Shown here one piece after another: positions 1-46,186 of a DNA stretch of 46,186 bases. Position 1 is the stretch's first letter; each line of letters opens with the position of its first letter. Source of the DNA: Candidatus Gastranaerophilales bacterium (GTDB lineage: Bacteria > Cyanobacteriota > Vampirovibrionia > Gastranaerophilales > Gastranaerophilaceae); the NCBI GenBank assembly GCA_944323705.1, contig CALUTM010000009.1, positions 1 to 46,186 of the forward strand, in the 5' to 3' direction. The notes below the pieces were generated by a model. It was not told where the DNA came from. It saw only the letters and a list, made by a program, of their open reading frames with translations, and made no database searches. The position numbers were made by a program, and so were the translations under genes.

Positions 1-177
1 CATTTACCCCCTTTTTCTATCATGCGGACTAGTTGGGCATAAAATCCACAAACTTCATTTACCCCCTTTTTCTATCATGCGGACTAGTTGGGCATAAAAT
101 CCACAAACTTCATTTACCCCCTTTTTCTATCATGCGGACCAGTTGGGCATAAAATCCACAAACTTCATTTCCCCCCG
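1..177. repeat. 55-bp tandem repeat, three copies plus partial
   Basis: Three near-identical 55-bp units lie at 1-55, 56-110 and 111-165, each beginning CATTTACCCCCTTTTTCTAT. A fourth partial unit begins at 166 and breaks off into CCCCCCG. The third copy differs by at least one base (GGACCAGT against GGACTAGT). The array runs off the left edge of the window, so its true copy number is unknown. There are no variable spacers between units, so it is not a CRISPR array. The CATTTACCCC core recurs in other intergenic regions of this window (9184-9209 inverted, 13174-13216). Confidence 0.95.
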
Positions 178-224
178 CAATAAAAGAGAAAGAAAATGAC
201 AAGAATAAATAATATCAAAATATT

Positions 225-275
225 AAAGTTAATAAAAAGCTGGATTGCTTCGGCTTAAAAGCCTCGCAATGACAG
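225..275. repeat. Dispersed intergenic repeat, copy 1
   Basis: This stretch carries AAAGCTGGATTGCTTCGG followed by CCTCGCAATGACAG. An inverted copy is at 9561-9613. The core (GCTGGATTGCTTCGG, CTCGCAA) resembles the widespread class of short dispersed intergenic repeats related to 'GTCATTGCGAG...GAAGCAATCC'. It contains no coding potential. The function is unknown. Confidence 0.75.
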
Positions 276-306
276 TAATTGAGATTCTTCGGACTTGATA
301 TTGACA

Positions 307-564
307 AATTATCGTTTTTCGTTGAGGGGCAAAATAGGCTTCGGAGTCCTATTAAGCAAATGGAGGAGCTCTACCTGCGGTGCATAAGCATAAAAAATTG
401 TGCTTGGCACGATTCGAACGCACGACCTATCCCTTAAAAGGAAGGACTCCGTTTGCGTGCAGAAAAACGATTAATTATCGTTTTTCGTTGAGGGGCAAAA
501 TAGGCTTCGGAGTCCTATTAAGCAAATGGAGGAGCTCTACCTGCGGTGCATAAGCATAAAAAAT
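307..564 (-). pseudogene. Tandemly duplicated, decayed tRNA-Lys relics
   Basis: Positions 307-398 recur almost exactly at 473-564 (offset 166). Within each copy GGAGCTCTACCTGC (364-377 and 530-543) matches the D-arm side of the intact tRNA-Lys at 566-638. Between the copies, 399-441 matches the 3' half of that tRNA (acceptor, T-arm and anticodon side TCCCTTAAAAGG) and then diverges, so this tRNA copy is truncated and cannot fold. The simplest reading is a tandem duplication of a roughly 166-bp unit that included tRNA-Lys, with one tRNA copy lost. The whole 1-565 stretch has no credible protein gene. Confidence 0.75.
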
Positions 565-565
565 A

Positions 566-638
566 TGCGCTTGGCGCGATTCGAACGCGCGACCTATCCC
601 TTAAAAGGGGAGTGCTCTACCTGCTGAGCTACAAGCGC
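566..638 (-). tRNA. tRNA-Lys (anticodon UUU)
   Basis: On the minus strand this folds as a full cloverleaf. The acceptor is GCGCTTG pairing with CAAGCGC, followed by U8-A9, then D-stem GCTC/GAGC. The anticodon loop is CTTTTAA, giving anticodon TTT. The T-arm is GCGCG-TTCGAAT-CGCGC and the discriminator is A73. The outermost anticodon-stem pair appears mismatched (C27 with U43). CCA is not encoded. Decayed copies of this gene lie immediately downstream (307-564). Confidence 0.95.
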
Positions 639-699
639 ATATACATTTTCAAAGCAATCTTTATACTTCGACCGTGGATTAACCACAAGACTAATATTA

Positions 700-1692
700 T
701 CAAGAACATAATTTACTGTCAACCGTTTTGTTAGTGCCCGATATCTCTGCTACAATTTGAGAAATTTCGGGCGATATGTCGGTCGGCTCTTGAATATTTT
801 CTCTTACCAGTTTTGCAAAATCCGCTTTTTTAAACTCATGCAGACCTTTTGTTTTAAACAAATTCTCTAGAATTTTTGCGTTTGGCATTTCTTCTGCCAA
901 ATCATCTTCCGTTATTGTTAAAAAATTCTTAAAGTGTGAGTTAACCGTCTTAACTATAAGTGAGTTTGGCAATAAATCTTCAAATTCGCCGCTTGATACC
1001 AGATGAATTTTATCTGAATCTCTTAAACGAGGTTTTATTTGGGCAATATTATCTTCCGCATCTTTGTCCAGGACAACGAATATAGGGATTTTAATCTCTT
1101 GAGTCAGTTTGTAATACATTTTAACAACCTGATTTTTCCCGCCTGCGGGTATAATTTGGATACCTTTTTGGTAAAAATCATACCCTAAGAATTTGGAAAA
1201 TGCGGGCAGAAGAATTTCTTCCGTCAAACCCTCGACTAGCAATACTTTTTCTATCGGGTATTTTAAAAAATGTTCCTCTCTCATTAAAGTCGGGTCGTTG
1301 TTTTCAGCCAAAGATTTAAGCCACTTTAGATTAACAGGTGCATTTACATCTATATATTTGAGTGCAGAAGTGTAATTTATTTTGTTATCAAGTAATATTT
1401 GAGAAGTTGTATCATTTATATATACTGAATTTTCATATTCTTTAATTTTTTTATTTATGACGTAATCCGTTCCCGAAGGTTCTACGGAAGCATTAAAAAT
1501 CTCCTGAGCATAATTTTTAATCTCTTCACAATCCATAGATTCAAGCTGTGTACGCTTATATCTGGGCTCGGTTAAATTTCCCGTAATAATATCAAAAAAA
1601 ACTCTTAAGTACTTTTCTTTTGTTGGTTTAAATCTGGTCAATCGGTCTAAAGATATGATAATTTGTTCTTTTGTTAATCTTTTATACTTCAT
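700..1692 (-). CDS. OLD-type TOPRIM protein lacking an ATPase domain
   Basis: The predicted product is 330 aa. The C-terminal half carries a TOPRIM fold of the kind found in OLD-family nucleases: VEGLTEE (E154), a GGK at about 184-186, then VVLDKDAED (D209, D211) and a later GEFEDLLP segment. The N-terminal 150 residues show no Walker A or B motif, so the SMC/ABC-type ATPase of true OLD proteins is absent, and I do not recognise what replaces it. The ATG at 1692 is preferred over an upstream ATG at 1785, because the extra 31 residues are low-complexity and hydrophobic. No good Shine-Dalgarno is visible. It diverges from the gene at 1839. It could be a nuclease or defence-related protein, but the substrate is unknown. 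Confidence 0.6.
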   Translation of the reverse strand: MKYKRLTKEQIIISLDRLTRFKPTKEKYLRVFFDIITGNLTEPRYKRTQLESMDCEEIKNYAQEIFNASVEPSGTDYVINKKIKEYENSVYINDTTSQILLDNKINYTSALKYIDVNAPVNLKWLKSLAENNDPTLMREEHFLKYPIEKVLLVEGLTEEILLPAFSKFLGYDFYQKGIQIIPAGGKNQVVKMYYKLTQEIKIPIFVVLDKDAEDNIAQIKPRLRDSDKIHLVSSGEFEDLLPNSLIVKTVNSHFKNFLTITEDDLAEEMPNAKILENLFKTKGLHEFKKADFAKLVRENIQEPTDISPEISQIVAEISGTNKTVDSKLCS

Positions 1693-1838
1693 TAAAATTA
1701 TTATAATATAAGCGTGTAAATAATTGTAACTTTTTAAATTGTAAAGATTTGTAACAATATTATATAATTTGTGAAATTTTATCAAAGAAATATACTTTAT
1801 ATATATACGAGTATAAAAAATTACGAGGACAGTCTAAA

Positions 1839-2615
1839 ATGGCATTCTTATTGTTACTACATGAAAAAATGAGGCTTCAACGTAAAGTTAACAAGTTAAC
1901 GTTACGTCAGTTACAGCTGTCCAGTCGTAAAGAAAGAATTACGAACAACATTTCTAAAGTTCAGAAAATGTATGCTAGCAAGCAGACGCAGTTGGAAAAA
2001 TCTGCACAACTTTGGCAGAGCCAAATGAAGAATAGCATATATAACTCAATGGGATTGGGTATGCAGAATCAGATGTTCAATCCTATGGGCGGCGGCATAA
2101 CATCATTTGTTGCTAATATGATGGGTAGTATGCTTCATAATGGTGGTAAGGATATACCACTTGGTGACAACAAAACAATTTCATCATTCTCGCAACAACA
2201 ATACCAAGAAATGATGACAGATTACATGACCACCGGCTTGAAAGAAAGTTTAAATGACGAACAACAAGGCACTGGTAAGTATGGCAACAATGGTTATAGC
2301 AAAGATCAAGTAACTGCATTTATGAAAGCTATGCAGATGGCTCAAGCCCAGCAGCAACAGGCTCAATTCTATGCTCAACAAATGAGCAGCCAGTATGAAT
2401 CAAATATATCTGTTTGGTTAGAAGCGGCTCAGGCTCAATTGGAAGAAGAACAAAATGCAGCATTGTTACCGTTAGAAGCAGAAGAAACAGAAATAGAAGC
2501 AGACAACACTACTTGCGAAGCACAATTGGCAGACGCAAAAGCAAGATTGGAAAGTATCAAACAGGCTTGCAGCGAAGGTATAAAAGAATCAGCACCGACA
2601 TTCGGTTTAGGTTAA
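1839..2615 (+). CDS. Coiled-coil, Gln/Met-rich hypothetical protein
   Basis: This is a 258-aa protein of no family I recognise. Residues 1-65 form a basic, heptad-like coiled coil. Residues 65-105 are Met/Gly/Asn-rich (MGLGMQNQMFNPMGGG). The middle is Gln-rich (AQAQQQQAQ), and about 195-245 is a Glu/Ala-rich coiled coil. It has no signal peptide and no clear membrane span. GAGGAC lies about 10 bases before the ATG, and an intrinsic terminator follows at 2641, so it is a monocistronic gene. Other coiled-coil orphans occur in this window (9868-12048, 44902-45111). A structural or filament-like role is possible but only inferred. Confidence 0.75.
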   Translation: MAFLLLLHEKMRLQRKVNKLTLRQLQLSSRKERITNNISKVQKMYASKQTQLEKSAQLWQSQMKNSIYNSMGLGMQNQMFNPMGGGITSFVANMMGSMLHNGGKDIPLGDNKTISSFSQQQYQEMMTDYMTTGLKESLNDEQQGTGKYGNNGYSKDQVTAFMKAMQMAQAQQQQAQFYAQQMSSQYESNISVWLEAAQAQLEEEQNAALLPLEAEETEIEADNTTCEAQLADAKARLESIKQACSEGIKESAPTFGLG

Positions 2616-2640
2616 TAACAATTATTATAATAATTGACAA

Positions 2641-2672
2641 CGCCCGCTCTTTCGAGCGGGCGATTTTGTTAG
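2641..2672 (+). terminator. Intrinsic terminator after the coiled-coil gene
   Basis: A perfect 9-bp stem CGCCCGCTC / GAGCGGGCG encloses a TTTC loop at 2641-2662 and is followed by ATTTTGTT. It sits 25 bp after the stop at 2615 and 14 bp before the convergent dnaE stop. It may stop transcription from both sides, although the T-tract is only on the plus-strand side. Confidence 0.85.
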
Positions 2673-2675
2673 TCG

Positions 2676-5600
2676 TTAAACTTCTATGGGTTGATCCAAA
2701 GACTTTATTGATATATCAACATTATCAGGGAAAACCTGTTTCATGTGCGATACCAAATCGTTGGTTGAACTTACCCAGAATAGCGGAGAAGTCAGAATTT
2801 TTGTACTATATCCGTTAATCGGCGGAAGTTTAAACAAGACCGGATCATCTCCGTGATGCTTTGCCAAAATATTTTTTATACCGCAAAGTTCCTGATAATT
2901 CACTTCTTTTTTTAAATTCACGGTAACAATATTAGAATTATCTACGGATTTTACGTTATCAATAAGCACGCTTACTTGGTTTTCACCTCTGTGTTGGACT
3001 TTTCCCGTTATAATGACTTTATTATCCAACTGCAGAATATCGCCGTATTCAAGCAATTTCTTATGAAAGCATACACAATCCGCTTTTCCTGTTAAATCTT
3101 CAACCGTAACAAACCGCAAAAATTTTGTCGGGTCTTTTTTCGTAGGTATCTGTCTTGTTGCAGTGACCAGACCGCAAATCGTAACTTCTTCCTCTTCTTT
3201 AAGTTCACCCAGTTCCGATATTCTGTGCGTCATAAGAAACGGAAGCTTGTCTCGTATTGAGAACAAAGGGTGAGATGTTACGTAAAATCCCAAAAATTCC
3301 TTTTCAAACTGCTGAATTTCTTTGTCAGTATACTCTTCCTCACTGCCTAAAAGTTGGTACTGAGCATTTGAGAAATCATCGTCAACGCCTGAGGCGACCG
3401 AGAATAAACTTACCTGACCCATTGCACGGTCTTTAGCCTCTTTGTTTGTTACATCCAATATATGCTCAATATTGTTAAACAACTGTTTTCTGCTTTTTGC
3501 TATATTTGAAAAAGCCCCCGCCTTTATTAATCCTTCAAGCGACTTTTTGTTTACGAATTTTGCATCCACACGTTTGCAGAAATCAAAAATACTCGTAAAT
3601 TCCCCGTTTTCTTCACGTTCTTTAATAATAGCGTCAACAACAGTCTCCCCAACCTGCTTAATCGCAGCCAATCCGAACCTGATATTATCACCGTCAGGAG
3701 TATATTCAAGGTATGAATGATTAATATCAGGCGGAAGAACCTTTATATTATACTTTTGAGCTTCTTCTATATAAAGCTGAGTTTGGTCTTTATTATCAGA
3801 AACACTTGAAAGCAGTGCAGAAAGGTACTCTACAGGGTAATGACATTTTAAATATGCTGTTTGATATGCTACAAAAGCGTACGCTGCTGAGTGAGACCTG
3901 TTAAAGCAGTAAGACGCAAAAGCTTCAATTTGTTCAAATAACGTTGTTGCATCTTCGGGTTTCATTCCGTGATTAGTAGACGCCAACTCAACAAACCGCC
4001 CCTTTTGTTTTTGCATCTCTTCAACTTTTTTCTTCCCCATCATTCTTCGTACAATATCAGCTTCTCCGAGCGAATAGTCCGCAAGAGTTTGGAAAACCTG
4101 CATAATTTGTTCCTGATATACAATGGTCCCGTATGTATCCTTCAAGATTGGCTCTAACAGGGGATGTGCATAAGTAACCTTTTTGAGTCCGTGTTTTCTT
4201 GCAACAAACTCATCAACCATCCCTGAGCCCAAAGGTCCCGGACGGAACAGAGCAACCAGAGCACCCAAATCCTCAAATACGTCAGGTTTAAGTCTCTTTA
4301 CAAGGTTTATCATACCTTGTGATTCAAGCTGAAATACGCCTACGGTTTCGCCTCTTACCAACATTTGGAAAGTCTCTTTGTCGTCAAGAGGAATATTATT
4401 GATATCAATATCCACCCCGCGATATTTTTTCACCATATCAACGGTTTTGTATATCATTGTGAGGTTTCTTAGTCCCAAAAAGTCCATCTTCAAAAGAGAC
4501 AGTACCTCGGTTACTTCATGAGGCGGATACCCCGTCTGTACAATACCGTCCTTTGACGGTTGAACGGGTATTATCGTATCCAAAGGTGCGTGGGATATAA
4601 TAACCCCCGCAGCATGAGTACCCGTTCCGCATTTCAAGCCTTCAATTGCCATTGACATATCAATAAGCTTTTTAAAACTTATACTTTTTCCTGTTTCTGG
4701 ATTTGGGATTTGGTAATCCTCATCATACAGCTTTCTTAACTCAGAGCCCTCGACCTGAATGGCATCTTTAATCCATTTAGCCTTAGGGTTGGTAGCCTGT
4801 GCCAATTCTATTGCAGGCTCAATCAGTCCCGTTAATCTGTTACTTTCTGAAAACGGAACTTTTAAAATACGTGCAATACCTTTGAATGCCGCCTTCGGAG
4901 CGTAGGTAGAGAATGTAATTATCTGACAAACTCTGTCCTCTCCGTACTTTTGAGTAACATAGTCAATAACCTGACGCCTTTTTTCAATACAAAAGTCGAT
5001 ATCAATATCAGGCATGGTGTAGCGTTCTTCGTTCAAGAATCTTTCAAACAACAGATTATGCTTGATAGGGTCAAGGTCGGTTATTTCTAATGCATATGCA
5101 ACTACGCTTCCCGCAGCGGAGCCTCTCCCCGGTCCTACAGGAATATTATGCGTTTTAGCATAATGAATAAAATCCCATGTTATCAAAAAGTACGCGGGAA
5201 AGCCCATTTTATTAATAACACCGAGTTCGTAATCTACCCTTTTTTTTAGCTCGGGCGTAACTTCTCCGTAACGTTTCTTTAAACCTTCATATACAATGTG
5301 TTCAAGATAAGTTTCGTTTGTATACCCTTCGGGAACATCATAGTGAGGCAAAGGAGCATTCCCTAACTCTATTTCTATATGACACTTGTTTGCAATCTCC
5401 TCTGTATTTTTAACACACTCTTCAAAGGTTTCATCATCCATCCAAGAAAACGCTTTTCTCATTTCCTCTTTTGATTTTATATAAAACTCATTATTCGGGA
5501 AATGAAATCTGTTAGGGTCGTCCTTATCGGCATTTGTCTGCAAACATAACAAAGAATCTTGAGCGTCGGCATCTTCCCTTCTTAAATAATGGGAGTCATT

Positions 5601-6206
5601 CGTTATAATCATCTTAATACCAAGCTCTTTTGAAAGCTTTATCAAATCGGGATTAGTCCGCTTCTGCTCCTCAAGATTGTGATCCTGAAGCTCTAAGTAG
5701 TAGTCATCACCGAACAAATCCTTATAACGCTTCGCAGCCTCTTTGGCAAGCTCATATTCATTTTTTTGCAAGTGCTGTAAAACCTCTCCGCCCAAACACG
5801 CGGAAGTACATATAAGTCCTTCGTGATACTTTTGAAGCAGCTCAAAATTTATACGAGGTTTGTAATAAAAACCCTCACACCAAGCAGTAGAAACAAGTTT
5901 TATTAAGTTTTTATACCCAACGGAATCTTTGCAGATTAAAATAAGGTGGTACAAGGGATTATGATTGTTGTCATGTACATGAATATCACCATCATGAACA
6001 TAAAATTCGCATCCAATCAACGGATTAATTCCCGCCTCTTTTGCTTTCTCATAAAATTCTATTGCCGAATACATAACCCCGTGGTCGGTAACGGCAATGG
6101 CAGGCAGCTCGTTATCAACGGCATATTTTACCAAATCCCCTATTCTTATTGTTCCGTCAAGAAGTGAATACTCCGAGTGGATATGTAATGGTATAAACTT
6201 TGACAT
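2676..6206 (-). CDS. dnaE: DNA polymerase III subunit alpha
   Basis: The 1176-aa product is the replicative DNA polymerase catalytic subunit, close to the usual DnaE1 length. The N-terminal PHP domain begins HIHSEYSLLDG (residues 8-18) and continues with TDHG. The polymerase core includes GPGRGSAAGS (about 358-367) and the catalytic PDIDIDF (about 399-405). A tandem HhH region and a C-terminal OB-fold follow, the latter around EEEVTICGLVTATR. The gene is a single uninterrupted frame, unlike the split, intein-joined dnaE of many cyanobacteria. It lies 43 bp downstream of waaA on the same strand and may be co-transcribed with it. It ends against the terminator at 2641-2662. Confidence 0.98.
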   Translation of the reverse strand: MSKFIPLHIHSEYSLLDGTIRIGDLVKYAVDNELPAIAVTDHGVMYSAIEFYEKAKEAGINPLIGCEFYVHDGDIHVHDNNHNPLYHLILICKDSVGYKNLIKLVSTAWCEGFYYKPRINFELLQKYHEGLICTSACLGGEVLQHLQKNEYELAKEAAKRYKDLFGDDYYLELQDHNLEEQKRTNPDLIKLSKELGIKMIITNDSHYLRREDADAQDSLLCLQTNADKDDPNRFHFPNNEFYIKSKEEMRKAFSWMDDETFEECVKNTEEIANKCHIEIELGNAPLPHYDVPEGYTNETYLEHIVYEGLKKRYGEVTPELKKRVDYELGVINKMGFPAYFLITWDFIHYAKTHNIPVGPGRGSAAGSVVAYALEITDLDPIKHNLLFERFLNEERYTMPDIDIDFCIEKRRQVIDYVTQKYGEDRVCQIITFSTYAPKAAFKGIARILKVPFSESNRLTGLIEPAIELAQATNPKAKWIKDAIQVEGSELRKLYDEDYQIPNPETGKSISFKKLIDMSMAIEGLKCGTGTHAAGVIISHAPLDTIIPVQPSKDGIVQTGYPPHEVTEVLSLLKMDFLGLRNLTMIYKTVDMVKKYRGVDIDINNIPLDDKETFQMLVRGETVGVFQLESQGMINLVKRLKPDVFEDLGALVALFRPGPLGSGMVDEFVARKHGLKKVTYAHPLLEPILKDTYGTIVYQEQIMQVFQTLADYSLGEADIVRRMMGKKKVEEMQKQKGRFVELASTNHGMKPEDATTLFEQIEAFASYCFNRSHSAAYAFVAYQTAYLKCHYPVEYLSALLSSVSDNKDQTQLYIEEAQKYNIKVLPPDINHSYLEYTPDGDNIRFGLAAIKQVGETVVDAIIKEREENGEFTSIFDFCKRVDAKFVNKKSLEGLIKAGAFSNIAKSRKQLFNNIEHILDVTNKEAKDRAMGQVSLFSVASGVDDDFSNAQYQLLGSEEEYTDKEIQQFEKEFLGFYVTSHPLFSIRDKLPFLMTHRISELGELKEEEEVTICGLVTATRQIPTKKDPTKFLRFVTVEDLTGKADCVCFHKKLLEYGDILQLDNKVIITGKVQHRGENQVSVLIDNVKSVDNSNIVTVNLKKEVNYQELCGIKNILAKHHGDDPVLFKLPPINGYSTKILTSPLFWVSSTNDLVSHMKQVFPDNVDISIKSLDQPIEV

Positions 6207-6249
6207 AATATAAAATTAGCACATAAACATATTAAGGTTTGTAAAATTT

Positions 6250-7455
6250 TCAGTTCTCAAGAACTTTTAAAACGAAATCCAATGCCCCCTGCTGCTCGTC
6301 AAACACCTTTAAACACGCCTTTGATGTCTCTTCATAGAAAGCTTTATCTGATAACAGCCTGTCCGCACACAAAAACAGTTCATCTTCCGTTTTTACCACA
6401 AATCCCGCTTTTGCATTCCGTATAATGGAGTAAATATCCTTAAAATTATGTATTGATGGACCTGAAATAACCGGCTTTCCGAAGATTACAGCTTCAAGAG
6501 GATTGTGTCCGCCCGTTTTATTAAAACTGCCGCCTATAAAAGCAATATCGGAAAACGCAAACAACTTGCCCAATTCTCCCATTGTGTCAAGAATCATAAC
6601 ATCATTCTCTTTCAACGACGCTCCCTCAGAGCGAAGGCAATAAGCTTTAATAATCGATTTTACTTCCTCCAATCGTGTCAAATGCCTCGGAGCAATAATA
6701 AACTTTAAATCACCATGCTTTTCTTTTAATTTTTTATACACATTAAATACAATCGCATCCTCTCCCGAGTGAGTCGAAGCCGCAAGAAATACCCTTCCGC
6801 CTTTTTCAAACTCAAAATCTATATCGGGAGGCGTAATATCAAATTTTAAATTATTCATTCTTTTTGTTGTATCAGGATTTGCCCCCAGAGCAAGAAACTT
6901 ATTCAAATCCTCCGTACTCTGTGTGAAAATTCCGCTATACTTGTTTAACAACGGCTTAAAAAAGAACTTAAGCTTTTTATAAGAATTGAACGTTCTGTCA
7001 GAAATTCTTCCGTTTATTATATACAGATTAATGCCATGTTTCTTGCAAGCACTACAAAAAGACGGCCAAATTTCAGTCTCTGCCATCAAAACATCCGTAG
7101 GTTTTACGTTTGTTAAAAATCTCTCAACGCAACTTGGTGTATCAAAGGGGAAATACGTCACCAAATCGGAAAATTCGCCCAGTTTTTTTTGTGCGATTTC
7201 CTGCCCCGTATTCGTACCGGTCGTTACAACAATTTTTGCTTCAGGAAACTTTTTCCGGGTCTCTTTGACAAGTTTTTCGATTGCATTTATTTCACCGACG
7301 GATACACCGTGAAACATTATTGTCCTTGTTGCAGGAGTATAATCCCGTATATACCCTAATTTACGCTCTATTGCCTCATCATCATAACCCGCCCTTTTGT
7401 GGGCAAGTACAAGCACAGGATAAATTAATCTAAATATTAGTTCAATTCCAAACAA
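6250..7455 (-). CDS. waaA: 3-deoxy-D-manno-octulosonic acid (Kdo) transferase
   Basis: The 401-aa product is a family GT30 glycosyltransferase that adds Kdo from CMP-Kdo to lipid A precursor at the inner face of the inner membrane. An N-terminal hydrophobic segment (1-20) anchors it. HGVSVGE places the expected catalytic glutamate at E55. AETEIWP and a C-terminal GGSFNKTGGHNPLEA segment are classic donor-site signatures. The start is 3 bp after the arnT-like stop, indicating one operon for outer-membrane lipid assembly. Its presence implies an LPS-type outer membrane. Confidence 0.95.
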   Translation of the reverse strand: MFGIELIFRLIYPVLVLAHKRAGYDDEAIERKLGYIRDYTPATRTIMFHGVSVGEINAIEKLVKETRKKFPEAKIVVTTGTNTGQEIAQKKLGEFSDLVTYFPFDTPSCVERFLTNVKPTDVLMAETEIWPSFCSACKKHGINLYIINGRISDRTFNSYKKLKFFFKPLLNKYSGIFTQSTEDLNKFLALGANPDTTKRMNNLKFDITPPDIDFEFEKGGRVFLAASTHSGEDAIVFNVYKKLKEKHGDLKFIIAPRHLTRLEEVKSIIKAYCLRSEGASLKENDVMILDTMGELGKLFAFSDIAFIGGSFNKTGGHNPLEAVIFGKPVISGPSIHNFKDIYSIIRNAKAGFVVKTEDELFLCADRLLSDKAFYEETSKACLKVFDEQQGALDFVLKVLEN

Positions 7456-7458
7456 AAT

Positions 7459-9105
7459 TTACTCCCTCTCCATCAGTATATACTTTCTGCCGTCATACAA
7501 TACTTTACCTTTCAAAGCTCTCACTTCGTCCGTTATTGCCTTATGCGGAATTATAACGAGATTGTCCTTTTTATTAAGTGCTGACTTCAATTCATCAATA
7601 TCAAAATCTTTGCCGTATTCAACAGGCTTTTCTCCATAGTAAATCAAGGAATATTTATGCGAAAAACGATAACAGGTTAAAGTCTTGTTGTTCTCTTTGG
7701 CATATTGAGCAATTTTAATTAAATCATCCTGACCAAATTTATAGTCTATTTTAAAGAATTTTTCGGTTCCAAAAGCGGAAAGTGCCGCCATAAAGATTAC
7801 GTATGTGAAAAATACACCGATATAACGTTCTTTATACGCAAATAAAACAGAAAATAACCCGCACAAGGCAAGCAGAGATATGCATAATAACTTCGCATCC
7901 GCAATGTCACAACTAAGTTGACATGGCAAATACAATTTTGTGAAAACCGCCGCAAAGGAAGCCAAAATAAAAACAGCTCCCAAGATGTACACGGTTTTAT
8001 TTATAATCCTGCTATATTCACCGCGTTCAATATAATTAGTCCATATATATCCGCCCAAGCAAGCTAATGCAGGATAAATCGGTAAGATATATGTAATTAA
8101 CTTTGTTTTTGATGATGAGAAAAACAAAAGTATAAAAATAGCTATAATTCCGTTATAAAGTAAAAATCTGCGTGTATCCGTAAGTTCTTTAAACTCAAAA
8201 TCATTTTTAATAATTTTTCGTACAAAAACAGATAAAACTGAGACTATCCAAGGAAAGAATCCCCAAAGAACCGTCAAAAAATAGAAATAAAATGGCTGCT
8301 GACGTCCCAAATCCTTAGAACCCAAAAATCTTGAAACGTGATGTTTCATTATATATTCATTAAAGAAAAGCGGATCATGCATTTTAAGCATAATAATATG
8401 CCAAGGCAATGTTATTAAGAAAAATAATATAAAACCTACTACAAAATACTGCGGTCTGAAAATTTCCTTAAATTTTTTTGACACAATTGCAATAAAAAAC
8501 ATAGAACCAAAAGGAACCACAAAACCGGGAATACCTTTTGCCATAACAGCTAAGCCCGAAAATATGTAAAAAAGCCACCAAAAATATTTTTTATTCTTTT
8601 CCGCACAGAAAAAAGTCAACATCCCAAAACAAAGAGAAAACCAAACGCATGTAGAAACTACAATGTCCAGAATAGCGAACTTTGAAAGAATCAAAAATTC
8701 AAGAGACGTAGCCAGAATTAAGGCAGATACAAGCCCGTAAGTTCTTGAGACAATTTTTCTTCCCATAAAATAAGTTAAGAATCCGCACATTGTGCCATAT
8801 AAAGCAACAGGGAAGCGTGCAGTAAATTCGTTAATCTTACCGAATACGGCAAATGAGATGCATTCCCCCCAAAAATAAAGAGGCGGTTTCTCAAAGAAAA
8901 ATTCTTTATTAAGATACAAGGTTAAAAAATCTTTTGTATTAAACATATCTTTAGCCATAGAAACATATCTTGATTCATCAACATCCATCAAGGCGTATGC
9001 CCAAATATTGTGGAAGAATATGAAATAAAATAATATTCCTAACCCGAGAACAGTAAATAATTCCTGATGCCTAAAAACAAATGTCTTAACTTTTTCCATA
9101 CTCAT
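7459..9105 (-). CDS. ArnT/PMT-like membrane glycosyltransferase
   Basis: The 548-aa polytopic membrane protein has a first TM at about 15-35 and roughly ten more. The first periplasmic loop contains MDVDESRYVSMAKDM, the acidic DE-type motif of GT-C transferases, followed by FFFEKPPLYFWG, characteristic of the ArnT/GT83 group. Such enzymes move a sugar from undecaprenyl phosphate to lipid A or another envelope acceptor. The soluble C-terminal domain spans about 455-548. The neighbouring waaA supports a lipid A or core substrate, but the sugar cannot be told from sequence. GGAGAG lies just before the ATG. Long G tracts lie 60-90 bp upstream (9168-9192). Confidence 0.85.
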   Translation of the reverse strand: MSMEKVKTFVFRHQELFTVLGLGILFYFIFFHNIWAYALMDVDESRYVSMAKDMFNTKDFLTLYLNKEFFFEKPPLYFWGECISFAVFGKINEFTARFPVALYGTMCGFLTYFMGRKIVSRTYGLVSALILATSLEFLILSKFAILDIVVSTCVWFSLCFGMLTFFCAEKNKKYFWWLFYIFSGLAVMAKGIPGFVVPFGSMFFIAIVSKKFKEIFRPQYFVVGFILFFLITLPWHIIMLKMHDPLFFNEYIMKHHVSRFLGSKDLGRQQPFYFYFLTVLWGFFPWIVSVLSVFVRKIIKNDFEFKELTDTRRFLLYNGIIAIFILLFFSSSKTKLITYILPIYPALACLGGYIWTNYIERGEYSRIINKTVYILGAVFILASFAAVFTKLYLPCQLSCDIADAKLLCISLLALCGLFSVLFAYKERYIGVFFTYVIFMAALSAFGTEKFFKIDYKFGQDDLIKIAQYAKENNKTLTCYRFSHKYSLIYYGEKPVEYGKDFDIDELKSALNKKDNLVIIPHKAITDEVRALKGKVLYDGRKYILMERE

Positions 9106-9164
9106 CTCTCCGTTTTGTATTCAAGTTTAGCATAAAAAATAAATAAAAACTCGTTTTTAAAAGA

Positions 9165-9209
9165 ATCGGGGGGGGGGTAAATTGGGGGGGGGAAATATAA
9201 GGGGTAAAT
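9165..9209. repeat. Poly-G tracts (G10, G9, G4) with TAAAT spacers
   Basis: Runs of ten G (9168-9177), nine G (9184-9192) and four G (9201-9204) are separated by TAAATT and AAATATAA. The inverted reading (TTACCCCC) matches the CATTTACCCC repeats at 1-177 and 13174-13216. The tracts lie 60-100 bp upstream of the arnT-like start codon, on the non-template strand opposite that gene. They could fold as G-quadruplexes or vary in length. Confidence 0.85.
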
Positions 9210-9237
9210 ATAACAGAAGAATCTCCTTGAAATGTTC

Positions 9238-9275
9238 CGTCATTCAGAAGGAGCAAAGCGACTGATGAATCTCTT
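9238..9275 (+). repeat. Dispersed repeat, paired with an inverted copy at 9688-9723
   Basis: The sequence CGTCATTCAGAAGGAGCAAA... ends in GATGAATCTCTT. A diverged reverse-complement copy starting AAGAGATTCATCA lies at 9688-9723. The two face each other about 410 bp apart and flank the MITE-like element. The class resembles short dispersed repeats seen in many gut bacteria. Confidence 0.7.
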
Positions 9276-9334
9276 TTACTTTTTTGTCATGCTGAACTTG
9301 GTTCCACTGTTGTCCCGAATAAATTTAAAAATTC

Positions 9335-9494
9335 TGTCATTCTGAAAGTGCAGAAAAATTAATTTATTTAAAACGGTTAATTTTTCCACTGTTCAGAATC
9401 TTACAAACCAGGTATTATATTTAGGTTTTGGTAAGATCCTGAACAGATTGAAAAACTACACTTAAGTTTGTTTTTCTAATCTTTCAGGATGACA
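9335..9494. mobile_element. MITE-like palindromic element, no ORF
   Basis: The left end TGTCATTCTGAAAG (from 9335) and the right end (to 9494) are inverted repeats that match at 20 of 24 positions. Inside them lies a second nested inverted repeat, TGTTCAGAATCTTAC (9390) against the complement of the segment at 9424-9445, separated by about 14 bp. The 160-bp unit has no open reading frame. No clear target-site duplication is visible. It is either a miniature inverted-repeat element or a palindromic intergenic repeat. Confidence 0.6.
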
Positions 9495-9560
9495 TAGTGA
9501 GTATGTATGCGGATAAAATCCGTCATTTTAATTATTTTTGTACGCAAATTTATATAATTT

Positions 9561-9613
9561 GTTGTCTTTGCGAGGACGATTAGTCCGAAGCAATCCAGCT
9601 TTTTATAAACTTT
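9561..9613. repeat. Dispersed intergenic repeat, copy 2
   Basis: The sequence TTTGCGAGG...CCGAAGCAATCCAGCTTTTT is the reverse complement of the repeat at 225-275, with a small length difference in the middle. This links the two repeat islands in the window. Confidence 0.75.
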
Positions 9614-9687
9614 AATTTTCGTGATTCGTGAGTAATAAAGAAGTGACTAAGTGACGAGGTGATTAAGTGAATAAGAAGTTAACTTTT

Positions 9688-9723
9688 AAGAGATTCATCA
9701 CACGCTTTGCCCTCTGGAAGACG
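9688..9723 (-). repeat. Inverted, diverged copy of the 9238 repeat
   Basis: AAGAGATTCATCACACGCTT and the following CTGGAAGACG align with the reverse complement of 9238-9275, with several substitutions. It overlaps the spurious frame at 9667-9918, which helps explain why that frame is not a gene. Confidence 0.65.
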
Positions 9724-9807
9724 AGAAATTCCCGGTTCCTGTTGGATTTCACCCTACCTGGCATTTTTTTGAGTTCGATTCTTAAAACATACGAGTTAGC
9801 TCACATC

Positions 9808-9840
9808 AAAAAATCTGCCGTTTTTGCGGCAGATTTTTTT
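9808..9840 (-). terminator. Intrinsic terminator, probably bidirectional
   Basis: TCTGCCG (9814-9820) pairs with CGGCAGA (9827-9833) around a TTTTTG loop, with A6 on one side and T7 on the other. It lies 28 bp beyond the stop of the minus-strand gene at 9868 and fits a terminator for it. Confidence 0.9.
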
Positions 9841-9867
9841 GTTTTTGTAAAATATAGTTGTTTTATA

Positions 9868-12048
9868 CTAAGCATTTTTATTTTTAGGAGCAATCGCATA
9901 ACCCAGTCCGCCGAGTAAAATTACACCACTTGCCATTAATGCAGCCATTTTACCTTTCGAACCGCTCTTTTCAAATAATTTTGCTATATCATCTTTAAAA
10001 CTATCACCGGCTTTCTTAATAGCATCTTCTTTGCTGCCTTTTTCTTTTATGAAAGCTTCTTTTAGTTCTTCTGCTGTTTTTGCGGGACCTTTCGGTAATT
10101 TAGCTCTAGCTTCATCTACAGCCTTTTGTGCTGCACTCTGCGCATCAATCTCAGATTTTAACATTGTATCTGTTACAGCTTCCTTTGCCTTTTGAGCAAT
10201 TTGTTCTTCTGTTAAAACTGTTCCTTCTACAGGAATGTGAGACTTAATGCCAGCAATTGTTCTATCATATTTAGCCAGCTTCGGGTCTTTTATTGGAGCA
10301 CCAACTTTAGATGCTAAATTTGTGCCAGCTTCTGGGACAAATACTGTACCGTCAGCTTTAATTATATTTCCAGCGGCATCAATTGTTGCACCTTTGCCAG
10401 CCCAAACTTCTACTTCTTTAGATATTTGTGAAATACGTTTTTGGGCATCTTTTCTTACCTTTATAGAATCTTCAAGAGCTTTTATTTCACCTTCAAGTTT
10501 TGTGATATTTGCATCTACACCAGTAGCTTTTTGAGCTGCCGATACAACTTTTTGGTATTCTTTTGTTCCTAAGTTCTTTTCTGCTTCCGCTAATTTTGTT
10601 TCTAACTGTTTTAATTCATTAGCTTCTGCAGTATTCAAGTGTGTCGGGTTTTCAATTCCTAAAAGTCTGCCCAACCAAGTTGTTGAAGGTTTCGAACCAT
10701 TTTCTTTTGCAACTAACTCATTCATTCTTCGTATATCACGATATAATTTTTGAGTTTCTAATTCACCCACTTTTTTCGCTAACGGTGCATCTTGTATCAT
10801 ATAATATGTTTGTCTGATAGAATCTTGTAAAGATTTTGCATTAGATTTCTTTTGAGCTAGTCTGTTTTGCAAATCTTTAAGTGTCTTTTTATCAGTGCTT
10901 GGAGTAGCTGCTATATCTGCTTCAAGCTTTGTTATATCTGCTTGTACTGAATTATATCTATTAATAAGGCTTTCAGCATGTGAACCTTTTGTTGCACTCT
11001 TTTTTACTTCATTAAATACTTCTGTATCAGTCGGAATATCAGCTAATGCTTTGTTATAATCAGCAGTTTTCTTCTGTAAAAAGGCTTTCTTTGCATCTAT
11101 ACTTGCATTATTAGCAACATTATTTTCTACAATTACAGCGGCTTCATTAGCTACATCATGTAAAATACCCTTTTCTACATTCGGGAATAAATTAGCTAAT
11201 TCTGTATCATAAGCTTTTGCAAAGTATTCTTTTGCAGCTTTGACTTCTTGTGTATTTTTAGGAACTCTTGTAACTTTTGTTTTAGTCTTAGGATCTATAA
11301 AAGTTAATTCAGAACCTTTTTTAAATTTTTTATCTTTTAAATGAGACTCAACACTTGAAATTGTTTTTTCAAATGATTTCTTTCTCTGTATTAATTGTTC
11401 AAACTTATTACCTTCTGATGAAATTGTTTGACCAAATTCGGTATATGTATATGAAGTTCTCGGCTCAGATATAACTTTATTTACATTTTCTAAAGCTTTT
11501 TCTCTTGCAGAAATATAAGCATTTTTTGTTTCTTCGATTTTCTCTATTTTTTTGTTAAGGTTTTCTGCAAGTTCTTTCTGCTTATCAGTTAATGCACCAG
11601 TATTATTTTTCTTGAGCTTATCTGCTTCTATTTTTTCAAGCTCAGCTCTTCTATTAGTTACAGCTTGTTTTTTTGCTTCTAAATCTTTTTCAAGATTTTT
11701 GTAATTATCATCCGGGATTATATCACCGTTGCTATGAGCTTCCTGATATTTAGCTAACTCAGCTTCCCAGTCTTTACCGGCTTTTTCACCGGCTTCTCTT
11801 GCTTGTTTTGCTTTTTCCCAAACATCTTTGGTGTCATCAGATGCATTTTTTACTTTACCATTGAAAGTGTCTTGCTTTTCATTTACTAAATCGTCAAAGG
11901 ATTGATACTGGGCTTTATTAGTTAATCTGTCAACGCCATATCCTGCACCGGCACCTGCTAAAGCTCCTATTGTAGCATATGCTGCGGTATGGTCTTTTCG
12001 TTTTACCTGCTGCGGGGTTACTGCCTGTACTGTCAATTCATCTGTCAT
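9868..12048 (-). CDS. Long coiled-coil protein with glycine-zipper and C-terminal TM
   Basis: The 726-aa product is not one I recognise by family. Near the N-terminus ATIGALAGAGAGYGVDRLTN (25-44) is a Gly/Ala-rich hydrophobic stretch that could insert in a membrane. Residues 50-690 are charged, Lys/Glu/Ala-rich and largely coiled coil, with many short heptad blocks. The C-terminus MAALMASGVILLGGLGYAIA is a clear TM followed by a lysine tail. There is no cleavable signal peptide. The layout, hydrophobic ends around a long rod, suggests a membrane-tethering or spacer protein. AGGAG precedes the ATG by about 10 bases and a terminator follows, so it is monocistronic. Confidence 0.8.
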   Translation of the reverse strand: MTDELTVQAVTPQQVKRKDHTAAYATIGALAGAGAGYGVDRLTNKAQYQSFDDLVNEKQDTFNGKVKNASDDTKDVWEKAKQAREAGEKAGKDWEAELAKYQEAHSNGDIIPDDNYKNLEKDLEAKKQAVTNRRAELEKIEADKLKKNNTGALTDKQKELAENLNKKIEKIEETKNAYISAREKALENVNKVISEPRTSYTYTEFGQTISSEGNKFEQLIQRKKSFEKTISSVESHLKDKKFKKGSELTFIDPKTKTKVTRVPKNTQEVKAAKEYFAKAYDTELANLFPNVEKGILHDVANEAAVIVENNVANNASIDAKKAFLQKKTADYNKALADIPTDTEVFNEVKKSATKGSHAESLINRYNSVQADITKLEADIAATPSTDKKTLKDLQNRLAQKKSNAKSLQDSIRQTYYMIQDAPLAKKVGELETQKLYRDIRRMNELVAKENGSKPSTTWLGRLLGIENPTHLNTAEANELKQLETKLAEAEKNLGTKEYQKVVSAAQKATGVDANITKLEGEIKALEDSIKVRKDAQKRISQISKEVEVWAGKGATIDAAGNIIKADGTVFVPEAGTNLASKVGAPIKDPKLAKYDRTIAGIKSHIPVEGTVLTEEQIAQKAKEAVTDTMLKSEIDAQSAAQKAVDEARAKLPKGPAKTAEELKEAFIKEKGSKEDAIKKAGDSFKDDIAKLFEKSGSKGKMAALMASGVILLGGLGYAIAPKNKNA

Positions 12049-12294
12049 AGTTACTTACTCCTATATTTTACAACTAACGTATTTTCGATTTAATCCCATA
12101 AAACTTTACATCTTTATGACTTACATATATAAACGTACAAACGAAATAAAAATTGCCATTGTTTAGATATATATATTTTGCAAATTTTATACTCAACGTC
12201 TAAAACTATTATATTTGCTAAACTTCAGCTTACAAATTTAAGTTTACAAAACTTAATAATTTAGGTTTTAAATTCTTTTTTACAGCCTTTTGCT

Positions 12295-12588
12295 CTAAAA
12301 AACTTTTATCAAATCTGCATGAATTAACTTATAAAACTTTTCATCCGGGTTACAAGTTATATTGACAACATACGGTAATCTGCTGTTATCAAAACGCTCT
12401 TTTATATCTTCTATATCATCCGAATTAACTTCTTTTTGAGATAATACAAGAATATCCAAGTCGGACAGAAACCTAAAATTCCCCTTTACTCGCGAGCCAT
12501 AATAATAAAAGTCATATTCGGACTTATAAGGCTCCAAAATTGATTTAATAATCGCCTCTTCATCCGTTTTAATGCCGTTAATTGTCAT
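12295..12588 (-). CDS. MNT-family nucleotidyltransferase (antitoxin-like)
   Basis: The 97-aa minimal nucleotidyltransferase has G31-S32-R33, then SDLDIL with D43 and D45, the nucleotide- and metal-binding core. Homologues pair with HEPN proteins. In characterised MNT/HEPN systems the MNT enzyme AMPylates and silences the HEPN RNase. The third acidic position, usually in a VDL-type strand, reads VVNI (N76) here, so activity may be altered. I use the ATG at 12588 because GAGGAG sits 4 bases before it; an upstream in-frame ATG at 12600 overlaps that Shine-Dalgarno. It overlaps the HEPN gene's 3' end by 11 bases, so the two are translationally coupled. Confidence 0.85.
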   Translation of the reverse strand: MTINGIKTDEEAIIKSILEPYKSEYDFYYYGSRVKGNFRFLSDLDILVLSQKEVNSDDIEDIKERFDNSRLPYVVNITCNPDEKFYKLIHADLIKVF

Positions 12589-12985
12589 AAAGCTCCTCAT
12601 TTAACTTCGTGATTAAAAGCTCAACATCCTTTATGAAATCTGGTATCAACACTAACAGGGTACGAGACTTTACAAGATTATACTCATGTGCCGTTTCATT
12701 CATTCTTTGGTAATAATTTTTCCATCTTTCCCAGTCTTTAGCGTATCCATAGCCCTGCATAAAGCGAAATAAATTATTCATGGTGAGTTCCTGCTCAGTT
12801 TTACCGTATTTTTGTATAAGCACTTTTTTTACCAATTTCCAAGCGGTCTCCAATGTGTATTCAAATCGTTTAATACAAGAATCTTCTATATATTCGACAA
12901 GCGGCGAATCCTTATTAATATTGTAGTTGCTATAACAAACTACCAATGTATTATAAGCTTCCTCAAGATTAGAAATATTCAGCAC
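12578..12985 (-). CDS. HEPN-domain protein, HI0074-like (toxin partner)
   Basis: The 135-aa all-helical protein matches the HI0074 'nucleotidyltransferase substrate-binding' family. FEYTLETAWKLVKKVL is the family's central helix. RMNETAHEYN gives the HEPN RX4-6H motif, with R94 and H100 five residues apart, as required in active HEPN RNases. It is the first gene of a two-gene operon with the MNT protein. Family knowledge says such pairs can be toxin-antitoxin or nucleotide-modification modules. Which applies here is not shown by sequence. Confidence 0.85.
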   Translation of the reverse strand: MLNISNLEEAYNTLVVCYSNYNINKDSPLVEYIEDSCIKRFEYTLETAWKLVKKVLIQKYGKTEQELTMNNLFRFMQGYGYAKDWERWKNYYQRMNETAHEYNLVKSRTLLVLIPDFIKDVELLITKLNEELYDN

Positions 12986-13173
12986 ATTATACTCCTTTTT
13001 TGCTATCTATGATAACGCAAAACAATAAATTTATAAAGAAGTTTCTGTATCAGCAAAAAAATCTCGGCATATTTCCATATCCCTTGTCGACATTTTCTGA
13101 CCGCATAAATCTCATTAACCTTTATGCTCCGCTTTACTCTATTATCTTCATACATCCCCTCTATATTCCCCCC

Positions 13174-13216
13174 TACATTTACCCCTTTACATTTACCCCC
13201 CTTTACATTTACCCCC
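13174..13216. repeat. Short tandem ACATTTACCCC(C) repeats
   Basis: Three units of about 15-17 bp, each ACATTTACCCC(CC)TTT, lie in the 276-bp gap between the HEPN gene and gpmI. The same core begins each 55-bp repeat at 1-165 and appears inverted in the poly-G region at 9184-9209. No gene is seen in this gap; a 77-codon frame at 13000-13233 is composed of the repeats. Confidence 0.8.
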
Positions 13217-13262
13217 TTTTGTCTTACACTTAATGGGTTAAAGGACTGAGGAGATTTTTAAT

Positions 13263-14789
13263 ATGACAAATAGAGTTTTATTATGTATTATGGACGGTTG
13301 GGGAATTTCTAACGGACCTGATAAATATGATGCTACAAAGCTTTCGCACCCGGTAAATGTTCCCGAATTAATAAAAGATTATCCTTCCGTAAAAATTCAT
13401 GCGGACGGAGAGTTTGTCGGATTACCGCACGGGCAGATGGGTAACAGCGAAGTCGGTCATCTGAATTTGGGGGCCGGAAGAGTTGTATATCAGGATTTAT
13501 CAAAGATTAATCGTGCCATTAAAGACGGCTCTTTCTTCAAAAACGAAAAATTTTTAGAAGCAGTTGAGCATGCGAAAAAGAATAATTCCTCGTTGCACAT
13601 ATACGGCTTGGTATCAACAGGCGGCGTACATTCTTCTTTGGACCATGTATTAGCCTTAATCAAACTCGCGGCGGATAACGGACTTAAGAAAGTATACGTA
13701 CATGCATTCCTTGACGGGCGTGATACTCCTCCTTCAAGTGCTTGCACTTATCTCAAAATTGTAGAGGACGAACTAAAGAAATATAATTTACCGCCCATCG
13801 CAACAGTAATCGGCAGGTACTACATTATGGACAGGGATAACCGCTGGGATAGAGTTGAAAAAGGCTACAATTGTCTGTTATTCGGAGAAGGAAACAATGC
13901 TGACAGTGCTTGTGAAGCTGTACAAGAGTCTTATAAAAACGGCGTGACCGATGAATTTGTACTCCCGACTGCTATCGGCGGTGAAGAATCACGGATTCAT
14001 GATAACGATGCAATAATTTTCTTTAATTACAGACCCGACAGAGCAAGAGAAATAACAAAGGCGATTAATTTTGCCGATTTTGACGGGTTTGAAAGAAAGA
14101 AAGTTCTTAAAAATATTTACTATTGCACAATGACAAGTTACGAAGCAACTTTTACGTTCCCGGTTGCATTTCCTAAAACACAACTTGTTAACATTTTAGG
14201 GGATGTATTGGAAGCCAACGGAGTAAATCAGTTCAGGACTGCGGAAACAGAAAAGTATGCACACGTTACATTCTTCTTTAACGGAGGTATTGACGAGCCT
14301 CAGCCTCACGAAACAAGAGTACTTGTTCCCTCTCCTAAGGTTGCAACTTATGATTTACAGCCGGAGATGAGTGCAAGAGAGGTTTGTGAAAATGTACTTA
14401 AAGCCGTTGAGGACGACAAATACGGTTTCATTCTTGTAAACTTTGCAAACCCTGATATGGTAGGTCATACAGGAGTATTGGATGCTGCTGAAAAGGCCTG
14501 CAAGGTCGTTGATGAATGTGTCGGTAAAATCGCAAATAAATGTATCGAAAAAGGTGTAACAATGCTTCTTACTGCTGACCACGGAAATGCGGAAGAAATG
14601 TTTGATGAAAACACGGGAAAACCGCATACCGCTCACACGACAAACGAAGTGCCTTTTGTAATTATCAACGGTCCTAAGGGAATAGAACTAAAACAGGACG
14701 GGGCTTTGTGTAATGTGGCTCCTACTGTTCTTCAACTTATGGGGATTCAAAAACCTGAAGAGATGGACTGTGACAGCTTAATAAAATAG
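13263..14789 (+). CDS. gpmI: 2,3-bisphosphoglycerate-independent phosphoglycerate mutase
   Basis: The 508-aa glycolytic enzyme interconverts 3- and 2-phosphoglycerate using two Mn2+ ions. MDGWG near the N-terminus holds a metal-binding Asp (D11). GQMGNSEVGHLNLGAGR places the phosphoserine nucleophile at S62. HAFLDGRDTPP and TADHGNAEEM, followed by PHTAHTTNEVP, supply further metal ligands. The length is typical. GAGGAG lies 9-14 bases upstream of the ATG. The SNF2 gene begins 9 bp after the stop, so the two are probably co-transcribed. Confidence 0.98.
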   Translation: MTNRVLLCIMDGWGISNGPDKYDATKLSHPVNVPELIKDYPSVKIHADGEFVGLPHGQMGNSEVGHLNLGAGRVVYQDLSKINRAIKDGSFFKNEKFLEAVEHAKKNNSSLHIYGLVSTGGVHSSLDHVLALIKLAADNGLKKVYVHAFLDGRDTPPSSACTYLKIVEDELKKYNLPPIATVIGRYYIMDRDNRWDRVEKGYNCLLFGEGNNADSACEAVQESYKNGVTDEFVLPTAIGGEESRIHDNDAIIFFNYRPDRAREITKAINFADFDGFERKKVLKNIYYCTMTSYEATFTFPVAFPKTQLVNILGDVLEANGVNQFRTAETEKYAHVTFFFNGGIDEPQPHETRVLVPSPKVATYDLQPEMSAREVCENVLKAVEDDKYGFILVNFANPDMVGHTGVLDAAEKACKVVDECVGKIANKCIEKGVTMLLTADHGNAEEMFDENTGKPHTAHTTNEVPFVIINGPKGIELKQDGALCNVAPTVLQLMGIQKPEEMDCDSLIK

Positions 14790-14798
14790 TGAGATTAT

Positions 14799-17792
14799 AT
14801 GACCGAAAATGTAAAACCGCTTGATATAGACTTATCATTAAAGAAAAATAATGTTGATGAATTCTTTTTCAACCTGAGCGAAAATCCAAACGGGTTTAAA
14901 AACAAAGATTTCAGATATACATTGAGTTTAATATATCAATTAGTCGAGGATGAATTTGAGGGGATATTTTTGTCCCCCAATTCTCCGGTCAGAAATACGG
15001 AATTTTTGCTTATTAATGACGGAACGTCAGAAAATCCCAGACTCTCTTTTTTCGTAACCCCTACAAATAATTTTCAGTTTTACCTGAAGTCTAAAGGCTC
15101 AATGTTCAGATTTACTCCAAAGGAAGTGAACGGACAAATAGGTTACGTAATGCCGTTGGATTTAGTGCTTGATTATTTCGGCGGTTTTGGTGAAATAGTT
15201 GACTTTTCCTATCTTACACGCACATTTGCATACTTTAATAAGCTTACTCATTTTGTAATGAAGCTTATTGAAAAACTCTATTTTATTCCGTCGGTACATA
15301 GGAAAGAGAAAACGGGTTCATTTAGAATAGTGTATGAACCGATTATTTCAAATAAAGAATCCGCAAAAATTATTAACGAGCTGGAAAATAACGTCCCCGA
15401 AAATCTCTTCATAAAAGGAGAGCGACCAAAGGATTTTGTGGAAAGATTTGTCAGGGAGTACTTAAATTACCTTATATACAAATTTTTGGGCATAAAGGCA
15501 TACCGTTTTAAGGATATTAAATCCGGGCATTATATGATTAAGGACCTTGAACAAAGATGCCTTATGAAAGGCAAAGACGTTGCGGAAGATATTGCCCAGT
15601 GGTTTGATGAATTGTATTTGGGTAAATATGACCTTATCCCGTTCTTTAAGATAAATAAAATACATGACGACGAATTTGAACTCAAAATTCATATTAAAAA
15701 CAGAAAAACCAATGAAAGTGTTATTCTTGATGACTTGTACAAAAAAGATGTAATTTGGGGACTGGAAACAGAGGATATTGCTAAAATTATTGAAAAACAG
15801 TTGAACTATGCACTCAGATATATGCCCGAGTTGGAGACTTTGTTTGAGGACGAAGAGAAGCTATCTCTAAGGCTTAATCTTAACGAAGTTTATAAGATAA
15901 TTGCTCAAACAGCATACTATTTGCAAAAAGCACAAATAGAGGTTATTTTACCCGAAGAATTAACCAATATTATTGTCCCGAGGGCATCAATCAATGCGAA
16001 GGTCAAGGCTTCCCGCTCCGCAGAATTAATGCAGATATTCAATACCGTCTCAAGCAGTGCAATAAGTCTGGATGATATTTTGGAATTTTCTTACGAAGTG
16101 TCGCTCGGCGATGAAAAAATATCGTTGGAAGAGTTTAACAAGCTCGTTAACGAAAGTGACGGATTAATTCAATATAAAGGCAAATATATTCTGGTTGACA
16201 AGGCAGAAGGACAAAAACTCGTAGAACAAATTAAAAATGCAAACCATAAGAAGATGACCCGCTTGGAACTTATTCATGCTTCAATGTCAGGTCAGCTCCA
16301 AAACTATGATTTTAACTATGACGAAGCCTATGCCAACGTAATCAAGGACTTTACAAAACCGATTGAAGTTACGCAGCCCGAGAGTTTAAAAGGAACATTG
16401 AGAGCTTATCAAATGACAGGTTTAAAATGGCTCTGGACAAATATATCAAAGGGATTTGGCTGCTGCATGGCAGATGATATGGGGTTAGGGAAAACTATTC
16501 AGGTAATAAGTCTCATTCTGAAACTGAAAGAGGAAAAGAAATTAAAAAATCCTGTACTTGTTATCTGCCCGACAACCCTTATGGGAAACTGGATGAAAGA
16601 GCTGCAAATGTTTGCTCCATCACTTAAAACCTCCACTTACCACGGAATGGACAGAAAATTAGACATGAAATGCGATGTAATCCTGACTACGTATGCAATT
16701 ATGCGTATTGATGTTGAGGAAATGAAGAAAAATACATGGGGTATGGTTGTTGTCGATGAGGCACAAAACATCAAAAATCCAGATACGGCTCAGACAATTG
16801 CAGTCAAAACACTTAAGTCCGATATAAAAATAGCTATGACGGGTACACCGGTTGAAAACAGGCTTACGGAACTATGGAGTATTTTTGATTTTCTGAACAA
16901 AGGTTACCTTGGCTCTTTAAAAGAGTTTCAAAAGAGTTATGCGGTTCCGATTGAAAGATTTAAGGAAAAATCAAGAGCTTCAAAACTAAAACTTTCCGTT
17001 TCTCCCTTTGTACTCAGACGCTTAAAAACAGATAAGCACGTTATATCCGATTTACCAGACAAAATGGTAATGAACGATTATTGTTATCTTGCAAAACCAC
17101 AGGCTATTTTGTATGAAAAAACATTAAACGAAATGATGGAAAAAATAAGCGGTTTTACGGGCGTTAACAGGAGGGGAAATATCTTTAAACTTATTACGGC
17201 TCTCAAACAAATTTGCAACCACCCGTATCAGTTTTTAAAAAGCGGTGAAACGTCAAAAGAGTTATCGGGGAAAGCGGAAAAGTGCGTCTCACTGGTTCAA
17301 AGTATCATAGATAACAATGAAAAGACACTTATTTTTACCCAGTACAAAGAAATGGGAGACCTTTTGACGAAAATCTTAACAGAAGAGTGCAACACAGAAC
17401 CGTCGTTTTTCCATGGTTCATTGACCGTTCCGCAAAGAGAGACACTGATAGAAGATTTTCAGAACAATGATGACAGAAAAATTATGATACTTTCTCTGAA
17501 AGCAGGAGGTACCGGGTTAAACCTGACAAGTGCAACAAATGTTATACATTATGATTTATGGTGGAATCCTGCGGTTGAAGATCAGGCAACTGATAGAACT
17601 TACCGTATCGGTCAGGATAAAAATGTTATGGTACACAGACTTATAACCCTCGGTACTTTTGAAGAAAAAATCGATGAAATGCTAAAATCAAAGAAAGAAC
17701 TTGCAGATTTGGCAGTCTATGAGGGAGAAAAAATCATTACTGAGCTTTCGGATCAGGAAATATACGACATATTTTCTCTTTCTGCGGGATAA
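14799..17792 (+). CDS. SNF2-family DEAD/DEAH helicase-like ATPase
   Basis: The 997-aa product is a bacterial Swi2/Snf2 ATPase. An N-terminal accessory region of about 500 residues resembles those attached to many bacterial SNF2 proteins. The motor follows: DDMGLGKT (about 558-565, Walker A), VVDEAQNIKNP (DEAQ box near 653), and MTGTPVENRL. The second RecA lobe has LIFTQYKEMGDLL, LKAGGTGLNL and DQATDRTYRIGQ (near 928). Such proteins translocate on DNA and remodel protein-DNA complexes or RNA polymerase. The specific target is not visible. It is tightly downstream of gpmI, with no functional link obvious. Confidence 0.92.
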   Translation: MTENVKPLDIDLSLKKNNVDEFFFNLSENPNGFKNKDFRYTLSLIYQLVEDEFEGIFLSPNSPVRNTEFLLINDGTSENPRLSFFVTPTNNFQFYLKSKGSMFRFTPKEVNGQIGYVMPLDLVLDYFGGFGEIVDFSYLTRTFAYFNKLTHFVMKLIEKLYFIPSVHRKEKTGSFRIVYEPIISNKESAKIINELENNVPENLFIKGERPKDFVERFVREYLNYLIYKFLGIKAYRFKDIKSGHYMIKDLEQRCLMKGKDVAEDIAQWFDELYLGKYDLIPFFKINKIHDDEFELKIHIKNRKTNESVILDDLYKKDVIWGLETEDIAKIIEKQLNYALRYMPELETLFEDEEKLSLRLNLNEVYKIIAQTAYYLQKAQIEVILPEELTNIIVPRASINAKVKASRSAELMQIFNTVSSSAISLDDILEFSYEVSLGDEKISLEEFNKLVNESDGLIQYKGKYILVDKAEGQKLVEQIKNANHKKMTRLELIHASMSGQLQNYDFNYDEAYANVIKDFTKPIEVTQPESLKGTLRAYQMTGLKWLWTNISKGFGCCMADDMGLGKTIQVISLILKLKEEKKLKNPVLVICPTTLMGNWMKELQMFAPSLKTSTYHGMDRKLDMKCDVILTTYAIMRIDVEEMKKNTWGMVVVDEAQNIKNPDTAQTIAVKTLKSDIKIAMTGTPVENRLTELWSIFDFLNKGYLGSLKEFQKSYAVPIERFKEKSRASKLKLSVSPFVLRRLKTDKHVISDLPDKMVMNDYCYLAKPQAILYEKTLNEMMEKISGFTGVNRRGNIFKLITALKQICNHPYQFLKSGETSKELSGKAEKCVSLVQSIIDNNEKTLIFTQYKEMGDLLTKILTEECNTEPSFFHGSLTVPQRETLIEDFQNNDDRKIMILSLKAGGTGLNLTSATNVIHYDLWWNPAVEDQATDRTYRIGQDKNVMVHRLITLGTFEEKIDEMLKSKKELADLAVYEGEKIITELSDQEIYDIFSLSAG

Positions 17793-17873
17793 ATTCCCTC
17801 TTCAGCTATAAGAGAAGAGCTTAGGGATAGGAGTTAAGATAATTATTTAGGGGCAAAGTAAAAAAGGGAAATT

Positions 17874-19118
17874 ATGACAACAATATCGTCAGATAAAATT
17901 CTAAAACTGTTACCGTCATTTTTTGAGATTGATATAAAAGGAGAGGTCAATCTTTTTAAAAAGTTGGAGAAGTTTTTGATTTTTGATGAAGGTTATGTTT
18001 ACTATGCAAACCCTGACAGTTTGCAGCTCAAATATTCTTATAAAAAGCTCTCTCAGTATAAGCCCGAAACAACATTTCCAATAAGTTCCGAACTTAAGAA
18101 GGATATTTTTTCCCCAAGCGGCAGAATATGTGATTGCAATTCAAAACTAATAAAGGCTTTGGGGTTAGGGAATCAAAAATCCTATTTAATCTCAAAGATA
18201 TCAATAAGAGGGACTGTTTTCGGGGTAATAATTTTAGCCTCTAATCAACAGAAATTTTATCAACAAACGGATTTAGACGCGTTAGATGCGGCAGCCTCGG
18301 TTTTGTCGTATGTACTTAAAGATGCAGAGCTCTCAAATGTATTTAAATTACAACTAAAGGCATTAAAAGACGGCATTATAGAAAAAAATAAGGCTTATAA
18401 AACCATAAAAGAACAAAATGAAAAAATTTTAGAGGCGGATAAAGTAAAAAATGAATTTCTGGCGAATATTTCGCATGAACTTAGGACACCACTTAATTCT
18501 ATCCTTGGATTTTCAGAAATTTTAGAGACTCAATTGTACGGGAACTTAAACAGCAAACAACAGGAATACGTTAAAGATATCAGGGTCTCGGCAACACACC
18601 TTTTAGGAATGATTAATGAAATTCTTGATATGTCTAAAATTGAGGCTAATGCAATGAAAATTGTAAAAAGTGCTTTTTGGATATCTCAAGCCGTTGATGA
18701 GGTCTGCAACATACTTTCCCCTTTGGCACAGAAAAAAAATCTTAAATTAAATAAAGTTATGGACGTTGATTTTGAAGTCTTCGCGGATTATCAAAAAATC
18801 CAACAGATTTTATACAATTTACTGAGTAACGCTATTAAGTACTCCCCAGAAAATAACGAGGTAGAGATAACAGTAAGTGCTGACGACGAAAAATTCCGTA
18901 TAACGGTGCACGACAACGGAATAGGAATTGATAAGAAATACCACGGAAAGATTTTTGCAAAATTTGTGCAGTTGGATAGTGCCTATACCAAAAAAGAGAG
19001 TTCTACTGGACTTGGCTTAACCATAACAAAAGAACTTGTTGAATTACACGGAGGAAAAATCTCTATTATAAGCGAAGTTAACAACGGGTCTACATTTATT
19101 GTTGAGATTCCGTTCTAG
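17874..19118 (+). CDS. Soluble sensor histidine kinase
   Basis: The 414-aa kinase has no predicted membrane span. Residues 1-150 look like a GAF-type sensor region. A linker helix (about 155-190) is followed by the HisKA box NISHELRTPLNS, with phospho-acceptor H201. The HATPase domain shows NLLSNAIKYSPEN (N box), DNGIGID (G1) and STGLGLTI (G2). No response regulator is adjacent; the nearest in the window is at 40223-40909. AAGGGAAA precedes the ATG. The last 23 bases overlap the convergent protease gene at 19096. Confidence 0.93.
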   Translation: MTTISSDKILKLLPSFFEIDIKGEVNLFKKLEKFLIFDEGYVYYANPDSLQLKYSYKKLSQYKPETTFPISSELKKDIFSPSGRICDCNSKLIKALGLGNQKSYLISKISIRGTVFGVIILASNQQKFYQQTDLDALDAAASVLSYVLKDAELSNVFKLQLKALKDGIIEKNKAYKTIKEQNEKILEADKVKNEFLANISHELRTPLNSILGFSEILETQLYGNLNSKQQEYVKDIRVSATHLLGMINEILDMSKIEANAMKIVKSAFWISQAVDEVCNILSPLAQKKNLKLNKVMDVDFEVFADYQKIQQILYNLLSNAIKYSPENNEVEITVSADDEKFRITVHDNGIGIDKKYHGKIFAKFVQLDSAYTKKESSTGLGLTITKELVELHGGKISIISEVNNGSTFIVEIPF

Positions 19119-19866
19119 CCAAATCATCATTAAAATATCCGACCACATACTTAAATGTATTTAGTGCCGTATCAATGCTCATTTTACGTGGATGATTTGC
19201 TCTCTTTTCTTTCACGGTAACGGTATTATTTTCCAAATCTACATCCTCAAGCACATATACATGCCAAGTTCTGCCGTCAAGCATTTTCATTCCTGTTCCT
19301 ATCACAAAGCTGTGATTTTTTTCCTTATCCATCCGTTTAAACAATTCCATAACTTCTGCACGATAACCGTTTAAATCAAGATTAAAATCCTTCTCTGCAA
19401 TAACCCTGGGTTCAACACCTGTGAAAACTTTCATAAAGTGTGAAGGAAGGTTATTTTCAAAAGCGTATGTTTTAAAGGTATCTGTAACACGGCAAATCCA
19501 AGGTTTTGCCTTATATTTTTTCTCATATTCCGCGACGGATATGTCCATACTTCTGATAATTTCGTTCGGCTGTGAATTATAGAGCTTTTCATATCCTCCA
19601 AGAGCAGTATCAGTTGGAATTGAGTATTTCAATCTGTCATTATTGGGAGAATATAAATAGCAATTTATAAATTTAGGATTTTTATCATCATATTCTATTT
19701 GCTCTTTTAAAATGCTGCGACCGTTAGGCGTGTGTGAAAGTGTTTCGAGTGTTGACATAAGATAACAGTCACTGAAAGCTTGCTTAGCATGTTTAAAATC
19801 ATCAATATCATTATCCGAAATTGATGCCCTAAACGGAATACTAAACTTGTTTAAACGACACAGCAT
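19096..19866 (-). CDS. Calpain-like (C2-type) cysteine protease
   Basis: The 256-aa protein resembles the catalytic core of calpain-type cysteine peptidases. QAFSDCYLMSTLETLS matches the Q-x-x-x-x-C box, with Q29 and C34. A late GRTWHVYVLEDVD segment gives H202, and a following ANHP (N224) aligns with the usual NPW Asn position. No signal peptide is visible, suggesting a cytoplasmic protein or one exported by another route. The start lacks a strong Shine-Dalgarno and could be later. It overlaps the histidine kinase 3' end by 23 bases on the opposite strand. Substrate unknown. Confidence 0.6.
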   Translation of the reverse strand: MLCRLNKFSIPFRASISDNDIDDFKHAKQAFSDCYLMSTLETLSHTPNGRSILKEQIEYDDKNPKFINCYLYSPNNDRLKYSIPTDTALGGYEKLYNSQPNEIIRSMDISVAEYEKKYKAKPWICRVTDTFKTYAFENNLPSHFMKVFTGVEPRVIAEKDFNLDLNGYRAEVMELFKRMDKEKNHSFVIGTGMKMLDGRTWHVYVLEDVDLENNTVTVKEKRANHPRKMSIDTALNTFKYVVGYFNDDLARTESQQ

Positions 19867-19950
19867 ATCTATATTAAAATAAAAAAAAGTAAATTATTGA
19901 TAAATTATTGCAAAAATGTTACAATTTATAAAGATAAAAGAAGAGGTTAT

Positions 19951-20376
19951 ATGCCCAAAATTGTTATAGGCTCCGATCACGGTGGTTATAAGCTTAAAAA
20001 TATGATAATAAAACATTTAAATGGTAAAGGTCTTGAAACCGTTGATATAGGATGCTTTACGGAAGAATCATGTGATTACCCGATTATAGCAAAAGCAGTC
20101 GTTCAAGAAGTGCTTAATAACCAATCTAGAGGTATACTTGTTTGTGGAACAGGAATTGGCATGAGCATTGCGGCTAACAGATTTAACGGTATAAGAGCTT
20201 CTCATTGTACAGATACTTTTAGTGCAAGAATGACAAGAATGCATAACGATTCGAACATTTTATGTTTGGGAGAGCGTATTACGGGTGCGGGGCTTGCTTT
20301 AGACATTGTAGACATCTGGCTTAAGACGGATTTTGAGGGCGGTAGGCACTTAAACAGAATTAAAATGATAGAGTAA
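19951..20376 (+). CDS. rpiB: Ribose-5-phosphate isomerase B
   Basis: The 141-aa RpiB/LacAB-family enzyme interconverts ribose 5-phosphate and ribulose 5-phosphate. SDHGGY (8-13) and LVCGTGIGMSIAANR are the signature segments, with the expected base at C65. The open frame extends 18 codons upstream, but GAAGAGG sits 5 bases before the ATG at 19951 and the protein then starts MPKIVIGSDHGG, the family norm. It heads a tight plus-strand cluster with rsfS (11-bp gap), the TPR gene and a membrane protein gene. Confidence 0.95.
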   Translation: MPKIVIGSDHGGYKLKNMIIKHLNGKGLETVDIGCFTEESCDYPIIAKAVVQEVLNNQSRGILVCGTGIGMSIAANRFNGIRASHCTDTFSARMTRMHNDSNILCLGERITGAGLALDIVDIWLKTDFEGGRHLNRIKMIE

Positions 20377-20387
20377 TTGGAGATTAA

Positions 20388-20795
20388 ATGGGAGAAGAGC
20401 TTACATCATACAAATTTGCATGCATAGTAGCAAGATTTTTGGAAGAAAAAATTGCAAAAGATATTTCTATTTTAAATATCAGCAATGTTTCCTCTTTTGC
20501 CGATTATTTTGTTATATGTTCGGCTCAAACCAACACTCAGGTAAAGGCTCTTACGGAAAATCTCTGTGATAAAGTTAAAAACGTCTTTGGGAAATTACCG
20601 ATAGGGCGTGAAAACGATTTAAAAAACAGGTGGAATTTGATTGACTACGGCGACGTAGTGGTTCATATTCTGCATCAGGACGAAAGGGATACTTACGCTA
20701 TAGAAAAATTTTGGAATCACGCCTTTAGTATTCCCGCTGAGACCTGGTTAAAAGAGTCTAAAGAATATTCAGAGTACGAAAATATTGAAAGATAG
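20388..20795 (+). CDS. rsfS: Ribosomal silencing factor RsfS
   Basis: The 135-aa protein of the RsfS/YbeB/Iojap family binds L14 on the large ribosomal subunit and blocks subunit joining when nutrients are scarce. The core SSFADYFVICSAQTNTQV and the later WNLIDYGDVVVHILHQDER-type segment are hallmarks. The length is typical, with a slightly long C-terminal tail. GGAG precedes the ATG. It lies 11 bp after rpiB and 3 bp before the TPR gene. Confidence 0.95.
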   Translation: MGEELTSYKFACIVARFLEEKIAKDISILNISNVSSFADYFVICSAQTNTQVKALTENLCDKVKNVFGKLPIGRENDLKNRWNLIDYGDVVVHILHQDERDTYAIEKFWNHAFSIPAETWLKESKEYSEYENIER

Positions 20796-20798
20796 GTT

Positions 20799-21869
20799 AT
20801 GGATAAAAAAGAATTAAACAGGGCAATTGAAAAAACAGTTTTAAAAATGGCAATGGAACCACACAACGTTGATCATTACCATGAGCTTGCAAAGTATTAT
20901 GCTATGGATAACCAATATGATAAGGTTATTTCGGTATATGAAAGTCTTTTGGAAATAGATCCGAAGGATTTACAAACACTTTTGAATTTAGGAAGTATAT
21001 GGTTCTATTCTAAAGAATACAAAAAGGCTCTTAAATATTTTAATCAGGCAATGATTGTAAACCCGAGTAATTATCTTGTGTACTACAATTTAGCTAACAC
21101 TTATGCAGAGCTGAAAAATTTTTCCAAGGCATTGCATTTTTATAACAGGACCCTTGACTTTAATTCTCAGGATCCTGAGGTTTATAATGCTATCGCACTC
21201 TTGTATCATGATTTTGAAGACTATGTTGAGGCAAAAGCGTATTATGAAAAGGCTCTGTCACTTGACCCTAACAATCTTACCGCACTTGTAGATTTGGGGA
21301 ATGTTTGCTTCAAGCTCTTTGATTACAATAAGGCACTTGAGTACTATTATAAAGTATTTGAGCTTGCCCCGGATAATAAAACAGTTGCCTTGTGTATTGC
21401 AAATACATTGTCTGTTAATAAAGATAAAGAAAAATGCTATGATTACTTTGAAAAGGCATTAAAACTACCAGGTGATAACTATAAAGCGTATACTTGCTAT
21501 GCAATTGCAAAATCTGATTTTGGTGATTATGAAGACGCAATTGAGCTTTACAAAAAAGCTATAGAGCTTAATCCTAAAGAAGCAAACGGTTACATACTGG
21601 CAGGAAATTTGTACTCAAATTTAAAAAAATACAAAGAAGCAGAACAAGAATATAAAGAAGCTCTTAAAATAAATAAACTCGATCCGAGTATTTTTGTACT
21701 CATCGCAAATGTATACTATATGAATAATGAAATTGAGCGTTCTATATATTCATATCGTGCAGCAGTTAATATGAGACCGGAAAATGATGAGTATAAGCTT
21801 GTATTTATACAAGTACTGGATGATTTTATAGAAGATTACAGAAAGGACGAAATAGTTGCAGCCATCTAG
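20799..21869 (+). CDS. Tetratricopeptide repeat protein
   Basis: The 356-aa protein is built almost wholly of about nine tandem 34-residue TPRs from residue 23 to about 330, with standard W/LG-Y-A-F-A-P positions (for example ALKYFNQAMIVNPSN, AIELYKKAIELNPKE). There is no signal peptide or membrane span. It should act as a protein-interaction scaffold in the cytoplasm; partners are unknown. It follows rsfS by 3 bp. The next gene starts with TTG inside its last codons, so they are translationally coupled. Confidence 0.93.
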   Translation: MDKKELNRAIEKTVLKMAMEPHNVDHYHELAKYYAMDNQYDKVISVYESLLEIDPKDLQTLLNLGSIWFYSKEYKKALKYFNQAMIVNPSNYLVYYNLANTYAELKNFSKALHFYNRTLDFNSQDPEVYNAIALLYHDFEDYVEAKAYYEKALSLDPNNLTALVDLGNVCFKLFDYNKALEYYYKVFELAPDNKTVALCIANTLSVNKDKEKCYDYFEKALKLPGDNYKAYTCYAIAKSDFGDYEDAIELYKKAIELNPKEANGYILAGNLYSNLKKYKEAEQEYKEALKINKLDPSIFVLIANVYYMNNEIERSIYSYRAAVNMRPENDEYKLVFIQVLDDFIEDYRKDEIVAAI

Positions 21870-22263
21870 ACATATATATCCTATTGAGAAAATTATTTCT
21901 GCTGCATCATATCTTACAGCGGGCGGAGCAGGTTTTATATGGCTCATAATTGCAGCTTTACTAAAAAAGCATGTAACACCTTTTCTTCTATACCATATTT
22001 TACAATCAATATTTCTTTCTATTGCATATTTCTTGTTAGCAACATTTGCAGAGCTTGTTTATGTTATTTTATACAGAATTCCGCTTATTAATGCGATTCC
22101 GTATTTTATAAATATGCCGATACCTTTTTTTATGGGACTTTCTATAGTCCAAACAATAACAACTGCAATAATTTTATACCTTGCAATTACCGCAGGAATG
22201 GGACTATACAGTTATTTCCCCTGGGTTTCGGATATTATAAACGTCAATATGGGTAGAAAGTAG
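21856..22263 (+). CDS. Small multi-pass membrane protein, possibly Tic20-like
   Basis: The 135-aa protein has about four hydrophobic helices (roughly 16-38, 45-75, 80-95, 96-120). It starts at TTG 21856, inside the TPR gene, with AAGGACG about 8 bases upstream; no ATG lies early in the frame. The opening PIEKIISAASYLTAGGAGFIW and the tail FPWVSDI recall small cyanobacterial Tic20/YCF60-type or DUF4870-type membrane proteins, but the match is by eye only. The stop abuts the convergent gene at 22264. Confidence 0.6.
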   Translation: MQPSRHIYPIEKIISAASYLTAGGAGFIWLIIAALLKKHVTPFLLYHILQSIFLSIAYFLLATFAELVYVILYRIPLINAIPYFINMPIPFFMGLSIVQTITTAIILYLAITAGMGLYSYFPWVSDIINVNMGRK

Positions 22264-23142
22264 CTATAAGACCATTGCTAAAATCATCAAAATCATAGCC
22301 CCTATTTCCATAGCTGTCGACATTCGTTGACTGAATTTATTTGAATCGTATCTTGAAGACGATTTTTTTGCTTTATTTGCACTGTTGAGACGTCTTATAC
22401 GACTTTCAGTATCTTCATTAGAGAATTCGGTTCCAAAAGTTTCGTATTCTAATTGAGCCAATTCATTGTCGAGCGTGTTATTGGCAGGAGGCAGTGCATA
22501 CCCGCCGCCAAAATCTCCATAATTTGCGTAAGGTCTTGAGTAATTTCTCTGTCCGTATGGCATGCCAAATCGATTTGAGCCTATACCAGAAAGTTCAACT
22601 GAATCTATTGCATTATCATCATAATATTCTCTGTTATCAGCAAGAGTTTGAGGCATAACCTTGGCTTTTATTCTGTCCATTCTTGTTGAATAATCATCAA
22701 CATCATAAATTTTTCCGAAAAGTTTTCTCTCTATAGCCACAATTCTGGAATGAAAATCCCTGTTTTTGTATGTTTGATTAAAAATTTTCTGCTCAATCTC
22801 ATCTACCACTGGATAGTTAACACTGCTATCAGCTTGTGCCAATTCTTCCTCTTCTCTGAATGTATCCTCTGTCGGAGGAATTTCAAGTCCTATAACATCC
22901 GCGGAGACATCACCGGACAGTTTCATAATTCGTTTATTTATGTCACCACTTGAAGCTTTTCCGTAGATTGTTTTCTCCAATCTTGCGACCCGGTTTTGAG
23001 AACTGTCATTTGAATAATCAAAGCCGTATATTTCATTTTCTATTTTTGAGATTGTACTCTCATTATTTCCTGCCTCTGAGGGAAATGGAATAAATAAGAA
23101 AGTATATATTAATATAAGAAGAGTTGATATTATTTTTTTCAT
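22264..23142 (-). CDS. Secreted protein with internal LE-x-x-IYG-type repeats
   Basis: The 292-aa product starts MKKIISTLLILIYTFLF, a signal peptide ending near PSEAG. The mature part has three diverged copies of a motif of the form IxxIExxIYG...RVxRLExxIYG: ISKIENEIYGFDYS, VDEIEQKIFNQTYK and LAQLEYETFGTEFS, each followed by an Arg-containing second half. The middle is Tyr/Gly/Asn-rich, and a hydrophobic C-terminal segment (MEIGAMILMILAMVL) could anchor it. The ATG at 23142 has AAGGTGG 8 bases upstream, so it is preferred to the in-frame start at 23163. Function is unknown; an envelope location is inferred. Confidence 0.75.
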   Translation of the reverse strand: MKKIISTLLILIYTFLFIPFPSEAGNNESTISKIENEIYGFDYSNDSSQNRVARLEKTIYGKASSGDINKRIMKLSGDVSADVIGLEIPPTEDTFREEEELAQADSSVNYPVVDEIEQKIFNQTYKNRDFHSRIVAIERKLFGKIYDVDDYSTRMDRIKAKVMPQTLADNREYYDDNAIDSVELSGIGSNRFGMPYGQRNYSRPYANYGDFGGGYALPPANNTLDNELAQLEYETFGTEFSNEDTESRIRRLNSANKAKKSSSRYDSNKFSQRMSTAMEIGAMILMILAMVL

Positions 23143-23293
23143 AGGGTACCACCTTGTTACCACTATAAAAGGGGAAACAACTCTTATCTATTGAACTGTC
23201 CAACAAAAAATTTTTAAATAAATTTACTTAAAAAGTATTAAATATTATAACTAATGGAAAATTTTTATAAATAATTCCTTCTAAGTACGGTGG

Positions 23294-23944
23294 CTATATA
23301 TAAAGTCTTGCAAAATCCAAATCACTTTTTATTGTAATTTTTATATTGGTATAACTTCCGTTAACAATGTATACAGGGATGTTCAAGGTTTCCAACATAG
23401 AACAGTCGTCAGTAAAATTGCCGTCTCTTAATTTTTCGTGTGCTGATTTAATAATTTCAGTCTTAAATCCCTGAGGTGTTTGCGTATTGTAAAGCTTTGC
23501 TCTATCAACCGTCCTTATAATCCGTCCGTTTTCATCAACCTCTTTAATCGTGTCGGTTGTTTTTGTCATTACCGAAATCGCTCCCTTATCGAGTACAGCC
23601 TCCAACACATACGCAATAGTATCTTTTCTTATCAAAGGTCTTGCACCGTCATGAATTAGCACATATTCATTATTTACATATTTAAGAGCGTTATAAACAG
23701 ATTTTTGCCTTGTATTACCGCCCTCTATAATTTTTATTTTAGGATTTTTAAACAATTCCTCTAAAATTTCAATAATAGAAGCATTTGCAGAAATTATAAT
23801 TTCGTCAATTTCATCAAAATCAATAAACTTGGAAACGGTCTCTTCAATAACGGTTTTATCTTTAAGAGTCACCAGAAGCTTGTTTTCGCCTCCATACCTT
23901 GACGAAGTTCCGCCCGCTGTTATTATCAATGAAAATTTATTCAT
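23294..23944 (-). CDS. ispD: 2-C-methyl-D-erythritol 4-phosphate cytidylyltransferase
   Basis: The 216-aa enzyme of the MEP isoprenoid pathway joins CTP and MEP. The N-terminal nucleotide-binding loop reads AGGTSSRYGGENK. Other family segments are HDGARPL and TQTPQGF. A C-terminal KITIKSDLD motif completes it. It starts 4 bases inside the thiL stop (ATGA overlap), so the two are translationally coupled, although the pathways (isoprenoid and thiamine) differ. Confidence 0.95.
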   Translation of the reverse strand: MNKFSLIITAGGTSSRYGGENKLLVTLKDKTVIEETVSKFIDFDEIDEIIISANASIIEILEELFKNPKIKIIEGGNTRQKSVYNALKYVNNEYVLIHDGARPLIRKDTIAYVLEAVLDKGAISVMTKTTDTIKEVDENGRIIRTVDRAKLYNTQTPQGFKTEIIKSAHEKLRDGNFTDDCSMLETLNIPVYIVNGSYTNIKITIKSDLDFARLYI

Positions 23945-24804
23945 TTTCCCTCCTTAAAATGATTGTAAACACCCAACTCATCATAATCGTTGTATTTTTT
24001 CCCATCAATTTCCAATATGCAATCGGTTCTTTCACAGACCTTACCAACAATATAACAGTTTGAAAGCCTTGATAAAAATTCCTCGGGTATCGCCGCCACA
24101 AGGTTATAATCCTCTGCCCCGAACATTCCTTCTATATATCTTGATTTTATCGTAACCCCGCTTGCAGATGCGATTTTAAACAAAGCATCCGCAAGACCGT
24201 CGGAAGTATCCATCATTGCATAATCTTCTTTTATATTTTCAGATATATCAAAAGCAAAATTCATATCAACAGAAGGCTCTAAGTGAGCTTTTATTAAATC
24301 TGCATTATGCCCGCCGTGCATAAGCTCGCTTAAACCTCTTGAGCTCAGTCCGTAATCGCCTCTTGTGACTACAACGTACCCAACTTTAGCATTTTTCCGA
24401 GAAGAAATCTTTCTACCCGTATCCGAGCCGATAGCAGTTATGGAAATAAACACTTTGTCGCTGCCCGTTATGTCTCCTCCGATAATTTTTGCCCCTCTTA
24501 AACCTGACTGAGCTCCTTTATAAAATTCCTCGATGAAGTAATCGTCGATATGAGGGGGTAGTGACAAGGCTACTGTTAAATACAACGGCTTTGCTCCGGA
24601 GGCTAAAATATCGCTTATATTAACCGTAACGGCTTTATATCCCAATTGGTAAGGGGAACACCAATCAAGCTTGAAATGTATATCTTCTGCTAGATTATCC
24701 TGTGATACGACAATACCCAAATCCTTAAGGTACGCACAATCATCCCCAATATACTCATTATTCGTTACTCTTTTTATAATTTCAATAAAATCCGTTTCTT
24801 TCAT
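23941..24804 (-). CDS. thiL: Thiamine-monophosphate kinase
   Basis: The 287-aa ATP-dependent kinase of the AIRS/PurM superfamily converts thiamine phosphate to thiamine diphosphate. GDDCAYL (20-26) and DNLAEDIHF hold metal-binding acids. VNISDILASGAKP, GGDITGSDKVFISITAIG and DTSDGLADAL are classic family segments. It lies downstream of lysS, separated by a GC-rich palindrome (24819-24844), and overlaps ispD by 4 bases. The Shine-Dalgarno before the ATG is weak. Confidence 0.95.
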   Translation of the reverse strand: MKETDFIEIIKRVTNNEYIGDDCAYLKDLGIVVSQDNLAEDIHFKLDWCSPYQLGYKAVTVNISDILASGAKPLYLTVALSLPPHIDDYFIEEFYKGAQSGLRGAKIIGGDITGSDKVFISITAIGSDTGRKISSRKNAKVGYVVVTRGDYGLSSRGLSELMHGGHNADLIKAHLEPSVDMNFAFDISENIKEDYAMMDTSDGLADALFKIASASGVTIKSRYIEGMFGAEDYNLVAAIPEEFLSRLSNCYIVGKVCERTDCILEIDGKKYNDYDELGVYNHFKEGK

Positions 24805-24818
24805 CTTTATATATTCAG

Positions 24819-24844
24819 CGGGCGGAGCCTTAAGGCTCCGCCCG
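24819..24844 (-). promoter_or_regulatory. Perfect 26-bp GC-rich palindrome between lysS and thiL
   Basis: CGGGCGGAGCCTT is followed directly by its exact reverse complement, with no spacer. It starts 5 bases after the lysS stop and ends 14 bases before the thiL ATG. There is no T-tract on either side, so it is a poor intrinsic terminator. An RNA stem for processing or protection, or a protein-binding palindrome, are alternatives. Confidence 0.8.
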
Positions 24845-24849
24845 ACATA

Positions 24850-26385
24850 TTAATTTTCTACTTTCTTTAATGTTGGAAATGCAATTACATCTCTTATTGT
24901 CGGAGAATTAGTAAGAAGCATTACCAGCCTGTCAATTCCCATTCCCATTCCGCCTGTAGGAGCAAGCCCGTATTCCAGTGCGTTTATGTAATCCTCATCA
25001 ATTGACATCGCCTCTTCATCACCGTTTGCCTTTGCCAATGCTTGAGCCTCAAAGCGGTATCTTTGGTCAATCGGATCCGTTAATTCAGAGAATGCATTGG
25101 CTATTTCCCAACCGTTTACCCTTGTTTCAAATCTCTCGGTCAGTCTGTCATTGTCTCTGTGAACTTTAGCAAGAGGTGAAATTTCTCTTGGGTAATCTAT
25201 GATATGCACAGGTTGAATTAACGTAGGCTCAACAGTCGCCTCAAAAACAGCTTCAACAATTTGCCCCCAGTTCATTTCTTCATCGACCTCTATATGCATG
25301 GACTTAGCTTTTTCATAAGCTTCTTTGGCAGTAAAGAATTCGCCAAAATCAACGCCCGTAAATTCTTTTATTGAACCGAGCATTGTTTTTCTATCCCATG
25401 GTGGTGTTAAATCTATATCGTTATCGCCGTATTTAATTTTTGTTGTTCCAAGAACTTCTTGAGCAACGTAGGCAACAAGATTTTCCGTCAATGCCATCAT
25501 TTCGTTGTAATCCACATAGGATTGATAAAGCTCAATCATAGTAAATTCCGGGTTATGACGGGTATCAATACCTTCATTTCTGAAACATCTTGATAATTCA
25601 AATATTTTTTCACTTAAGCCGCCGACCATCAAACGTTTTAAATGAAGTTCCGGGGCTATTCTTAAGGTCAAATCCATATCTAGAGCATTGTGGTGCGTGA
25701 TAAATGGTCTTGCATTTGCCCCTGATGCCTGAGTATGCAGCATCGGGGTCTCTACTTCCAAGAACCCCTGGTTGGTAAGATACTCTCTGACCTTTTGAAT
25801 AATAAGACTTCTTTTTCTAAAAGTATCACGCGTTTTTTCATTTACGATTAAATCAACATATCTTTGTCTGTACTTTGTTTCTGTGTCTGACATTGTATGA
25901 TAAGATTTAAGCTGCTCCAACTTCTCTTCGCTGATTTGTTTATTGGGAAGCGGTAACAAAGACTTCGAAAGCATTTTAAAAGTCTTAGCCTTGATTGAAA
26001 GCTCACCTCTAGGAGTTCTCCTTATTGAGCCGTAAAAACCTAAAATATCTCCAATATCAACCAATTTTAAGGTCTTGACCATCTCAGGGTCCATGTTATC
26101 CTTATGTGAAAAAATTTGGATTTTACCCGTTGCATCCATTAAATCAATGAACATACCGGAATTTCTGATTGCCATAACACGTCCTGCAACAGAATAAAAA
26201 TCCTCAGTTTCTTCGCCCGCAGGAAGGTCTTTATACTTTTCCTGCAAATCTTTTGCATCCGCATCCTTATCAAATGAATACGGATAAGGATTAATTCCTT
26301 TATCGGCAAGTTCTGCCAGTTTTTGTATCCTTGTCTGCCTAATTGTTTCTTTTGCGGAAACAGGCTCTTTTGTTTGTTGTGTCAT
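24850..26385 (-). CDS. lysS: Lysyl-tRNA synthetase, class II
   Basis: The 511-aa enzyme charges tRNA-Lys. An N-terminal OB-fold (about 60-165) binds the anticodon (YSVAGRVMAIRNSGMF). The class II core contains motif 2 FRNEGIDTRHNPEFTMIEL and motif 3 GGMGMGIDRLVMLL. The length is typical. It diverges from rimP, with a 193-bp intergenic region between them. A downstream palindrome separates it from thiL. Confidence 0.98.
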   Translation of the reverse strand: MTQQTKEPVSAKETIRQTRIQKLAELADKGINPYPYSFDKDADAKDLQEKYKDLPAGEETEDFYSVAGRVMAIRNSGMFIDLMDATGKIQIFSHKDNMDPEMVKTLKLVDIGDILGFYGSIRRTPRGELSIKAKTFKMLSKSLLPLPNKQISEEKLEQLKSYHTMSDTETKYRQRYVDLIVNEKTRDTFRKRSLIIQKVREYLTNQGFLEVETPMLHTQASGANARPFITHHNALDMDLTLRIAPELHLKRLMVGGLSEKIFELSRCFRNEGIDTRHNPEFTMIELYQSYVDYNEMMALTENLVAYVAQEVLGTTKIKYGDNDIDLTPPWDRKTMLGSIKEFTGVDFGEFFTAKEAYEKAKSMHIEVDEEMNWGQIVEAVFEATVEPTLIQPVHIIDYPREISPLAKVHRDNDRLTERFETRVNGWEIANAFSELTDPIDQRYRFEAQALAKANGDEEAMSIDEDYINALEYGLAPTGGMGMGIDRLVMLLTNSPTIRDVIAFPTLKKVEN

Positions 26386-26474
26386 TTTATTTTATCCTCT
26401 TTTTCAGACTACTCTGCTAAATATTCTAGCATAAATATATTTCCCGTAAAACTTCATAAAGCTTAATAAAGTAA

Positions 26475-26503
26475 TTTACAAAAAAGCTTATATCTGTTAT
26501 ACT
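26475..26503 (+). promoter_or_regulatory. Sigma70-type promoter for rimP-nusA
   Basis: TTTACA (26475-26480) and TATACT (26498-26503) are 17 bp apart, a near-consensus vegetative promoter on the plus strand. A start near 26510 would give a leader of about 70 bases containing the terminator at 26523-26553. Confidence 0.75.
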
Positions 26504-26522
26504 CAAGAAGGTTTCTTAGAAG

Positions 26523-26553
26523 AAGAACGGTTACAATTCCCGTTCTTTTTTTA
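26523..26553 (+). terminator. Leader terminator (attenuator candidate) before rimP
   Basis: AAGAACGG (26523-26530) pairs with CCGTTCTT (26540-26547), followed by a run of seven T. It lies between a good promoter and the rimP ATG, so it would end transcription before the first gene. GTTTCTT at 26511-26517 can instead pair with AAGAAC of the 5' arm, giving a mutually exclusive antiterminator. Confidence 0.75.
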
Positions 26554-26578
26554 TTAAAGTAACTTTCAAAGGAGAAAT

Positions 26579-27055
26579 ATGGATATTAACAGGCATGAAA
26601 TAATGGAAAAGATTACACCGCTCATTGAAAATACAGCAATGAGATTTAACCTGATTCCTATTGAAATAGAATTCATCAAAGAAAACCATAAGTGGTTTTT
26701 GAGGATATACCTGTATTCATACGAAAAAGACATAACACTGGACGACTGCGAAAATGTTACAAGAAGCCTGAATGACTTTTTGGATGAACTTATACCCGTA
26801 AAGTACTATTTAGAAGTTTCATCCCCGGGTTTGGAACGTAAATTCAAATCTGATAAAGAGTTTTTAATATTCAGGGGAAGAAGAATAAGCCTTAAATTAA
26901 AACACCCCCTTGAAGGAGAGACAGATAAAATATTTAAAGGCGAAATATTGGATTGGGACGAAAACACTGGACTTAAATTCCTCCGTTTCGATGACGGTGA
27001 AGAATTATTGATACCAAAATCCAATATTCAGTCCGCCAAGTTGTATATAGATTAA
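26579..27055 (+). CDS. rimP: Ribosome maturation factor RimP
   Basis: The 158-aa protein needed for 30S subunit maturation has the two-domain RimP layout. The N-terminal KH-like half contains DITLDDCENVTRSLNDFLD and the junction YLEVSSPGLERKF, the family's strongest signature. The C-terminal SH3-like half ends LLIPKSNIQSAKL. AAAGGAG lies 5-6 bases before the ATG. It is followed by nusA after 44 bp, the usual rimP-nusA order. Confidence 0.96.
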   Translation: MDINRHEIMEKITPLIENTAMRFNLIPIEIEFIKENHKWFLRIYLYSYEKDITLDDCENVTRSLNDFLDELIPVKYYLEVSSPGLERKFKSDKEFLIFRGRRISLKLKHPLEGETDKIFKGEILDWDENTGLKFLRFDDGEELLIPKSNIQSAKLYID

Positions 27056-27099
27056 ATTGTATAAAACCAGATTAGATCAATAAGAGAAAGGAAAATATA

Positions 27100-28332
27100 A
27101 TGATTAAAATCGGAACAGCATTATTTGAAGCTTGTGAAGAGCTGGAAAGAGAACGCGGAATTTCTAAAGAGATATTAATAGCCTCACTTTGTGATGCTAT
27201 GGTTGCCGCATACAAAAAGCACATGCACATAAAAGAAGCCGCTAATATAGAAGCTATTTTGGATGAGCAAACAGGTGAAATCGGTGTATTCAGCACAAAA
27301 ACGGTTGTAGAAAATGTTGAAGATCCTGATACACAGATATCACTAGAGGATGCTAAAGAAATTGATGATGAAGTCGAAGTTGATGATGAAGTTAAAATAG
27401 AAGTAACCCCGGAACAGTTCGGAAGAATTGCTGCACAATCGGCAAAACAGGTTATTACGCAACGTATCAGAGATGCGGAAAGAAATAATATTCTGAATGA
27501 ATTCCTTGAAAAGAAAGGAACCCTGACGACCGGTATTATACAGAGGGTTGAAAACAGGAATGTTATTGTAAATATTGGTAAAACAGATGCAATAATGCCT
27601 CAAAGAGAACAAATTCCGAGAGAATACTATAAGCCGGGTAACAGAATCAGAGTATTCGTTCTTAACGTAAAAGAAACAAACAGACTGCCGCAGGTAATTG
27701 TTTCGCATGCACATCCCGAAATCGTAAAAGAACTGTTTGAACTGGAGGTGCCTGAAATAGAAGACGGTATCGTAGAAATTAAATCAATTGCAAGAGAAGC
27801 GGGATTTAGGACAAAAATAGCCGTATGGTCAAACGATCCTGAAGTAGATTCAGTAGGTGCCTGCATAGGACCCAGAGGTTCCAGAATACAAACAATTGTT
27901 GGCGAGTTAAAAAATGAAAAAATTGATATTGTAAGATGGTCTCCTGACCCAGTAGAATACATTGTAAACGCAATCTCCCCCGCAAGAGTTGTATCAGTCG
28001 ATATTATGACAGATGATGAAGAAACAAAAGATGCACTTGTTGTTGTACCTGACGATCAGCTGTCACTCGCAATCGGAAGAGAAGGACAAAACGTAAGATT
28101 GGCACACCGTCTTACAGGATGGAAAATTGATATCAAGAGTGTTTCTCAAATGGAAGATGAAGAGGCTGCTTCCAATTATGAATATGAGGACGAGCCTGTT
28201 GAGGAAGAAGAAAGACCTGTTGATTCCGATGAAATACAGGAAGAAATTGAAGAAGAAATGAACCAACAGGAACTTGACGAAGAAGACATTCAAACAGAAG
28301 AAGTAGAGGACAATACCTCTGAGGAAGAATAA
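27100..28332 (+). CDS. nusA: Transcription termination/antitermination factor NusA
   Basis: The 410-aa RNA polymerase-binding factor affects pausing, termination and antitermination. The N-terminal domain occupies about 1-130. The S1 domain follows (GIIQRVENRNVIVNIG, about 148-195). Two KH domains are marked by GPRGSRIQTIVGEL and AIGREGQNVRLAHRLTG. The last 45 residues are highly acidic (EEEERPVDSDEIQEEIEEE), and no C-terminal AR repeats are present. It ends at a strong terminator, so infB, its usual downstream neighbour, is not in this operon. Confidence 0.98.
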   Translation: MIKIGTALFEACEELERERGISKEILIASLCDAMVAAYKKHMHIKEAANIEAILDEQTGEIGVFSTKTVVENVEDPDTQISLEDAKEIDDEVEVDDEVKIEVTPEQFGRIAAQSAKQVITQRIRDAERNNILNEFLEKKGTLTTGIIQRVENRNVIVNIGKTDAIMPQREQIPREYYKPGNRIRVFVLNVKETNRLPQVIVSHAHPEIVKELFELEVPEIEDGIVEIKSIAREAGFRTKIAVWSNDPEVDSVGACIGPRGSRIQTIVGELKNEKIDIVRWSPDPVEYIVNAISPARVVSVDIMTDDEETKDALVVVPDDQLSLAIGREGQNVRLAHRLTGWKIDIKSVSQMEDEEAASNYEYEDEPVEEEERPVDSDEIQEEIEEEMNQQELDEEDIQTEEVEDNTSEEE

Positions 28333-28340
28333 TAAAAGAC

Positions 28341-28372
28341 AAAAGGGGCGGAAATAATCCCGCCCCTTTTTT
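28341..28372. terminator. Bidirectional intrinsic terminator after nusA
   Basis: AAAAGGGGCGG (28341-28351) pairs with CCGCCCCTTTT (28360-28370), with T-rich sequence continuing on the plus side and A-rich sequence on the other. It lies between convergent genes (nusA and the membrane protein at 28385) and can serve both. Confidence 0.9.
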
Positions 28373-28384
28373 ATTGTTCAATTT

Positions 28385-28816
28385 TTATTTTTGCTGCTCT
28401 TTTGGAATATCTCCGTTACCTCCTTGCGAAGTTTCGGAATCTTTCAATTTTAATTCGGTTTCTCTTGCTTTAATCATCGCTTGCAAGATTTTATCTTCCT
28501 GAGCCTGTTTTTTTATATCCGCAAAAACAGATTTAAGTTCGTCCTCACTTAATCCCTGCGGGGATCTCAAACAGACAACAAGCTTTTCTTTTCTGAAGGT
28601 AAAATAAGAAGCAACTATAATACCCCAGAGTAAAACACCTTGCAACAAGCTTATAGTCGGTATTTGATAACTAAATTTGACTGCAAAATTCCAAACAGAC
28701 ATCGCAACCCATCCCGGAAATACAACAAAACCTGCTATTAAGCAACACAAAATCATTCCGACAAAGATAAGCCCTTTTATACCTCTTATTTGTATAATGT
28801 TAAGATTTTTTTTCAT
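28385..28816 (-). CDS. Small two-TM membrane protein
   Basis: The 143-aa hypothetical protein has two hydrophobic helices, about 14-35 and 55-75, followed by a charged cytoplasmic tail (about 85-143) with a coiled-coil-like stretch and a polar end (SQGGNGDIPKEQQK). I recognise no family. Its ATG follows the ligA stop directly (TAA then ATG), so it is the last gene of the operon from 33605. It ends at the shared terminator. Confidence 0.75.
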   Translation of the reverse strand: MKKNLNIIQIRGIKGLIFVGMILCCLIAGFVVFPGWVAMSVWNFAVKFSYQIPTISLLQGVLLWGIIVASYFTFRKEKLVVCLRSPQGLSEDELKSVFADIKKQAQEDKILQAMIKARETELKLKDSETSQGGNGDIPKEQQK

Positions 28817-32030
<3,214 letters not shown>

Positions 32031-32031
32031 A

Positions 32032-32568
32032 CTAACCTACGAGATTGTTTTCACCCGCATCTTCCACTTCGACATCAGAAGAAACTCTTACATCGGAAAT
32101 CGTACCGTTGAATTTATAACTGTTACCCTCCAATGTAACGGGCAGTCCCATTTTAATTTTGTTACCGCCAACCACAGCTCCGTCCTTAGTAATTTTTGCG
32201 GTATCGGTAATGGTTACAACCGCATCAAAAATAGCGGGTTGAGCAGGATCTTTAACCAAAATATATTGTTCCTTAGCTCTTTGTGAAGGTACAAGAGTTT
32301 GTCTTGCTTCCGAGGTTACTTTTAATACGTTCAACTCCGTATAAGGAACGTTTCGAATTGTTATAAAAGTTTTATCCTGGGGTTTGATGGGGAATTCATC
32401 TCCCGTAACAGTAACACCGCGTAAAAAGACTTGAAACGTTATTGCGGAAGTCGCTTCTATTTGTTTATCAGCAGTTTGCCTAAAGTGTTTTGCCGTCATT
32501 ACACCCACAATAAGAGCTGCAATAACACCCAAGACAATAATAACGTCTACTACATTAAAATTTTTCAT
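32032..32568 (-). CDS. DUF4330-family membrane-anchored protein
   Basis: The 178-aa protein has an N-terminal TM anchor (NVVDVIIVLGVIAALIVGVM, about 4-24) and a beta-rich outer domain, matching my recollection of the DUF4330 family found in cyanobacteria and Firmicutes. The function is unknown in the family. It is 17 bp after the heptose kinase and 1 bp before the O-antigen-ligase-like gene, so a role in envelope polysaccharide handling is a reasonable but unproved inference. Confidence 0.7.
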   Translation of the reverse strand: MKNFNVVDVIIVLGVIAALIVGVMTAKHFRQTADKQIEATSAITFQVFLRGVTVTGDEFPIKPQDKTFITIRNVPYTELNVLKVTSEARQTLVPSQRAKEQYILVKDPAQPAIFDAVVTITDTAKITKDGAVVGGNKIKMGLPVTLEGNSYKFNGTISDVRVSSDVEVEDAGENNLVG

Positions 32569-32585
32569 AAATAACCTCTCATCCG

Positions 32586-33605
32586 TTAAACTTCAAGTTC
32601 TATTTTATCAGGAACCGAATTTAAAATCTCATCAATATTTGTTGTTGCACAACCGAATTGTTTAACTACAATTCCGGCTGCAATATTACCTATTACTGCC
32701 GCATCAACTGGATTAGCACCGGATGCCAACGCAAGCGAATACACTGCGGTAACAGTATCGCCTGCACCCGTAACATCAAAAACTTCCGACTTATTAAATA
32801 CAGGGATATGCGTATACTTTTCGTCAGGTTCTATAACAACCATACCATCAGCCCCACAGGTTATAAGTATGCTTTCTGCATTTGTTTGTTCTAATAAAAT
32901 CCTGCCCGCCTTCAAGAAGTCATCTTTATTTTTTAAATAAAATCCGACATGCTTTTGAGTATCGGGTAAATTAGGTGTCATAGATGTAATACCTTTATAA
33001 CGATTAAGTTCCCTCTGAGCGTCGACAATAACTTTTTTATTATATTTCTTAGCAGTATTTACAACTGATTCAATAACCTTGTCCGTTAACGTTCCTATAT
33101 GATAATCCGACAGAATAACAGCATCGTAAAGCGGCAAGAGCTTTTCAATCTCTTTTAACATCTTCTCTTCCGTCTCTTTTGATATCGGAGCATTTGTTTG
33201 TCTGTCAATTCTTACAATCTGTTGAGTAATCGAATGAGAACAAGAGCCTGAAATCCTGGTTTTTGTAATAGTCTTTCGCGTTTTATCCGTAATAAGTGAA
33301 GAGCAGTCAATATTGGCTTCTTTAAATGCATTCTTCAAGTCATTGGCCTGATAGTCATCACCAATTATTCCTATAACACTTACTTTCCCGCCGTTAATTT
33401 CGGAGACGTTATGAGCTGCGTTGGAGGCACCTCCTAAAATAAACTTGGTATGCGTATGTTGTAAAATGAGAACTGGAGCCTCTCTTGAAATCCTCTCCGT
33501 ATCGCCGTAAACCATTTCATCAAGGGCTAAGTCACCCACTACAAGGATTTTAGAATTATTAAGTTTTTTAATTAAATCTTTTAGTTTTTCTCTGTCTATA
33601 ACCAT
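32586..33605 (-). CDS. rfaE1: D-glycero-beta-D-manno-heptose 7-phosphate kinase-like (RfaE1)
   Basis: The protein of about 339 aa is a PfkB-family sugar kinase like the kinase half of HldE. Its N-terminus reads KILVVGDLALDEMVYG. FILGGASNAAHNV is the substrate segment, and DVTGAGDTVTAVYSLAL carries the anion hole and catalytic Asp. The cytidylyltransferase half of HldE is absent, as in lineages with split genes. The ATG at 33605 is chosen because AGAGAG lies 6-8 bases upstream; the ATG at 33611 would sit on that site. It is the first gene of a five-gene operon ending with the membrane protein at 28385. Confidence 0.85.
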   Translation of the reverse strand: MVIDREKLKDLIKKLNNSKILVVGDLALDEMVYGDTERISREAPVLILQHTHTKFILGGASNAAHNVSEINGGKVSVIGIIGDDYQANDLKNAFKEANIDCSSLITDKTRKTITKTRISGSCSHSITQQIVRIDRQTNAPISKETEEKMLKEIEKLLPLYDAVILSDYHIGTLTDKVIESVVNTAKKYNKKVIVDAQRELNRYKGITSMTPNLPDTQKHVGFYLKNKDDFLKAGRILLEQTNAESILITCGADGMVVIEPDEKYTHIPVFNKSEVFDVTGAGDTVTAVYSLALASGANPVDAAVIGNIAAGIVVKQFGCATTNIDEILNSVPDKIELEV

Positions 33606-33611
33606 TTCCAT

Positions 33612-33688
33612 CTCTCTTATGATTGCTTATAAGCGAAATATCATATATAATGATATCATACAACAAAAATGAAAAGAGAGTTATACGC
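33612..33688. promoter_or_regulatory. Divergent promoter region with two palindromes
   Basis: This 77-bp gap separates two divergent genes. TTGCTT (33623) and TATAAT (33646-33651) are 17 bp apart and face the plus-strand gene. GCTTATAAGC (33625-33634) is a perfect 10-bp palindrome, and ATATCAT-ATATA-ATGATAT (33638-33656) is a perfect inverted repeat over the -10. Both could be operator sites. Confidence 0.6.
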
Positions 33689-34507
33689 ATGGAAAATGTA
33701 TTCAACGATAAAGATTCAATGGATATAAACGAGCTGGCTTCATTAAACGATGATATTTCCCCTGAGCTTATTGAACAACTCCAAAAAAAGCTTGCACAAG
33801 ATGCTAAAAACCTGAGCGGTGAGAAAGATCCGCAGCCCGAATTTAACCAAAATGATGATACAACTCTCTTTGAAGAACCAACTATGAATTCCACACTACC
33901 GGAAGAAACTCCCGCCAAAGAGCCGGAAGAGCCTAAGGCTGATGAGCCTGACAAAAAAGAAAATACTCCCGTTGAAGATAATTTTATAAAAAAATATCAG
34001 GCAAAATTAAGCAATCAGACTCAAAATGAATCCGAGGCTGAACAAACAATAAGCAGTGCTGCGTTTCCTGAAACTCAAAATAATATTGAAGAAGTTTCTA
34101 AGGGAAATATTACAGAAAGGGCTCTTACGCCGGAACAAAAAAATTATAATGACAGCCTGGATTTTTTGGACGGTAATGTCAAATATTCTAAATATGTTAT
34201 CTATATTGATCCGCAAAATGTTGATTTTATTGACAGTTTAACCGTAAAAGAACGCAAAAATTTAATCAATAAAATACTGAGAGAACAGGATGATATAGCA
34301 ATAACAAAACAACGGTTTAAAATTATTCAAACGGTTCTCAGACATGCAATTGTAGCTATTTTAACAATTGCAATATCTGTACCGATTATATATTTTACAA
34401 TCAATGCTTCTTTAGAGGCAACAATTAATAACTACAGACGTTCACAATCCATATTCCAAACTCTGTACAAAAAGCACGGGAAAATCACTCCTAACACGTA
34501 CAGATAA
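33689..34507 (+). CDS. Acidic, disordered protein with C-terminal TM
   Basis: The 272-aa protein has no recognised domain. Residues 1-150 are acidic and Pro/Glu/Asp-rich and look disordered (TLPEETPAKEPEEPKADEPD). About 165-215 is a conserved-looking charged block, and a single TM spans about 225-248 (AIVAILTIAISVPIIYF), leaving a short basic tail. There is no signal peptide, so the acidic part is probably cytoplasmic. The ATG at 33689 has AGAGAG 9 bases upstream. It converges on the gene at 34510 with 2 bp between stops. Confidence 0.75.
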   Translation: MENVFNDKDSMDINELASLNDDISPELIEQLQKKLAQDAKNLSGEKDPQPEFNQNDDTTLFEEPTMNSTLPEETPAKEPEEPKADEPDKKENTPVEDNFIKKYQAKLSNQTQNESEAEQTISSAAFPETQNNIEEVSKGNITERALTPEQKNYNDSLDFLDGNVKYSKYVIYIDPQNVDFIDSLTVKERKNLINKILREQDDIAITKQRFKIIQTVLRHAIVAILTIAISVPIIYFTINASLEATINNYRRSQSIFQTLYKKHGKITPNTYR

Positions 34508-34509
34508 CT

Positions 34510-35202
34510 TTATTGTTTTTCTCCGAGAATTAAATCCGCTGCAGATAATCCCAACTTATAACCGCCGATTGATGCTGCCACAAATGCCAAACCCTTTAAA
34601 GTGCCGGGGAGAAATTTAAGAGATTTATTAAACACGGTCTTCGTAGCACAATAATCTTTTAACGCATTTGCCTGTTTATCTAAAAACGGATTCTTTTTAT
34701 ACCAGCCTTCACGAGCAACTGCGGTTCTTTTTCCGTTGATTTTACTTATTTTAGGCATACCAATAGTACGTTTTGCAAGATCTTCCGATGCAAACATAGT
34801 ACCTAGTGCTAAACCTTCTCTTACAGCAGCATCAGCTTTGTCATCCGCTGTCAAAACTTTTATAGCACCTGTTGCACAAATTAACGGGTTTATATGGTCA
34901 GCCGTAAAGTTTAATACCTTGCCAAAACCACTGACAACTTTATCACCCTTAGCCATTTTTTTAATTGACTCTTCTGCACTTATAATATTCGTTGCAAGAG
35001 AATTTTTTGATTCGCGGGCAATATTAGAAACTCCCTTTGCAGCATTCAAAATCTGACCGCCAGCAATATCAAAGTTCATAAGACCGACAAACGGATTATT
35101 ACTTGCCATTGCATTTGCACCGTTGTTTGCCCTTCTGGAAGAGAATATACCGCTTGATGTTATTGATGGCATAAATGCTGATATTGTTAAACCTAATGAC
35201 AT
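34510..35202 (-). CDS. Hypothetical protein with Gly/Ala-rich C-terminal segment
   Basis: The 230-aa protein matches no family I know. It begins MSLGLTISAFMPSITSSG, is Ala/Ser/Asn-rich over the next 60 residues, and has a late hydrophobic stretch LKGLAFVAASIGGYKLGLSAAD (about 200-221). It has no classic signal peptide. AAGG lies about 10 bases before the ATG. It converges with the gene at 33689. The 161-bp gap to the CNNM gene holds no feature I can name. Confidence 0.65.
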   Translation of the reverse strand: MSLGLTISAFMPSITSSGIFSSRRANNGANAMASNNPFVGLMNFDIAGGQILNAAKGVSNIARESKNSLATNIISAEESIKKMAKGDKVVSGFGKVLNFTADHINPLICATGAIKVLTADDKADAAVREGLALGTMFASEDLAKRTIGMPKISKINGKRTAVAREGWYKKNPFLDKQANALKDYCATKTVFNKSLKFLPGTLKGLAFVAASIGGYKLGLSAADLILGEKQ

Positions 35203-35363
35203 TGAATATTAACCTTCACCTAAATATTTACACACTGTATTTAAATAAAGTATTTTTGTAACAATAAATTGCATAAAAAAGAAAAAACTTTACAAAAGTT
35301 TACAATCCAAATAACAACAAGAAATTTTAATAAATGGAAATGTTTGTAGTTTAGTGGTAATTA

Positions 35364-36707
35364 CTACCCCTCTTCGCTTTCTTCCTGTTCAACTATCGGC
35401 TCTTTATAAATTTGTAATTTTGTAATCCTTGCTCCGTCGACCTCTTCAACAGTAAACGTAAGTCCGTTGAATGAGACCGAATCACCGACTACTGCAATAC
35501 GCCCCAAAAGCTTTACAACAAGCCCTGCTATAGTGTCAACATCATCTTCTTCAAACAAAGATTCATTCAAATCAAAGAATTTGACAAGCTCATCTATACG
35601 CATCATTGCGTTTGCCTTGTACCTGTTTTCCCCAATCTCTTCGATATCAGCTTCTACTTCTTCATCAAATTCGTCTTGAACATCTCCTATAATTTCTTCC
35701 AAAACATCTTCCAGAGTTATAAGCCCTGATGTACCACCGAACTCATCAATTACAACAGCTATTTGGCAGTGTCTTTTTTTAAACTCAATAATCAAATTAT
35801 CAAGTGTCATAGTTTCAGGGACCAACATTAAAGGGCGAATTAACTTCTTAATAGAATAATTGTCCTTTGTCATTGCCAAAGTATACAAGTCTTTAACATG
35901 GATAAATCCCAAAATCTTATCAATATTTTCTTCATACACTGGATAGCGTGTATATTGATTTTCCATCGCAACTTTATTCAGCTCGTCATAAGATATATCA
36001 TGAGGGATACATACCATATCCGTTCTTGGAATCATAACTTGCTTTGCCATCAAATCAGAGAATTTAAACATATTATGAAGCATCTCTGCTTCTGTCTCGT
36101 TTAAAACACCTTCATTGTAACTGGCGTCAACCAACATATCCAACTCTTCAGTGGAATGAACGAGCGAAGCATCCTCAGAATTCGCATGGCAAGCTGCCAA
36201 TATTTTATTTCCGGAAACTTCCAAAATCCAAACAAACGGTTTAAATAATGTTATAAACATATCCATCGGAGTTGATACCAATAGAGCCGTTGTTTCGGGA
36301 TGCCTTAAAGAAATGCATTTTGGTAACTGTTCTCCCAACAGCACATGGAAATAAGTAACCAAAACAAAAGATATCGGAACCGCAATTACATGGGCAGTCA
36401 CAGCAGCCGCACTTCCCGTAAACAGCCTGATAATCGGCTCTATCAGCTGCACGATGGTAGATTCGGCAACCCAACCAAGAGCAATACTTGCAATTGTAAC
36501 ACCCAACTGAGCCGCTGCAAGCATTTTATTAACATCATTAATAAGTTTCAAAGCCTTTTTAGCGTTTTTATTTCCCTCATTGCATAACTGCTCAAGACGC
36601 GTCCTGCGAACTTTCACCAGAGAAAATTCCGCTGCGACAAAAAAACCGTTAACAAATAGTAAAAATAGTATTATAAAAATATTTATAAATATGTCTGTCA
36701 GGTCCAT
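35364..36707 (-). CDS. CNNM/CorC (HlyC) family transporter-associated protein
   Basis: The 447-aa protein has a DUF21/CNNM transmembrane domain (about 1-195) with three or four helices, opening FIILFLLFVNGFFVAAEFS. It is followed by paired CBS domains (VMIPRTDM and the HIHVKDLY-type segment) and a CorC_HlyC domain (about 350-435, after FGGTSGLITLEDVLEE). CNNM members are linked to Mg2+ or other cation export. The substrate is unproved here. It diverges from the DUF3326 gene; the 91-bp gap holds that gene's promoter. Confidence 0.93.
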   Translation of the reverse strand: MDLTDIFINIFIILFLLFVNGFFVAAEFSLVKVRRTRLEQLCNEGNKNAKKALKLINDVNKMLAAAQLGVTIASIALGWVAESTIVQLIEPIIRLFTGSAAAVTAHVIAVPISFVLVTYFHVLLGEQLPKCISLRHPETTALLVSTPMDMFITLFKPFVWILEVSGNKILAACHANSEDASLVHSTEELDMLVDASYNEGVLNETEAEMLHNMFKFSDLMAKQVMIPRTDMVCIPHDISYDELNKVAMENQYTRYPVYEENIDKILGFIHVKDLYTLAMTKDNYSIKKLIRPLMLVPETMTLDNLIIEFKKRHCQIAVVIDEFGGTSGLITLEDVLEEIIGDVQDEFDEEVEADIEEIGENRYKANAMMRIDELVKFFDLNESLFEEDDVDTIAGLVVKLLGRIAVVGDSVSFNGLTFTVEEVDGARITKLQIYKEPIVEQEESEEG

Positions 36708-36762
36708 TTACTCTCTAATACCTTAAAATTATACTTCTAATTTTACACTATACAGGATTTTT

Positions 36763-36791
36763 TTGCAATATAAAGCTATCTGTACTATAAT
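36763..36791 (+). promoter_or_regulatory. Promoter of the DUF3326 operon, likely leaderless
   Basis: TTGCAA (36763-36768) and TATAAT (36786-36791) are exactly 17 bp apart. A start at the usual 6-9 bases beyond the -10 falls at 36797-36800, on or beside the ATG at 36799. No Shine-Dalgarno fits between the -10 and the ATG. Confidence 0.75.
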
Positions 36792-36798
36792 TCAAGAT

Positions 36799-37740
36799 AT
36801 GAAAATAGGTGCTTTTATTGTTCCTACAGGTATTGGAGCGTCTATCGGAGGATTTGCCGGAGATGCAAGTACATACGCCCGCAAGCTTGCCGAAAAATGT
36901 AGACTTATAGTCAATCCAAACGTTGTTAATGCTGCCTGTTTTTCGGGCATCAGCGATAATATGCTCTATGTAGAGGGCTACTCTCTTGATGAATTTTTCA
37001 AGGGTAAAATAGAATTAATCCCTTCTTCAAAAAATAAGATTGGTGTAATTTTTGATAAAGCGATAAAAGATAGCGTTCTAAATGTGCATATCAATACCAT
37101 AAATGCCGTAAAAACTGTTTACGGAATAAATATAGTCGGTTATGAAATAACTCAAGAGGAAGTCGGCGTTGAATTTTTTATAGACGATTCAGGCGTTTCC
37201 ATGGGAAATGTTGCAAACCTTTCGACTCTGGGTGAAGCTGCAAAGGCACTCATAAAAAAAGGGGCAGAGGCTATCGCTATAGTATGCAGATTCCCGGACG
37301 AACAAGGTGAAGATTATGCACAAGGGGTTGGAGTGGACCCTGTTGGCGGAGTTGAAGCCATAATCTCACATTATATATCAAGAGAATTTTTAATTCCCTG
37401 TGCACACGCTCCCGCCTTTGACGATATTACAATACCGACAGAAATAGTCGATAAACGTTGTGCGGCAGAATATATCACTCCCACATTCCTTCCCTGCATA
37501 TTACTCGGGCTGAATAATGCCCCTAAACTGTCCCCAAAAGGAGAAATTAGCATTAATAATCTTGATTTTCTTGTAGTTCCTTACAATGCAGTTGGCGGGA
37601 TTCCTGTTCTTGAGTGTATAAAAAGAAATATTAAAGTATATGCGGTAAAGGAAAATGAAACAATTCTTAACGTTACCCCCATGAATTTTGCAAACAGATG
37701 TGTTATAATGGAAGAGTACAACGATATAAAGGAGAGCTAA
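36799..37740 (+). CDS. DUF3326-family protein
   Basis: The 313-aa protein starts MKIGAFIVPTGIGASIGGFA, the characteristic opening of DUF3326, a family I know from cyanobacteria and plants with unknown function. It includes EVGVEFFIDDSGVSMGNV and FPDEQGEDYAQGVGVDPVGG segments. The frame opens earlier with TTG at 36763, but that lies in the -35 box, so the ATG at 36799 is used. It leads a three-gene operon; the next gene's Shine-Dalgarno (GGAGAG) lies in its last codons. Presence of this family is one argument for a cyanobacterial-lineage genome. Confidence 0.85.
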   Translation: MKIGAFIVPTGIGASIGGFAGDASTYARKLAEKCRLIVNPNVVNAACFSGISDNMLYVEGYSLDEFFKGKIELIPSSKNKIGVIFDKAIKDSVLNVHINTINAVKTVYGINIVGYEITQEEVGVEFFIDDSGVSMGNVANLSTLGEAAKALIKKGAEAIAIVCRFPDEQGEDYAQGVGVDPVGGVEAIISHYISREFLIPCAHAPAFDDITIPTEIVDKRCAAEYITPTFLPCILLGLNNAPKLSPKGEISINNLDFLVVPYNAVGGIPVLECIKRNIKVYAVKENETILNVTPMNFANRCVIMEEYNDIKES

Positions 37741-37742
37741 GT

Positions 37743-38114
37743 ATGAAACCCCAAAGAATCTGCAATTTTAGTAAAGTTCTTACACTAACAATGATTGCAA
37801 CATTTACCCTTTTAACACTTCCTGCTTTTTCCGGAACCCCTATAAGTGGTAGTGACTTGCCCACAATAATAGATCCTGCAACTCAGCAGCAAATATATTG
37901 GGGGGAGATAAATCCAATAAATCCCGGATGTCCGCAGGTACCTATAACACCTGACAATCCTGACAATCCGCTTACACCGAGCGTTCCAGTGCTCCCCGTA
38001 GACCCAAATGGGCCTGTTGTATTGCCAGAACAACCGAATACTCCCACAACCGGAGGCACTTCCGGTTACAGTATAAAAACCAAAAATGGTGTTTCCTATT
38101 CATTCAAATTATAA
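37743..38114 (+). CDS. Secreted proline-rich small protein
   Basis: The 123-aa protein has a signal peptide (VLTLTMIATFTLLTLPAFS, cleavage near residue 30) and a Pro/Asn/Thr-rich mature part with repeats of the kind TPDNPDNP. A short C-terminal region (GYSIKTKNGVSYSFKL) may be folded. I recognise no family. The ATG at 37743 follows GGAGAG, which lies inside the DUF3326 gene's end, so translation is coupled. The pseudopilin gene follows 12 bp later, suggesting a joint surface role. Confidence 0.75.
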   Translation: MKPQRICNFSKVLTLTMIATFTLLTLPAFSGTPISGSDLPTIIDPATQQQIYWGEINPINPGCPQVPITPDNPDNPLTPSVPVLPVDPNGPVVLPEQPNTPTTGGTSGYSIKTKNGVSYSFKL

Positions 38115-38126
38115 TACAGGGTGATT

Positions 38127-38798
38127 ATGAAAAAAAACGGTTTTACGATGGTTGAACTTCTCTTATGCCTTGCTATTATCGGTGTAGTAGCGGCAATGGG
38201 GATGACAATTACCAAACGCAGCACAGATAAAGCTTATAACTTGTATTACTATACAGGCTATATGAATCTTTATAATGCCATAGCGGATGCAAAGGCAGAA
38301 GCAATGTCTACAACAAACGAAGTTATGAATCACGTAAGCAACATCTTGGATGCTACCCCTAATCGCAACATAGTCCCATCAGGGAATGCTGGTTTGTCAC
38401 CGGAAACAATAGAAATAGAAATGACGGTTCCGCAGCGTAAAACCAAAACTAATAATGGACAAGCAACTGTAAAACTTTTATACATTAATGATGACGAAAA
38501 CGGATTACTTGTACCGTTGGTTCCAAGTAGTACGGATGTTCCTGACCTGCAAAACAGGCGGGACTTACTACCTGTATACATTGATGATGGCTTTGTAGGA
38601 CGTACTAGAAAGGTCGGCAATTCATACGAATATAAAGCACCTGCCTATTACTCATATAGAGAAGCTTACTGCAAATTAAACAACAATCAATCTTTAACTG
38701 TTTCAGGTAACACAGTAATAAATTGTGCGGGAATTGCAGCTTCTAATCAGGCAAATTCAGGCTTTTTAAAAATCGCCGACCCGAGAAAAGCAAGATAA
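38127..38798 (+). CDS. Type II/IV pseudopilin-like protein
   Basis: The 223-aa protein has a class III prepilin signal. After a short basic leader (MKKNG), FTMVELLLCLAIIGVVAAMG carries the cleavage site after G5 and the conserved Glu at +5. The C-terminal globular part is unfamiliar. The ATG at 38127 is preferred to GTG at 38121, since AGGGTG overlaps the latter. It should be processed by a prepilin peptidase and packed in a type IV pilus or type II secretion pseudopilus. It ends the DUF3326 operon at a strong terminator. Confidence 0.85.
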   Translation: MKKNGFTMVELLLCLAIIGVVAAMGMTITKRSTDKAYNLYYYTGYMNLYNAIADAKAEAMSTTNEVMNHVSNILDATPNRNIVPSGNAGLSPETIEIEMTVPQRKTKTNNGQATVKLLYINDDENGLLVPLVPSSTDVPDLQNRRDLLPVYIDDGFVGRTRKVGNSYEYKAPAYYSYREAYCKLNNNQSLTVSGNTVINCAGIAASNQANSGFLKIADPRKAR

Positions 38799-38811
38799 TT
38801 GCAAGTATAAT

Positions 38812-38850
38812 AAAAAAGAAACGAGATTTTAAAATCTCGTTTCTTTTTTT
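38812..38850. terminator. Long bidirectional terminator
   Basis: AAAAAAGAAACGAGATTTT (38812-38830) is immediately followed by its exact reverse complement (38831-38849), and T runs on. This gives a 19-bp perfect stem with A and T tracts at both ends. It lies between the convergent pseudopilin gene and tig and can serve both. Confidence 0.9.
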
Positions 38851-38864
38851 GCAAGTTCATTGAC

Positions 38865-40157
38865 CTATTTTAAATTTACCTTATTATTCTCAACCAAGAA
38901 TCGTGTAACCTTTTCATTCAATGCCTGTTGAGATATAGCATTAAATACTCCCGGAGTTTGAGCAAGCTGTTTAATCATCGTAGGAGTATCTATTTGATAC
39001 AACTTGCTTAAATCTGATAATTTAGCCCCAAATTCAGCCTGTGAAACGGTTATTTTTTCTTCCTTTGCAATTTTATCAATTACCAAAGAGTTTTTAACTC
39101 TAACTTCGGCGTCTTCTTTAAGGCTCTTCATGATATTATCGTATCCTTGAGCTTCAACAGCCTGTTCCCAAGTAAATCCCTGCATAGAGAGCTTTTGTCT
39201 GTATTCTTCCGCCAACTGGTCAGCTTCTCTGTCAATCATAGACTGCTGAATTTCCACTTTAGCATCTGACGTAACTTTTTCAAATATTGCTCTTTCTGAA
39301 TTTACTCTGTCAGCATCCGCCTTTTGATTATCAAGATATTTCTGTATATCAGCCTTTATATCATCAACTGTCTTAAACGGACCAACTTTTTGAGCAAATT
39401 CATCATTTAATTCAGGCAATACTTTTGTCTTAATTTCATTAATTTTACACTTAAATGTTGCCGGCTGACCTGCCAATTTCTTTTCGTGATACTCTTCAGG
39501 GAAAGTAACATTTATTTCAAATTCTTCACCAAGCGGTCTGTCAACAAGTTGTTCAGCAAATCCAGGAATAAAACTGGAATGAGCCAAATCCAAAGTATAG
39601 TTTTTGGCATCACCGTGTTCAATTTTTTCTCCGTTAGAATAACCTTCAAAGTCAAATACAACGATATCTGACGCTATGGTTTTTCTATCGGTTACAATGA
39701 CAGTCGTTGCATGCTGCTGCAGTAAACCGTCCAAAGACTTCTGCATTGCATCTTCAGGGATTTTATATTCATCCACATCAATCGTCAAATCTTTGTATTT
39801 ACCCAATTTAACCTCAGGACGCAATTCTAATTTCGCAACAATTTTTAAATCTTCGCCCAGTTTGAAGTTATAAGATTCAACATACGGTTGAGCAACTACA
39901 TCAAAATCATTTTCCTTTATAACTTGAGAAAAAATTCTCGGCAAAGCATTTTCAAGAGCTTCGTGCTTAATTCTGTCCTCACCAACATGCTGCTCAACAA
40001 TATTTCTGGGGGCTTTTCCTTTTCTAAAGCCCGGGATATTAACATATTGAGCTATTTTCTTTGCCGCATTGTTGTAGAAATCTACAGCATCTTTTGCGGG
40101 GATTTCAATATCTACTTTAACGATATTTTCCGGTTGTTTTTCAATTGTCGTATTCAT
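38865..40157 (-). CDS. tig: Trigger factor
   Basis: The 430-aa ribosome-bound chaperone and prolyl isomerase has an N-terminal ribosome-binding domain with IPGFRKGKAPR (the GFRxGxxP signature). A central FKBP-like domain includes DIVVFDFEGYSNGE and FPEEYHEKKLAGQ. The C-terminal helical arms span about 245-430. The start at 40157 is chosen because AGAGGA lies about 8 bases upstream; the in-frame start at 40214 would be unusual and lies across a hairpin. clpP and clpX, common neighbours, are absent here. The ribosome binding site is held in a long inverted repeat (40161-40209). Confidence 0.97.
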   Translation of the reverse strand: MNTTIEKQPENIVKVDIEIPAKDAVDFYNNAAKKIAQYVNIPGFRKGKAPRNIVEQHVGEDRIKHEALENALPRIFSQVIKENDFDVVAQPYVESYNFKLGEDLKIVAKLELRPEVKLGKYKDLTIDVDEYKIPEDAMQKSLDGLLQQHATTVIVTDRKTIASDIVVFDFEGYSNGEKIEHGDAKNYTLDLAHSSFIPGFAEQLVDRPLGEEFEINVTFPEEYHEKKLAGQPATFKCKINEIKTKVLPELNDEFAQKVGPFKTVDDIKADIQKYLDNQKADADRVNSERAIFEKVTSDAKVEIQQSMIDREADQLAEEYRQKLSMQGFTWEQAVEAQGYDNIMKSLKEDAEVRVKNSLVIDKIAKEEKITVSQAEFGAKLSDLSKLYQIDTPTMIKQLAQTPGVFNAISQQALNEKVTRFLVENNKVNLK

Positions 40158-40160
40158 TAA

Positions 40161-40209
40161 TATATCCTCTTTTGTACTACTTTTTAAAGTACTACAAACA
40201 GAGGATATA
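40161..40209 (-). promoter_or_regulatory. Hairpin sequestering the tig ribosome binding site
   Basis: In the minus-strand transcript TATATCCTCT pairs perfectly with AGAGGATATA, which contains the Shine-Dalgarno. The inner part TTTGTAGTACTT pairs with AAGTAGTACAAA at 11 of 12 positions around a TAAA loop, with one bulged G. The total stem is about 21 bp. There is no following T-tract, so it is not a typical terminator for the upstream regulator. Confidence 0.8.
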
Positions 40210-40222
40210 TGCAACTTTATAT

Positions 40223-40909
40223 TTAAACAAGTCCTTCTTTAACGGCTTTTACGGCAGCCTGAACTCTATCATTAACGCACATTTTCTGTAGAATTGAACA
40301 TACATGTGCCTTGGCGGTATGAACACTTACAATAAGCTCTTTGGCAATTTCCGTATTACTCTTACCTTCTACAAGATGTTTTAAAACTTCAAACTCTCTT
40401 TCTGTCAACGGCACCCTGCCTTCCTCACCTGACTTATCTTTTAATATACCAAGAGTTTCCTGCTTCGGGAACGAATCCAATACTTTTCGTGCAATAACCG
40501 GGTCAAGCCAACACACTCCGTTTTTTACATCTCTTATTACATCCGCAAGCTTTGCAGGGTCTATATCCTTGAGGCAATATGCCATGGCACCGGACGATAA
40601 TGACGCAATAACCTCTTCTTCCCTATCGTGTGATGTAAGTGCTATAACTTTGATATCTTTATTCATCTCTTTGACTTTTACGGTTGCTTCTATACCGTTC
40701 ATACCTGCAAGTCCCAAATCCATAAGTACAATATCAGGGGTATGTTGCTCTATCAGTTTAAGACCATCCATTGCATTATCACTTTCCGCTACTACATTTA
40801 TATCCTCATTGGAATTCAATGCACATCTTAGCCCGACTCGTGTAAGTTTAAAATCTTCAATTATAATTACACTTATCGTCTTTTTTTCTGTACGTACTGC
40901 GGTTGCCAT
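40223..40909 (-). CDS. NarL/FixJ-type response regulator
   Basis: The 228-aa two-component regulator has a receiver domain (about 12-130) with IIIEDF acids at E18 and D19, phospho-acceptor D64 in VLMDLGLAG, a Thr in ALTSH and a Lys in CLKD. The C-terminal LuxR-type HTH (about 165-225) reads LTEREFEVLKHLVEG and EIAKELIVSVHTAKAHV. The cognate kinase is not adjacent; the soluble kinase at 17874 is a candidate only by co-occurrence. It lies directly upstream of tig, with the hairpin between. Confidence 0.95.
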   Translation of the reverse strand: MATAVRTEKKTISVIIIEDFKLTRVGLRCALNSNEDINVVAESDNAMDGLKLIEQHTPDIVLMDLGLAGMNGIEATVKVKEMNKDIKVIALTSHDREEEVIASLSSGAMAYCLKDIDPAKLADVIRDVKNGVCWLDPVIARKVLDSFPKQETLGILKDKSGEEGRVPLTEREFEVLKHLVEGKSNTEIAKELIVSVHTAKAHVCSILQKMCVNDRVQAAVKAVKEGLV

Positions 40910-41016
40910 TTGTTAAATCCTCCTATCGGGGCTTTGTTACGCTCTCTCTTTAAGCCCTCCACATTATTAAATAATAGTCACAACCGTTAGTACATTACCC
41001 GATTATCTAATATTTC

Positions 41017-42285
41017 TTAAACATATTCTTGTATTAAATCAATAACTTCCTCAACTGAATAATTATTATGAGTAACAAACAGATTTTTCCCCGTGGTTTC
41101 TATTACATAATCCAAGGATTTACCATCCAAAAACAGATTTGAAAAAGGCTTTAACATTATCCCCGGGACAATAATATAATCAGCCTCAATGTTTTTTATG
41201 GAGTTAATTAAATCGTCAGAGGTAATGAGTCCCGCAACAGTAATATTTTTGCCCCAATAGGTCGATTTTACCGGATTTACCGTACATATTAAATTCCCTA
41301 TCCTGTTTAAACCTGTGGCAATATATTCAAAAGCACCTTTTGCTGCAACAGAGCAGGCAAATGCAATATTCAGCCTTCTTTTTAGTCTTTTGGGAAGGTT
41401 AAAAGAATCAAAATCATCGATTATAGTCCTTAAAGCCCCGACACCGTCATCCAACTGTGAAAAATTACCATAATACTCTGCCTGCGGAATTTCTTTATTT
41501 GCAAGCAGAAAGAATTCATCAGAGCAACAAACCTTCGTGTAGACAGAAGCTATCTTAATTGTTTCCTCTGCTACAGTTCTATCGACTGTTTTAAGTTCAT
41601 CACTTCTAAATTGCGTTACTCCTACCGGCACTATAGCAACAGACAATAATACCTCACCCAGTGTAGACAGGTCCTCAAGGGTTCTTCTTAATTCGTCTCC
41701 GTCATTATAGCCGGGGCAGAGCACTATTTGAGTATGAAACGGAATATCATGGTCTTTAAACCAAAGCAAATTTTCCATTATTTTAGAAGCGTTAGGATTT
41801 CGCAGCATCTTCACGCGTAATTCGGGATTTGTTGTATGGACCGATATATAAAAAGGACCGAGATGCAGTTTTGCAATCCGCTCTTTATCCTTCTCTGTCA
41901 AATTTGTCGTTGTTATGTATGTACCTTGAAGATACGAAAGCCTGTAATCATCATCCTTAACGTATAATGTATCCCTTAAGCCTTTGGGTTGTTGTGCGAC
42001 AAAACAAAATATACAATTATTAAGACAAGGTTTCACCCTGTCAAAAACCGCAGATTCAAAAACAATCCCCAAATCCTCATCATAATCTTTTTCTAACTCG
42101 ATTTCCTCTATCTCACCGTTTGTTTTTTGAATCTCAAGAGTTAAAAGTTCGCTTTTACACATATAATTGTAATCAATCATGTCCTGCAACTTTTCACCAT
42201 CAATTGACAGCAGAATATCACCACACTCAATTCCAAGTTCATAAGCGATAGAATCTTCCAACACACTGCTAACGAGTGCAGGCAT
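41017..42285 (-). CDS. DUF512 radical SAM protein with N-terminal PDZ
   Basis: The 422-aa protein has an N-terminal PDZ-like domain (about 1-60), then the radical SAM cluster motif C87-x3-C91-x2-C94 (CLNNCIFC), then a DUF512 C-terminal domain. FVAQQPKGLRDTLYVKDDDY is typical of the family. The substrate is unknown across the family. The ATG at 42285 has GGAGGG 8 bases upstream and is preferred to the upstream start at 42327. It overlaps the PadR-like gene by 17 bases, so the two are coupled. Confidence 0.93.
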   Translation of the reverse strand: MPALVSSVLEDSIAYELGIECGDILLSIDGEKLQDMIDYNYMCKSELLTLEIQKTNGEIEEIELEKDYDEDLGIVFESAVFDRVKPCLNNCIFCFVAQQPKGLRDTLYVKDDDYRLSYLQGTYITTTNLTEKDKERIAKLHLGPFYISVHTTNPELRVKMLRNPNASKIMENLLWFKDHDIPFHTQIVLCPGYNDGDELRRTLEDLSTLGEVLLSVAIVPVGVTQFRSDELKTVDRTVAEETIKIASVYTKVCCSDEFFLLANKEIPQAEYYGNFSQLDDGVGALRTIIDDFDSFNLPKRLKRRLNIAFACSVAAKGAFEYIATGLNRIGNLICTVNPVKSTYWGKNITVAGLITSDDLINSIKNIEADYIIVPGIMLKPFSNLFLDGKSLDYVIETTGKNLFVTHNNYSVEEVIDLIQEYV

Positions 42286-42781
42286 GTTCAAAACCCTCCA
42301 ACAGCGAAACAAAATTTTTATACTCACAGGTTAAATTGTCAAAAACCATTTTGGGGTAAAAGGAAAGTTCTTTTTCCTTCATCAGATTTTGAGTATCCAA
42401 AAGTATATTTTCCGCTTTAATTTTCAGTTGTCTTAACATTTTCAGCTGCTCATCATTATCAAGTAAATCCGCACAGGCTAATTTAATCCTTGCTCCCGTT
42501 AAAAACTGCACCGGATTATCCTGCGGAGGCAAAAGAATCAGCCTCTTCAGCTCATTCATACCCTCTGGTGTTATGGAATAATAAGAGGATGGTCTGCCAC
42601 CGGGAGACATTGATTTTCTGGTTTTAACAAACCCTCCGCTTTCAAGACGATTTAGTGCCGGCTTTATTGTGCCGTAGCTTGGGGTAGTAAGTACTGAAAA
42701 AGAGCTCCTTATCTCCTTTGAAATACCATACATAGTCAAAACTTTTTTGCTTAATTCAAACAATATCAAAAGTTCAATCAT
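42269..42781 (-). CDS. PadR-family transcriptional regulator
   Basis: The 170-aa regulator has a winged-helix N-terminal domain: an opening IELLILFELS, then YGISKEIRSSFSVLTTPSYG, NRLESGGFV and a RPSSYYSITPEG wing, all typical of PadR. The C-terminal helical region (about 90-170) is for dimerisation. No ligand is evident. It is 16 bp after the GGDEF/HD-GYP gene's stop and overlaps the DUF512 gene by 17 bases. Confidence 0.9.
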   Translation of the reverse strand: MIELLILFELSKKVLTMYGISKEIRSSFSVLTTPSYGTIKPALNRLESGGFVKTRKSMSPGGRPSSYYSITPEGMNELKRLILLPPQDNPVQFLTGARIKLACADLLDNDEQLKMLRQLKIKAENILLDTQNLMKEKELSFYPKMVFDNLTCEYKNFVSLLEGFEHACTR

Positions 42782-42797
42782 ACCAAAATTCAGACCT

Positions 42798-44723
42798 CTA
42801 TTCTTCGGTTTGCACTATACCTATAAACTCTTTTGCAAGCCTTTCATTCCACTTTTTATTAATATCCGACTCAATCTGCTTCAAAGCATCATCTCTTGAC
42901 ATAGCTTCACGATAAGGTCTTTTCTCCAAAAGAGCAAAGTAAGAATCAATTATTAATATAATCTGTGATTCTATTGGGATTTCATCCCCTGAAATTTGCT
43001 CAGGATAACCTGTACCGTTCCAATTTTCATGATGTTTTTCTATTATAGGAATAATATCTACAACATTTGATATCGGCTCAAGAATTTCTCTTGCTGCTAT
43101 TATCGGATGTTGTTTTATCGAGAGTCTTTCTTCTTCCGTCAACGGTTCCTTCTTTCGTAGTAAATCCTTGGGAAGCATAGTGTTTCCTATATCATATAAA
43201 AGCATCGCGACCTTAAGCTTGTCGATATTTTCCTTTGATAAATCAAAACGTTTTGCAAGAAGAGAAGCTATTTGCACTTTTTGTTTAACAACACCCTTCG
43301 TATGGTCAGGATTATAAGTCTCTACAAGGGCGTCAGCAACCTGATAAAGCTTATCATTATTCATTTCATTGAGTTTATCCGACAACAGTTTGGAAGTCTT
43401 ATCATCGACAGGAATGCGGTGTTTTGTAAGAATATCTATAAATGTGTTAACCGCTAACTCCTGCCAAGAAGTTTCGTGTGCGGGACGTGCTATCGTAACG
43501 CGGTTTCTGCCGTTTCTCTTAGACTCATACATTGCTCTGTCAGTTATTTCCAAAAGTTCGTCTATATCGTCAGAATGCTCCAAATAAGTAGCAACACCGA
43601 GGCTTGCCGTAATATGCCCGATTTTTTCCAATTCAACGGATTCAATAGCCTTCCTTATACGTTCTGCCGCTATACAACCGCCTGCCGAATCAACCCCGGG
43701 AAGTATAAGATTAAATTCTTCTCCCCCCATTCTTGCAGCTATATCAATAGAACGAGCATTATTTTTCAGAACCTCGGCTATCGCCTTTATGGCAATATCA
43801 CCATAATTATGTCCATAAACATCATTAATTTGTTTTAAGTGGTCCAAATCAATCCCTATAACGGTAAATTTTTGATTTTGACGCTCCGAACGAACCGCCT
43901 CTTTTTTAATGAATTCTTCAAAATACCTTCGATTAAAGAGTCCTGTCATACCGTCAGTAATAGCTTGCTCTTTTACGGCCTGGAACAAATCAGCAATTGT
44001 TATAGCCAATTCAATTTGTTTTGCAAAAAGATTCAAAAAATTCAGTTCACTGCTGCTCACATTTTCTCTTGAGGAGAATACCACCAGAGAACCAAAATGC
44101 GTATGCTTTGACATCAACGGAACAAGTATATATGATTTCATTTTTGATGCACTCAAAAAGACTTTAACCTTCTCCTCATTGAGCTGGGGGATAAAGCCAC
44201 ATACGAGCCCCTGTAGGTCGGTAGACTGATAAATACTGTTGTCTTTAACCGCTTTTTTAATTTCACTGTTATCAGGGAAAGTCATTCTGAAATCTGCTAC
44301 GTCACAGTTAAAATATTCAGAAAATTTTATACCAAAATCGTCCCTTGAAGATGCAACAATCTGCAAATAACTCCCGTCATTATCAGCCTTATTTTTCACT
44401 ATAAAACTGTATAAATACCCCAACTCGCCTTGTAAACTGTTAACTATCGCATTCAGAACGCTTGACAAAGGCTTGGAAGAATTCATCATGTCCCAGATAT
44501 GCTGCAATGTAAGCATCTGTTTATTAGCACGATCAAGTTCATTCGTACGCAATGCAATTTCCGCCTCCAATTTTGCATTACGTTCATAAACCTCCAACAG
44601 AGAACGGTTCCCGGAGTAAACACTTGATTCTACTTGATCTATTTGATTTTTAAACCTTTTTATACTGTCAAAGAAACCCACAAATGCTATCCTATATTGC
44701 TTACCACCTATTAAGTATAACAT
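42798..44723 (-). CDS. GAF-GGDEF-HD-GYP-type signalling protein
   Basis: The product of up to 641 aa has an N-terminal coiled coil (about 25-75), a GAF-like domain (about 80-245) and a diguanylate cyclase domain with GGEEF at 333-337. R324-x2-D327 sits five residues before it, an intact product-inhibition site. The C-terminal HD-GYP-type domain (about 420-641) has HHENWNGTGYP (564-574), but the HD pair reads YDIGN (510-514) instead of HDIGK. It should make c-di-GMP; breakdown is doubtful. The true start may be GTG at 44681, with AGGA upstream, since a -10-like TATACT lies just inside the longer frame. It lies just after tRNA-Arg. Confidence 0.9.
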   Translation of the reverse strand: MLYLIGGKQYRIAFVGFFDSIKRFKNQIDQVESSVYSGNRSLLEVYERNAKLEAEIALRTNELDRANKQMLTLQHIWDMMNSSKPLSSVLNAIVNSLQGELGYLYSFIVKNKADNDGSYLQIVASSRDDFGIKFSEYFNCDVADFRMTFPDNSEIKKAVKDNSIYQSTDLQGLVCGFIPQLNEEKVKVFLSASKMKSYILVPLMSKHTHFGSLVVFSSRENVSSSELNFLNLFAKQIELAITIADLFQAVKEQAITDGMTGLFNRRYFEEFIKKEAVRSERQNQKFTVIGIDLDHLKQINDVYGHNYGDIAIKAIAEVLKNNARSIDIAARMGGEEFNLILPGVDSAGGCIAAERIRKAIESVELEKIGHITASLGVATYLEHSDDIDELLEITDRAMYESKRNGRNRVTIARPAHETSWQELAVNTFIDILTKHRIPVDDKTSKLLSDKLNEMNNDKLYQVADALVETYNPDHTKGVVKQKVQIASLLAKRFDLSKENIDKLKVAMLLYDIGNTMLPKDLLRKKEPLTEEERLSIKQHPIIAAREILEPISNVVDIIPIIEKHHENWNGTGYPEQISGDEIPIESQIILIIDSYFALLEKRPYREAMSRDDALKQIESDINKKWNERLAKEFIGIVQTEE

Positions 44724-44742
44724 ATACTGCCAATAAATAAAA

Positions 44743-44816
44743 CCTCCGGGACGGGAATCGAACCCGTGACCTCAGGCTTCGGAGACCTGCACTCTATCCT
44801 ACTGAGCTACCCGGAG
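44743..44816 (-). tRNA. tRNA-Arg (anticodon CCG)
   Basis: On the minus strand this is a full cloverleaf: acceptor CTCCGGG with CCCGGAG, D-arm GCTC/GAGT, anticodon stem CAGGT/GCCTG around the loop CTCCGAA (anticodon CCG), and T-arm ACGGG-TTCGATT-CCCGT. The discriminator is G and CCA is not encoded. It reads rare CGG codons. The GGDEF gene starts about 20 bp downstream on the same strand. Confidence 0.95.
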
Positions 44817-44901
44817 ACATTATATCGAAATATTAACACACTCTTAAGGGTAATAGCAAATTTTATTTTTATATGTTTTAATTATACTATAAGGAGTTAT
44901 T

Positions 44902-45111
44902 ATGTATATTCTACCGATTATTTCTGCTAATCCTATTTTTAAAAGTCAAAAAACAGCTTCCCAAATAAAACAGGAACAAGACAGAATTGAGTCCGAAGAA
45001 AAAAACATCCAAAGACAAATAGACCAACTTAACAGGGAACAAAATAAGCTTGAGTCCGAAGAAAGAAAATTAAAAAAAGAGGAAGCTGAACTTTATAGTC
45101 TGAACAAGTAA
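44902..45111 (+). CDS. Small coiled-coil protein (69 aa)
   Basis: The 69-aa protein is a short hydrophobic N-terminus (MYILPIISANPIF) followed by one continuous, highly charged coiled coil (about 17-67) rich in Glu, Lys and Gln. AAGGAG lies 6 bases before the ATG and a -10-like TATACT sits just ahead, so it is a real and well-expressed gene by appearance. I recognise no family. Its stop is 3 bp from the convergent nadC stop. Confidence 0.8.
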   Translation: MYILPIISANPIFKSQKTASQIKQEQDRIESEEKNIQRQIDQLNREQNKLESEERKLKKEEAELYSLNK

Positions 45112-45114
45112 TCT

Positions 45115-45945
45115 TTACATATCAAGACCTAAATCTAAAGTAGGAGCTTTAGCCACAATTGCACTGGAAGAGATGATATCAACACCCGTTGCCGCAATAT
45201 CATTTACTGTTGTCAAATTAACATTTCCGCTAGCTTCGACAACAGCCCTGCCATTTATCAGTTCTACGCATTCACGCATTAACGGACAACTCATGTTATC
45301 AAGCATTATAATATCAACACCGCACTCCAAAGCTTCTTTTACCTGCTCTATCGTGTCACATTCCACTTCAATTTTATGAGCGTGAGAAATATCCTTACGT
45401 AACTTTGTAACAGCGGACGTAAGTGAACCCGCAAATTTTATATGGTTATCCTTTATCATTGCACAATCCGAAAGGTTAAATCGGTGTAAACTTCCCCCGC
45501 CAATTTTTACCGAGTATTTTTCAAAAGCCCGAAAACACGGTGTAGTCTTTCTTGTATCAGCTATTTTGGCTTTATACTCACCAACAGCTTGTTGATATTT
45601 ATGCGTTTCCGTTGCAATACCGCTCATACGCTGAATATAATTCAAGGCAGTTCTTTCTCCCATAAGAATATATCTTGCAGGACCAGTTATATCCGCGATT
45701 TTATCCCCCTTATGAATTATATCGCCGTCATTAAAATAAAAGTTTATTTTAATTTCGGGAGAAAGTATTTCAAATACGGTTTCGAATACGGTTTTTCCGC
45801 ACAAAACACCATCTGTACGCGTATTTAAAGAACAAGACAGAGAATCTTTCTCACATGTCAAAAAATCACTTGTTATATCGCCAAATCCGATATCTTCCTG
45901 TAATGCCCTCTTTACATGTTCTTCCACAAAAAATTTATTCAGCAT
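45115..45945 (-). CDS. nadC: Nicotinate-nucleotide pyrophosphorylase (carboxylating)
   Basis: The 276-aa quinolinate phosphoribosyltransferase makes nicotinate mononucleotide from quinolinate and PRPP. ALQEDIGFGDITSD at the N-terminus, ADTRKTTPCFRAFEKYSVK, GGGSLHRFNLSDCAMIKDNH, and a late VEASGNVN with TGVDIISS, are family landmarks. I use the ATG at 45945, which begins the conserved N-terminus and has AGAGGAA upstream; the frame runs 38 codons further but that part overlaps nadB. It overlaps the nadB 3' end by 11 bases. Confidence 0.96.
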   Translation of the reverse strand: MLNKFFVEEHVKRALQEDIGFGDITSDFLTCEKDSLSCSLNTRTDGVLCGKTVFETVFEILSPEIKINFYFNDGDIIHKGDKIADITGPARYILMGERTALNYIQRMSGIATETHKYQQAVGEYKAKIADTRKTTPCFRAFEKYSVKIGGGSLHRFNLSDCAMIKDNHIKFAGSLTSAVTKLRKDISHAHKIEVECDTIEQVKEALECGVDIIMLDNMSCPLMRECVELINGRAVVEASGNVNLTTVNDIAATGVDIISSSAIVAKAPTLDLGLDM

Positions 45946-46186
45946 AAACAAGTTTCCTCTCTTGAGTTTTAATAAGATTTGAATGTTTGGCAACGGGGTC
46001 AGTTTGCTTAAAATCAGATCTTGAGTGTGCCCCCCTTGATTCTTTTCTTGCAAGAGCACTTTCTATTACAAGCGAAGCTGCCGTTAGCATATTTCTATAT
46101 TCATATTCGCTTTTGTTAAGGCATTTTCTGGTTCTTGTAAACTCTGTTATCATCCTGCCCAATTCTTGCTTAGCAAATAACAAAGA
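45935..46186 (-). CDS. nadB: L-aspartate oxidase, C-terminal fragment (runs off window)
   Basis: Only the last 84 codons are in view; the gene continues beyond the right edge. ESALARKESRGAHSRSDF is the hallmark near the C-terminus of NadB, where the arginines contact substrate and FAD. NadB oxidises aspartate to iminoaspartate for quinolinate synthesis, the step before nadA. It overlaps nadC by 11 bases, so nadB-nadC form an NAD biosynthesis operon. Confidence 0.9.
   Translation of the reverse strand, partial: SLLFAKQELGRMITEFTRTRKCLNKSEYEYRNMLTAASLVIESALARKESRGAHSRSDFKQTDPVAKHSNLIKTQERKLVYAE

Follow-up and report, generated by a model that had tools for sequence, protein, structure and literature searches.

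Why should the ribosome-binding site of a chaperone gene lie inside one arm of a long hairpin? The window, by which we mean the whole 46,186-nt stretch of Candidatus Gastranaerophilales DNA that was analyzed, carries on its minus strand the trigger factor gene tig (38865..40157; 430 aa; start codon ATG at 40157-40155), preceded on the same strand by an open reading frame for a response regulator (RR; 40223..40909; stop codon at 40225-40223). A preliminary description of this DNA had named both genes, and Pfam bore out the identities, with PF05697, PF05698 and PF00254 in trigger factor and a receiver domain (PF00072) plus a LuxR/GerE-type DNA-binding domain (PF00196) in the regulator. Orthologues of tig were found in 64 of 65 genomes of the genus. 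Directly past tig, at 38812-38849, lies a perfect palindrome that forms a hairpin of 17 pairs and has T and A tracts, likely a two-way terminator between tig and a convergent pseudopilin-like gene (38121-38798).

The tig hairpin and the promoter within it

RNA folding reproduced the long stem that the preliminary description had placed in the RR-tig gap, with the geometry as claimed. In the outer stem, 11 pairs join 40210-40200 to 40170-40160 and include the Shine-Dalgarno (SD) sequence AGAGGA (40165..40170). The inner stem, which begins past a bulged G at 40199, has 6 pairs, a G-G mismatch (40192/40177) and 5 further pairs closed by a UAAA loop (40186-40183), while the base can be extended by four more pairs reaching into the AUG. 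The minimum free energy of 40140-40230 was -26.2 kcal/mol (z -6.05), a value that none of 200 dinucleotide shuffles equalled, and the tig leader was more stable than any other among the 229 SD-bearing 66-nt leaders sampled from 446 kb of this genome. An Rfam covariance-model scan of the window at gathering thresholds returned two tRNAs only and no match for the hairpin. The terminator search found no T-tract after the stem, where the sequence reads TTAATGAATACG, so that the hairpin is not an intrinsic terminator, as had been anticipated. The length of the stem would fit the double-stranded stem of about 20 bp of an RNase III site.

The 5' arm of the hairpin (40187..40210) overlaps a promoter. 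A -35 box, TTGCAT (40209..40214), is separated from a -10 box, TACTTT (40186..40191), by the 17-nt spacer ATATCCTCTGTTTGTAG (40192..40208), which holds the anti-SD motif TCCTCT and a conserved TTT[GA]TAG. The mRNA of tig itself is predicted to start at 40178..40180, about 7 nt past the -10 box. Since the tig promoter makes up the 5' arm, the gene's own transcript should be without that arm, and only RNA that reads through from upstream would carry it together with the 3' arm (40160..40182), which holds the SD and would be nearly whole in the gene's own mRNA. The SD was 0.4% unpaired (0.004) on a modelled RR read-through RNA versus about 77% on the tig mRNA, which, folded alone from its predicted start, had a 5' leader of ~21-23 nt and an open SD. 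The earlier proposal of a hidden SD is thus plausible for RNA entering from the regulator gene but not for the tig transcript, to which it had been assigned.

We compared this promoter in the window and 79 further tig loci from named records, all or nearly all of them Gastranaerophilales, after aligning the sequence upstream of the ATG. A sigma-70-type promoter was present in the gap in 79 of the 80 loci, with TTGCAT, TTGCAC, TTTACA or a close relative kept at the -35 position, a spacer of 17 nt in 75 loci and 16 nt in the other 4, and the first base of TANNNT 34-57 nt before the ATG. The alignment anchor required TTT[GA] and TANNNT, and those columns are therefore fixed by construction; the independent evidence is the -35 box and its distance, along with G at -13 (89%), G at -20 (85%) and T at -21 (94%). 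The two boxes thus show the conservation and the separation of 16-18 nt that mark a sigma-70-type promoter, although the -10 box of the window retains the TANNNT core alone. The promoter was also kept where the gene before tig is oppositely oriented, for example in L097 and L119, where tig must depend on this promoter. Throughout the genome, promoters of the type TTGC-N12-TTTRNNGTANNNT occurred 9 times versus once for the reversed pattern, several of them just before genes (for example in L168); TGTTTRTAGTANNNT by itself was hardly enriched (3 versus 2 reversed). In five loci (L079, L086, L089, L106 and L142) the RR terminator adjoins the tig promoter and contributes its T tail (..GTTTACA) to the -35 box, amounting to a fusion of terminator and promoter.

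The Rho RNA-binding domain (PF07497) was not found in genome G000 (99% complete) or in any of the 63 genus genomes searched, while the same search found it in 9 of 14 control genomes. With neither Rho nor a terminator, transcription running from the regulator gene into tig is to be expected. We propose, at a probability of about 0.58, that the tig hairpin silences such read-through RNA in the way that a hairpin of phage T4 gene e does, with the promoter spacer serving as the complement of the ribosome-binding site. The sigma-70-type promoter of tig would fire downstream of the 5' arm and yield a translatable mRNA with an open SD. Transcripts from the regulator gene, their presumed source, would contain both arms, form a stem of 22 pairs that shuts the SD, and so contribute nothing to the synthesis of trigger factor.

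Besides an RNase III site, the preliminary description had listed a switch on the tig mRNA itself, either a thermosensor or a coupling device opened by ribosomes leaving the regulator gene. The SD is indeed wholly paired in the long RNA, yet the gene's own mRNA should be without the 5' arm, and modelling from 25 to 70 C kept the stem shut throughout, the unpaired fraction of the SD reaching no more than 2.6% at the top of that range. We rejected an RNA thermometer on these predictions, namely a stem absent from the gene's own mRNA and no melting at physiological temperatures in the model. Coupling is unlikely on geometric grounds; with the base of the stem 12 nt past the RR stop codon and the SD over 50 nt past it, a ribosome halting at 40225-40223 would reach the stem base at most. 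Either kind of switch now seems extremely improbable.

Hairpin strength and gene order at tig

The gene order before tig differs within the genus, which provides a natural experiment. Where RR is directly adjacent without an intrinsic terminator (n = 7: the window, L077, L087, L088, L096, L102 and L113), every locus had a strong hairpin, with z from -2.1 to -7.7 and a mean of -4.71. Where RR precedes tig with, in nearly all cases, a terminator hairpin in between (n = 16), the mean z was -1.06 and most loci lacked a strong hairpin. Mean values were -1.07 for the 36 other tig loci of the genus and -0.66 for loci outside it. Arm duplex energies differed between the terminator-less RR-adjacent loci and those with RR and a terminator (Mann-Whitney p 9e-4). 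On the tig tree, terminator-less RR adjacency requires 5 changes, 4 of them on starred, that is, well-supported, branches. Among the four independent pairs of loci, hairpin strength changed in the same direction in 3.5 on average and in the opposite direction in none (p 0.125); with only four such pairs significance was out of reach.

The window and L077, which are not sisters on the tig tree, have equally strong stems (-24.6 and -24.9 kcal/mol) built from partly different base pairs. In the comparison of loci their z values were -7.7 and -7.6, and in both of them the native arms ranked first of all 59 partners. There were counterexamples to the association. Five loci with another same-strand neighbor and no clear terminator nevertheless had a weak hairpin (L118, L099, L117, L103 and L090), whereas L116, also with another same-strand neighbor, had a strong one; L075 and L106 possess a terminator and yet a strong hairpin, and strong hairpins occurred in other contexts in L067, L069, L071 and L091.

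These data bear on a rival account in which the hairpin, where a terminator is missing, ends or protects the RR mRNA as a block to exonucleases or a site for RNase III or other processing, and covers the SD merely for lack of space. This account predicts strong hairpins at terminator-less loci equally well, and the absence of Rho also favors it, although the missing T-tract means that the structure could not act there as an intrinsic terminator. We regard such a 3'-end device as the main, though unlikely, rival; it may hold alongside the silencing of read-through RNA.

Compensatory changes among relatives, which the preliminary description had named as a check on the stem, were nearly lacking across the genus (410 versus 397 ± 8 paired cells, with 99 of 2000 permutations as high), and for this reason we make no claim of genus-wide covariation in the outer stem of tig. 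They were discernible among the seven RR-adjacent loci, where the native arms gave -17.7 kcal/mol versus -15.5 kcal/mol when arms were permuted between loci (175 of 5000 permutations as good). Scored on SD accessibility, the same permutation was null (2726 of 5000), and tig loci outside the genus gave no arm-permutation signal.

A further possibility is that the stem is a by-product: promoter function would keep the spacer CT-rich, with its conserved CCTCT(GTTT), and the purine-rich SD would pair with it by chance. TCCTCT is widespread in the genus whatever the context, and both the paired-cell count, which barely exceeds permutation, and the lack of signal outside the genus agree with this account; the spacer TCCTCT could in part be inherited promoter sequence. 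Chance pairing is hard to reconcile with the z values and first-ranked native arms of the window and L077, with the restriction of a clear excess of hidden SDs to co-directional gene pairs, or with the arm-permutation results in three other genes (see below), and on balance we find it improbable.

Hidden SD sequences elsewhere in the genome

We scanned 462 leaders, called with a simple gene caller in 846 kb of the genome (two samples of stretches, the window included), for SDs with a modelled accessibility of 0.05 or less, and took expected values from shuffles that left the SD intact. Such SDs preceded 7 of 116 co-directional genes (gap 35-160 nt) versus 1.0 expected, and none of 40 shuffle sets reached 7; this excess comprises few cases, depends on crude gene and terminator calls, and uses thresholds picked after the data had been seen, the genes beyond tig having been found by looking. 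Operon-like pairs gave 0 versus 0.5 expected and all others 5 versus 2.3, so that the excess is clear only between co-directional genes. A control sample of 300 kb from E. coli, small as it is, contained 1 versus 0.6 expected of 36, no excess. The co-directional classes were merged because the scan had labelled the window and two other leaders 'codir_term', apparently falsely, the terminator finder having run across the leader hairpin itself. Three low-accessibility hits (L159, L167 and L160), whose start codons seem mis-called, are not used here as examples and were counted where the caller kept them.

In several of the leaders with hidden SDs, a -10-like box sits either within the loop or immediately 5' of the 5' arm. 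These leaders precede, by Pfam assignment of the families, gatA, a dapL-like class I/II aminotransferase gene, a uridine-kinase family gene, a 2-oxoacid:ferredoxin oxidoreductase alpha-like gene and lysA. The ilvD leader has the same layout, but its accessibility of 0.15 is above the threshold. The -35 boxes of these candidates match poorly, which makes their promoters less certain than that of tig. The -10-like box lies in the loop of the SD-hiding hairpin in lysA (L189, 19661, plus strand), the uridine-kinase family gene (L157, 9483-10325, minus strand), the oxidoreductase gene (L161, 5118-6209, plus strand) and also a gltD-like gene (L183, 1538-2899, minus strand).

For gatA, the aminotransferase gene and ilvD we assembled sets of 30 genus loci each. 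The aminotransferase leader (L161, 845-2080, minus strand; relatives L227-L256) has TATAAT and, directly after it, the perfect inverted repeat ATTCCTTATC..GATAAGGAAT over the SD. Many orthologues in the genus that have an upstream gene about 45-55 nt away retain the repeat, with changes that compensate one another; the arms read TATAATATTCCTTATC..GATAAGGAATATT in this genome and AATATCCTCAT..ATGAGGATATT in L251. In the ilvD leader (L164, 11085-12746, minus strand; relatives L257-L286) CCCCTTCGTGATAAAAT..GAAGGGG lies over the SD, the arms being CCCCTTC..GAAGGGG in this genome, ACAATCCCTTTCGT..ACGAAAGGGATTGT in L260 and CCTTTCGTG..CACGAAAGG in L277. The gatA leader (L182, 7801, plus strand) forms an SD-hiding stem in this genome and in L198. 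Other structures were seen in some relatives. Before ilvD in L281 and L286, the stem is another one, about GCAAGATTATTT..AAATAATCTTGC, which extends across the -10 box and stops just short of the SD, and gatA in L213, L216, L218 and L222 has instead an attenuator-like hairpin (GGGGA..TCCCC, then several T) located past the -10 box and ahead of the SD.

We swapped arms between loci of the directly adjacent, terminator-less context. None of 5000 permutations was as good as the native arrangement in the aminotransferase gene (-12.2 native versus -9.9 kcal/mol permuted, n = 25), in ilvD (-14.1 versus -11.0 kcal/mol, n = 20) or in gatA (-11.9 versus -8.2 kcal/mol, n = 15), counts that are not clean probabilities since the loci are related by descent. 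In other contexts the permutation gave no such effect on hairpin energy, although for gatA it did affect SD accessibility there (30 of 5000). The SD was more hidden in the direct context in the aminotransferase gene (p 0.0015) and ilvD (p 0.009), while gatA showed no effect of context (p 0.5). From these comparisons of sequence, promoter and SD arms appear to coevolve in the directly adjacent setting of all three genes.

The same alignments speak to two of the alternatives. If the hairpins served to form 3' ends, they would need no particular placement, yet in the aminotransferase gene and ilvD most of them have the SD at their center, even with free positions elsewhere in the gap. A second possibility is that the palindromes act as DNA, as repressor operators over the promoters, with no RNA stem at all; in tig and the aminotransferase gene the inverted repeat does overlap the -10 region. 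Loop lengths vary, however (mostly 4-17 in the aminotransferase gene and mostly 11-17 in ilvD), arm sequences differ between genes, and the aminotransferase stems contain 12 G-U and 0 A-C under a scoring that treats the two alike. Perhaps five independent events underlie this imbalance; it favors base pairing within the sense RNA, and we consider an operator highly improbable.

We tentatively extend the proposal made for tig to a recurrent arrangement in the Gastranaerophilales, though here we would put the chances below even. Where co-directional genes lie close together with neither terminator nor Rho, selection would make part of the downstream promoter, either its spacer or the segment from -10 to +1, complementary to the SD, and only RNA from the proper promoter would be translated. 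Further candidates in this genome are the dapL-like aminotransferase gene, ilvD, gatA, the uridine-kinase family gene, the oxidoreductase gene and lysA. If the proposal is true, the promoter itself is a lock that keeps neighbors translationally separate without a terminator in a Rho-less lineage, a phage trick has a place in bacterial housekeeping genes, and a constraint on promoter spacers is explained. Transcript levels from RNA-seq would then overstate the expression of genes reached by read-through in such genomes.

Comparison with known systems

RNA thermometers such as ROSE and fourU place the SD in a hairpin arm, within the gene's own mRNA, and their stems are of marginal stability. The tig hairpin has the SD in a hairpin arm in common with them, but neither that location nor marginal stability holds for it. 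In the transposase gene of IS10/Tn10, transcripts that enter from external promoters fold into a form that shuts the start region; there a mobile element limits its transposition, whereas neighboring chromosomal genes are concerned here. The literature that we searched for read-through hairpins, IS10 and long undecoded transcript isoforms in bacteria contained no precedent from cells.

Phage T4 has leaders of this kind before gene e, soc, 49 and I-TevI (PMC3014915). Long early transcripts of gene e are repressed about 100-fold, while translation is efficient from late transcripts, whose promoters are located in the 5' strand of the hairpin (PMC3014915). The tig locus resembles gene e in that a promoter, with -35 and -10 boxes at 40214-40186 and a predicted start site, lies within the DNA of the 5' arm, that RNA started upstream would hide the SD according to the model, and that local transcripts would be without the 5' arm. 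The gene e hairpin was tested experimentally, whereas the action of the tig hairpin is deduced from sequence and models. In T4 the device times late genes through a phage-specific late promoter; in tig and the other genes an ordinary sigma-70-type promoter would serve chromosomal housekeeping genes, apparently for insulation, and the likeness is one of working, not of descent.
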